This document shows positions 1 through 64,000 of a DNA stretch of 64,000 bases, piece by piece (position 1 is the stretch's first letter; every line of letters begins with the position of its first letter). Under the pieces are notes generated by a model. The model did no database searches. It saw only the letters and a program-made list of their open reading frames with translations, and was not told the DNA's origin. The stretch lies in contig JAIWNF010000040.1 of NCBI GenBank assembly GCA_025093555.1, forward strand, positions 434,001-498,000, in the 5' to 3' direction. Both the position numbers and the translations under genes were made by a program. The DNA is from Circinella umbellata. Lineage: Eukaryota; Mucoromycota; Mucoromycetes; Mucorales; Lichtheimiaceae.

Positions 1-2066
1 TTTTTCATCCTTGTCTTGATCGTATAATTTGAAGAAAAAATCGATTTGGGACATAAGATCCTATATATATACATATTGTATTACCCATCTTATTAATCAA
101 TTCTATACTGATATATTCTTGACAATAATGATAACAAACAAACAAAAAGGTTATAACGTACACCATGCATAATTTCACTTAATCCAATAACAACATCTTG
201 AAACATAACGCCTGGATGATCTTCTGGTTTCATATAATCATAAAGTCGTTGTGTAAACTGAAGTCCTAATGATCGCATGTATCCTTCATTGGCCGATTCA
301 TCATGAGCTTTAATTTTTGACCATGTTGTAAGACTATTGAGTAACAATCGAAAAGTATCAATATCCATTGAATTTAAATCTGTTGTTTTTTCATTGTTTT
401 GTTTGGCATAATATAAAGCACCAAAAAATTTATCATAAATGGTAGATATTTCTTCTTTTTCAAATCCGGCAGTTTCTTTTACATGACGAATAGCTGATCT
501 TTTTGTATAGGACTCAATACCAGCAACTACTTTAAGTTGATTTTTTCGACGAAGGTCAGTTACTAAATCATCTGTGACTATAGCAAATTCTCGATACTAA
601 TAATATAAACATTTATATGTTAGCATTTAATTTTTAATCATTCCCCCTTTCCTTATTAAAGTATAGTACATACTGCTGTCAACATCACTTCATTGAATTT
701 CTATAGTTTATAAATTGATTCTCAATTGTTAGTACGTGGCTTTATTTTTATATAAATTAAAAAATAATAAGAAATACATACTGTAAGAACTTTTCCTCTT
801 TCATTCTTGGAATTTGGATGGATGGGTATATCTAATGAGGTAAAAAAGTGTTTTAAAATACCGAGAAAAGCACCATCATCTTTTGCTTTCAAAAGTTCAT
901 CTCCATTCAGTTTCAAAATAGCTACAGTAACAAACAAAAAAAGTACAAAAATTAGTTAGAAATATATCTCAAATGAAATAAGATATTATAATACATTTTA
1001 AAGCTTATAAAAATATATTCTAGATGTCTGATTGTTTACCTAAGCTAAAAGATAGAAAATGCTATGTGTTAATAATATAACTACTATGGTTTGAAATCAA
1101 AAGAGAGAGAGAGAGAAAAAGAAATCCGTAATAATATTTACCCAATTTGAAATAGAATTCGTGGGCCTTCCATAAATAAACAATCTAGAACACGGAATGC
1201 AAAAAGTAATGGCATAGAATTGATATAGAGACTTAAAAACCATGGTAAGCAAGCAACGGATAATTGAATATCAGTTTTCTTTAAATGATTCCATAATATA
1301 GGCATTGTTTTTTCAACAAGTTGTTCAAAGATGATTTGATCCAATAATGCACCATACATGGATGTACTATAATAACCAGGGCACATACGATCTACTAATA
1401 CATTGAGGGTCCAAAAAGCTTGTTCTTCACTCATATAACTAATATCATGTAAAAGTATGATTAAACTTAAACGCTTATAGTACTAGTAAAAGTAATTATA
1501 ATAATAATGATAATAATTGATATTTCTTACATTAATAAAGCTGAGGTAACAATATTCATTGCTTGACAATATCCGAGTTCTGGGTTTCTCCATGCATAAG
1601 CTGTCAATACACGTCGTAATCGATCAATACCTTCTGGTGTTTGATATGCTGCATATTCAGGAAGTGATCTGTGTAACAATCAGTAATAATATGCATATTA
1701 GAATCAAATATCAAAAGTAAATGAACCCTTCTCATTATTCCTCATAATTCAATTCAAATAAACAATTTTTTTATACCGATTTAAATCTTTTTCAATTTCT
1801 TCAGTAGATAATGATGTATGCCCTTCATAAGTTTTAAGTATTTCTTCATAAACCCCTTGATTTGTCATACGAAGATAAATAGAACCAGAACAAACTTCCC
1901 AAAGTTCACCGCGAAGTGCATTTGGTAAACCAACACGAACAAGTTTACCAAAAGTTGGAAGTCGCACCATTGTTAAATTTCGACCATTTTCTAATTTAAA
2001 CATCCAAATTATTATTAAAATCGCTCTTTTATTAGTACCCATTCTCAATCCATCTTTCTCTTTCTT

Positions 2067-2113
<47 letters not shown>

Positions 2114-4426
2114 TTATCATTCTTATCCTCGTATATTACCTTGAAAATATTTTTTCCAAAGCTTCATTTTGCTTCTATCCTTTGCTTTTCTTGCATCTCC
2201 AGGGTATCCAAATTCTATACCAAGTCCTCCAATAGGTTCCGTACTAACGTCAATCAAATTTTGTTCTTCTTTTAATAAATTTTCAGATTCACATGTCGCT
2301 AAAAATCCTCTTAATTGTTTCATCATTCCTCGATGATGAGCTAATTGTTTTCCAAGCACACTGCAAAAATCTTCACATATTGTCTTGTGGGCCTATTTCA
2401 ACAAATTTATAAGATACGCTAAACATTAAAATATATTTCCTACGCCTAATCATTCAAAAAAGAGTTTATGTATAAAAAAAACTACTTACATTTAAATGAA
2501 AGATATGTTCCATACCATGCCATGTTGTTATTGAAAGTGATGTCGCATAAGATCCTGAACTTAATCGTTCAACACGTTTGACAGTATACAATGGTAATAC
2601 AAGTGAGCAAATAGGTAAATGTTGTTGTGGAGGACCTTGTTTATTCATGGATTCAAATGACATGTATGATTCGGATAGATATATATGTCCAGGATAATAA
2701 CCATTTTCCAATAATGTGGATGATTTTGTACCACTTGTGTAACCCACTTGAATTTCTTCTGTGATCATTTTTTCAGTTAATGGTAGTTTGAAATGTAGAC
2801 AAAGATCCATATTACGTTTTTGAGCTGCCAAATCATGTTTGAGTGGATTTACAAATAAACCTCCTCCACTATTATTATTATTGGATAATAGTGATTTAGG
2901 AGAAGAAGAAGAATCTGGTGAACGAACATTACGATCTGAGGATGCTATTGTTGAGGATGAATCATTGTTAGTGGATTGACCTGGTGCGTCACCACCAGCA
3001 TTTCGTAATAATCGAAGTGTTGCTTGACCAGTTAGTTGAACAAGTAAATCATATACCTAATTTAAACCATTTTATCACCCCCCAAGAAAAAAGAATTATT
3101 ACTATCTCAACTAAATAAAAGTAAAAACTTTATATCATTCTTCTTTTCAATGTTTTATTCTTTCCGTACCTCATCTCGTCGAAACATATTACTAAATAAA
3201 TGTTTCTATCGTTATAAAAATAATTGTTAATGTTTATAAATAAATGAATACTAACAAAAGTTTTATTCATTACCTCTTCTTCATCCTTTGTAATAATTCG
3301 TAAACTATCAGCAAACATATTTCTTTTTGAGTTTTCTTTGGAAATATCTTTAATATTCTTTAATTCAATTAATTGTTTCCTTTCAACACCAAGTAAAGCT
3401 GAATAAAATCCTAAATAATTTTCACTGATATATAACCATCCTTGTCTTCCATTCATAGCACATGAATAATCTAAATTTAAAGTAAGTGTTATTATTAGTA
3501 TTTTTACTTGAGAAAAAGATTATGGATAATGATCTTACAATTCACAAGCCGTTCGGAAGGTGGCACGTCAAATGTTTGACGGAACGTTCGTGAAGCGCTC
3601 CGAATTTTTTCATCTGATGATAATTCATCTGTACCCGTATCTATTATAATATTATTTTTAGTCACAAAGAAAAAAAGAGGTTCTTAATTCTTTTCTTGAA
3701 AAGATATATCATTAACATAAGAAAAATAAAGAAGAAAGAATAAAGAGTATGTATCAGGAAAGTATTTAATTATTTTTTCCAACTTACCAATTGCGGTAAC
3801 TATCATGCTAATTTTTTGAGCAACCCACTGTTCTTTTTCAAAAGGATCATCTATAGTGTCAAGTTCTGGTATCATATTACGTTCAATCCATATCCATGCT
3901 GCTTCAATAGCTGTTTCCGTTTCTCCCACTGCAATTTGAAGACAATGTGTATTAATTTCACGCTGAAACAATATTCGGAAAGGAGGTTGTTTGGTATCAA
4001 AACTATTTCGTTCAAAAAGAAAAAAAAAAGTTATTAGCCCCCCCATAGTTAGAGAAGTGAAAAAAAAGGTCTTATCATTACAAACTTACACATTGGCAAT
4101 GGTACTCAATAAACTTTTGAATATTGGATTTCCCGGTGCATGAGATTTTTGTAGAAGAAAATTATCGATATGTCGTACTGTCACCCAAAATGGTGTTAAA
4201 GTAATATCAGTGGGTGAAGGTAAAGTGAATACCTGAGATAAGTAATAAAGAAAAGGTTTAGTTGGCTACTTATTTTTTTTTTTTATTTGGGAGTGGTAAA
4301 ACGTTCTAATTACTTTTATTATAACACTCTTGTTTTATTTTGAGTAAATTCAAGTAAATACAGGTTTTTTTAACATACATTACGAGGGATCGAAGCTGCT
4401 TGTTGTAAATCGGGTGTAGTTGACAT
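1..4426 (-). CDS. GRAM/TBC-domain RabGAP, TBC1D8/TBC1D9-like (3' end outside window)
   Basis: Multi-exon GTPase-activating protein for Rab GTPases. The start at 4424-4426 opens a short exon (MSTTPDLQQ...) ending at a GT donor near 4378. In order from the N-terminus are a region resembling the TBC1D9 N-terminus (about 4245-3790), a GRAM domain (about 3460-3240), a second GRAM-like block (about 2840-2490), and a TBC domain (about 2000-600). The TBC domain keeps the arginine-finger motif I-x-x-D-x-x-R (IEKDLNR, near 1785) and the glutamine-finger motif YCQ (near 1560). After it, residues [11 protein letters not shown] at the window edge look like an EF-hand, as expected in TBC1D8/9. At least ten introns are implied. 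Yeast Mdr1/Gyp2 has a related GRAM-TBC layout. A (TC)n tract at about 2066-2104 lies in an intron. Family assignment is strong; substrate Rab is unknown. Confidence 0.88.
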
Positions 4427-5592
4427 TAAAGTTTCCTGCAATAAAGAATAAAAAAGAAGCACTGGCTGCTTTTCGTTTATAAACCATTTTTATTTATCCC
4501 CGCCCTTATAGATTAGCTGTAACATTTTAGCCGCAGTAAACAAGCCAGTAATCAAATGTGCACACATAATTTTTCCTGGGTCATTACATGCTTGGCAGAA
4601 TATCTTTTTTACTTGGCAACATTCTTTTTATTCCATTCCTTTACTAAAAGTATTTATTACAAAAAAAAATGTTTATCCTTACGTGATATGAGGTACTTTT
4701 ACACACGTAAGACAAAGAAAACATCATCGCTATTCAATGGTAGGTATATTAACGCAATAGTATACAAGCTACTTTTATGATTAGAGAACATGACTATCTC
4801 CTTCAATGAACTGGATGTATATTATTTAGCTGGTGAAGTAACAGACAATAGTATATATTTTTCTTCAGCTTATTTATCCTCGATATCATTATATAGAATA
4901 CATTACATGTAGTACCTACATATTATATCTGTAAACATGGCATTTGAGACAACATAAGTATAAGAGTGAAAGTAAAGGAATGAGATATATTATATAATCC
5001 AAATGAGATTAACTGCATTTGTCTTCGATTATTATTATTTTTGCGCCACTATGGTATAGTCAGATTGTAGTCCCTAAAGGTTTTTTCTTTTACTGTCCGT
5101 ATAAATGAAAGTGCATATATATTCTTCTTCTTGATATGACTGATATGTTGTATTTATTTAGCCCCTATCTTTCAATTTTATAGAGGGTATTTTTTATTCC
5201 TTACTACGTATCAGTAAATAAAAGTTTGAACTTTATTATTATTACGCATATTACTATTGAATTTTCGATTACATGCTCCTCTCATTGATAAATACGTAAA
5301 AAGGAATTTTAATAGGAAAATCATCATTTTTTACGTATGTTAAGAATAGTTCAACATGGCTAGGATATTTATGATCATTACAATACGGGAGCCAAACCAA
5401 GAGAATAACGCACCTACGGGAAACATATAAATATATTAACAATGGGTATTGTAGTTTTTTCTATACGTACCGACAGCTCAAGCTGTGGTAACTGTAAAAA
5501 CAAAGAAGAATTGGTTATGCATCAAAAATACAAAAATAAAAATAAGAGCGATGCGTAGTAAAAATGATTATACGTGTTATACTAGACAAAAC
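4427..5592. other. AT-rich intergenic stretch
   Basis: No convincing coding region. Short open frames lack homology that I can recognise and contain no splice-supported continuation. It separates the RabGAP promoter side from the repeat arm that starts near 5593. Confidence 0.5.
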
Positions 5593-7694
5593 ATGTCATC
5601 ACACATGAATATCATCATAAGCGTACTAAAGTGGGGAGCACCTTTTACTTATTTATTATATAACCCAATAAGTTAAATCTATTGAATATGTGGCGTGGAT
5701 TAAGTATTCATACCACAATTAAACTGTGATTGTATCAATGCATACAGCTCAAATACGGTATATATTTTGTAATTTATTGCTATTTAAAATAGCTATATTT
5801 TACGTACTTTTGTTAAACTACGTAAAATTAGCGGATGACTGAACCAAATAATAATGAATACGCTCGTAGAAAGCAAGTTCATTTTAAATGGTTTTGTCTT
5901 ATAATATTGTTCTTAAGGGACATCAATACGTAGCAAGAGGCTTTCAGGCTTTTTGTTATGATACTTGGTGACTACTTCTCCATTATTTTTTAAGTTTCAA
6001 AACGACTGAATCTACTAGCTTTTACACTTTGAAAAATGCTTAATCCATTATTTAGCTCATACAGTAGTATTTTACAGAGCATTATAAAAACAGGAAGAGA
6101 AGAGACGTGTTTTTTTCTGAAACAACCAAAATTACAAACAGCCACAATCTGTCAAACTCTTTTATATACAACAGATTAAGTGTTTATATGACAGTAAAAA
6201 GTACACGTTTTTTCTTATCTCTATCCTCTAATCATCTATGTCAGAATGTTTGGCCTTCGTAATGTTAGATTGTTCAACAAGTTCACGATATGGCGGGCTT
6301 GTATTAAGAAGAAATTGTATGGATAAAAGCAAAAGTATAGTTTAGAGAAGTCAATTCAGCCTTTTATTTAATGTTTGAAATGATTGACTATGATATTGGA
6401 ACAACTGAGACAGTCTTGAAGCAAAAACAAGTACATTGCATTTTATGCATATTGCTGTGAGACAAATTTTGCTGAGTTGCTGGGATATTAAAAATGGCCG
6501 CAGCGTGCCAAAATTGTTTTTTCCTTTCTTTTCTCTTTTCTTCTTTAACGCCTCCCTCCAGGCTTTAGGTGGCCAAAGGAATTTGACGGAACTCAGGACT
6601 TCATTGCCACTTGTGTTGTTCCTGTTTTATTTTTTTCTTGTTTGTGCATGCTAAACTGGCTATTGTCCTTGGAAGCGATGTACCCCAGGTGCGTGGGTGA
6701 AGTTCCTGAATGCGGAGGGGATAGAGTTTTTTTTGACTTTATCAGAGCGCTTCAGAATTCAACATTCCTGGACGAATGGAGTTAACCCGTGTCAGAACGG
6801 AGAGAGCCATTTCTGATACAACAACGTAACTCTTGCCGGAGCTTGGGACGTACCACCCCTAGGACTTTTGGATGCGCGCGATGCCGGACGGGCCTTTCGA
6901 AATCGGGCAAGCACACAAACTACAAAGGACATAACTTTTCCAGGGTATTATGTAGTTAATTCTGCAGCTTAACTGGGTAAACCACTGCATTGTAAGATCT
7001 CGTCTCTTCGGATCTTCGACTTGCGTCCCTCAATGTAGCCCTAACTGCTGCCATGGTTACGAGGCAGAAGTGGTTTCTTGTCTTTTGTTTCATAACTTTA
7101 CCTCGTTATTGAGAGGTTTTTTTTCCAAAGTGGCACCCCTTGGTTTATTAGCAAAAAGGCAAGTTTTTTTAAAGCTTTTAATGAGGAGAGGGAACAAGTG
7201 TGTGTTGAATGAATGTCAAATAAAAGTAATAATAATATTTTACTAATCAATATTTTTTACTGTTAATGTTTTAAAACTCTATGGGAACTGTTTGAGCCGG
7301 CTGGCGACCTTCAAGACGACGCGGCGCTCGCGTTCTGGACTTTACTGCGCACTTACCTAATTTGGTTTTTCCAATGGATAGTACAGCCTTTCCCTTGCAC
7401 AAAGAGGCCTTGGCGCGCGTATTGTTCCAGAACGTTGGGAGCACTTTCACTAAAGTTTTGGGTTGTGGAGAAACCAAACACACATTTTTGGGAATAGCTA
7501 GCCTTCCACCTTCTCGTGGTTATTCTCGTTAATCAAGTTATGTTATTATTTCTTGAGAACTAAGAGGAGGCTCATTGTTTATTATAATGAATAAAATGTT
7601 ATTATGAATTAGTTTTTTTTACTCATAAAGTGATGTAATGTATTTTTGTGGATGCTGGTGGTGGTGGTGTTGGCTGATCTATTTTGTTACACTC
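5593..7694 (+). repeat. Long inverted-repeat arm, copy 1 (left)
   Basis: This ~2.1 kb segment aligns in reverse complement with 12327-14403. Alignment begins at the word ATGTCATCACA (5593) and ends near CTGATCTATTTTGTTACAC (7694). The part from about 6420 to 7600 is nearly identical to its partner and to the third copy at 31.1-32.5 kb, and is visibly richer in GC than its surroundings. The outer part (5593-6420) is more diverged and has small indels; for example about 40 bases near 5965-6000 are absent from copy 2. It contains a conserved 70-codon open frame at 7271-7483. No reverse transcriptase or transposase motif is visible, so the repeat class is unknown. Possibilities include a solo LTR, a non-autonomous DNA element or a segmental duplication. 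Confidence 0.85.
7271..7483 (-). CDS. Conserved short ORF in repeat copy 1 (unknown, may be non-coding)
   Basis: A 70-residue open frame starting MCLVSPQPKTLVK and rich in Lys/Arg. The same frame is present in copies 2 (12545) and 3 (31360). Copy 1 has Val where copies 2 and 3 have Leu (residue 14), and copy 3 shifts frame near its end after a 4-base insertion. The low divergence of the DNA as a whole means frame conservation proves little. I recognise no family. Confidence 0.25.
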   Translation of the reverse strand: MCLVSPQPKTLVKVLPTFWNNTRAKASLCKGKAVLSIGKTKLGKCAVKSRTRAPRRLEGRQPAQTVPIEF

Positions 7695-8796
7695 GGTACA
7701 ACTTTTGAAGCATATTATCAAAATGAGAGAGTGACGAATTTGATAACGTGTTGACCGTCCCAGCTAACGCTGGACTCTTCTTTTTTTGCTGTCTGATAAA
7801 TTGACAATAGGAATTTCTAAGCTTTTTTACCTTCATCATATTTGTATACTCGCCAGATTCTTATATTATCTCAGCAATATAAGGAGGGTACATTACATAC
7901 TTGTATGGGTATACGAAAATAGCATAACTACCAAATTGAGTAGCTCAACAAGTATTATACGACTACACACTCCTGATCCAATAATACAATAACAAAATCC
8001 ATGAATACACACAAAGCCATAGAACACAAGCAAGTATTATATACATTGATAAAATTATGTTGGGGATTTTCTCCAAAGTTGTACAAACATTTTGCAAGAT
8101 AGCAATCTTTCTCTCTTACAAGTTTACACCAATATACTAATAGTGTAAAGAGTCAAATGTCATTATAAACTTACAGTTGGCGATGACAACAACAAAACAT
8201 ATTTTTTGCTTGATATATCATTTTACGTACCTACCAAAATAGGCTTAAGGGGGTACTTTGTTTAAAATACACAAAAGATCGATCTCGTATCAAACAAGTA
8301 AGCATTAACTGCATATCTACTGATAGAATTATTTCATTACATCCATGAACTCCGCTACGCTCGAGGATGGTTCATAAACAATGCCGTGTACTTAGGTTTA
8401 TAATGAGAAGAACAAAGAAATAACTGATTATTTACATGGGTCTTTTGTGTGAACCTAACTATATGATTTAGGTGTTCTTATTTGTTTTAAAATCTATACT
8501 GCAAGTGACAACAATGAAATGATGAGAACACGTATCATTAATGCAAATACATAATAAGCGCAACTTGTTTTTCTCTTCACGAATGAAATTTATTTTTTAA
8601 CAGAATCTCCTTTTCTTTATCTTTTTTATTTTCTTTTGTTTCCCATTCTTGAGAGAATCGCTGCTTCTTGAAGAATATAAAAACCAACTTTACTGAACGA
8701 CTTTATTTTTTACTTTTTCATCTATACTTCCTTTGTATTTCCCATTCAATAACATCTCAAACATCCGCTTTATATCTACATACATCAATCACTACT
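7695..8796. other. Spacer between repeat copy 1 and the F-box gene
   Basis: Noncoding AT-rich DNA with the presumed promoter of the F-box gene at its right end. It has no counterpart in copies 2 and 3, where the repeat is joined almost directly to a 5'-truncated F-box sequence. Confidence 0.45.
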
Positions 8797-10197
8797 ATGA
8801 ACCACCACAATCAGCATCAAAACTCTTTTGATTTTTTACCTCATTTTCCCAATGAACTTTTAATCAGTATATTTTCGTATTTTAATTTTTTTCAATTTCT
8901 TCAGTGCCTCGACGTAAGTCGGTACTGGCGAAATCGATTGATGAACGTTGTCTGGGTGCGGATGGAAAATGCATTTTTCGAACAAACACCCGAACTCCAG
9001 AATCTCAACAATATTGAAGAACGGCCCTTGGTTGGACGGTGGCTTCATGAATTGCCTATACCGCAAATTGTGATGTCACCGGCAATGGTGTATTTAACAT
9101 CAATGATTACCGGCCGCCATTGTCAAATTCAGACAGCAGGTATGTAATAGTTTTCTTTTTTTTGCCTTTTAATCTCTCTAAACAACTAAGAGATTGCATT
9201 AACTTATGTAATATTTTAAACACATGTATACTTTGTAGTGATGCAAGAAGCTGGATTTGACAACATTTACCGCATCTTTATAATGAATTTCACCACGTTA
9301 CGCGACCTCCTTTTACAACGAACTACATTATCTTCCAACAATGCCCAGTACTTGTTCAATTTAATCGCAACAAATACCACTTTGCGCAACCTTCATATTC
9401 ACCGAATACACCTTCTCCCCCGTTTTGTTTATACTCGCAACCAGATTCCTTTCCTTACAAGACTTACGATTGATCACATAGACGCAAGTGATCCCGTTTT
9501 ACTTTTTCGGTTTATTGACGCCACGTTGCAACAGTCCATCCATTTACAAGAGCTAGTATTTGGACCTAACACCTTTTTCCAAAACCGCATTACATATATC
9601 ATTGAACTTTGCCCACCAACTTTACTGTCCTTTACCATCTCCGCCAATGATGCCATGCGTCATCCACTACGCCACGACCTTCACACCATACAGCATCCAC
9701 ACCATATACATCCGCTTCAAATGCTCTCACTCGACTACGATATACACACACCTCCCCAAGCACCTTCAATCAGCATAAACGACTTAAATGGAATATCTTT
9801 CTACGTCGCCAACACCCTCCAATTCCTCCACATACATGTACCTTGGGGTAGATCAAGAAACTGGCGCCAAAACATCAATGTAATAAACGTCCTTGCTGCT
9901 CTTGTTTCCCAATGCCGACAGCTACGTGTTGTATACTGGGAACAGCATATAACAGAGGTAATTTTGGCTGCTTTAGCTGAGCTACCTCACCTACAAATCA
10001 TTCATTTCGATCTCTACCATCACCGTCATTCACCCCGACTCACGCACTCATTACAAACCTTTTTCCAAAACATTCCTTACAGCCAACTGATTGAAATATT
10101 TCTTCTTCACGCTCGCCCTCGTCTCATAAATCCCGATACCGAACAGATCATCTATACCCGCTTCCCGAATGCCATAATTTACATCCCACACCGATAA
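8797..10197 (+). CDS. F-box protein, likely with LRR-like C-terminal region
   Basis: Two exons, 8797-9139 and 9239-10197, joined across a GTATGT...TAG intron, giving about 433 residues. The start at 8797 (MNHHNQHQ) is chosen over an in-frame ATG at 8668 because the extra 43 residues are low-complexity and the F-box begins just after it. Residues about 13-56 form an F-box with the usual LP-x(3)-NELL-x(2)-IFSYF core and the CLDVSRYWRNRL end. The remainder has irregular leucine-rich segments (for example NTTLRNLHI and LPHLQIIHFDLY), typical of substrate-binding repeats. F-box proteins link substrates to Skp1-cullin E3 ubiquitin ligases; the substrate here is unknown. Two decayed relatives lie in the window, at 11320-12160 and 30441-30960, each beside a copy of the same repeat. 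Confidence 0.8.
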
Positions 10198-11319
10198 AAT
10201 TACTCACTTTATACGTAAATAAAAATATTCTTTTCTTAATATAGTAATGTAATTAGTATATACTAGATAATCAAAAATAATTTTCTCGTTTATTTTGTAT
10301 TAAAGGGTTCAGAGTAGTCTATTGGCGGAAATATAGTAGTGTATAGTTAAGAGTACTGTCAATTTTGTTGTAGGATTCTTCTTTTCAACGATATTTCGTC
10401 TATTTATATTTAGAAGTTTTCTTGTTTGTAGAAAGAACATATATCCTCAAAGACACAAAGCCTGTTATTCCTATCTAATAGTTTTGACCTCTTGGATTGC
10501 GTACCACATTTACGTACGTGAAGAACTTAAGTAACAAAGAGTGTTCCTATTTATAAAAATCAAAAACAAATTTCAGTTCTAAAAAGAGAAAAATACTTAA
10601 CGAACATTCAAGTTCCCTTCATCAAAAATCAAGAAGTACAGTAGCTATACGTGACTAACTTTGGTTGTGGAATTTCCTGAATAAAGATAGTGCGAAATTT
10701 TGAATTCTTCCATCTGTCGCCCCGCCCAGCACAATTTTAACGGTAAGAATCGATCATATTAGAACTATGTATTGTATTGTGTCATATTGACTTTTCTAGC
10801 AGTAGTTTAAACTTTTTGTTTCTATTTTTGCTTTCACAAATAAAAATATTTCTGAATACAAATTCATCGAGAATCTTTTCACCATTCCATGGTCATAGTG
10901 AGGTGCACTAAATTTTTGGGCACTTCGCCACTAGACGAGGCCAAAAGTACCCAAAAGTGCGTGAAGGAAAGTACCTTTTTTTTTCTTTCTAGATTTTGTT
11001 TATTTTTGGGTACTATGATGTACCTCATTCAGCTTAATGGTAACCCATACGCTGGTCAGTGATATCGGTTATGAATTTTTATATGATACATATTGAAATT
11101 TAATTAACAACAATAACAGAAAATTATAAAAATAACAGTAAACCTAAAAGGCCCAAAAATATGTTTTTGTTTTGGAAATGCGATGATTATGGGAGTTAGT
11201 GGCCTCTCAGTATTATAATAAAAAGTATTATTCACAGTTCCGCATATTACAGGCACTGGAGGACTATGTGCGTAGCATGTGAGACAAGAGTACAGTGTAT
11301 GGAATCTTTTTTTACAGTG
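10198..11319. other. Centre of the inverted duplication, noncoding
   Basis: AT-rich DNA between the intact F-box gene and the decayed copy. A weak inverted pair (TGAGGTGCA near 10900 and TGTACCTCA near 11020) frames internal words of the type CCAAAAGT; it may be a small decayed element. No gene seen. Confidence 0.4.
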
Positions 11320-12160
11320 GCAAATAATTGATTTGATTCGTGGGGGGTGTAAATAATGGCATTTGGGAAGTGGGTGTATATGATATGTTCGGTGTCAAGG
11401 TTAATGAGATTAGTACGAGGATGATTTCAATTAAGTTGGTTAAAAGAAACGTTTCGAAAAAAAGATTGTAATGCCCGAATAAGTCATGGTGAATAACAGT
11501 AATATAGGGATCAAAGTGAAAAATTTTCAAAAATGATACTTAGTTCAGCCAAAGCAGTGAAAATCATCTTAATGATATTCCATTCCCAGTATAAAGCAAG
11601 TAGTTGTCGTCAATGGGTAATCAGGCTCCAAGAACGTTTATTACATTAAATTTTGATGCCACCTTGTCCAAAATCCTTAGATTACGTACTATTATTTTGA
11701 TTTGACCATTCCACACACTCCAAGTTTAATATCACAGTACTGAAAGAGTTGAGATGTAACCGAAAAGGACTTGTAATATATACGTTTTTTTTCTTTTTCA
11801 TCGAGTTATGTGCTATTAACATAATAATTTTATAAAGAATAAAAACAGTAGAATACGAGTGCAAAAGAATATAGAAAAATAACGAGGGATCGAAAATAAA
11901 CGTTGAAAACATTTTATTGGCAAGACTTTACCTTTAGCCTTAAATAATAAAGAACAAGGCTACACAAAGACTTTCAGTTTCCTGGTCTGGCCCAACAGAA
12001 ATGTACAGTAAGTGAAGAAACTGGACTGTGTTAGCTAGATGTAATTTTTCTACGTATGTCATTCAAATTGTTCATACTGACTATTTGTGCGCGGAAAGTG
12101 TGTATCGTAGTCGAGCGAGAGCATTTGGATGGGATGGTGTGTTTGATGATGGAGGTGGGG
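11320..12160 (-). pseudogene. Decayed F-box gene copy 2
   Basis: The reverse strand of 11320-11665 aligns with the 3' third of the intact F-box gene (its 9862-10190). For example it reads MKIFHFDPY where the intact gene reads LQIIHFDLY, and it shares the DNA word AATGTAATAAACGTTCTTG with one mismatch. Many substitutions and frame changes are present. About 420 bases of unrelated sequence (about 11666-12088) follow. A short block at about 12089-12160 then matches the intact gene around its LSLDYD codons. The 5' half, including the F-box itself, is missing. The 12089-12160 block continues directly into repeat copy 2, exactly as in copy 3, so the truncation predates the duplication of the two. 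Confidence 0.75.
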
Positions 12161-14403
12161 GAGTCAAGTTATAATATTTTCAGCTACGTACAAAGAATAG
12201 TTGGTATAAATAATGAAAAAATGTACAAGAAAAACAGTGCTTCAAGATTCATTAGAAGCAATTGCTCAAAATCAATAATTTCATATTAAAAGTATTAACA
12301 AGATATAAATTCATGGTTTTTCTTAAATATCAAGTGTAACAAAATAGATCAGCCAACACCACCAGTAGCAGCATCCACAAAAAGACATTACACCACTTTA
12401 CGAGTAAAAAAAAAATTAATTCATAATAACATTTTATTCATTATAATAAACAATAAGCCTCCTCTTAGTTCTCAAGAAATAATAACATAACTTGATTAAC
12501 GAGAATAACCACGAGAAGGTGGAAGGCTAGCTGTTCCCAAAAATGTGTGTTTGGTTTCTCCACAACCCAAAACTTTAGTGAAATTGCTCCCAACGTTCTG
12601 GAACAATACGCGCGCCAAGGCCTCTTTGTGCAAGGGAAAGGCTGTACTATCCATTGGAAAAACCAAATTAGGTAAATGCGCAGTAAAGTCCAGAACGCGA
12701 GCGCCGCGTCGTCTTGAAGGTCGCCAGCCGGCTCAAACAGTTCCCATAGAGTTTTAAAACATTAATAGTAAAAAATATTGATTAGTAAAATATTATTATT
12801 ACTTTTACTTGACATTCATTCAACACACACTTGTTCTCTCTTCCCATTAAAAGCTTTAAAAAAAACTTGCCTTTTTGCTAATAAACCAAGGGGTGCCACT
12901 TTGGAAAAAAAACCTCTCAATAACGAGGTAAAGTTATGAAACAAAAGACAAGAAACCACTTCTGCCTCGTAACCATGGCAGCAGTTAGGGCTACATTGAG
13001 GGACGCAAGTCGAAGATCCGAAGAGACGAGATCTTACAATGCAGTGGTTTACCCAGTTAAGCTGCAGAATTAACTACATAATACCCTGGAAAAGTTATGT
13101 CCTTTGTAGTTTGTGTGCTTGCCCGATTTCGAAAGGCCCGTCCGGCATCGCGCGCATCCAAAAGTCCTAGGGGTGGTACGTCCCAAGCTCCGGCAAGAGT
13201 TACGTTGTTGTATCAGAAATGGCTCTCTCCGTTCTGACACGGGTTAACTCCATTCGTCCAGGAATGTTGAATTCTGAAGCGCTCTGATAAAGTCAAAAAA
13301 AACTCTATCCCCTCCGCATTCAGGAACTTCACCCACGCACCTGGGGTACATCGCTTCCAAGGACAATAGCCAGTTTAGCATGCACAAACAAGAAAAAAAT
13401 AAAACAGGAACAACACAAGTGGCAATGAAGTCCTGAGTTCCGTCAAATTCCTTTGGCCACCTAAAGCCTGGAGGGAGGCGTTAAAGAAGAAAAGAGAAAA
13501 GAAAGGAAAAAACAAATTTTGGCACGCTGCGGCCATTTTTAATATCCCAGCAACTCAGCAAAATCTGTCTCACAGCAATATGCATAAAATGCAATGTACT
13601 TGTTTTTGCTTCAAGACTGTCTCCCTAGAATAATTGTCAGTGTTCCAATATCATAGTCAATCATTTCAAACATTAAATAAAAGGCTGAATTGACTTCTCT
13701 AAACTATACTTTTGCTTTTATCCATACAATTTCTTCTTAATACAAGCCCGCCATATCGTGAACTTGTTGAACAATCTAACATTACGAAGGCCAAACATTC
13801 TGACATTGATGATTAGAGGATAAAGATAAGAAAAAACGTATACTTTTTACTGTCATATAAACACTTAATCTGTTGTATATAAAAGAGTTTGACAGATTGT
13901 GGCTGTTTGTAATTTTGGTTGTTCAGAAAAAAACGCGTCTCTTCTCTTCCTGTTTTTATAATGATCTGTAAAATACTAATGTATGAGCTAAATAATGGAT
14001 TGAGCATTTTTCAGAGTGTAAAAGCTAGCAGATTCAGTCATAACAAAAATTTCGAAAGCTTCTTGCAACGTACTTATGTCCATTAAAAACAATATTATAA
14101 TATAAAACCATTCAAAGCAAAACTTGCTTTTTAAGAGCAGTTTCAGTATTTGAATAAGTTATCGGTTGAACGAAGTTTAAGAAGAGTACCTAAAATATAG
14201 GTATTTTGAATAGTAATAAATTACAAAATGTATACTGTATATGAGCCGATATATGCATTGATACAATCACAATTTAATTGTGGTATGAATACTTAATCTA
14301 CGCCACATATTCAATATATTCAACTTATTGGGTTATATAATAAATAGATAAAAGGTGCTGTCCACTTTAGTAAACTTCTGATGATATTCATATGTGATGA
14401 CAT
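12161..14403 (-). repeat. Long inverted-repeat arm, copy 2 (right)
   Basis: 12327-14403 is the reverse complement of copy 1. The additional 12161-12326 is shared with copy 3 (about 30980-31140) but not with copy 1. The core 12,360-13,640 is nearly identical among all three copies, with substitutions and short A-run length changes only. The outer part to 14403 is diverged from copy 1 but continuously alignable. In the orientation of copy 1 the order is the same: repeat first, F-box sequence after it on the same strand. Confidence 0.85.
12545..12757 (+). CDS. Conserved short ORF in repeat copy 2 (unknown, may be non-coding)
   Basis: The copy-2 version of the 70-residue MCLVSPQPK frame. It differs from copy 1 at one residue (Leu for Val at position 14). 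No recognisable family, no nearby splice-supported extension. Confidence 0.25.
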   Translation: MCLVSPQPKTLVKLLPTFWNNTRAKASLCKGKAVLSIGKTKLGKCAVKSRTRAPRRLEGRQPAQTVPIEF

Positions 14404-16439
14404 AAAATATACGAAGTTGTCAAGATAAAAAAAAATGAACGATCATAATTATAAAAACATACTGGTCTATTATATAATCTTTATCAGCGGCTAAAACATC
14501 AATATAGCAATTCTAACCAAAAAGAAAAATTTAGCTTTACTAAATAATATGATTCACCTGCAAATATGGGCCCGATTGTATCGTTCCGATTTACTAAAAA
14601 CTGTTTGTAAATTCAGCATAAAAAATGTATCTCTTGAAAATGGTTTGAATGAATTAGGTAATTTTCCGGCCTTGAATGAAAAATTGGGGGTACAGAATGG
14701 ATATATGCAAAACGTTTAACAAGATATCATGTTAATGAAAAGCTTATAATACGTAGACTAGTAAAAAAAAGTAGCGACTAAAGCGAAAGTACAGTGTCTT
14801 TTATAAGTGAAAAGTTCGACCAAAGGACAAAGATATTTAATACATACGTATAAGCAAAATATTGGGATTTTATGAGGAGTGGAAAATTGTTGAGATGCGT
14901 GATTAATAAAAAGTGAAAAAAAGTGTGATACATAACATAAAAAAATAAATTTAATATATGTGACAAAAGTGATCGAATGTAATGAAACTAAAGTACAGTA
15001 CATTGTATTATTTATAAACTGTCTGGTGTTAAACCCATGGCATACGTAATGAAATACGCCAGTCTATCAGTAAATATGGAGTTATTGCGTACTTGTTCGT
15101 TACAAGGTCGATTTTTGTGGGTTTTCAACAAGTCTTCATTTGGGTCTATTTCAATAGAGAATAATGGTATACTATAAAGCAAAAAACACGTCTTGTTGTT
15201 ATCCTCGCCAACCGTAAATATGTATATTTAAATAATAATTTTAAATGATCCAAGTGCATAATAATGACATTTAGTTCTACTTTTCACTATATTGGTGTAG
15301 ATTTGTAAAAGAGAAAGCTGAAGGCCAGTATATATCACACGTGACTACATATATATATGGAGAGTCGTTATGTATACAGAAGAAAGAAAAATATGGACCA
15401 AGATCCAATTTGACATTTTGTACAAGTTAAGAAAAAATCCCACCACACATGATTTTATTGTTTAGTAATAACTGTCTTTGCTCTATATCTGTTGGTAACA
15501 ACATGCAGTATTTTGTTCTTGTATAGTTAGATCGTAAGTATCGCAGTTGTATAATGTTTTGTATATCCCTATTTGAACAATGATTTATAAGTATACAGAA
15601 GCTCATCTTTTTATTGACAAAAGATAACAGCTTCATTAACGGATTATATCATCAACCATACAAAGTCTAATTTAAAGAACACCTATTATACTACATATTA
15701 CTATTCACACAATTATTACACATTGAAAGACTGCAGAAATGTTTATACCTTGCCGATGATAAGGAATTAATATAAATATAGACAGCATTTATTTTACGTG
15801 ATAAACTTCAGTTCAATTATGTTCTTTTGGGTCTCGTTGACTTCTTACAGTCTCTTTTTTTCATAATATCCATTACAGCATTGCACGGATAATAGTTGTC
15901 CCGTTCTTGAGTGGTATAATCATGTAGTAGGAGTCTGACAAAACACGAAAGCACGCACATCAGCAATTTATACTTCTCGCTTCAACTTTAACTTCTTTCC
16001 ATACCATGTCAACGCAAAAGTCAAATTCAGAAAAGCATCGAAATGATTGCCGTAAAGGTGTGTCTAGTTAGCTACTAATAATAAAGAGTTTTGATGAGAA
16101 AAAGAATTCAATCACTTATTAAAAACCTGAATATTTATTTTGGCTTTAATAGGAATTGTAAAGTACATTAAGGAATTACAAGACATTAATAAAGATGTTC
16201 GTTTTTCCAATTTTGTATCAGGCAACTAAAAATTTATTGTTGAAAAATCAAAAGGACTAAACACTTGTTTGGATCAATAGCTAAAGAACTTAAAGTTCAA
16301 ATGGTAATGAAGTCCCTCCCAGGAAAACTATTGTTGAATTTAGTCTCCTGAACGAGAAGAAAATTTTATTTTACTCATAAATATAATATGTAAACTAGAC
16401 TAAAGGAAGAACAAATTGGGGGCCTGTGGAAGGTACTAT
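14404..16439. other. AT-rich noncoding stretch
   Basis: No gene recognised. The last ~60 bases (from about 16385, frame TRLKEEQIGGLWKV) are open and run in frame into the host-gene fragment right of element A if that element is removed with one CAGTG copy. They may therefore be the 5' part of that gene. Confidence 0.4.
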
Positions 16440-16489
16440 CAGTGGAGGACATTCTAACATAATCTAAACATTTAAATTTCAAATAAATT

Positions 16490-17904
16490 TTAAAATTTAA
16501 CTGTTTCTAAATACTTATCTATTATTAATGTTTCATTAAAATTTTCTTGCCACACCCATTCATTGTATGTTTCATCATAGTTTTTCCATTTTACCAGAAA
16601 TTTCATCCTTTTTTTAAATTTTCTATGACTTAATATTTTTTCTATCTCAAAATTTTCTTCGTCATTTTCACTTTCTAGATCCATATTTGATTCATTTGTT
16701 TCTTGAACATTGTTATAATTAAAATAATTATACAAGTAATCTGATTGTCTATTATTCATTTCTGCTAATTTTATTAAATCAAATTTATATATAATATTAT
16801 TTATTTCTTTATTTGGATTAGGGTAATTAAAGTTTTCATTAGACCATAAAATATGGTTTGGCTTTATAGGTATATTATAAATATCGACAAACTTTTTTAT
16901 ATTTAATAATAAAAGTACTAATTTTAATTGTATATTATAGGTTTTATATCTGTTATTTTACAATTTCTTTCATTATTATTAAATCTTTTAAACTTATTAC
17001 CAAGTATACCAGAATAATTTTCAATTTTACTTCGAAAACTACCAAATGTTTCATTATATAATATTTCATCATCAGTTAACTCTTCATTTTTATTTTTTCT
17101 AATTGGAAACATAAAATTACTAGTGTTTATTTTATCATTTCCTTTTTTATCACAATTTTCTATAAATTTTTCAAAGTAATAATAATATCCACCATCAAAT
17201 GCAAGACAATCATTTTCATTTAATTTATTTTCTAATTTCATATCTAAAAACATTTGCCCATCATTATAATTTCTACATGGCTTACTTTCAGAAATATATA
17301 TTGCAAATTCATTAACATCACAAACTACTTGTGTCCTTAATCCACTTTTTTTAAACTTATAAGAATAAAAATTTCTTTTCTTTATATCTTTTTTTAAGTA
17401 GTCAATTCTACTATCATGACCATCTATAAAAAGAGTTTGATTTTTAAATCCTATTGGATTAATTTTTTTAGCATTAATTATTCTTAAAGCAGTAGAGGAA
17501 AACATATTTTCTAATAATTCTGTAAATAATCTATTTAATTCATTTTTATTATCATCCCAAAACTGTTTATATATTTCATGAAATGAAGAAGATGGTATAA
17601 AATCTTCCATATATCTAAAAGAATTTCCTGTAATTAAATGATATAGAATTAATAATCCTTTTTCCATAAATATATAGGGTCCTTTATAATCATATTTATT
17701 AAATATTTTTACTAAAAAAAAGAATACTGGAATATACCCTATTTTACTAATAAGTTCTTCTTTCACTTTTTCTATATTATCAATACTTTTAATCTCTTCC
17801 CTATGTCTATAATTTGATATCTTTATAGGATAATTCATATCCAAAAAGTACCAATAATTATTATTTATTTTTTGTAATTCATTTGCTAATATCTCTTGTT
17901 CCAT
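16490..17904 (-). pseudogene. DDE transposase with C-terminal chromodomain, frameshifted (element A)
   Basis: Reads from MEQEILANELQ at 17904 to a stop at 16490. It aligns through its whole length with the intact transposase of element B. The presumed catalytic acidic residues are present: FIDGHDS, CLAFDGGY and SFRSKIE. The frame breaks at about 16935-16945, just after KITDIK, by loss of one base compared with element B; the downstream frame then runs without stops into a chromodomain (about 16490-16640; KFLVKWKNYDETYNEWV). This matches DDE_Tnp_4/Harbinger-like nucleases fused to a chromodomain, which may guide insertion to methylated-histone chromatin. Very AT-rich codon use compared with host genes. 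The element carries no Rep gene. Confidence 0.75.
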
Positions 17905-18174
17905 TTTTATACTATCAATTTATTCAATTTTTAAAAGTATAAAGTTAACTATTACCATTTAGAAATTTCTGGTAAAATGGAAAAACTATGATGAAACATA
18001 CAATGAATGGGTGTGGCAAGAAAATTTTAATGAAACATTAATAATAGATAAGTATTTAGAAACAGTTAAATTTTAAAATTTATTTGAAATTTAAATGTTT
18101 AGATTATGTTAGAATGTCCTCCTTTTCTAAAAACATTAAGATTTTCTATTAAATAATATATAAATTATAATAAA

Positions 18175-18266
18175 GGAGGACATTTAGCTACATTAAATTA
18201 TATTATATATAAAATTAATGTATAAATAAATAACTTTAAAAAATTTAATGTAGCTAAATGTCCTCC
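18175..18266. repeat. MITE-like hairpin with 25-bp perfect inverted ends
   Basis: 18175-18199 and 18242-18266 are exact reverse complements, beginning GGAGGACATTTAGCTACATT. The loop is ~42 bp of AT-rich DNA. The first ten bases equal the ends of element A, so this is either a deletion derivative of the same family or the original right end of element A. Confidence 0.75.
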
Positions 18267-18530
18267 AGTGGTGAAGATTATTTTAACTTCTAGTTCATCA
18301 TCTGCCACATCTACTTTATTGTCAGACACTCAAAAGAGAAATGTTGATGAAACTTATACCACAAAGCGCATGTATCCAAAGTGGATGCTATCAAGTGGTA
18401 AAGTTATTGAAGATGTTATGCATTCTTTTGTGAAAGAATGGATGAGTGGTTAAATTATAGTTTACCAGACAGGTTTTAATATAAATTTAAAATAAGTATA
18501 ATAAAAAAGAACCAAATTATTTTCAAGAAA

Positions 18531-19351
18531 ATATTTTGTTGATGAAAATAAAGCAATAGATTATTTATTTAATATCAATATATTACAGAAAATAGAGAAA
18601 TGTGAACATTGTAATAATAAGATGGCATATTATAAAAAGTTAAAATATTATAAATGTTTAAATTATCAATGTAGACGATCAGTTTCAATACGTATTTAAA
18701 AATACTATATTTTATAAATCAAATTTACCAACTCATAAAATTTTACATATTCTATATGAATTTCTAAAAAAAATCACCTCAAAATAGTGTTGCTGTTTCA
18801 TTAAAGGTAACAGCTGTTACTATTAGCTATTATTATAACATGTTTAGAAAGTTGATCATAAATGATACATTAAGAAATATAAAAAATGATATACTTAGAG
18901 GAGAAGATAAAGAAGTTGAAATTGATGAACCTTTATTTAATAAAAGAAAATATAACAAAGGAAAATATAAAGCTAATGGGGTATGGGTATTAGATGGGGT
19001 AGAAAGAAATACAAAAAAAGTATTTACAATACCAGTAGAAAAACGTGATAAAGAAACATTATTAAAACATATTAAAAGTATGTTAGGCCTAATACCAAAA
19101 TAATAGCTGATTGTTGGAAAGGATATATTAAGCTTAAAGAAAATGGTTATCAATATGAAACTGTAAATCATAAGAAATATTTTAAAGATCCTATTTTAAA
19201 AGCATGTACAAATACAATTGAAAGTACTTGGAATGGCTATAAACTCAGTATTAAGCCACAATATAGAGCAAGAAAGCTTTTATATAATCATTTACTAGAA
19301 TGTCAATGGAGAAAAAAGTATTATAATTATGATATTTTGAATAAACTATAA
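18531..19351 (+). pseudogene. IS1595/Merlin-type (ISXO2-like) transposase remnant
   Basis: A zinc-ribbon-like motif CEHC-x(14)-CLNYQC sits at about 18600-18680. The catalytic region follows, with EIDEPLFNKRKYNKGKY, GVWVLDGVERNTKKVF and PVEKRDKETLL at 18910-19080. After a frame change at about 19098 come ADCWKGY, VNHKKYFKDP and NTIEST-W (19105-19235), ending with a stop at 19351. This order is characteristic of the DDE_Tnp_IS1595 (ISXO2-like) fold, called Merlin in eukaryotes. An in-frame stop after the zinc ribbon and the later frameshift make it inactive. I could not find its terminal repeats. A poor 7-bp pair (AGTGGTT near 18450, AGTTGTT near 20040) might be its target duplication. Confidence 0.7.
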
Positions 19352-19543
19352 GTAATAAGATAGAAAATAATAAGATATCCAAAAAATATAGGGTAATAAA
19401 ATAAGAATCCTTTATTTAATAAATTAGATATTACTCCAACAATTAATATAAAAATGATTTAAATATTGTCTAGTACTACATATAAATTATAAAAAAACTA
19501 AATATAATATCTAATAATAAGAAATATATTATACATAATAAAA

Positions 19544-19789
19544 ATGGAAGAAAATCTATTTTTGAATCAAAGTTTTTTTAAGGATATCAAAAGAAGTTTT
19601 GTCCCAACTAAGCTATTTAATCAAAATAAGTACAACTTTAATATTGTAGATGTTAATTTTAAAGTAAAAAAAGATAATATTACATATATAATAATAAAGT
19701 TAGATTCTGGTAAAATTTATGAATATGTATATATAATAAAAAATAATAATATAATTGATGAAGATGTTGAAATGAAATATGAATCTTAA
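19544..19789 (+). CDS. Small AT-rich hypothetical ORF
   Basis: 81 residues (MEENLFLNQSFF...), rich in Asn, Lys and Ile. It lies between the IS1595/Merlin-like remnant and the second host-gene fragment, so it may be a passenger of the inserted element. No family recognised; an open frame of this length is not remarkable at this base composition, although the absence of stops in an AT-rich region is mildly suggestive. Confidence 0.25.
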   Translation: MEENLFLNQSFFKDIKRSFVPTKLFNQNKYNFNIVDVNFKVKKDNITYIIIKLDSGKIYEYVYIIKNNNIIDEDVEMKYES

Positions 19790-20688
19790 AAATTATATAT
19801 ACTAAAATTTAAAAATAAATAGCTGTAATGTTTTTTAATCTTTAATTTTAAAATGATGACTAATCTATTTTATATAATTATATGTAGAATTTGAAATTTA
19901 AAAGTAAAAAAAAAATATAAATATTATATAATCTTTATGATATATATGTTAAAGTATAATGTAACCGAATGTTCTTATGAGCAGTAAGTATTTACTTTGT
20001 TCTATTAATAAGTAGAACTGTATAAACAAAGTATTGCCAGTTGTTTGATAGTTCAGCTCATTCGTTAATTTTGGACATACATGATCCCTATTGGAATAGA
20101 CGCTTCACACCTGATAAACTAAATGAATTAAAAACTTATCACAAACCTAATCTTCAACCATTACCACAAGACTTGCAAGAATATTTGAATAAGTTCCATG
20201 GTGTAGTATGTTTATTCCCTATTTACAATTCATTATATTATTCATTATATATTATATATTAAATAGAACCAATAATTTGCCATTTCAGCATGATCTTGAA
20301 GATCTACTTGCTATTCATAGAAAGTATCGTTTCCATCCTTCAGAAGCTGATAAACATTGGGTGTCAAATGCTATTGGTGAAGTTCTGGACTTGTATTATT
20401 ATAACTACTATGACATTAAAAACAAGACTGAAGCAGATTTGGTACAAAGGCTGTGGGGATTTATTAAAAAATGTTTTAATGAAAGTGACTTTTATGTACG
20501 GAGGCCTGCTATTAGTGGTCTAGCCATTTAGGATCTACTAGCTATCATGTGGCCACTAAAATTTTTACATTTAAATTAAAAATAAATAAAAATTGAATTT
20601 TTTTATTTATATTGGTAGCCTCCCAAGAGAAAAAAAAGAGCCTGTATTTAAAATACATAATATTATTAACGCAAACAAACAAAACACA

Positions 20689-22167
20689 ATGCAATACACT
20701 GAACAACTTGACACTGAAGTTAAAAATTTAGTTGGTACTAAATGGGGTTTTCTAGGAAAACCATGGCCTGAAATCCATCATAGATTTAATCATCGAACAG
20801 TTATAAAGGATATGAAGGGTAATACAATTGATGAAATTAAGGAAGTATTACTTAATAGGTTTGGATTTATACCTGTGTTTTATTTCCTTACTGTTTTGTA
20901 TGGAAATGTTGAATATCCAGGACCATATCGAGAAATAGAAAAGGGACTTGTATTATTATACCATATGGTATCAGGTGAATCAGGAAAGGATATGCACAAA
21001 GTGATGCCATATGCAACATTTTATGATTTATACAAGAGGTTTTGGATTACCAATTATAGTGAGTTGAATAAAAAGGTAAAACAGGACCTAAATGGTATGT
21101 TCTCATCACCACGTATACGCATTCTTGCATCATTAATAAATAATCCAGATGGTTTAAAAAACGTCACGCTATTTATTGATGGACATGATAGTAAAATAAA
21201 GTATTATAAACCAAGTGAACCACATTCGCTACTATACTCATATAAATTGAAAGGACCAGCAGTTCGTACACAAGTTATACAGGATATGAATGAAATAATT
21301 ACACATGTTTCTGTATCTGAAAAGTGCGCAATTGGGAATGATGGTACAATGTTCATACAAATGAAGTTATATAAGAAAATTAGCGAGACAGATTGTTTAG
21401 GTATGGATGGTGGTTATAACTTGTTCATACAAAAGTTTAAAGATAATGCAACAGATGCTGGTTATGGTTTTTATGACCGAAATTTCTTATATCCTATAAG
21501 AAAAGAACCCGGACAAAAATTAACACTAAATGAGACACACTTCAATAATAAGTTTGGGTCATTCCGTTCATCAATTGAAGCACAATTCTCTATGCTTGGC
21601 TCTAAGTTTGAACGATTTAATAACAATCGTGCAGCATTACAAATATCTGATATAAAATACTATAATATTCAGTTTCGCGTTGCATGCATTCTTACTAACA
21701 TCTGGCGATTTGTAGATAAGTATGATATAGAGGTACAGCCACACCATAAGTTATGGTATGGAAAAGGTTTCGAATTTCCAAGTAAGAAAAACAAACTCGA
21801 CTTGGTATTTTCAAATGAGCAAAAGGTAAATACTGAGTATAACGAAATGGTTGAAATGCAACAGAAGTTTTTACAGCTTAATATGAATCAGTCGATAGAT
21901 ATGGTTATTGATAGTGAGGAAGATGCTGATGACAATTTATCAAAACGAAGAAGAAAGGCCACAAGAGGAGGACAAAGAAATAGACAGTATGATAACTCAT
22001 ATGAAATTGAGATAATTGTAGGGCATGTATATACTAACAACAAATATATATTTGAGGTTAAGTGGGTTGGATACGATGCAATGGATAATAGCTGGTTAAC
22101 AATTGATAAGTTTAATGATCGGGAAATGTTACATGAATATATGGCGCCACATGATATTCAGCTCTAA
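20689..22167 (+). CDS. DDE_Tnp_4/Harbinger-like transposase with C-terminal chromodomain (element B)
   Basis: 492 residues, intron-free and without disruptions. The ATG at 20689 (MQYTEQLDTE) is preferred to an upstream in-frame ATG at 20593, which lies in the AT-rich end of the element. The proposed catalytic triad is D164 (LFIDGHDS), D240 (CLGMDGGY) and E297 (SFRSSIEAQF), in the spacing usual for DDE_Tnp_4 nucleases of the IS5/PIF-Harbinger group. An acidic then basic linker (about 408-432, KRRRKATRGG) could be a nuclear localisation signal. Residues 438-485 form a chromodomain (FEVKWVGYDAMDNSW), suggesting targeting to modified histone tails. The protein aligns throughout with the broken transposase of element A. 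Superfamily assignment rests on motif recognition; a distant IS5-like group outside Harbinger is possible. Confidence 0.8.
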   Translation: MQYTEQLDTEVKNLVGTKWGFLGKPWPEIHHRFNHRTVIKDMKGNTIDEIKEVLLNRFGFIPVFYFLTVLYGNVEYPGPYREIEKGLVLLYHMVSGESGKDMHKVMPYATFYDLYKRFWITNYSELNKKVKQDLNGMFSSPRIRILASLINNPDGLKNVTLFIDGHDSKIKYYKPSEPHSLLYSYKLKGPAVRTQVIQDMNEIITHVSVSEKCAIGNDGTMFIQMKLYKKISETDCLGMDGGYNLFIQKFKDNATDAGYGFYDRNFLYPIRKEPGQKLTLNETHFNNKFGSFRSSIEAQFSMLGSKFERFNNNRAALQISDIKYYNIQFRVACILTNIWRFVDKYDIEVQPHHKLWYGKGFEFPSKKNKLDLVFSNEQKVNTEYNEMVEMQQKFLQLNMNQSIDMVIDSEEDADDNLSKRRRKATRGGQRNRQYDNSYEIEIIVGHVYTNNKYIFEVKWVGYDAMDNSWLTIDKFNDREMLHEYMAPHDIQL

Positions 22168-22176
22168 ATTATTTTC

Positions 22177-24276
22177 TTACTTATTTTGCTTATTGAAAAA
22201 CCTCATATTAAAACCAATTGTATCAACCTTTTGTTTATTAGCCCAACTATATTCATGCTTTACATATTCATTAGTTATACTTATGCTTGGTTTTGTATCC
22301 ACTATTTCTTTTTTTATCTCAGACTCTTTTGTTACATCTTTATCACCTATTATGACCTGTTTGATAGCCTTTTGCCTTTTAAAATAGTCTTTAGGCTGTA
22401 TTTCTTCTATGATTTGCTTATTCTTTCGTTTATTTTTATTACGTCTTCTTTTCTTTTTATGCTTTGGTATATTACTTTGTATGCTACAGTCACTGCTTTG
22501 TTCTGATTCAGATGTACTGACATCTATATATTTATGTTTCTCTGTATCCTCTGGTGGATTGTCCCAATTTATGTCTTCAGTTATTAGCTCGTCACACTTT
22601 GTTTCATTTAGTACATCTTCCCAGTTTCTACAATCTGTTGGTGCTAGTGACTTCACAGTTGACCATCCTCTATTAGTTTGCTTCGGCGGGTCATATTGTT
22701 TACTGTCCTGTATATTATGATTATTATACTTTTCCTCTTGTTTTTTCATATATTCTTCTGAATCAGCTAGTTCCTGAAGCTCTTCTGCTCTTTTATCCAT
22801 TGGTGTATATTTTTTCACACCATCTTGACCACTATTCTTAGCATATCGTATAAATGTATGCTGATCTTGGTATTCATTTTCATATTCATTTTTAAATAGA
22901 TCCTCATACATATCCATGTTTTCATAATATATAAATTTCTCTTCATAATCCTTTACATTCATTGTATATGGATTCCATATAATATGTCCTTTACGGTTTT
23001 TATCAACATATATTATATATAAACGGTTTAAAGTTGGTTCTAGCTCATATATTGATTTATTCTTATATAACATATGAGGCATATAATTACTATTCAATAT
23101 TATTGGCATATTCTTTTTTTTAGTAATTGACTTAGTAAATTTACCATTTAGTTTTAATCGTGTTCCTTCTAACATTTGGTTTAGAAATGTTAGTTTGAAA
23201 TCAGAACCTGTTTCTTCATTATACATGAAGTCATAATCATCATCCTTATAATCTGACCAATCATTTTCTTTATTCATCAGATATGCTCGATGACCACCTT
23301 GTTCTATCAAATCTATGTTATATGTCTTTCCAACATTAGATGGACCTACTATCCAGTATTGTGGTATCTTATTTTTCCCACCAAACATCGTTTCAATACC
23401 AAACATGGACCACATATATAATTTATTTCCAGGATTATTTTCCATTTGGGTATCATGGAAGTAGCTATTTAGATTTGATTTTACTGTGTCATATTTCCAT
23501 AATAATTCTGGATACATCTGTGTTGCTTTGGTCATTGTTATTGTTTTATTTATTAAATTATAACCAAGAAGTTGTTGGTGCATTTTTCTGGTCTTAATTT
23601 CATAATTTGGGTCCATGTTATAAGCAATATAATCCTTTCCTTTCATACAATAACTAATTGACTTTTGTGGGTTACCACCTGGTTTAATGTTTGGAGTAAC
23701 ACCATCGATAGTAAAAAATTTACGCGCTGTTTTAGTATCAAATCGTTCATCTAATTGTATCCATATATGCACATGTTTTTCCCCAGTTTCTGGTGCAATT
23801 TCATCACATGCAATTGCCTTTTCAATTCGGTAACCAATACATTCATGCTTTGTAAACCATTCCATTACCTGTTCTTTCGTTAAATGGAAATCCTTACAAA
23901 TATATGTGAATAGTCCCTTAGTATTTTGAAACCGGAATTCTTTATCACCCTGTGAGGTAGCCGCACTGGAAGTGTTACCATCTAACATTGCATCGGAAAA
24001 ATGAGGATTTAAGGATTTGAGGAATCTCACAAATGATCGAATTCTTCCAATGATGTTATTGCGTGATGCATCCTTCGTTGTCTTATCTACTTTAGCCTTC
24101 TTAAGGTCCTTTTCAAGTTCTGACCTTAATTGTGTAACAAGAAGATCAGACTCAATATGCTGATGATTTTCAGCAAGATGTTTTGCTCTTTCAATCAAGA
24201 GCGTCAATGTTATTCCTAAAATAGGAACAAATTCAGCCATAATGGTAATAAATGTGAGCAAATTGATTTGGTCCAT
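22177..24276 (-). CDS. rep: CRESS-type replication initiator: HUH endonuclease plus SF3 helicase (element B)
   Basis: 699 residues from MDQINLLTF at 24276; an upstream in-frame ATG at 24378 would add 34 residues. No intron or break. HUH nickase motifs in order: motif I LFTYI (122-126), motif II HVHIW with H168 and H170, motif III YCMK with the nicking tyrosine Y209 and K212. The superfamily-3 helicase follows: Walker A GPSNVGKT (311-318), Walker B ending N-E-E (353-355), motif C IILNSN (N397) and a likely arginine finger (R418). This is the organisation of Reps from CRESS-DNA viruses and related plasmids. Unlike those, the nickase is preceded by ~115 residues with a hydrophobic patch and a predicted charged helix, and the C-terminus adds ~200 residues with a basic stretch (605-620) likely to act as a nuclear signal. 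No capsid gene is nearby. Confidence 0.9.
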   Translation of the reverse strand: MDQINLLTFITIMAEFVPILGITLTLLIERAKHLAENHQHIESDLLVTQLRSELEKDLKKAKVDKTTKDASRNNIIGRIRSFVRFLKSLNPHFSDAMLDGNTSSAATSQGDKEFRFQNTKGLFTYICKDFHLTKEQVMEWFTKHECIGYRIEKAIACDEIAPETGEKHVHIWIQLDERFDTKTARKFFTIDGVTPNIKPGGNPQKSISYCMKGKDYIAYNMDPNYEIKTRKMHQQLLGYNLINKTITMTKATQMYPELLWKYDTVKSNLNSYFHDTQMENNPGNKLYMWSMFGIETMFGGKNKIPQYWIVGPSNVGKTYNIDLIEQGGHRAYLMNKENDWSDYKDDDYDFMYNEETGSDFKLTFLNQMLEGTRLKLNGKFTKSITKKKNMPIILNSNYMPHMLYKNKSIYELEPTLNRLYIIYVDKNRKGHIIWNPYTMNVKDYEEKFIYYENMDMYEDLFKNEYENEYQDQHTFIRYAKNSGQDGVKKYTPMDKRAEELQELADSEEYMKKQEEKYNNHNIQDSKQYDPPKQTNRGWSTVKSLAPTDCRNWEDVLNETKCDELITEDINWDNPPEDTEKHKYIDVSTSESEQSSDCSIQSNIPKHKKKRRRNKNKRKNKQIIEEIQPKDYFKRQKAIKQVIIGDKDVTKESEIKKEIVDTKPSISITNEYVKHEYSWANKQKVDTIGFNMRFFNKQNK

Positions 24277-25340
24277 ATTGTGTTGATAGTGTTGTGTATG
24301 TGTAGTATTAAAAAATATAACAAATAAATTTGACTTTATATTTTGAGAAGTTATTTTATATAATAAAATAAAATTCAATTTTTATTTTCAAAATTTTTAA
24401 AAGTATGCATGCCAAGACATTCATACATAAATTAATTTAATAAAAATTAATTTGGCTATACCGTTTTGCCTTGGCTATCCATCCGACTAGTGCCAATAGA
24501 TCAGAGCATAATCACTATAACCTTGACTGGTCCCCTACTCAGGTATATAACTTTATTTTTGTTTATAATCTATGATCAAATTGAAACATGCATTATTAAT
24601 AATGTATCAATCTTAGTGGAGAAAAATCAAGCAGTGCTTCAAGTAATCGAAAGAATGAAAATCGGTCAGTTTCTGGGGTCACCCTATTAGTACGTAAAGA
24701 AATGGGGACAAAGCTGATATTCTTATCAAATACTTGGATGATGATTTTGGCGTTGGAAAAGCTAATTTGAGTGGGGGGGCTACCTCGACGAGGTATGTCA
24801 GTGAAGCTAGCATTAAACTCCTTAAAACTATAAAAGATGTCTTCTGGAATCTCTTAAAAATGTCGAACGACAGTGCTCAAGAAATCTGTATTCTAGGATT
24901 CATCATAAATGGTAATAGCTTTTTTTATGGAATCGAAGGTCATGAAAATTGGATCCAATTTTTTTTATGTATTATATTTTTTATCATAAGGCACAGAATT
25001 GACAGTGAAGCTAGTAGATATTCCATCAGGGAATGCTTGTAGGTTATACACATTGGGTCCTAAGGCTTTTCCATGTACTGCTGCCACCTTTTACAAGTAT
25101 TTTATACCATTGATTACAGTAGTTTGGCAATGTAAAAGTTTGTTGAAACAGATGCTGCAAAATTTGAATGATGAGAATGTTCTTTTTGTTCCAACTATTG
25201 AAAACCCTGCACCAAAATAAACTATACCACCCTGTATCCATTCACCAAAAAAACGAGAAGTATCTACTACTACTACCACGACTACCACTACTTCATAATG
25301 GAACTCATATATACCTTTTCTATATCATCAATTTGTATTA

Positions 25341-26157
25341 AGGTGCATTCTGACTTAAACCGTCAAAATATGGGGTGGAATAAGAATTGACAAAAAATTG
25401 TCATAAATGCAGCTATGAACTTTTTGAGCCGTAATATATGTTAACTTGGGTATTCTGAAGAGATGTTACGGAACAGTTTTTAGAGAAGATTATTTCCCTT
25501 TGAGATTTGTCGCTTCAAAGTTTTGTCAAAATATGGTATTTTACTAAGTAATGCCAATATTTCGAGAAAGAGATAAGCAGTGTGTAACCTATAAAAGTGG
25601 ATGGTTTATAGTTACACAAGGTTCATACTCTAGATTATATGTAGCTCCTATCTATTTTTCTTCACTCAATAAAAAACAAATAGATATAAGAACAACAATA
25701 AAACTCGAAAAATAGTTGTTTTTAAATATTCATTGCATGTAAATACTATCATCTATACCAAAAAAGATTCCAATCTTTTCCAGGCTCTTGTTGAATAGCA
25801 ACCAAGTAAAGTTATAAGCCCATCCACCATTTTTAATAAAAAGAAATAGAACCAGGTTCTGACAGAAAATATTGGGGAAATACCAGAAATATCAAACGGT
25901 ACTATGAAACCAAGCAACAGGAAAAAGGAAAAAGAGTAGGGAAATTACTGCATATTTCTCAACATTATACACACATGCACTATCATCTCTTTTTATCCTA
26001 TTTTTTATAAAATATATAATAAATTTCTATAGTATTTCACAGACTTATCTATGGCCAGCATAATTTTGATAGTCTCATTGGTGGCAATATGATTACCCGT
26101 CGGGTGTTTAAAATATCTCAATTTTCGAAAAATGATGGTTTAAGTCAGGATGCACCT
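25341..26157. mobile_element. Non-autonomous inverted-repeat element with TA duplication
   Basis: 817 bp flanked by TA (25339-25340 and 26158-26159). The ends, 25341-25365 and the complement of 26133-26157, both read AGGTGCATYCTGACTTAAAC and match over ~25 bp with two mismatches. There is no coding capacity. TA duplication and short inverted repeats fit a Tc1/mariner-type MITE. Confidence 0.75.
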
Positions 26158-26159
26158 TA

Positions 26160-28200
26160 TTTTTACTTAAATCTTGTTTACATATTTACCTCGCGAATAT
26201 ATTTTATGTTATTGACACAGTTTTTTCTATAATTATTCCATAGAAAACCTTGATCATCGTTATTATGGATAGTGCTAAATTATTTCAATACATGAGGTTA
26301 AGCATTTATTTTTAGGTACTACAAAAATTCATTACTCGATCTAATAAGGTATCTTTAGATGACTTTTATTTTTCATGCTGTTAGTATGGCGAGCAAGCCA
26401 TATAGCATAGCAGATAAGTATATGGATTACAAATGTGCACGAACTCGAAGAATCATAGTATATGTTCAATGAGAAATATGAAAAATCAAATAAATGTACC
26501 ATATGGATCATAACCTATAAAAAAGATAATATTGTGGGTTACATGTGTTCAAAATGTACAAAAAAAAAGATTATATTATATTATATTATATTATATATAG
26601 AGTGAGAATTATTATTTATTTGAGACTAATGTTCTTGATATCATCATTCATAAAAGAATATTGTAGATGATGGGGGTAACGATTCATTGGTATCTATATA
26701 AATTAAAGAATTCAGCAAGTTTATAAGCAAACCTTCAATAAAAAGAGTTCTGACACTTATACATATTGATAATTAAAGCACCTTCGTGACCAATCACTGC
26801 ACCTGATAAATTAGTGCCATAAAAAAATGTGTTCAAGATTTTCGAGAACCACCCGAGACACATAAGATAAACAACCATGATTTCTCTCATCCAAACCATT
26901 ATTTTTCTTTTTTAGTATTATCTTATATAATGGTGGATTATCCATCTGAACACTTGGCTATTTACTACTAGTCACATAATTTTCATTATACGTAAGCAAA
27001 ATATCATAGCTTTATTCAAACCACTAAAAGGGATAAACGTAGCACATTGATCAAGTCGATAAAGTCGAAGACGAAAATAACTAGGACTAAATATTTGATT
27101 TAAGGAATTGGTATTGACAGCAATATATTCAATATTGTTAGGGAATTCATTATAGGGATGACAATGAGACTACAATACAGGTGAATCCGTCATATACCAT
27201 GTATAAACTAAGAGCTTTTTTAATAGAATGAGTCTCAAATAATACACCTGTTGTGATAATAGAGAGCTAGACAGAACGAAATTTATACTTACTAGAGTAC
27301 CAAAGTCGCTTTTTTTTCTAAATTCATCTATAATGCATAGGGCTTCATCCGCTGTAAAAATTACTAACAGATATTAAAAGTTATTAACAAAACTAACTAT
27401 ACATATACATCTTTTTTTTTGTTGTCATGAAAAAAGAACGTACAATACACTGATATCAAACATGGGTGATGATTGTATTAAAAAAACTCCCCGCATGACC
27501 TTGATCTATAGTCTCTCCACATTATATACATCCAGCCAAGTCCAATCGAACAATGGTATATTGCGTCTGTGATCAGTTCAATAACAGAGTAAGTAAAATG
27601 CATTCTTGCACGAAATAATGTTAGTTTAATAAAAATTACACTAATTACTGTAATCATTATCATATTCGTTTACCAAGTTGCGAGCATATGCCAATGATAG
27701 AGTCATGCGTATAAATATATGCAGCCAGGTTGTTACTTGATTTTTTAGATAGCCTTGCATAATCATTATAATACACATTCTGTTATATGCATAACTTACC
27801 AAGCTCCTCTTTTGACTATTTGAAAGAGAAAAAATAAATATACCAAACCCAAATGATAATCGCAAAAGGACACAAGTCCCACACTAATTCTATCAGATAA
27901 ATCTAAAAGATTAGAACAAGGGTTTGACAATAAAGTCGTAGCTGTCTAATAATTGTTTGAATAAATTGCAAACTGCTACTTTGGAAAGTTGCTAAGTCTA
28001 CTCGAACAACGGATCCATCAATATACTCTGTCGATCTCGCAAGTTTCTACTACACTTTCAAGATGAAGCCTACACACTGTGAGCGAACTCGCAGATGCAG
28101 CTTTATCTCGTAATGCAGCGTACCCTATGAGGCTCCTGGTATACCAAATTGTCATCCTTTGAATGTAAGAATTTGAAGATTCTGAGAGCTCGGGTGTCAC
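26160..28200. other. Gene-poor region
   Basis: No gene recognised on either strand. It contains a (TTATA)n microsatellite at about 26572-26600, and a weak inverted pair around TATTTGAGACT (26617 and about 27230) that could mark another decayed element. The reverse strand of 28018-28200 is open for 60 codons without recognisable homology. Confidence 0.45.
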
Positions 28201-29111
28201 TAAAAAAGGTGTACAATCAAAAAGTTGTACTTTTTAAAAGAGCGACATAACAAACAGAGTCAATGTATGAATAGCAAAAAAAAAAGTACCTTTTTTTATC
28301 TCTTTCCTATAACACTCGAACCTCAATTATCTATAAGATTACACAAATTATGTAACAGATCCTATCAGTGTCAGGAAGTGGTAGTGTGGATACTGAGTTC
28401 GACAACGAAAAGAAAAAGTAATATTCAATCCATCCAAAACACAACCTACGGAACAACTTGTTATCATAAAGCTAGATGGAATTTTTTTGGCCTCGCTGTC
28501 AACTATAAAACTACATGAAGATATCTTCACAGAAACATCTTACTCTAGAAGCTATTCTACATTATTTTTGAGGCAATTGGTATATACGAGTGTCATAGAA
28601 ATTTATAAAATACAAATTAGATAGGAATATAATATACTAAATAGCACCAAATGTTATAAAACAAAAAGATAAAAACTAATCAAAAAGATTTACAGCCAAG
28701 GCTCTGTAATAATCAATATAACTCTAAAATTAGAAAAAGGTCACTATAAAAATCGGCAATATTTTATTAAATATAAAAGCTACGTAGTAGATTATAAAGT
28801 ACAATGTATGATTTTATGTTTGGTATAAAAATAACTGATTTGGTTTCTGTTTTTGTTATATTACAAAAATCACATAACACTATTTTTCATTATATGAAAG
28901 ATAAATACGTAATATTTCTTTTGAATAACTTTTATAGAATTATTACTATTTGATTCAGTAAATATTTGGTTTTGAAAAATTATTTTGAGATATTGTGTGG
29001 AAAGATCCATCAGGTCTACGATGAAGCCATAGAACCCAATTGTACACCTTTTTTATGACTAGAATTGCGGAACTTCAAAAAGTACACCTTTTTGATTGTA
29101 CACTTTTTTTC
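28201..29111. mobile_element. Inverted-repeat element with GTGTACAATCAAAAAG ends
   Basis: 28201-28240 and the complement of 29072-29111 align over ~36 bases with few mismatches (common core GTGTACAATCAAAAAG then TGTACTTTTT). Part of the same word occurs a third time, inverted, at 29039-29056, so the true right end may be there. The interior has a 97-codon open frame (28225-28518) of no recognised family; no transposase motif seen. Confidence 0.5.
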
Positions 29112-30010
29112 GTGGTTTTGCATAAACAACATATAATAAGATATTTAAAAAAACTAACGCTTATGTTTTGTTTCGTTTTATTTTGGCAGTATGATGAGGA
29201 ATATAAATTAACTACTTATTCACCTTATTGAAATTATATGCCAAATTAAAAATAACTGTGTTGTACATGTATATTATATATCTATATCATAGAAAGAATA
29301 ATTACAACAGGATTAGAATAAAAATTATAAATAATGCGAAAGTTGATTATAAATTACTATTCATTTTCCAAGAGAAAAAAAGTAAAAATAACATAAGTGT
29401 TAGTAGAAAAAAAAAGCCATACAATACAACTATTATCAGAAAAGAGAAAAGATCAAGTAAAGATATAATACAAAATGTGTATTTTAAGATAAGCTATTTT
29501 CAAATCATATTCAGAACCGTAACAATGTATAAGTCAAAGTAGTACATATATATATTGTGTGTTTGTTATTTATGGTGGTTTCGTTAACCAAAAGTGCTAC
29601 GTACGTACATACTTATTTAGGTAAAGAGGATTTAAGTAAACGATTCTCATTATTATAGCTTCCTGATAAACAAGAATAATATGTTGAGCTATACACATAT
29701 ATGATTTTCCTATTATGAAAACCTTGTATCGAATTATCAAGTACCAAAAGTTTTTAAAAGAAAGTACCAGTACATGTTTAAGGCCCTTTTTATGATCTAT
29801 AGTGCGGTAATTTTAAAACATAGACAGGATAGTAAGGCAGGATCAATGACACGACTCCAGTATGGCACTACTTTTGGTTACTGTCAATATGTATTTTATC
29901 TTTAAGACACTTACAGTATTTTTGATTCAGCAGTGTTTCCCTAAAAACGATTTCACATACAGCTGTGTAATATCACAGTCAATCACTAAAAGCGGCCCTA
30001 GTGATAAGCT
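29112..30010. other. AT-rich noncoding stretch
   Basis: Only short, unsupported open frames. Nothing recognised. Confidence 0.4.
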
Positions 30011-30376
30011 ACGTGAAATTTTTAGTATATGCATTTATCAAATAAAGGCTGGATTCGGTTCACTAACTATTGTTTGCTTTTATGCATAAAAATATTTACT
30101 TTTCAATTTACAAACACGTCAAGAATTGTTTCGCCACTATATAATCAAGATCTATATTAAGAACTTGTTGAATTCAATATTATGAAGAAGCACAACAAAC
30201 ATTCTGCCACAGCTAACTACATAATAGAGAAAGAGCTTCTGCTGGTCATTAGTTTATTCTATGGCTACCTTATTATATGGAAGGTTTCGGTAACTTATGT
30301 TAATGAGAATGATTCTTTTTTACAAGAATTCCTACTTCTTTCTTCAATAGATCACTTTGAAACCTTTGATACATAA
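30011..30376 (+). repeat. Diverged direct copy of the sequence at about 32550-32850
   Basis: Shared words in the same order include TTTGCTTTTAGGCATAAAAA/TTTGCTTTTATGCATAAAAA, AACTTGTTGAATT, ACATTCTG and TTATTATAT. The two diverged copies flank the F-box remnant and repeat copy 3, like a pair of old direct repeats. The same material, further diverged, follows the core in copies 1 and 2. Confidence 0.45.
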
Positions 30377-30440
30377 AAATAAGAAAGTTATTTTGATTAA
30401 AAAGAACTATTTACACTACTACATTTAAGAAAAAATGTTT

Positions 30441-30960
30441 TTATTTATAAAATGAATAATTATATCGGTTGAGGATGTAAATTATGGCATTCGGGAACCG
30501 GGCATAGATGATTTGTTCGGTATTGGGATTTATGAGCCGAGGGCGAGCATGAAGAAGAAATATTTCGGTCAGTTGGTTGAAAGAAATGTTTTGGAAAAAG
30601 GTTCGTAATGAGTGCGTGAGTCGGGGTGAATGGCGGTGATGGTAGAGATCCAAATGAATGATTTGTAAGTGACGTAGCTCAGCTAAAGCAGCCAAAATTA
30701 CCTCTGTTATATGCTGTTCCCAGTATACAACACGTAGTTATCGGCATTGGGAAATGAGAGAAGCAAGAACGTTTATTACATTAATGTTTTGACGCCAGTT
30801 TCTTGATCTACCCCAAGGTACACGTATGTGGAGGAATTGGAGGGTGTTGGCGACGTAGAAAGATATTCCATTTAAGTCGTTTATGCTGATTGAAGGTGCC
30901 TGGGGAGGAGTGTGTATATCGTAGTCGAGCGAGAGCATTTGGATGGGATGGTGTGTTTGA
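30441..30960 (-). pseudogene. F-box gene copy 3, 5'-truncated, with a nonsense mutation
   Basis: The reverse strand closely matches the intact F-box gene from its LSLDYDIHTPPQ codons to the end (...RFPNAIIYIL). A CAG to TAA change after SQCR (near 30735) stops the frame. The F-box itself is absent: the match begins abruptly at the same point as in copy 2, and from there runs directly into the repeat. Codons after the stop remain open to 30441, so decay is recent compared with copy 2. Confidence 0.85.
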
Positions 30961-32480
30961 TGATGGAGGTGGGGGAGTCAAGTTATAATATTTTCAGCTA
31001 CGTACAAAGAATAGTTGGTATAAATAATGAAAAAATGTACAAGAAAAACAGTGCTTCGAGATTCATTAGAAGCAATTGCTCAAAATCAATAATTTCATAT
31101 TACAAGTATTAACAAGATATAAATTCATGGTTTTTCTTAAATATCAAGTGTAACAAAATAGATCAGCCAACACCACCACCAGCAGCATCCACAAAAATAC
31201 ATTACACCACTTTACGAGTAAAAAAAAAAAAAAATTCATAATAACATTTTATTCATTATAATAAACAATAAGCCTTCTCTTAGTTCTCAAGAAATAATAA
31301 CATAACTTGATTAACGAGAATAACCACGAGAAGGTGGAAGGCTAGCTATTCCCAAAAATGTGTGTTTGGTTTCTCCACAACCCAAAACTTTAGTGAAATT
31401 GCTCCCAACGTTCTGGAACAATACGCGCGCCAAGGCCTCTTTGTGCAAGGGAAAGGCTGTACTATCCATTGGAAAAACCAAATTAGGTAAATGCGCCGTA
31501 AAGTCCAGAACGCGAGCGCCGCGTCGTCTTGAAGGTCGCCAACCGACCGGCTCAAACAGTTCCCATGGAGATTTAAAACATTAACAGTAAAAAATATTGA
31601 TTAGTAAAATATTATTATTACTTTTACTTGACATTCATTCAACACGCACTTGTTCCCTCTCCTCATTAAAAGCTTTAAAAAAACTTGCCTTTTTGCTAAT
31701 AAACCAAGGGGTGCCACTTTGGAAAAAAAAACCTCTCAATAACGAGGTAAAGTTATGAAACAAAAGACAAGAAACCACTTCTGCCTCGTAACCATGGCAG
31801 CAGTTAGGGCTACATTGAGGGACGCAAGTCGAAGATCCGAAGAGACGAGATCTTACAATGCAGTGGTTTACCCAGTTAAGCTGCAGAATTAACTACATAA
31901 TACCCTGGAAAAGTTATGTCCTTTGTAGTTTGTGTGCTTGCCCGATTTCGAAAGGCGCGTCCAGCATCGAGCACATCCAAAAGTCCTAGGGGTGGTACGT
32001 CCCAAGCTCCGGCAAGAGTTACGTTGTTGTATCAGAAATGGCTCTCTCCGTTCTGACACGGGTTAACTCCATTCGTCCAGGAATGTTGAATTCTGAAGCG
32101 CTCTGATAAAGTCAAAAAAAACTCTATCCCCTCCGCATTCAGGAACTTCACCCACGCACCTGGGGTACATCGCTTCCAAGGACAATAGCCAGTTTAGCAT
32201 GCACAAACAAGAAAAAAATAAAACAGGAACAACACAAGTGGCAATGAAGTCCTGAGTTCCGTCAAATTCCTTTGGCCACCTAAAGCCTGGAGGGAGGTGT
32301 TAAAGAAGAAAAGAGAAAAGAAAGGAAAAAACAATTTTGGCACGCTGCGGCCATTTTTAATATCCCAGCAACTCAGCAAAATTTGTCTCACAGCAATATG
32401 CATAAATGCATTGTACTTGTTTTTGCTTCAAGACTGTCTCCCTAGAATAATTGTCAGTTGTTCCAATATCATAGTCAATC
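30961..32480 (-). repeat. Repeat module copy 3
   Basis: Nearly identical to copy 2 from about 30912 (matching 12089) through about 32480 (matching 13660), in the same orientation relative to its F-box remnant. Beyond 32480 an insertion and increasing divergence set in, with patchy similarity to copy 2 until about 32700. Differences in the core are mostly A/T-run lengths, single substitutions and a 4-base insertion in the short open frame. Confidence 0.85.
31360..31584 (+). CDS. Conserved short ORF in repeat copy 3 (unknown, frame altered at the end)
   Basis: Same MCLVSPQPK frame as copies 1 and 2 for the first 61 residues. A 4-base insertion then changes the C-terminus. The altered end argues that the frame is not under protein-level constraint here. 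Confidence 0.2.
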   Translation: MCLVSPQPKTLVKLLPTFWNNTRAKASLCKGKAVLSIGKTKLGKCAVKSRTRAPRRLEGRQPTGSNSSHGDLKH

Positions 32481-32549
32481 ATTTAAAATATTTCTACTGA
32501 TAGGCTAATTGGTTTTTGTAACTCTGAAATAATAATCTGAATTGATTTC

Positions 32550-33746
32550 TCTAAATTATACTTTTGCTTTTAGGCATAAAAACACTTCTCAATTTATGAA
32601 CCCGACAACCTCACGGTGTCATAATAATGTGGACTTGTTGAATTTAACATTACGGAGGGAAAACATTCTGGGACGGTTAATCAGAAAATAGACAAAGAAC
32701 TGATGCTGCTCATTGGTTTATAACGTTTTTCTATGTCTACATTATTATATAGACGGTTTCAAGCAATTTGTGTAAAGAACTATATTTTCTTTCACAAGAA
32801 AAATTCCAACACTGCAGCAATCCATTGTGACTGGCACGCTTAACAATACAATAACTTCAATGTTAGGCCATGTTTGATATTATGCTAATTTGATAATAAA
32901 TAATGTTGGTAATCATTTTTGAAACGTGTGAATAAGCTATTGAGCTCTTTATTCTTTTAGTGTTATGGGCTTAGTGGGTGTTAACGAGTTATATTACATA
33001 ATATAGATAATGATATGTTCTTGCTTAATAATTCGTATTTATATGTTGACATGATGCCGAAATACCTGTATTACCCGAGTTGATTTTTGCAGTAATAACT
33101 GGGGATGTTTTCTTCAATAGGTCCATAAAGTGGAATAGCTACCTGAGAAATGTTATTGGAAATGGTAACGTCATTATGGTCAACAGGTAAAAAAAAGCAA
33201 ATATGAAAATGATGGGCTCGGATCACAAAACTCAAAAAACAATTGTGAGGTATGATTAAAAAGAAGCAGCAGTACCTTAAAAAGAGGTAATGACCAATAA
33301 ATTCTTGAGAAGCTAGTTTTGCATTTGTTTATCATTACATATAAATGTACACTACTTTGTTACTGGTCTGGAATTGTACGACTCAATTTGCATTATTCGC
33401 TTCTTACATTAGTTTAATAGTGGTGATTGTGCTTTTTTCCATTGGTATGATGGTGTTCCGAATAAAAAAAAAATATAAGAGTAATTTAATTGTTATACAT
33501 GTTGTATTATATCGAAAAAATATTTTATACTTTGTTTTTTAATAATATTATATATGTACATATAAAGTGTGTGTGTGTTGTTCCTGATGTATATATTAAT
33601 AATCATATAAGATCGTGAAGGAAATAGGTAAATGGTGAGAGATGTATATAAAAACAATAATTCTAAACAATCTATATATCATTTGTCACTGATAGTAATA
33701 GTAGCAATAGTAATAGTAATACAAATAGATACGTAAGGTCATTATT
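32550..33746. other. Noncoding flank between repeat copy 3 and the CoA ligase gene
   Basis: Starts with the diverged partner of 30011-30376 (to about 32850). The rest is AT-rich, with no recognised gene; the right end serves as 3' flank of the ligase gene. Confidence 0.4.
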
Positions 33747-36038
33747 TTATAACTTGGCCTTCACTTGGGCATCTTCCTTCTTTGCAATTTCACGAATTTG
33801 TCGACGCATGATTTTACCACTTGCGTTCTTCGGAATAGCATCAAGGAAACGAACACCACCACGTAATTGTTTATAGTTGGTAAGATTCTTGGCAACATAA
33901 TCAGTAATCTTTTTTGCGAGTACATTATCCGGTTCAAAGCCAGCTTGAGGGACAACATAAGCTCTTGGTAATTCAGTAGCTTGAGCAGTATCATAAATCC
34001 CAACAACACCACAATCAGCAACCTCAGTCATACCCATCAATAATGCTTCAACTTCTGCTGGTGCAACTTGGAAACCTTTGAACTTGATCAATTCCTTCAA
34101 ACGATCAACGATGAAGAATTCTTGTACTTTACTATCAAAAACAGCAACATCACCAGTACACATCCAATCTCCTTGGAATGTTTCAGCATTTGCTTTATCG
34201 TTGTTCAAATAACCTTTCATAATGGATGGGCCTCTATTTTTTTTAGGTTAATTTCGGTTAATAATTCAAGTTCCGTTCCAGATAAATATTGTCCCGAGAT
34301 TTTCACAAATAAATTCTTACCTCATTAAAAGTTCACCTTCTTGATCAGGACCAAGCTCTAATGAGAAAGAAAAAAAAATAAATCAATAAGAATCTCGATT
34401 GAGCTTTTAACAGAATTCATTCCCTCCATCGTCCCTTTTTTCTAATCTCTTTTTAGATAAGTTGATTCCACATAAAATATATATTTACCCTTTCTAGTGA
34501 CAACATCGACAATAATACATTCATGGTTAGGGCAAAGAACACCAATGGAACCAGGGGCACCACCTGTACTCTTTTGAGTAATAACACCACTTGTAGTTTC
34601 TGTCATACCGTAACTATTTGTATACAAAAAAAGAGATATTCATGTCAATTAAATAGTTTTCCGTGTTTTTTTAGGGGGGTATTCATGTTTCCATAGCAGC
34701 TAATTATATAATATATACGTTACCCTTGTTTCAAAAGTGCAGGCATACGAAGAGCAAGTGCATCAATATGTTCCTTTCCAAGTGGAGCAGCCCCACATCC
34801 TAAAAGACGGACACTTGTTAAATCATACTTGCTGACAATAGGATGTTTGGCTAATGCAACAGCTAAAAAAAAAATATGAAAATTTATATCATCAGATCCA
34901 CAACTGGGAAATCGATTGGGAAAAAAGTGTGCGATTCAAAAATAATATAATGTAATTTCTTACCAACTGGAGGAACAATGCTAACAAGTGTAATTTTGTA
35001 TTTTTCAATTAATTCACAAAACATTTGAATTTCGAACCGAGGAATAACAACAACAGGAACCATCTTGTAAAAGGTGTTAAAACACAAAACAGTCAAACCA
35101 AAAATGTGGAAGAAAGGTAAGAAACCCAAAACAACATCTTCCACTTCTTCTTTCTCTTCTTCGTCGTCCATACCATTCATGAGAAGGGTTTGAGAAATAA
35201 AGTTACGATGAGTCAATTGAACACCTTTTGCTAAACCAGTTGTGCCACTAGAATAACAAATGAATGCAACATCTTCATTGGAGTTGATGCCAGTAAGCGG
35301 AGGAAGAATTTGACGATCACCAACAAGGGTATAGACTGATTTGTAACCATCAACATCCTTTTCACCATATAAAAAGATACGATCCTTGGGAATGCCTACT
35401 TTAGCACAGACTTTGGTAAGGATGGGTAACAATGCAGGAACGGTTACAAGTGCTTTGGCACCTGAATTGGAAATTTGATGAAGAAATTCAGCTAATTAAC
35501 AGAAAAGAGCCAAAACGTCAGTTTTCTCTCCTGTGGTTTTTTTTGAACTTTGCAACAAAAAAAAAATAGATAAGAAGAAAGTTTTTTCTAGAATTTTCAC
35601 ATACCTTCAGTGTAGGATGGATTACTAAAATTAGATGAAAGAAAAATAGGGTTATTACTGTTAGAATGCAATTCCATGCTTTTTTTTTCTTTGTTCTCGT
35701 ATTTTATGAAATAATAAAAAAATGGCTTACCCAGGGGTAACAGTAACATTAGCACCGAGCAATGAAAGGTATACCAAGATATGATCGTATTGATTGGGGG
35801 CAAAAGAAGCCACAATATCACCCTTCTTTAAACCCACCTTATCTTGCCAACCAGCAGCCATACGAGTAGAAAGATTGCGTACTTGATCATATGTTAAAGC
35901 ACGACCTGTAGGTCCATCAATGACTACTTTACGATCGTGAGGGTATTGTGTATTAAATTCGTTATTCGAAAGAAGAAATGTGTAAAGGTCAACGTCAGGT
36001 AATGGAATAGCAGGATAATTAGATTTGAATACGACCAT
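33747..36038 (-). CDS. Acyl-CoA synthetase / 4-coumarate-CoA ligase-like, peroxisomal (PTS1)
   Basis: ATP-dependent carboxylate-CoA ligase of the AMP-binding family, about 540 residues in seven exons: 35731-36038, 35605-35624 (only 20 nt), 34964-35461, 34724-34862, about 34490-34613, about 34323-34357 and 33747 to about 34232. Start [15 protein letters not shown] at 36038. Visible family motifs are the P-loop-like [21 protein letters not shown], the GDVAVFD region and the C-terminal catalytic lysine in [10 protein letters not shown]. The protein ends in Ala-Lys-Leu, a PTS1 peroxisomal import signal. In fungi such enzymes activate medium-chain, aromatic or other acids; the substrate cannot be read from the sequence. 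Confidence 0.9.
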
Positions 36039-37683
36039 TTTGATGTGTTGTGTGATGATATATATGTAAAAGAAAATGAGAAAGAAGAGAGAAAAAAAAA
36101 GGGACGGTAAAAAGTAAAGTGACACATTTTTAAATGTTTTTTTTTTCTGTAGAGTAAAAAATACATTATAATTTCTTATAATCCCAAAAGGTGGAGTGGG
36201 AATATGAGTTACATAATTTTCTTCATAATCATTGGCTATTGTCTAACGGTAAATAGCTTTTCCGAAGCTGCTTACCTGATCGCCTTTGTCAATTTCTTAA
36301 AGCCTTAACCCATTATTGAGGTACATTGTAATACAAGGTCTATTTATCTTTTCCTGAAAAAAATTGATTTGATGCATAATTTTATTCCCAGGAAAAAAAA
36401 TTAAGCTTTTAATCGAGATTGTGTATTTGTATAATAAGTTTTTATATTTGAAAAGATTGATAATCAATCAGGGGGGTGGTAATATACTGGAAAAAAAAAA
36501 AAAAACTGTCTCAGTTTCATAATAAACGAGCCAAATGGCTTTTTCCCTCTCCGTTTTCCGCGATAAAGCAAACCCGTTTAAAAACGTATTATTAATGAAT
36601 TAGCGGACCCCACACTTTAAAGGACTACCTATGACGTATAAATAACTCTTAATATAACTTCCCGCCTCATACGCGAACTGCCTTAAACACTAAAAAATAG
36701 TATTCCTTCGGGGAGTGGGGGAAGAGTAGGTGACTAAAAAAAATATAAATTTTCTTTTTTTGTCAAGTCGTAGCTTTTTTTTATACAAGAAAAAAGAATG
36801 ATGAACTATGAACCATGTTTTAATTTCAAACTACAAACAGTTAAAACAAATCTTGATTTTTGCTTGCGCTGGACGGACATAGAAGTGGCTTAATTCTTTT
36901 TGGTATATAAGAATTACGCCTATACACACACCACATGGTTCTGACATATTATATATATATATATATATCAAAAAAATGAAAAAGGCAAGATTTTAATTGA
37001 TCGTAGTCAATGAACACAATGCTTAAAAAAAAGATCAAATGTTTTCACGGTGATCCATAATCACTACTTGCATAAAAAAAAATTTCAAGCTGTCGTCATA
37101 GAAACACCCTATTTTTTTTATTAAGCATCACCCCTTCTCGTACCTGATTTAAATAAAAAAGAATATGATAGACAACCAATATGCGAAAGAGAACAAAAAA
37201 AGCTATCGAGTGTGTAAAAAACTGGTACTTATCTTTTAACATATTGGATCTATCATCAAACTTAATGGAATTGTAGTACTGAGTATATGAAAAAATAATA
37301 ATTGTACACACGCATAATGGTTTTTACAAAAATCTTTGAGACTCCTACGCTTCTTCTAATCTTTGTATTTCTATGTGTAACATATTCAAAAAAAATGTTT
37401 ATTGAGTTGGCAGGGTTCGTTCAAATCCAAATCAAGTATGCAAAATTCATGCATACCAAAGACATCTTTGAACGAGCGAACATATCAATGTTGTTATCAT
37501 TATAACTATTATTTAATTTTCATCTTCTCTCGAAAATAACAAATAAACCCTTTCCCCCCTTTTTTTTGTTCTCTTTTTCAATTTTGTAAAATATTTTCTC
37601 TCTTTTTCTTTTTTGATAAGTTGAAGAAAAAAAAATTTTTTTTTTGAAAACAGTTTCTTCTTTATTGTTCTATAATATCCATC
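36039..37683. other. Divergent intergenic region (ligase and GDP-mannose transporter promoters)
   Basis: The two flanking genes are transcribed away from each other, so both promoters should lie here. Contains an (AT)n tract near 36950-36970 and pyrimidine-rich DNA just upstream of 37684. No gene seen. Confidence 0.5.
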
Positions 37684-39288
37684 ATGGCACAATCTACAGA
37701 AAAGAAGGATATATGCTTATTGACTGTCAATACATCAGATGACACGTCTGACACAAATAACAACACTATTTCACCTATCAACACATCTCCGAACATGAAT
37801 CCTTCTGTTGTTTCCTCACGTCATGTCAGTTTGCCACCTTTTGTACAATCTGCCTTACCTATTTTCAGTTATTGTACTGCCAGTATAGTCATGACGGTAA
37901 CCAATAAGTATGTTGTCAGTGGTAACTTTAACATGGTCTTTTTGCTGCTTACAATTCAGGTAAATAAAAAAAAAAAAAAAAAGAGGGAAATATCATGGAA
38001 GATTTTCTTTTTATTTTATTTTGTTTTTTGTCTCATGTAAATATTCAACGTTGTGTATAGAGCGTTGTTACTGTTGGCTTTTTACAAGTATTCAAATTTC
38101 TTAATTTGATCAAGTTTCGTGAATTTAATACGGAAGAAGCCAAAAAATGGTTCCCTATCACCATTTTTTTAGTAGCCATGATCTATACTGGTTCTAAAGC
38201 TTTACAATTCTTACCTATCCCTGTATATACAATCTTCAAGAATTTAACTATTATTTTAATCGCCTATGGAGAAGTACTTTGGTTTGGTGGAAATGTTACT
38301 AAATTAATGATGACTTCTTTTACTTTAATGGTAAAAACATATATTTAATTTCTTTTTCTGCCTTTTTTTGCGTACTTGACTAAATCGATATCTTTTTTCT
38401 TTTTCTCGTTTTGTCACTTATAGACATTATCTTCGGTGATTGCAGGTTGGAGTGATGTAGCAGTTGCCATTACATCCATGACTAATGCGTATAACTATAC
38501 TCAACAAGTAGCAACAACAGCAACAAGTGTACCACTGTTAGGATATTTTTGGATGATTTTCAATTGTATTTCATCGGCATCTTTTGTTTTGTACATGCGT
38601 AAACGTATCAAGCTGACAAATTTCAAAGATTTTGATACCGTCTACTATAACAATTTACTTTCAATTCCACTTTTATTGGTACCTAGTTTATTACTTGAAG
38701 ATTGGTCTACAAGTAACTTTCAAATGAACTTGTAAGTTATTGTTTTTTTTTTGTTTCTTCACTCACTAATATCTTATATATTGATTTTATGCAATCTATA
38801 TTTGTTTGTTTACTTATTTTCTTATTGTTGATTTAAGCCCTGAAGAACAGCGTAATGCACGTATTTGGGCCATGATATTCTCTGGTGCATCCGCTTTTGG
38901 AATGTCCTATGCATCTGCTTGGTGTGTTCGAACAACTTCCTCTACAACTTATTCTATGGTTGGATCACTTAACAAACTTCCAATTGCTATCTCTGGTATT
39001 GTCTTTTTTGGTGATCCAGCAACATTTTCTAACGTTACCGCTATTATGATTGGTAAGTATTTTTTTTTTCTTTCCTTCTTATCAGATGAATATTCTCTCA
39101 GTCTTACATAATAATTTTGATTATGTATGTTATGCATATATGAATATAAAATAGGATTTTCGGCTGGTCTTGTTTATTCATATGCCAAAGCATTCCCTAC
39201 TAAGTCATTGGACCTGAAGGTTTCTTCTGCTTCAAGTCAAAGTTATTCGGATGCTACAAAATATGATGAAAAGAAGGATAGATTGTGA
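37684..39288 (+). CDS. VRG4: GDP-mannose transporter, Vrg4 type (Golgi)
   Basis: Five exons: 37684-37959, 38061-38330, 38424-38731, 38838-39052 and 39155-39288, giving about 400 residues. It would move GDP-mannose into the Golgi lumen in exchange for GMP, supplying protein and lipid mannosylation. It is a drug/metabolite-superfamily protein with about ten membrane segments. Supporting motifs are [18 protein letters not shown] (close to yeast Vrg4), the nucleotide-sugar motif YYNN (FYNN in yeast) in [14 protein letters not shown], and GSLNKLP (GALNK in yeast). The cytosolic N-terminus is Ser/Thr/Asn-rich. All exon joins keep the frame. Confidence 0.93.
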
Positions 39289-39722
39289 TCAATTTTGTTC
39301 CCGTTCTCTATTCTACGCCAATAGACTGAACACATTTCTACACTGTATTTCAAAATAGAAATTTATACTTACTTATAAAACACACACGATATATATATAA
39401 CAAGAGAATTGTTGATAAAATATTTAATAGTAGCATAGAACCTCTAAAATAAGAATAATAATATAAACATACTCATTTTTTCTCTCTTATATATCCAAAA
39501 AAAGGCCTTGCCCCAACACATTCTGATATCAAAAATTTTGTTTAAATGAATGGTATCAATGACAATATGGTTATTGATGATATATTTATATTTACTCGTA
39601 TATACTCGCTAATGAGTTTCTTACAAGAAAAAGACAAACTTATACAACTTTAAATATAGAATAAAAATAAACAAATAAAAAACCGATATACTATATATAT
39701 ATATATATATATATTTGATGAT
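39289..39722. other. Short convergent intergenic region
   Basis: 3' flanks of the transporter and Rab2 genes; includes an (AT)n tract at about 39694-39715. No gene. Confidence 0.5.
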
Positions 39723-41170
<1,448 letters not shown>

Positions 41171-42164
41171 AAGTTTTGTAAAGAACAGTTAAAAAAAAAG
41201 AGAGAGAGAAAGAGCGCAATAAAAATATAATTTGGGGATCACGAGAATTCTCAGCATATATAAAAGTTACAAATGCCGCACAAATTTGTGTGCCTTGCAA
41301 TGCAACTCATGTTTCACCATTTTAAATGATTTGAATCGATTCGCATGGTTTACCTAGTCAATTTGAATATTTTAACCTTCAAAGTGTATACATTTTCGAT
41401 CCATTGATCAAACATGTACGTAGTATATATTAAATAATTAATTGTTCAGAGAGTTTATTATTTATATCCTACTTATGCATGTATTTATGATGCATAAAGA
41501 AACTTTATAAATAATCTTGTATCTACTATTAATATGCGTATTATTAATAATGGTTTCAACTCGTCATAATAGTATGATCAATTATTAATTATTTAATTAC
41601 GTAACATGAATTTTAACCATCAGACTCCATATTTATTTGCTAATAATTCTTATTTAATAAACGAAAAAGTAGTACTAGTCAGTGTACCGGGGAACTATAT
41701 ATATATTATTACAGCTGCTTGTTCAATTTGTGTTTGTGATTTAGCACGTATCATATTACGTATATCATTCTTAACAACTTTAAAATAATATTTTTGTTTT
41801 ATCAATGAACCAAAAATCGCGGCTTCTGTTTGTTGCTAGGATAAACTTGATTTAATATCCATCAAAATATTAAGATCCTTGACACTCACACCTTGCGTAT
41901 ATATATTATACTCTGGAATTGTCTTCTCATTACATAATAGAAGTCAGAAATCAGCACGCACACAAATGTATATATATTGGTGCTGTTATGATACAAGATA
42001 CTCCCAATTAAATGAAATATATTTGTTATACTACACTTTTGTTACGTATTTTTGTTTTATAAAGATGACTTGTATACAATACGTAATAATTAATATATAT
42101 ATTTATATAGGTACATACAGAAGAGAAAAAGAAAAATAAATCATGTTTTTATGTACATATATAA
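41171..42164. other. Intergenic region upstream of Rab2, downstream of Atg22
   Basis: AT-rich; no gene recognised. The right end is the 3' flank of Atg22. Confidence 0.5.
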
Positions 42165-44090
42165 TTAAGGTTCAACTTTTTCATTTATACTGGTAATACT
42201 TTTTGTAGCCGCTGTGGTACTATTGATAGAATTTTCATAATCAGCCAATTCCTGCTTGGCTGCATCCACATCAATAAATAAGACTATAATTGTAGCTACT
42301 ACAAATAATGCTAAAACAAATGGCCAACCCATCCAAACATTAGAAGTAGATTGTGAAATAGCGCCCACTACAACTGGTCCAATCCAACTATAATGATTTA
42401 AAATAAAGATATTTGTTATATTAAAATATTATTATTATTTGTTATAATAAATATATAAAAAAAATAAACATAAAAATGACGTACGAAGAAGCTTTGTTGA
42501 CAATACCAAATAAACCAAAAAATAGATTTTCTTTTCCTTTTGGAGTTAATTCTGCCAACATGGTTTGTTGCCATGCCCAAATAGGTGCTGTAAATAATCC
42601 CGACCAAGCAGCTTGAGCCCAAAGTTCCCAAGTTGTCTAATAAATCATGAATTAATTTTTAACTATAATTGACAACAGCTTGTTAAATATAAATATATTT
42701 TACCTTGAATCCAAAGTTATTTAAACTAATACCAAGACAACCCCACAATGGAATAATAGAAGTTAAAGCAACAATAATCAATAAATTTGTTTTTGTTGAG
42801 ATACCAAAAGTCTTGGAAAGGAATAAAAATAAAAGACAACCCAAAATAGAAGTTACAGCAGTAATAAGACCGAAAAGTGTTGACTGTAATGCTGAAAAGT
42901 TAGTTACTTCACCAGTAATAATAGTCATCATTGTACCGATAGTGGAGACCGCATCTGAAAACATAAAATAAGAAAAAATATACATAAAAAGATATCGTAA
43001 TTTTTTTGCTTCTCTAATTGTAAAATTATTTTAGTAAGCTCTTTTATATATACATATATATATATATAATATGATTATTAGTTACCTGAGTGCTTGAAAG
43101 ATTGATTTCCAACCAATAGTTAGGTGGCTTTCGCCTGGAGGTAAAGGTAATCCTTGTCTACCTCTTGGTTGAAATACAAAATAAGGAATTGCATTCAATA
43201 TCCAAAAACCACCTGCTACAACTGTACAAATAAAATTATAAATCGGAGCATCCCCTAACATGGATTGAGGATTCCAAGCAATATAACCTGGACCAGCTAA
43301 TACAGCTGTCAATATTAAAAACCCAATATTGGACCATGTAGTAGAAATAGCGGATACATGATTACGCCATTTTTCAATGACATTTTCAATTTCTTTAAAT
43401 GATAATTGATTACTTGATCTTGCTTTACGTACAACAGGTAAGTTGTCACTTAATGTAGGAAAGGCAGCACCATAGAAAACCAAAGTAGTACCATAAGAAA
43501 TTAAAGCAATAATAAAAATAGCCATCATGATACCCCAATGACTTCCATCATCATTTACAAGAACGATAGGAATAATTTGAGTTGTACATGCAATAATAGT
43601 TGCTGTTAATAAAATATAACGATTCCATCGACCATAATCTGCCAAACTACCAAATGTAGTAAATAATAAAAATTGAACTGAAAAAGCAATGGATTGAACA
43701 TAAAGCATCATTGTTGAAACAGGAATTGAAGTATTATTCATCCACTTGACATTACATGGTAATAAAGCATTTTGTACATCACAAGAACCTCCTGTTTCTG
43801 GATTAGTTCCAGATAATGTAGCTAAATACTGTAAAATATTTGGCATAAAACTAAAGATAGTAAATCCATTGTTCTATTCAAGAAGAAGAGTCAATTTCAT
43901 ATAATCCAAAGTAAATATTATTATTTTTGCTACTTACACCATTATAATATAAATAATAACCCCAAAGTTCCATTTTTGTAGCAGGAGGTTGTTGATTAAC
44001 TATATTTGCTTTTGTAATATCTTCTTGTTCATTCTCATCTTTTGAATGAACCTTAAAAGGATCAGCAAATAAATGATCCCGTAATGACAT
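42165..44090 (-). CDS. ATG22: Atg22-like vacuolar amino acid exporter
   Basis: Five exons: 43938-44090, 43086-43873, 42704-43013, 42485-42636 and 42165-42387; about 540 residues. Major-facilitator protein of the Atg22 family, which in yeast exports leucine and other amino acids from the vacuole after autophagic breakdown. Evidence: N-terminal ELWGYYLYYNGVNNGF, the loop and helix KKLRYLFMYIFSYFMFSDAVSTI, the PRGRQGLP segment, WAWQQTMLAELTPKGKENLFFG, and multiple hydrophobic segments (about twelve). The third exon is taken to start at 43013 rather than at 42954, because only the longer version preserves frame and the conserved helix before SDAVST. Confidence 0.9.
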
Positions 44091-44598
44091 TTTATTTATA
44101 ATTGAAAAAAGAGATAGAAAATAAAATAAAAGAAACAATGAAAGATATGCTTATTTATTTATTTATATAACAACAAAGAAAAAGGAATATATACCGGCTT
44201 AATAGTTTTAGTTAAAAAGGGGTTTATGTAATATGTATGTGAATGGGGTGTATGTATGGGGGGAGGAGAGAGAATAAGGATTATTGGGGGGGTAGAAGAA
44301 GTACGTCAGGCAAAGTATCCCTCCCCTCTTTTTATGAAATCATTTTAATTCTCCCTAATTAACAAATTAGGATAAAATCTGATTATTTTACATTGATGCA
44401 TTGAATCAATTATTATTACTTCTTCATTATCTTAATTACTTTGATAATTAATGAATTGATACCTTTTTATTTTATTTTGATGATAATGATAATGATATAT
44501 GAAATGTTTTCTTTTGTTTAAAAAAAATGCAATGAGATTGGTTTGATAATGATAATGATAATGATGATATATGGATATAAATGTATATATAAATAATG
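44091..44598. other. Intergenic region between Atg22 and Snx4
   Basis: Promoter side of Atg22 and 3' flank of Snx4. G-rich tract near 44253-44293 and GATAAT repeats near 44540-44570. No gene. Confidence 0.5.
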
Positions 44599-46838
44599 TT
44601 AAAAATATGTATTATTGTTATCATAATAGTGTTGTTGTTGTTGTTGTTCTTGTTCTTCAACTTCTTGTTCCACTGCTTGGTCTTCTTCTTCACTCTTACT
44701 ATTATCATCTAATTGAATGTTTTCTAATACAGGTAATATACTTTCCCATAATTTAATACTCTATAAAGTATATATAATTTCATTAGACCTACAGATGGAT
44801 TTACATAATATAATTTACATTTATATATCACTTTATATACCTTATCATAAAATGATATATGACTATCAGCATAAGCTGTTAAACCTTGTTTAAGCTCAAT
44901 AGTTTTTGTATCCTGGAAAGTTTCAAATTCTTCTGACATTTGTTCAGAAAAACTGGTTGTTAGATCACCTGTTCTTGTTACTTCACCCTCTAACTAGAAT
45001 TTATATTAGTTACGTATTTTAAAACATTTAAAGTAAGATTATTATTATTGTCATTAATATACCTCTTTAATCTTTTGTTCAATTTCAACAAGTTTTGATG
45101 GTGAATTATGAACAATTTTATCTCTTTCTTCAATTGCACGTTGTAAATAAGTTGATAATTCTTCAAAATCAATTTGACTTTCATCTCTTTTTTTAAGTAT
45201 ATCCTTTTTTTTAAAAGAATAATCATTAATAATAATTCATATTATATATAAAAGTTAAAGAGAAGCGGGAGTTACCTTGACAGCATGACAATAAGCTAAT
45301 AATTCATGTAAATCATTCATAAATAATAATTCTTCTGTTGAATTCATTTCTTTCATATATTTTCCATACGTTTCTGTAATTTCAGCAAACTGTCTCAATG
45401 GCATTGCAATACTTGATTCCATAGATGATATTTCTCTTATACTCCATGCAAAATTAGTATAATCATGTATTAAACCTATATATTTAATTAATATTTAAAT
45501 CGTCAAGTCCCTTATCTATCTTAATAATATATATATTTTACCTGTTTGTCTTTGACTGATTCGAGAATAAAGTTTTTCAATAGTAAGAATATTATCTTCT
45601 AGTTTATCAACATAATCTTGCATATCAATGAATCGTTGATCAGGCTTTTTAATAGCTGCAAATGCATTCATTAAAACATCTCCTAATGTATCAAAAAATG
45701 AAGGTTTTTCAATTGTTTTATTGGATAATTGTATAGCTCGTTTATCATTTTTCTATATAAAAATAATAGTAATTAATACATTGAATACTAATAATAATAG
45801 TTACGTCTATTGACAACAACAACAACAAAAATAACTTACAAAATCATCTGATTCAAGAAATATTCGTGTACATTGAGCTTTTTGTAAAAGAGGATGGTTG
45901 GCCACGCGATTTAAAAACCATTGTAACCTATTATTAGATAATAAAAGATGAGAAAATAAAGTATATTTTTTTCACTTGATCATTTTTTATTTATATAAAT
46001 TGATGTACCCCCATCTTCTTCTTTCAAGAAATTCTGGACTAAATCGTTCACCATTAATATATCCTATATATACATATATTATATATGTTAGTCATGTTTT
46101 ATATAGTTATTAATATATATATATATGTATATATTTACCCAATCGATGTTTTTCTGGTAAGGGAGGAACAATACAAATAGGAAATTCAAGTTCTAAAGCA
46201 TCATGTAACCAAATGAAATCTTGATAACGTCTTCTTACAGAACGTGGACGTGAACTATTAAATGTTTCAACATTTGTCTAAATAAATAAAATATAATTTC
46301 ATTTTCATCCCCACCCGGAATCATCCCCATATATTACACCATCATTATCATCATCATATTCCAACCATAATCCAATCCTTACAATCAGTTAAAGTTTCAA
46401 TATAAAATATATTCATAAAATGTAAAAAGGTAAAGGAAAAGATAAAGACTCACTTCAGTTGTAACTAGATAAGAAATAAACCCTTGAACAACAGTTGCTG
46501 ATTGTTTTTGAGGATCTTCAACACGTATAGTCATTGACTTTATTTTTGAATCAGGAGTTATTGCTTCGTTTCTTGACATTGATGAACTTGCTGGTTCCTC
46601 AAAAGTACTAGTAGTAGTATTATTTGTTGTTGTTGTATATGATTGCTTAAAAAGTGAAAATAACCTTTAATAAACTTCTCATTTTATTTTATTTTTTTTG
46701 CATAAATAAAAGTTATTCACCTACTCCATAAGTTTGAAATGGATCGAAACTTGGTACTGATGATCTATGTTCATAAGTAGAAAACCCATTGGTTGAACTA
46801 GCCCAATCAGGTTCATCAAATATATTTTCATTCAACAT
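44599..46838 (-). CDS. SNX4: Sorting nexin Snx4/Atg24 (PX-BAR)
   Basis: Multi-exon gene from [12 protein letters not shown] (46838) to a stop at 44599. After a Thr/Ser-rich N-terminus comes a PX domain with phosphoinositide-binding features: [22 protein letters not shown], and [13 protein letters not shown]. It ends [11 protein letters not shown]. The remainder is the helical BAR region ([14 protein letters not shown] through [13 protein letters not shown] and LLAYCHAVK). The C-terminal tail is acidic then Gln-rich ([16 protein letters not shown]). Snx4 proteins dimerise on endosomes, recycle SNAREs to the Golgi and support selective autophagy. Assignment to Snx4 rather than Snx41/42 rests on the PX motifs and the short N-terminus. 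Confidence 0.88.
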
Positions 46839-47090
46839 TGTTTTTTAAAAAAAAAAGTAAAACAAATAAAAAGAAAGAGAAAAAGAAAAAAAGAAAAAGT
46901 TGTTTGGGCGAAGCCTTTTTTTTTAGGCGCATTGTAAATTACTGTTTTTGGAAAACCATGGTTTTATTTTATAATAATCCATCTATTGTTGTGCTTGTTA
47001 ATTCTTATATAAGACTCAGATTATTATGCAATTTATTATGTTTCCCAAATTACTGGGATTATAAATTCAGTATAAAGATGATGAACCACC

Positions 47091-47128
<38 letters not shown>

Positions 47129-47691
47129 GTACCATAGTAATAAATTTAAAGCAGATAATGATAATGATAATGATCATGAATGGGCTTTGATAATTGTTTT
47201 AAACGTCTGAGTAAATAAGATTTTCTAGTAGTAATAATAATTAATTATAAATGAATATTAAATATATTAGTGCCATTCGGCGCAAATCAAATAAAACACA
47301 TGGTAATTATACTTGGTCCGAGAGTTTTTGAGTACCATTTGGTAGTACATATATAAACTGACACATTGTCACCCTCATGTCATACTGTTATCATGATACT
47401 TTTAATCATATAACCTCGTAATTCCTAATAACCTTTTTAAACCCTAATCAATCACCCGTTATAAACTTTTGTTTTTCGACAATTTTAAATTTATCAACCC
47501 TATAAATCTCTCTTGTCCATATACACACACTCAATGACTAACAAGAATGATTAAGAATGTCCTTCATTTATATAGCTAATGTCTTTTTTTTGATTTCTTT
47601 TTTTTTTCATTATTATTATTTTATTTTTTTTCGAGAAAGAGTAACGAATCTGCTGCAAGATCAATTTTTTTAATTAGGTGATTGTTGTTAT
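46839..47691. other. Intergenic region upstream of Snx4
   Basis: Contains an (AT)n tract at about 47094-47127. No gene recognised; right end is the 3' flank of uL14. Confidence 0.5.
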
Positions 47692-48535
47692 TTAGACGAC
47701 AGTACCGGAAGCAGAGGCAATACGGGGCCATAAATCAGCACATTCCTTAGCAACAGGACCAGTGATAGCAGAACCCTTCATTTCACCCTTGGGCTATATT
47801 ATTATAATTATAAAAACAAAATGGTTAAATATTTTTATAAGATATAGAAAAACTTTTCATCCCCCCCTTATACCCCACCCAAACTTTTGGATTCACTAAT
47901 TAATGTTAAGACTTACGTTGACAATGACACCAGCGTTATCCTCAAAGTAAAGGAAAACACCGTCTCTACGGCGCCAGGCCTTACGTTGACGAACAACAAC
48001 AGCAGCCATAACTAAATTTAAATAATTAATTATTTTTAATTCCTCATTAAAAGCATTAAAAAAACTATATAAAATAAAATAATATTTACCCTTCTTTCTC
48101 AATTCAGGTTTACCCTTCTTGACGGTAGCGACAACCATGTCACCGGCACCGGCAGCGGGAAGTCTGTTCAAACGACCCTTGATGTTACGGACAGCAATGA
48201 CATACAAGTTCTTAGCGCCACTGTTGTCAGCGCAGTTCATAACAGCGCCAACGGGCAAACCGAGCGTCATACGGTACTTGGTACCCGAAATGCTAACTGT
48301 TGTTGTTGTTTTTTATAAAATTAAAAAGTATGAATGGGTTAATTAACTGAATTTGATTCCATGCTGAGAATTCAACATTTTATATATATATCCATCGTTT
48401 GTCGTTTTTTTTTCGTTTTCTTTTTGTTCCCATCCATCCATCTATTTTATATATCCATCCATCCGATCTATCTATTCTGTCCAATCCCCCTTTTCTTGTT
48501 CATAATATGAATATTTAATACTTGCCCTTAGGCAT
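47692..48535 (-). CDS. RPL23: 60S ribosomal protein uL14 (RPL23)
   Basis: Four exons: 48522-48535 (14 nt), 48090-48292, 47917-48011 and 47692-47793; about 137 residues. The sequence is almost that of human RPL23: [65 protein letters not shown] and [22 protein letters not shown]. It sits on the large-subunit interface near the sarcin-ricin loop and contacts eIF6. The first acceptor is placed at TTAG before CATTTCGGG, because the alternative CAG creates a stop. Less AT-rich codon use than neighbours fits high expression. Confidence 0.97.
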
Positions 48536-48857
48536 GACGATTAATTAGGAAGAAAGGGACCTTACAAACGGATTGTTCCACTGTTTTTGGGACACCAACC
48601 CCGACGATTTAGGAATTTCCTCAAATCTAATAATAAAATGCTTCCCGCATGAATTCGTGGGACCTGATTTTAAAATAATATTTCATATGATTTTATATGT
48701 AAAATGTTTAAGATTAAAAAATAAAATATCATTTTTTTTTATTTTTATATAGGTAGTAATAGTATGTAATAATATAATCAAAAAAAAAGGGTAAGTGTAT
48801 AACAGTATAATAATATTACAAGTAATAGTAATAATGAAGATCCCAACTTTATTTTTC
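48536..48857. other. Intergenic region upstream of uL14
   Basis: Promoter side of the ribosomal protein gene and 3' flank of the SYLF-SH3 gene. No gene. Confidence 0.5.
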
Positions 48858-50691
48858 TTATTCTAATTCGACATAATTGGCAGGGAACTAAATAAATTAA
48901 TTATAATTTTCATGATTAGACCATTGTTAAAACTATCTTGCCAATAGAAAATAAAAACTTACTAATCCTTGTTCTTTTCCAATCTTTCCTGTCCACCAAT
49001 CATCTTGACTATCCGTTTTTTCAATAATTGTAATAATTTGTCCTTCTTGAAAACTTAAGTCACCTGGTTGATCTCCTTTGAATGCATATAATGCTCTTGC
49101 TACAGGTTCTCTTGAAGTAGGAGGAGGTCTACGTGGTGTAACAGGTGGTGAAGGTGAAGGTACTTGTGTTTCTTGAAATAATTGAGGGGGTGGAGGTGAA
49201 TGATAACTAGGTGGAGGCGGTGAATGATAATTAGATGCTGGTTGTTGATATTGATAAGATGATGGTTTTTGTACATTATGTGTTGTTGAAGATGGACCAA
49301 ATGTTTTTGGAGCAGGCGGTAAATTGATTTGTCTAGTTACTGGAGGTGTACGTAATGTACCTGGTTTTGAAATGGTAGTGGATCGATATACATGACTTGT
49401 TGAACTATTTTCATCTCCTTCTCCCTCTTCACCATTCATACCACGATTTCGATTATAAACAGTAGAATGAATATTTCCAAGAGAATTAAATTTAGCACCT
49501 AAAGCACGATATAAAGGATCTGCTTCAGGAGGTGGTGTAACACTTCCATTTAATAATTCTTTTGCTGTAACTCTTTTTCCATAAAATTTTTCATTAGCAT
49601 CATTACGAGTTAAAATAATAGATCCTTCCAATGAAACACCTAATATATATATATAGAAATATTGAGTTAAAAAAATCCCATTTTATTCCAATCCATCAAA
49701 TAATAATAATAATAATAATAATAATACTATTATTATTATTTTTACCTGCAAATAAACCTCGTGTTTTACTATAAGAATAAACAGCAGCGATATGTTTCAA
49801 TGAAGCAGAACCTGAAGCTTCTGCATTACGGCCAATAGGACCCGCAGCAAGAGAAACATTTCCGCCAAGAGTGATGTTGCCAAATTGGCTAAAAGTCTTG
49901 ACAGCCTCCTTGGTATTAAGTACCAGAACAAAGTCCGTCAGCTCAGCACCGATCTGTCCTCCTGCACCAGCCCCCGCTGTACCAATCGCTGATGGTGCGG
50001 ACCATGCTACATATAAAATATAGAAGATAAAAGAAAAAAAGTTATATTTTTACTTATTCTAACATGATTTTTTTTTCTTAAAGAAAAAAACAGAATTTTA
50101 CAATTATCAGGTAATCTAGAATGGTAACAACAAAAAGAAAAATCAGAAATTAATTATTCTAGAACATTAAATTGTAATAAAAAGGGGACAGTAATAAACT
50201 CATATAGCATAAAATTAAAATATTCATTACCTAGCAACAACAAGACCACTACCAGCTCTTCCACTAAATAAGAAACCAGCTTTCAAGACGGTAAAAATAG
50301 CTAAACCTTGAGCATTTTGTAAAACACTTTCTGGAATAACTTTATCAACTATTCCTGTTCCAAGATCTATTTTTATAAAAGAGGTAAAGTTAGTAATAAG
50401 ACCAATAAATAAATAAATAAAAGGGGGGGTACGTAGGGGGGGTGATTGAAGAAAGAAAGAAAGAAAGAGAATTTGTTGACAACAATTAACGTACCAATAA
50501 AAGAATTCAAAATCTTGGCTGCTTTTTTACATTCCCCTAAAGAGATGACAGGTAAAGGTGAATGTATTATTAATATATATTTATACATGCCACAACGATC
50601 CAAAAAAAAAAGAGAGAGATTTCCATGACTTACCTCCTAATTTAGCAGGAAGAGGTGAGTTAAGGGAAAGTGAGTTAACTCTTTTTTTCAT
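48858..50691 (-). CDS. YSC84: SYLF-SH3 actin-patch protein, Ysc84/Lsb3 type
   Basis: Multi-exon gene from MKKRVNSLSLNS (50691) to a stop at 48858; the last exon is 48858-48887. The N-terminal SYLF (Ysc84-like) domain includes KKAAKILNSFI, VIPESVLQNAQGLAIFTVLKAGFLFSGRAGSGLVV, AWSAPSAIGTAGAGAGGQIGAELTDFVLVL and GNVSLAAGPIGRNAEAS. A Pro-rich linker of about 150 residues (SPPPPSYHSPPPP) precedes a C-terminal SH3 domain: ARALYAFKG, QDDWWTGK and FPANYVELE. Yeast Ysc84 and Lsb3 bind Las17/actin and phosphoinositides during endocytosis. The proline-rich linker may also bind SH3 partners. Confidence 0.92.
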
Positions 50692-51164
50692 ATTTATTTA
50701 AAGAAAAAAAAAAGAAGAAAAGAGAAAAAGGAAAAACGGGTGGAAAAAGAATGAAAAATGAAACACAGATAATGCAAGAAGAACTTCTTTTATAAACACC
50801 TCCTGGTCTTGCTCTCGGAGGTAGATAAAATTATTGTTCTCAATTAGGAAATAGCCCTAATAGCGAAATGAAAGGAAGATTATTCCATTGTAAAATGACT
50901 TATTATATTTTATATATGGATAGGAACTTATAAATATTTGAAAGAAAATGATGATAATACGTATTGGATATGTAATATTTAGGCATTTAACAATTGAAGT
51001 AATCAAATGGTTTTGTTCGAGAACATGTATTTTGTTTTCTTGTTGTTTCCTTTACACAAATAGTACATGATTTCGATTCTTTTTACAGATGACTTTAAGA
51101 AGGTTATTATTGCTGCTATCTGTAAATATTTGCAGTGCTATAATAGAATTTGGATCTGTTAACA
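50692..51164. other. Intergenic region upstream of the SYLF-SH3 gene
   Basis: Purine-rich just upstream of the start codon; no gene recognised. Confidence 0.45.
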
Positions 51165-53705
51165 CTAAATTATATTGCAACCACAGTTAACACTTTTGAA
51201 GACATACTTATCACTTTAAATAAACGCGATTCCATAGCGCTGGATTGATTGGCAGTAGTTCGACTATTGATAGATTCTTTATTAATGGTACGGTTTGTCG
51301 ACAATGTTCTTGGGATCACTAATATCAGTAGGATTTTCAGCTCCACACGCAATCATGAACTCTCCAGTAGATAATGCTTTTGTTCCACTAGATTTTCTCC
51401 CACTTCCTTCTCTTTTTTCTTCCACGTCTTTTATTATTAAAGTTATATTTCATTGTAAAACTATTGATGCAGTCCTTGACAACAATAACTTTTTTTTTCA
51501 TATTGACGCTAATAGAGTATGAACTTTTTTCTCTCTTATGCTTTATGCTACCTGTTTAAGTCTCGGCAACATGTCATAGTCAAAATCAATTGGCTAAATC
51601 CAAAATGTCATAATCTTTTTTTCACTTTAGCCGTGCCCTTTTTTTTCGTTGTGATTTTTTTGTAAAAATGATACTGTGAAGTTTCAGCATGGTTGATAAC
51701 TCCAGTTGGTTTGCAAATCTTTTCAACTCGACCTCAGTTCGAGGAAGATTTATCTACAAGTTAAAAGAATTGATTTTAAGTGATAATGAATAATTAATAA
51801 ATAATAAATTAATGAAACAGAAAAGCTGTACCTGCATTAAGTTCTTCTTTATGTACTTGACTTTTTTCTTCAATCAAAATATCCATACTCAAAGTCATAT
51901 CTACGTAGCAGTGTGTTACTCTTATTGATTAGCATGATATCTTTTTATAGAAACAGCCGACGGAGAAATAAAACGATATTTGCGTACCATATTACAAAAG
52001 GCAATATACCTCGGCATGATCATGTTTTTATAGAACGTAGCATTCTGGTCAATTGCTTTGCTAGCATTTGTTGTCATTTTCATTTCATCACTAAATTTTT
52101 TTTGGGAATTGCTACGGACACCCCACAAATAAAAAGTTGTCGAACAAGTTCTTAGACCATGTAAACTACAGTACCAGCGTTATCAACACCAATAACGCTT
52201 ATTTGACCGCCCGTATATCCCATTAAAAGTATACATTATTCCTTGTTTGTCTTGTCTTCATGTGAATACAGCTCCTACTTGTGTACATAGCGATATAGTG
52301 AGATAGATAAAAAATATTGAACGATATTCATAAAAGGTTAAGCTGCTAATATAAGTTTCATAAACATTTTAAAGTTATATAACAATAATAACTGTATATA
52401 TAGTATATAAATGGCTGGATACGACGTAATTATATCATATTGTTATGTATTTTTAAAAAAATATAAAAGTGGGATGTCCGTAATAATTGAAATTACCTCA
52501 TATAGTATGTTTTTGGGGTGTTCGTAGCAACTCCCAATTTTTTCTATCCAATGTACCAACGTTGATACGTACCGCCAGCAAATTCGCTTACAACACTTGC
52601 AGCTAGATTATTACGGACAGGTAATCCAAGACCATCCCACTTTATGTATCTGTAGAGAGATGAGATATCTCCATCCTAAATGATTTCAATTCTATATGAT
52701 CAATACCATCTCGATATATACTAAATGTAATAATATATAGTACCATTTAAACTCGATTGCATCATTCTTCGATGTAAATAAGGTGTTATCTATATAAACT
52801 GTTGTTAACGAAGCTGCAGTGCGTTCTAAACATTTTGAAGTCTGCAACACTTTCTGAGGAGCTTGTATAAAATCAATACTATCATAAATTTAGCCATGCT
52901 TAGTAAAATACACATATGCTACACACCGAACTAATACATCATTTTAACATAGCCAAGGACTTACAAATGACCGAGCAGTTTTCTGAAATACGAAAGTCTT
53001 CATGTAAGTAACCAAGTTGCTTGAAAAACAAAAGTCTAGCCCTACTTTTCATGCTCGTGTACGTGAACCTGACACGTACCATGAAAATCGTGGATTGGAT
53101 GCTGCTACCAGCTGGTTGAGATCTGTTGAAAGATATTTAGAAATGGCGAATTTGAGAAAACATAATAACCAAATTTATATGGTGCTATAGGGGACGTACG
53201 TATTGCTGTTTGTAGGGCATGTAACGATGGTGATGCATTTGATATATTCCTTATAATTTCTTTGAACACATATGACCTCTTTGCTTCTACTAAATCAAAC
53301 TTCTTCTTCAATGTCTTTCGTCCACGCTTCTTCACTTCTTTCTGAGCAACCTTATCATCAAAATTAAAAACATCCGTCATGGATCTAGACATTGTTCAGT
53401 AAAATTTCAAATTAGTAAAGATATACGCGTTATGATTGGGTTAGCTTCGTTTAGAAGACAGCACTCGCCAGGAAGATGTTGGCAGGATAGATACGAAGTC
53501 TGCAGCTTCTACATATTTCATCTATGATGAAACGCCTGTGTTAGTTCAGTAAAAAGCATTTTTGCATCGGCTTCTAGCTGGTCTAGCAATGTATTATTTA
53601 ATCTTTCAAGAACTACAAAACGTCTTTTCCTCATCCTCGTTATAGACCCTTCAACTTCGCTACAGTTCGTTTTTGTTTCACTTCCATGGTTGTCTTGCTC
53701 AGTGG
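51165..53705 (-). pseudogene. Decayed (or intron-rich) gene of unknown family, interrupted by a MITE
   Basis: A string of coding-like segments on the reverse strand. In order: FVVLERLNNTLLDQLEADAK (about 53705-53530), MSRSMTDVFNFDDKVAQK (53392-53150), LQTSKCLERTAASLTTVYID (about 52870-52740), SLYRYIKWDGLGLPVRNNLA (about 52680-52570), NATFYKNMIMPRYIAFCNMV (about 52100-51930), MDILIEEKSQVHKEELNA (51900-51833), NLPRTEVELKRFANQLEL (about 51755-51690) and SGRKSSGTKALSTGEFMIACG (about 51420-51330). Some joins look like GT-AG introns; others need frame changes, and 52104-52535 is an inserted element. I do not recognise the family. Confidence 0.5.
52104..52535. mobile_element. MITE-like element with 22-bp inverted ends
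   Basis: 52104-52125 and the complement of 52514-52535 match at 20 of 22 positions (GGGAATTGCTACGGACACCC). A related internal copy sits at about 52470-52490 in the orientation of the right end. Flanks are T-rich (TTTTTTTT left, AATTTTTT right), so any 8-bp target duplication is imperfect. No coding capacity. Confidence 0.6.
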
Positions 53706-54506
53706 CATATTTTCAACGTTATAGACAAGATTTTCTTTTAGTAAAAACATATCTTTAACTCACTTGCACTGATAAATGTGTGAAACAGTGAATATCAATA
53801 CACTAAGATACGTGCTAATAATTCTTCTACATACGTAAAAGAATTCGTTAGAGTCTATGATGGATTGTGGCTATGAAATACTGACAAACTGTGCTAAACA
53901 AGCTTTCTATCAAAGTAATTACTCGAGAGAGTCATAATATGGAATAAATAAATCAATTATTATGGTCTATCTTTTTTTTTACTAGTCAACAGTAAAAATG
54001 TGTGCTGCTGCCATATGAATTTTTTTATTCTGCCAACTAATTATACCACCATCATAAGTCTCACTCTTGCCAATCACGAGAAATACACTGCCCGTCAAAA
54101 GACCCTCAACTCCTAAATGAAAAGAATGCCTCACCATCATCGGAAAAAAGTCCTGCCGATCATTAGAGAAAATCCAGTATAGTATAAAAACTTAATATTG
54201 TTTGCATACACATAAAGTGAAGAAAAAATTATTACGTAGCCCTTTTTTCTTAAAAGAAACAGTAGAGAAAGAAGGAATGATATGAAATGTCTTGGAATAA
54301 AGTCTTGAGTGAATTGGATGAAATAAAGGGTTGAGGGAATAAAAAGTAATAAAAAACTATACATTTTTTCTTTGTCATTATTGTTGATTGATTGATTGAT
54401 TGATTATTTGTATATATGAAAGAGATAATATATAGATATAATCAAGAGATATAGAATAGTTATAGATATATGCGCATGAAAAAAAAATTAGGTATAAGAA
54501 AAATTA
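53706..54506. other. Noncoding stretch
   Basis: No gene recognised. Includes four TGAT repeats near 54384-54403. The right end is the 3' flank of the LRR gene. Confidence 0.4.
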
Positions 54507-56926
54507 TTATGGATTATTACTATCGACTGTTGTTGTTGTTGTTGTATTATTGTTTTTAGTTTTACCAAGATCCATTTCTTGTAAAACTCGTAGCCATTCC
54601 GTTCCAGCTTCACGTCGCATAGATTCAATTTTACGTCGAAAGTTTTCCGTTGCTGGAGAAACAGATCGATGACGTTCTTTCTTTTCATCACTAGGTGATC
54701 GACTACGTCTTACTTTAGATCTTGATCTTCGTTTTTTGGATGATGAAGATGATATCGATGCTCTACGGGCCAATTGATCTTGTTCTAATTCAGCAACACG
54801 ATGAACTGCTTTTCTATCCCCATCTTCTTCAATTTCTTCTTCTTCTCCATTCATTTTCTTTTCTGTTTGTTCTGGATCATCATGAATCACTTGTTCTTGT
54901 TGTTCTTGTTGTCCCAATTTTATAATTCGTTTGGCCTTTTTACTTTTTGCTCTTGCTATTTTTACTTTGGATAATGGTTTATGTTGTTCTGTCTTTGTTG
55001 AATCAGATTCTAATCCTCCTTCCTTTTTAGTTTCTTGTGCTACAATGGCTGCTGTTGGTTCTGCTGTTGGCCATTGAGGTGTAATAACAGATGCTGCAGG
55101 TGCTTTATAATTATCTGTTGTAATAATAGATGCATTCACACGTCGTCTTTCAGAAAATGTAGGTCCTGATCCATCTAATTGTATATCAGTAGCATTGGCT
55201 TGTTTGAATAAAGTAAATATATCAACACGATAATCAGGCTAAAACAAAAGGATGAAACAAAAGAGGTTAAAATAATGTTTTATATACATATTTGAGGCAC
55301 ACAATTCCATAAATTAAATTCCCATAATACAAACAATATATGTGAAAAAAAAAGGTTAACGCAACACAACATAATAATAAGTAAACAAATAACAAATAAA
55401 CGTACTTGTAAAATAGTAAATGGGTTACCCTGAACCCATACATCTTCTAAATTCGGAAGTGAAGTCAATCGCCCAATTTCTGCGGCATCCTCGATCCGAT
55501 TATCACGTAAATCCACTCTTTCCAACGCCCATAATCGATCCAATCCTGCCAACATAGTTAATCGATTACCTCGTAAATCTAATTCTTGTATATTACCCAA
55601 AACCGTATTGATTCCATTGACAAATGAAATCATATTGTATGCCAATTGAAGTGATTGTAAATTATACAAATTAGATAAGGCAGATGGTACATCAATTAAT
55701 AAATTACTTGACAAGTTGAGATGAGTTACAGATTGTATTTGTTGTAAAGGTTCATTATCGAGTGTAGTCAAATTATTATCTGCAAGTGAAAGCATTTTTA
55801 AACATTTCCAATCAGTAGATCCTTGTTCTTTTTGTCCTTGCCTTGCTTCTTGTTCATCCGAATTATTATTGTTGATGTTGTCATCATCATCATCGTTATT
55901 ACTAATCACATCCGCTGCATCTTCCACATTTGCACCTTTCACCACCAAACTTATTAATTGATTTCGTAGTTGAGTTGTCCATCCTCTAATAAATCTTGGA
56001 TGTATTCCTGATAATTCCAAAAAGGATAATGTTTTAAACGGTAATAAAGAAAGTAAAACAGAACCATCTTGGATTAAAGGCTGTTCATAATGTAAAATAG
56101 GTCGTTGACTACTTTTCGTTGTTGCATGATGTGGATCCACCATCAAATTCATTTGAAGTTTAAGTGCTGATACGCGCGCAAAAAAATTATAAATATGAAC
56201 AATATCTTCATGTAATGGTTTTTGTTGTTCACTTTGTTGATTTGATCTTTTTTGCCAAAAATTCCATCCAGTAGAAAGAGATAGAGTGGACATGGTAGAA
56301 GCAATAGAACCTACTGACATGATAGAAGAAGCTCTTGTTTCATCATCTACTGATGTTTCTGTTTCAACGATACCATGTTCTGGTATTTCTCCTAAAAGAG
56401 ATGGATCACCAATATCCAATCCTAAATTTTCAAATTGAACTAAAAGGAAATAGTAATGGTGAATATCAAGAGCTAGTGTACATCGTGGTGGCATATAAGG
56501 TGTATTAGATAAAGCAGATTGTGGTGGTGACGCGGCCATTAATAAGGACATATAAGGGACTTGAACCCCATAAAGGGATGTCGGTGTATTACTATTATTT
56601 GTTGTTGTTGTTGTTTTAAAACTTTGACTTCTGGTTGGAATGTCATTGACCTTTTTATTATTATTATTATTATAGGATCCTCCTGTAAATAACGATGTCA
56701 TTGCTGTTGTTATACTTGACGATGTTGTTGTTGTATCATTTTCAATAATACTATCAATTCCGTTCTTGTGGTTATTGCTGATACTATTACGTTTTGTTGT
56801 TGTTGAATAGTCTTCTGACCTCTTCTTTTGTAACGAAGGATTACCACTTGTGAGTCTGATTTCATTGGAGTTTAGATAATGATTAAATGTTCGTATAAAT
56901 CGGTCTCCTGGAATAGGTGTTGCCAT
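54507..56926 (-). CDS. Leucine-rich repeat protein of unknown function
   Basis: Two exons, 55406-56926 and 54507-55238, about 750 residues from MATPIPGDRFIRTFNHYL. The first half has low-complexity Asn/Thr tracts and a segment MPPRCTLALDIHHYYFLLVQ. Five to six LRRs follow: LKMLSLADNNLTTLD, VTHLNLSSNLLIDVPSAL, LQSLQLAYNMISFVNGI, IQELDLRGNRLTMLAGL, LERVDLRDNRIEDAAEI and LEDVWVQGNPFTIL. The C-terminal exon is charged, with an RS/SR-like basic stretch (KKRRSRSKVRRSRSPSDE) and a helix-forming tail. SDS22-like repeats of this kind act as protein scaffolds; resemblance to fungal Sog2-like or nischarin-like LRR proteins is only general. Confidence 0.75.
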
Positions 56927-59159
56927 TGTGCATATGGGAGATTATATATGTGTGTTTCGTGTGGATATGTATGGGTATGTAATATAATATATATAAAAAA
57001 AAGAAGAAAAAAAAAAGAGAGGCAAAAATATAGAAGGGGACGGGGCAAAACTTTAGTTATTAGTAGTTCTCTTCTCTTCTTCTGTAGATGCGGCACTTGA
57101 AAAAAAATGGGGGTGCGATTTCCTAATTCATGGCGGCTAGTTAGTGCCTCAGGGTTTTTGGAGCAAATCACAACCACTCGTTAATGTGCGGAATTAAAGA
57201 ATTTGGCTATTATCATTGGTTGAAGTTGTTGGTTATAATTTGCATAAGAAGCATCAAGCAAACAAAAACTACTTTTGGTATTTGATTTATTTTAAAATAA
57301 TAAAAGAAATAATATTTTAAAAAAATATATTTACAAAAAAAAAAGGATTATACATTAAAAGGAGGTAGCTCCATGTGAAGTATATCATTATTATTATTGG
57401 AGTTGTTGAAACCACGTCATAAGTGATTTTTAAGATCACTTTCACTACCTGCCATGATGATGCTCTTATTCTACATATTAAGCATGACAGGTCTATTAGT
57501 ATGTCTTGATGGATTGCTGGTTGACGATGGGTCATGAAAATAATTCTTTGGTGGAGAGGAAAATACGAATCTCTCTATTTATCTAGCGAAGCAGTAAGAT
57601 TTATTTATCTTTTCGTGTATTGGCAATAACGAGTATTTACTCATGGGTACTTATTAGTTGTTTGTATTCCCACGCCCAGCAACAGTATAATCTTCATAAT
57701 GACAATCAAATACTGTCATGTTCTCATTTTTCTTTCACTAATTCGTGTCTCAATATACAGAACAATAATATTACGATTGACGATCCTTTTTTTCATTATT
57801 ACTATTAATATTATGTTCTATTTTTATAATCACAAGAAAGAATAACTTTTTAATGGTAATTTTTTCTAATTGATATTAATCGATGTACCTGTGATTATGC
57901 GTGCACCATTAAAAAAACAATCTATCTTTGTTCCTAGCAAAAATACGGAAACTAATGTAATGATGTGAACGTTTCTTACTTAACATAAAAAATGTTTTAC
58001 TTTTTCCCAAGTATTGTTTATGCACCATCATTCAAGGAGTAGGAAGCAGAAAAAAGGTGTCATGCCTCCTCTATATTCATTATGCTCAAGTAATATTCTG
58101 TGCAACAATTGGCAATCATGCCTTCATCAATATAAAGGATGTGTTCTCTTTACTACAACTCAATGCTATAAGAAACAAAAATAATCTAGAACCTACGTAT
58201 AAAAAAAGAATTGATTACACCATTGACTGTATGTTTATCTATTATTAACCAATTCTTATCTGCGTTTATGCTTATAGATAGTAATAGTATCTTGATATAA
58301 CGTCATGTCAAATATTTTTCTGTCATCTTTATTTTAAAATGAATAACCATTAAACTATTAAACAAAGAATAATATAATAACTATACTACACGAAAGATCA
58401 AGTCTTTCCCATTCAAATGATACCCATCATCATAATAATAATAATAATTGTGGAATATAATGAATAGAGTAATCATCACTTCATTCATTTAATAGAAAAA
58501 AACACTGTCCTTTTTTATTTATTCAATATATGCGTTCCGATTAATTCATTGTTATAAAGTGCACGGACTTAATAATAGTAAAATGGAACAACAGTCTTTC
58601 CCTATCACAAAAAAAAATATACTTATACGTATGCACCCGCTGTTAAAAACATCTTCTTCACACACTCTCTCTCTTCTTTACGGAAGCAAAGCGCTCTGTT
58701 TGATAAATGTGATGAAGTTGAAATACTACGTGGAATGTAAATTTATGCATATTGAATTGTAAAAAAATAATTGATTCTCCCCTTGAGAATATTTTTTTCG
58801 CTGACCTGCAGGTATAGTTACGTACACTACCTAATTCATTATAAACTTATATTAATGATGCAACATAGTATCAACGTACTTTTCGACTTTTATTATCATC
58901 CCCGTTTACGAGGTTATTTCCTTGTTAAATGGATGTATATGTAAATATATAAAAAATAATTATTTAAATGATTCTATAATATATTATTTTCTTTTTCTTC
59001 CTTCAAAAATAACAAAAGAAGCATGTTGATGAATAACAAGTATTTTTCTTTAAAAAAAATGGAATGTTATATTTAAGAGATGGTGAGATTTAATGATAAA
59101 TTAATAAAATACATCAGAGTTTATTATAAAATTTTAAATATACACATATATTATTATTT
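56927..59159. other. Gene-free stretch
   Basis: Promoter side of the LRR gene at the left, 3' flank of the aminopeptidase at the right. Short open frames only; an (ATA)n tract near 58432-58450. I see no supported gene. Confidence 0.45.
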
Positions 59160-61864
59160 TTAAAGAGGTTCTGTTTCTTCTTCTACCCATTTTAATGTTT
59201 GATTATCATTCACCAATTGAGGTTCGAGTACACGACGACATTCTTGATGATAATTATTAATCCATTGACGATCCGATTCACTTAATAATTTTGTATCAAA
59301 AAGTCTTTTCCCAAAAGGTACAAAAGTAATATGTTCAAATCCAAGATAATCACGATCACCGAAACAGTATGGAATATTTTTAGGTCGTGTAACAATCAAG
59401 ACATTTTCAAGTCGTATGCCAAATTCACCATCTTGATAATATCCAGGTTCTTTTTAATTTTAAATTATAATGTTGGTTAGTAAAAAGTAAAAGTGAAAAA
59501 AAAGTAGGGGAGAAGGACGGGGGGAGGTGTTTATACACAGAGAAAATAATAGTTACCATTGGTTACAACCATTCCTTCTTGAAATGGAACTTGAGAATAT
59601 GCTTGACGACCACCAATACCGTGAGGACCTTCATGGACATTTAAATAAGCACCTACACCATGTCCTGTACCATGACGAAAGTCAAGCCCGTCTTGCCATA
59701 ATGGTTGCCTAGCAATAGAATCCAACTGATACCCTGAATATATATCAGTCGTTCAATGTTGTTAGTCTCTTTCAAATTGAACCCTGTTTTATTTTCAAAG
59801 ATTATAATACTTTAATATTGCTATTATTAAGCTTTACCTGTGACACCTGTAGGAAATATAGCTTTATCCACTGCAATATGAGATTGCATCACACGAGTAA
59901 ATGCTCGTTTCTGAAATTCAGTAGGTTGACCATCAAATAAATAAGTCCGTGTAATATCTGTTGTTCCATCCAAATAATGAGCACCTGAATCACAAAGATA
60001 AATTTGTTTTGGATCAATAATGGCTGAATGATCCGGTGAGGGTTGATAATGAATAATAGCACCATTCGACCCAGTGGCAGCTACTGTATCAAAAGACATC
60101 CCAACATAATTCTTGAATTGACAACGTATATCTTCTAAATGTTGTGCCGCATCGACTTCATGTAAACGTTGTTGTTTATTATTTCGTAATTGATTGGATA
60201 ACCACGCAAAATGTTTGGATACAGCGACAGCATCACGCTTATGGGCTTCTCGAAGACCGTTTAATTCGGCTTCATTTTTTATTGCTTTGGCTATAGTAAT
60301 TGGTGAGGATTCAAAAACCAGTTTATCCTAGAATTATGTACCTTTTTGTTTTAATATTATATATATATATATATAGAATAATCTATCTATTTTTTTTTGT
60401 TATCCTTACCTTTCCACCTAATGCTTGTACAATAGAAAGATTTGTTAATTCAGGGTCAACCATAAACCGTTTATTATTATCAGATGATTTTTTATTATAA
60501 CTCTGGAGATCATCCAAAATAGAATCATAAGATTTGATTTGTACATAATCATCTAATTCGGAACGTAATTGAGCTGATAATCGTTCATCCGCATTGGCAA
60601 CATACAATACTGCATGATCTCTTGTTACCACACAATAAGCGAAAAATATGGGACAACAATGAATGTCTGAACCACGCAAATTTAAAAGCCATGCAATTTC
60701 GTCCAATGCTGAAACAACAGTACCTTCATAGCCTTTTTGTGCTAAAACCAATCTCAAATCATGTAATTTGGCTTCACGACTTTGACCAGCATATTTTACA
60801 TCATGATCGACAACAGGGAGAGTAGGTCTTACAGGTCTGTCTTTTCGGATTTGATCTATAGGGTTTTCACCTTGAACAGGTACCAATTTTGATCCAACGG
60901 ATGCTAAATCTTTTTCAAGTGCAATTGCATCACCTATATATATTAGATGAGATATAAAAGAGATCAAATATTTTTAGTTTTCCTCCTTTTTTTATTCAAG
61001 AATAAAATAGCTAATATACTATATTCACTATTTATAAATGTTTGTTTACCAACAGTAATAATAGAAGGATCAATCCCAATTCGAGAACCTTGAGGTAAAT
61101 CCTGTATATATGAATAAACAGAGTATTAATTAAAATTACATACATGTATATACAGCATATTTAACTACATACTTTTATGATATATTCCTTCCAATCAGGT
61201 ACTCCTGGCATCCCTTGTTTCATAAGTGTCCAGTCATCACTGAGTTCCTGAGATGCTTGAAGAAAGTATCTTCCATCCGTAAATAAAGCAGCAACATCTT
61301 GACTTACAACGGCACAACCTGAAAATACATAGATTTATATCTGTTATGTCCAGTGCATAAATAGATATATATTTATATTCACTATTTAAATAGAAAACTC
61401 ACCTGCTGAACCTGTAAAACCCGAGATCCATGCGCGTCTATTATCACACTCAGCTGTATACTCGCTCTGTATATAATATAAGATTGGACAAAAAAACAGT
61501 TAATATTTATACTCTTTGTACACATTTATAGAATAGCCGAAATAAATAATAAACAAGTGTATATTCTTCAAACCTGATGAGCATCTTCAGAAGGAATGAC
61601 ACTAAATAAAAAGTAAAAAAAAAAAAAGAAAAAAATATCATTACCACTACCATTATTATTATTGCTATTCATATAGTTCATTGGTCTTTTTTATTATTCC
61701 ATAAATAAAAGAATGAAAACTTACAAAGCGTCAATCTTTTCAGGCGAAGAAGCCATAGTTTCCCGTAATGCATTTAATCGATTGTTCAAAGCATGACTAT
61801 TGTTAGTACTACTACTAACAAACGATCGTTGAAAAGATCGCAGTACGTTGGTGGAACGATGCAT
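59160..61864 (-). CDS. Xaa-Pro aminopeptidase P (M24B)
   Basis: Multi-exon gene from [15 protein letters not shown] (61864) to WVEEETEPL and a stop at 59160. It removes the N-terminal residue before a proline using two metal ions. The creatinase N-terminal domains are visible: [42 protein letters not shown]. The catalytic pita-bread domain has metal ligands in LCDSGAHY and GTTDITR (two Asp), [16 protein letters not shown] (His), NEPGYY (Glu) and GIRLEN (Glu). The C-terminal block [16 protein letters not shown] is typical of APP1/XPNPEP1. The first ~20 residues are basic, hydroxylated and lack acidic residues, so mitochondrial import is possible. About nine introns are implied. Confidence 0.94.
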
Positions 61865-62227
61865 AATTTTTTTTTTATTTTGTGTGTAGGTTTAATGAAA
61901 AGTACGCCTAAATTGGGTATCGGGACTCTTTTGTTGTTTGGTTGAAATTATAATATCGTAGCACATAGCTAAAAAAAACCCCCAACAATTAGGCATTATA
62001 AAATACAACTAAAAAGGATGATGATAACAACACTGTTAGTTTATGCTTCTATATATAGAAAGATCAATTAAAAAACGAGAAAAAAAACGTTGTTAGGCAA
62101 CATTGTCGCGGTGACGAAGCTTCTGTTTTTATCTTGTAGAAAATAATTTATTTTCCCAAAAGGAGGAATTTTATGAAAGATATAAAAAAAGGGACAAATA
62201 AGGAAATGAAAAAAGGAAATGTGCTAA
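61865..62227. other. Short intergenic stretch
   Basis: Promoter side of the aminopeptidase gene. No gene. Confidence 0.45.
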
Positions 62228-62950
62228 GTTAGTAAGGGACAAAACACGTGAAATTTACGTAACTAAGCATCCAGGCTGATTGCATGCTGCTGTTCCAAAT
62301 GCATTTTGTATAGATGAAGAAGTGTTTTAGTTGCCACACCATTTGATTAGAAAGTAGTTTCGTGAACGACAAATTGCCAATATGCAGACCAAATTTGGAA
62401 CAAAGGGGTGGGAATAAAGTCAAAATGTGCAAGTTTAAATTCAAGATGTACTAATAAAACAGTCAGAGGAAAGGATCAATAGTGGGATCACTAGGGGAGA
62501 CCAAATAACAGCATGCAATACTTTACTAGACCGATTGTTTAAGGGGACACGCCCACACAAAGTGTTTGGATGTATCAAGCGCGTAACAAAAGACACATGT
62601 AGGCGTTGTAAATATGTGCAATATGAGTTGATGAAGTCGTCGTTTATAAGATGAGTTTTTGCACCACCACTGTATAAAGATAATGGTTCCGCTCAACTAG
62701 ATCAGGGGGAAACAGATTATTGAGAGGCGGAAATATAGATTATTGAAATCCTCGTAGCACCGGAATATCAATGGGGTACCACAACTGTACATTATTGCCC
62801 TTTTTTTCGCCATGATCAGAAATGTGACATCTCAGCTGTGTGTCAAATAATGGACAATCAAAAGCAGCATAATAATTAAACCTTAACACCGTTACATCCA
62901 AACCACCAAAAAATAGGTAGATTGTAGCATCGTGAGAAAAAATGCTCATT
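62228..62950 (-). pseudogene. 3' end of a LINE-type (non-LTR) retrotransposon ORF
   Basis: The reverse strand reads KRRLHQLILHIFTTPTCVFC then HFVWACPLK (about 62640-62530). This is the Cys-x2-Cys...His-x4-Cys zinc motif (zf-RVT) found near the end of LINE ORF2 proteins. Upstream (62949-62740) and downstream (62444-62229) open pieces are in different frames. Stops and frame changes show it is dead and 5'-truncated. No reverse transcriptase palm motif is present. Confidence 0.6.
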
Positions 62951-63132
62951 TAAGAAGGTATATATGGATTAAAAATATTTTACATATAATTATTTATATG
63001 TAAAGTCTTTTCTAACAAACTTCTATGTGGTGTATACAAATCAGAGAACAAAGAAAAAATGGAATAATAATATAATAGATGAAAAAATGATGATGAGGGG
63101 GAAAAGAAAGAAGTGATAGTAAATGCTAATTT

Positions 63133-63913
63133 CTAGTTTTTATAATGTTCAATTGCCATATTTGCAAAATAACCGTGGAGTCGGTTATCATATGTCAATT
63201 CAGGATGGAATGCAGTAGCAAAAAGATGGTTTTGACGGACAGCAATAATAGTTTCTGCTTCTGTTTGACCAACCTTTTGTTCCAAACGACCAACTACCTT
63301 AACATCGTCTGATAAAATATCGCTAATTACGGGTGCACGAATAAAGATAGCATGGAAAGGCGTTTCCCCTACAATTTCAGGCATGTGCAACTTGGTTTCA
63401 AAAGATTCTTTTTGAGTACCGAATTGATTACGGTTGACACGGATAGCAAGGCCACCAATCAATTGTTGACCTCCCTTCTTTGCACTTGTAGCTTCATTGG
63501 CCAACATGATCATACCTGCACAAGTACCCCAGGTAGGTTTGGTCTTAGCGAATTCTCGAAGAGGTTCCAAGATACCACAACGCTCAGCAATTAAGGCCAT
63601 GGAGGTTGATTCACCACCGGGAATAATGAGTGCATCGACCGATTGCAATTGTTCTGTTGTACGAATCGGAATGGCGTCGGAAACAACGGGTAAATTCTGC
63701 AACATATGAATATGTTCGAGGAAAGCACCTTGTAAGGCTTTAATTATAAATGGGGAAAAAAGAAAAAAAAAGGTTCGATCAATACCTTATCAAAAAATAG
63801 ACATATATCCTCTCTTCTCGCTTTTCCCTCCGTTCTGAATATAACTATATCAAACGTATATATTACTTACCGAGAACACCAACTTTCAAAGTAGTTTTAT
63901 TGGCTGTAGTCAT
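63133..63913 (-). CDS. Pyridoxal 5'-phosphate synthase, glutaminase subunit (PdxT/Sno/Pdx2)
   Basis: Two exons, 63871-63913 and 63133-63737, about 215 residues from MTTANKTTLKVGVLALQG. It hydrolyses glutamine and channels ammonia to the Pdx1/Snz synthase in the DXP-independent vitamin B6 pathway. The class-I amidotransferase triad is visible: the nucleophile Cys in WGTCAGMI and His-Glu in FHPELT. Family markers include LIIPGGESTSM, GGLAIRVNRNQFG and FIRAPVI. The glutamine-binding GGES loop is intact. The short first exon is supported by the conserved VGVLALQGAF sequence spanning the splice. Confidence 0.95.
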
Positions 63914-64000
63914 TTCTTCTTGTTTTGTTTTTTTTTTGTGTGGTGGAATAATTTTAGGGGAAAGGAAAAAGAGAAGGTACCCCACTTTGGAAGAATTTAC

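Follow-up and report, generated by a model that had tools for sequence, protein, structure and literature searches.

Cut-and-paste DNA transposons gain copies through host repair or replication timing, and one that encodes its own initiator of replication would gain another route to higher copy number. Helitrons combine an HUH nuclease with a helicase in a eukaryotic transposon, their Rep carrying an SF1 helicase; to our knowledge, they have no DDE transposase and produce no target duplication. Among elements with a DDE transposase, the PHIS superfamily comprises PIF/Harbinger, ISL2EU, Spy, Pangu, NuwaI, and NuwaII, as listed in the accessible text of the paper describing it (PMC4482050). A closer precedent comes from the truffle Tuber melanosporum, for which the available portion of the report by Liu et al. 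(2011; PMC3198968) describes a multicopy, decayed, geminivirus-like transposon containing both a Rep and a transposase. Rep is interrupted in the reconstructed copy described there, which also has two transposase open reading frames (ORFs; one interrupted and one truncated) and 37-bp terminal repeats, with no obvious target duplication (PMC3198968). The sequence-only reading of the DNA analyzed here had stated that no two-gene transposon with a Rep was known, a statement that the earlier description of the Tuber element overturns (PMC3198968). This element was the one direct precedent among the literature matches listed, in which subscription papers, and apparently Repbase reports too, are thinly covered. 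Because coverage of the literature is partial, the absence of other precedents is weak evidence.

Structure and copies of the element

The window is a stretch of 64,000 bp from Circinella umbellata (C146:434001-498000 of a 50.8-Mb, 210-contig genome). Within it lies a 4,036-bp transposon (20500..24535, in window coordinates), delimited by ends common to five full copies and by paralogous sites that are uninterrupted, found for each of the three insertions tested. An element had been recognized here from the letters at 20518-24487; the element proved real, but that extent was too short at both sides. The target site duplication TAC borders it on the left (20497..20499) and on the right (24536..24538), each copy being 3 bp. 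The terminal inverted repeat is imperfect: GGAGGCC at the left end (20500..20506, forward strand) agrees at 5/7 positions with the right end, which reads GGGGACC inward (24529..24535, reverse strand). Farther in, we read from the sequence an AT-rich subterminal motif, AAAAATTGAATTTTTTT (20588..20604, forward strand), with an inverted counterpart at about 24370-24383. Between the ends are two intact, intron-free, convergent genes, as the first reading had described: a DDE_Tnp_4 transposase (20689..22167, forward strand; 492 aa from its ATG) and a geminivirus-type Rep (22177..24276, reverse strand; 699 aa), whose stop codons are separated by 9 bp (22168-22176). No other ORF longer than 106 aa was found in the window element, and Rfam returned no match in the window. 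Beyond the start of Rep, the Rep-side terminal region (24305..24535, reverse strand) is a candidate cis-acting region; its final ~130 bp also occurs in elements that have neither gene.

Two further features of the window lie to the left of the element. The very AT-rich segment at 19240-19907 is 86.5% similar to DNA near a transposase relative on C164 (L046), and on the reverse strand at 16924-17904 lies a sister transposase from the same superfamily, truncated to 326 aa, which by eye closely resembles a longer copy on C163 (L057).

The same two-gene block occurs five times in the genome (the window copy on C146 and copies on C66, C75, C94, and C162), with identical ends and 99.3 to 99.6% identity over the aligned pieces. 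Each copy has its own 3-bp duplication, the triplet being different in all five (TAC, ATA, AAT, ATG, and ACA). Empty sites were sought for three of the five insertions (window, C162, and C75) and found for all three. When joined, the flanks of the window copy agree at 678/705 positions with a C146 paralogue ~44 kb upstream that is uninterrupted and has a single TAC at the insertion point, which bears out the proposal that the element disrupts a host gene. Four contigs carry an uninterrupted paralogous site for the C162 copy (93 to 96% across the whole joined flank), and one such site, on C32, exists for the C75 copy (83%). Seven left ends were detected at 98 to 100%, five on the full two-gene copies and two (C130 and C15) running off contig ends, alongside five right ends at 100%; this accounting leaves no young copy that has one gene and complete ends, the pattern that a chance side-by-side insertion had been predicted to leave. 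These results confirm that the transposase and Rep move together as a single unit, as had been claimed. Insertion by a staggered cut, as expected of a DDE enzyme, is evident from these 3-bp scars together with the uninterrupted sites.

Not all full copies retain both reading frames. The transposase frame is open in 4/5 of them and the Rep frame in 2/5 (C146 and C66), a difference that we count against the role for Rep preferred below. The Rep of the C94 copy is split by ~4 kb of other sequence (C94:4900-8927). On C3, a somewhat older copy still has its left end together with a portion of Rep, but most of the transposase is gone, as is the front of the Rep gene; no right end for it was among those listed. 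Two spots on C112 resemble the left end: L060 (C112:951300-955300), which contains no ORF of either gene, and C112:13387-13561.

The two proteins and the age of their pairing

Pfam matched DDE_Tnp_4 to residues 170-337 of the window transposase (E = 7.5e-10, above the cut-off) and Chromo to its C terminus at residues 438-484 (E = 6e-5; 23.3 bits, slightly below the cut-off of 25.1). Among the 43 transposases scanned (the window protein and 42 of 56 homologue matches), DDE_Tnp_4 was present at an E value of 0.01 or better in all 43 and Chromo in 17, in agreement with the first description of a DDE_Tnp_4-like gene with a chromodomain. A putative catalytic triad, D164/D240/E297, was assigned from conserved columns of the alignment, in which D164 and E297 are invariant and D240 nearly so. 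The closest homologue found is in Circinella minor (91%), and the transposase profile had no match at E 0.1 among solved structures. We take the DDE_Tnp_4 domain to be a marker of the PHIS superfamily. With this domain, the putative triad, and a short target duplication (3 bp in 5/5 full copies), the element is best read, from sequence, as a PHIS-type DNA transposon, autonomous and with two genes, related to PIF/Harbinger, ISL2EU, and Spy.

The second protein contains an HUH nuclease at about residues 115-208, followed by SF3 helicase motifs at about residues 300-425. Pfam placed Gemini_AL1 on residues 115-208 of the window Rep, a weak match (E = 9.8e-4; 19.6 bits, below the cut-off of 24) that recurs at an E value of 0.1 or better in 9 of the 11 Reps scanned, the best at E = 2.3e-8; the 11 are the window protein and 10 homologue matches, with six further homologues left out. 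The profile of these 11 proteins matches the solved replication-associated proteins 7vg8, 1l2m, 9pqf, and 9pqq (best E = 1.6e-9). HVH, YCMK, Walker A, Walker B, motif C, and an arginine-finger position are all legible in the Rep alignment; we take the residues HVH, YCMK, GPSNVGKT, DFMYNEE, and ILNSN to represent HUH, YxxK, Walker A, Walker B, and motif C. The last three of these and arginine 418 are kept in the alignment, and the SF3 assignment is one by motif: Pfam found no helicase match for the window Rep, RNA_helicase appeared at E = 0.016 in 1/11 Reps, and NCBIfam gave no useful match for Rep. The protein has the makeup of a CRESS-type Rep, with HUH motifs I, II, and III (YxxK) and, as judged by motif, those of an SF3 helicase. 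The earlier claim that all of these motifs are present is upheld by the alignment, by Gemini_AL1, and by the match to solved Reps. Homologues include Circinella minor fragments (51 to 94% identity) and one Rep in Rhizopus stolonifer. In one homologue, P0002, HYY stands in place of the HUH pattern seen in the others that include this region, an exception that was weighed against our preferred explanation.

The pairing of the two genes is older than the five young copies. In a diverged copy on C68 (83 to 88% DNA identity), transposase and Rep are convergent as in the window, with an extra insert of ~0.7 kb in Rep; its left end is recognizable, and its flanks, ATT and CTT, form no clean duplication. 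Relative to C68, dN/dS was 0.137, 0.189, and 0.179 for three overlapping stretches of Rep and 0.128 for the transposase, values by which both genes are judged to have been under purifying selection since the split from that copy. Substitution counts among the young copies are too small for dN/dS; the frame-broken Rep of C75 has nine amino acid changes versus one silent change. Conserved motifs, selection, and repeated cotransposition support the view that Rep is a long-kept functional partner and not debris. A second, distant pairing is suggested by the Rep homologue P0002 and the transposase homologue P0029, whose longest contigs are both given as exactly 4,459 bp, as if both lay on one contig. 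In the transposase tree (51 rows: the window protein, 42 homologues, and 8 same-genome relatives, with C164 and C57 left out), the window protein falls among chromodomain transposases, Rep-less sisters included, within a starred 14-row set, and P0029 falls outside this set. It follows that Rep either was an early component, later lost or replaced in some elements, or was acquired on more than one occasion.

Sister elements, satellites, and the role of Rep

Relatives of the transposase outnumber those of Rep in this genome (at least 94 rows, with 87 of 232 candidates scored, versus 25 rows). One sister family has the transposase only: an element of 2,005 to 2,008 bp on C13 and, within an inverted duplication, twice on C198, with the duplications CTT and ATA and with three right ends, none further being found among the matches listed. 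In another family (C79, C130, C95, and C18), a small, convergent, Cys-rich gene occupies the position of Rep, and the duplications are ATA on C130 and CAG on C18; the flanks of the C79 copy do not match, and the C95 copy is cut by a contig edge. In the sister transposons of L037, L038, L039, and L040, the product of the convergent gene in Rep's position is ~170 aa long and shows a Cys/His pattern; Pfam matched neither of the two Cys-rich proteins tested. As these sister families move without Rep, DDE transposition in general does not depend on it.

Matches to the right end of the Rep element were listed for 28 places (29 rows), many of which adjoin an unrelated ORF oriented like Rep. Two such satellites, on C112 and C4 (1,244 and 1,247 bp), consist of the element's first 26 to 27 bp, an intact ORF of 297 to 298 aa in Rep's place (L049:347-1237 and L056:335-1228), and the element's last 230 bp, and their duplications are ATA and AAG. 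This ORF has no Pfam match, and a stretch of 41 aa within it resembles residues 87-127 of Rep. The genome has 38 rows for it, most of them broken and some covering just the stretch shared with Rep, with dN/dS of 0.067 to 0.26 (nine comparisons, some with few codons). A further derivative, on C57, is 485 bp long with the duplication ATT. In the three gene-poor derivatives for which a left end was found, ~220 to 230 bp of the Rep-side end and ~27 bp of the other end are kept; the other right ends examined yielded no left end, ten of the stretches being merely 0.5 to 0.7 kb long. The piece common to all right ends is the last ~130 bp (23 sequences aligned; 22 in a second alignment, with L068 left out).

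We lean, with modest confidence, toward a combined mechanism in which the DDE enzyme cuts and pastes the element and Rep, as its kept partner, copies the excised or nicked element by a rolling-circle-like reaction before reinsertion. The DDE-chromodomain transposase, presumably the enzyme behind the scars, would excise the element and insert it with a 3-bp stagger. Rep would work on the excised or nicked form through the Rep-side terminal region, and its rolling-circle-like reaction would raise copy number ahead of reinsertion, so that the element may copy itself as well as move. That Rep acts on the Rep-side end is suggested by the conserved nuclease and helicase, by selection, and by the recurrence of this end in satellites; its retention would also be explained if the satellites stem from a small number of ancestors or if the transposase requires that end. 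More tentatively, we envisage a two-phase cycle of DDE excision and insertion, with Rep amplifying the excised circle via the Rep-side cis region and gene-carrying satellites parasitizing that same region.

Several results were counted against the preferred mechanism. A fused right-left junction had no match in the assembly, which was searched with an exact pattern and may collapse tandems. A 10-bp AT stem at 24429-24453 showed no covariation beyond that of shuffles, and the ANTATTAC core occurs once inside the element, within the transposase ORF. A CRESS origin stem-loop with its nonanucleotide was not found in the element, which leaves room for an unusual origin. An origin hairpin in the right noncoding region was considered and found no support: the 259-bp right noncoding strand gave a seemingly strong z = −3.25 in a shuffle test, but the alignment of this region backed it with neither a consensus hairpin nor covariation. 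Across the window as a whole, ANTATTAC is present 49 times, versus 25 expected from shuffles (largest shuffle, 39).

The failure to find an origin or a circle junction, in alignment or assembly, would fit a Rep that instead helps the transposase by binding, nicking, or unwinding DNA and does not replicate the element. Such a helper would fill the place of Harbinger's Myb-like protein or ISL2EU's YqaJ nuclease; second accessory genes are common in the superfamily, according to the accessible text on PHIS elements (PMC4482050), and the position of Rep is taken by a different small gene in sister elements from this genome. The conservation of SF3 helicase motifs beside the nuclease, however, exceeds the needs of a binding role, and we consider a helper function rather unlikely. 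It is less probable still that Rep is cargo, with a job unrelated to transposition in a block moved by the transposase alone. Transposase-only sisters have complete ends and 3-bp duplications, Rep is broken in 3/5 young copies, and the Rep slot is swappable, since same-ended satellites hold the unrelated ORF of 297 to 298 aa there; yet Rep has been under purifying selection over the same interval as the transposase, and its nuclease and helicase motifs are intact.

The geminivirus-like nuclease domain of Rep would also suit a CRESS virus or plasmid that acquired a transposase and integrates by means of it, but we regard this origin as very improbable. The element has no further ORF above 106 aa and therefore no obvious capsid gene of the kind that would mark a CRESS virus, and the transposase tree nests the window protein among transposases of Rep-less elements. 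Scans of viral contigs for relatives of Rep or the transposase, and of prokaryote genomes for relatives of Rep, found none, although these scans were not exhaustive because they were built on two or three short peptide patterns. Chance adjacency of a solitary integrated Rep, such as an endogenous viral one, and an unrelated transposon is scarcely credible and was rejected: Rep-less transposase relatives are indeed common in the genome, but the same block was inserted five times with the same ends and its own duplications, three insertions have uninterrupted sites, and the old C68 copy has the same layout.

Comparison with known systems

The element resembles PHIS transposons, as characterized in the accessible text on that superfamily, in its DDE domain, mostly short terminal repeats, usual 3-bp duplication, frequent second gene, and size of ~4 kb (PMC4482050). 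It differs in that its second gene is a Rep and not a Myb/SANT or YqaJ gene, and its duplications, taken as a set, fit none of the group consensuses given there (TWA, AT, none for Spy, ANT, CWG, and TNA; PMC4482050). The TWA of canonical PIF/Harbinger elements is found in 0/5 copies and the ANT of Pangu in 1/5 (AAT), and the second ORF has no Pfam match to Myb/SANT, which separates the element from canonical PIF/Harbinger and from Nuwa. A DDE gene and a 3-bp duplication likewise distinguish it from Helitrons. DDE transposons with a captured enzyme gene are represented, in the available parts of two reports, by fungal DNA transposons with a TET/JBP dioxygenase (PMC12730594) and by KolobokP with a homing endonuclease (PMC9587614); the enzyme is a different one in each case. 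Within C. umbellata itself, the sister elements, with no second gene, a Cys-rich gene, or a Rep, provide a natural comparison.

The closest counterpart is the Tuber element, which, in the available portion of its description, likewise joins a Rep and a transposase within one repeated fungal element (PMC3198968). That case, as described there, is a reconstructed and decayed copy without target duplications (PMC3198968). In C. umbellata, because copies exist that are intact and recently moved, with clean scars and uninterrupted sites, the question of replication is directly testable. Compared with what is accessible on the Tuber element, the window element has an intact Rep, one intact transposase, and imperfect terminal repeats of ~7 bp, and its family has a 3-bp duplication at 5/5 sites and an old linkage between the genes (PMC3198968). 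What is new relative to the Tuber case is therefore the combination of (i) two intact genes, (ii) 3-bp duplications, and (iii) old linkage.
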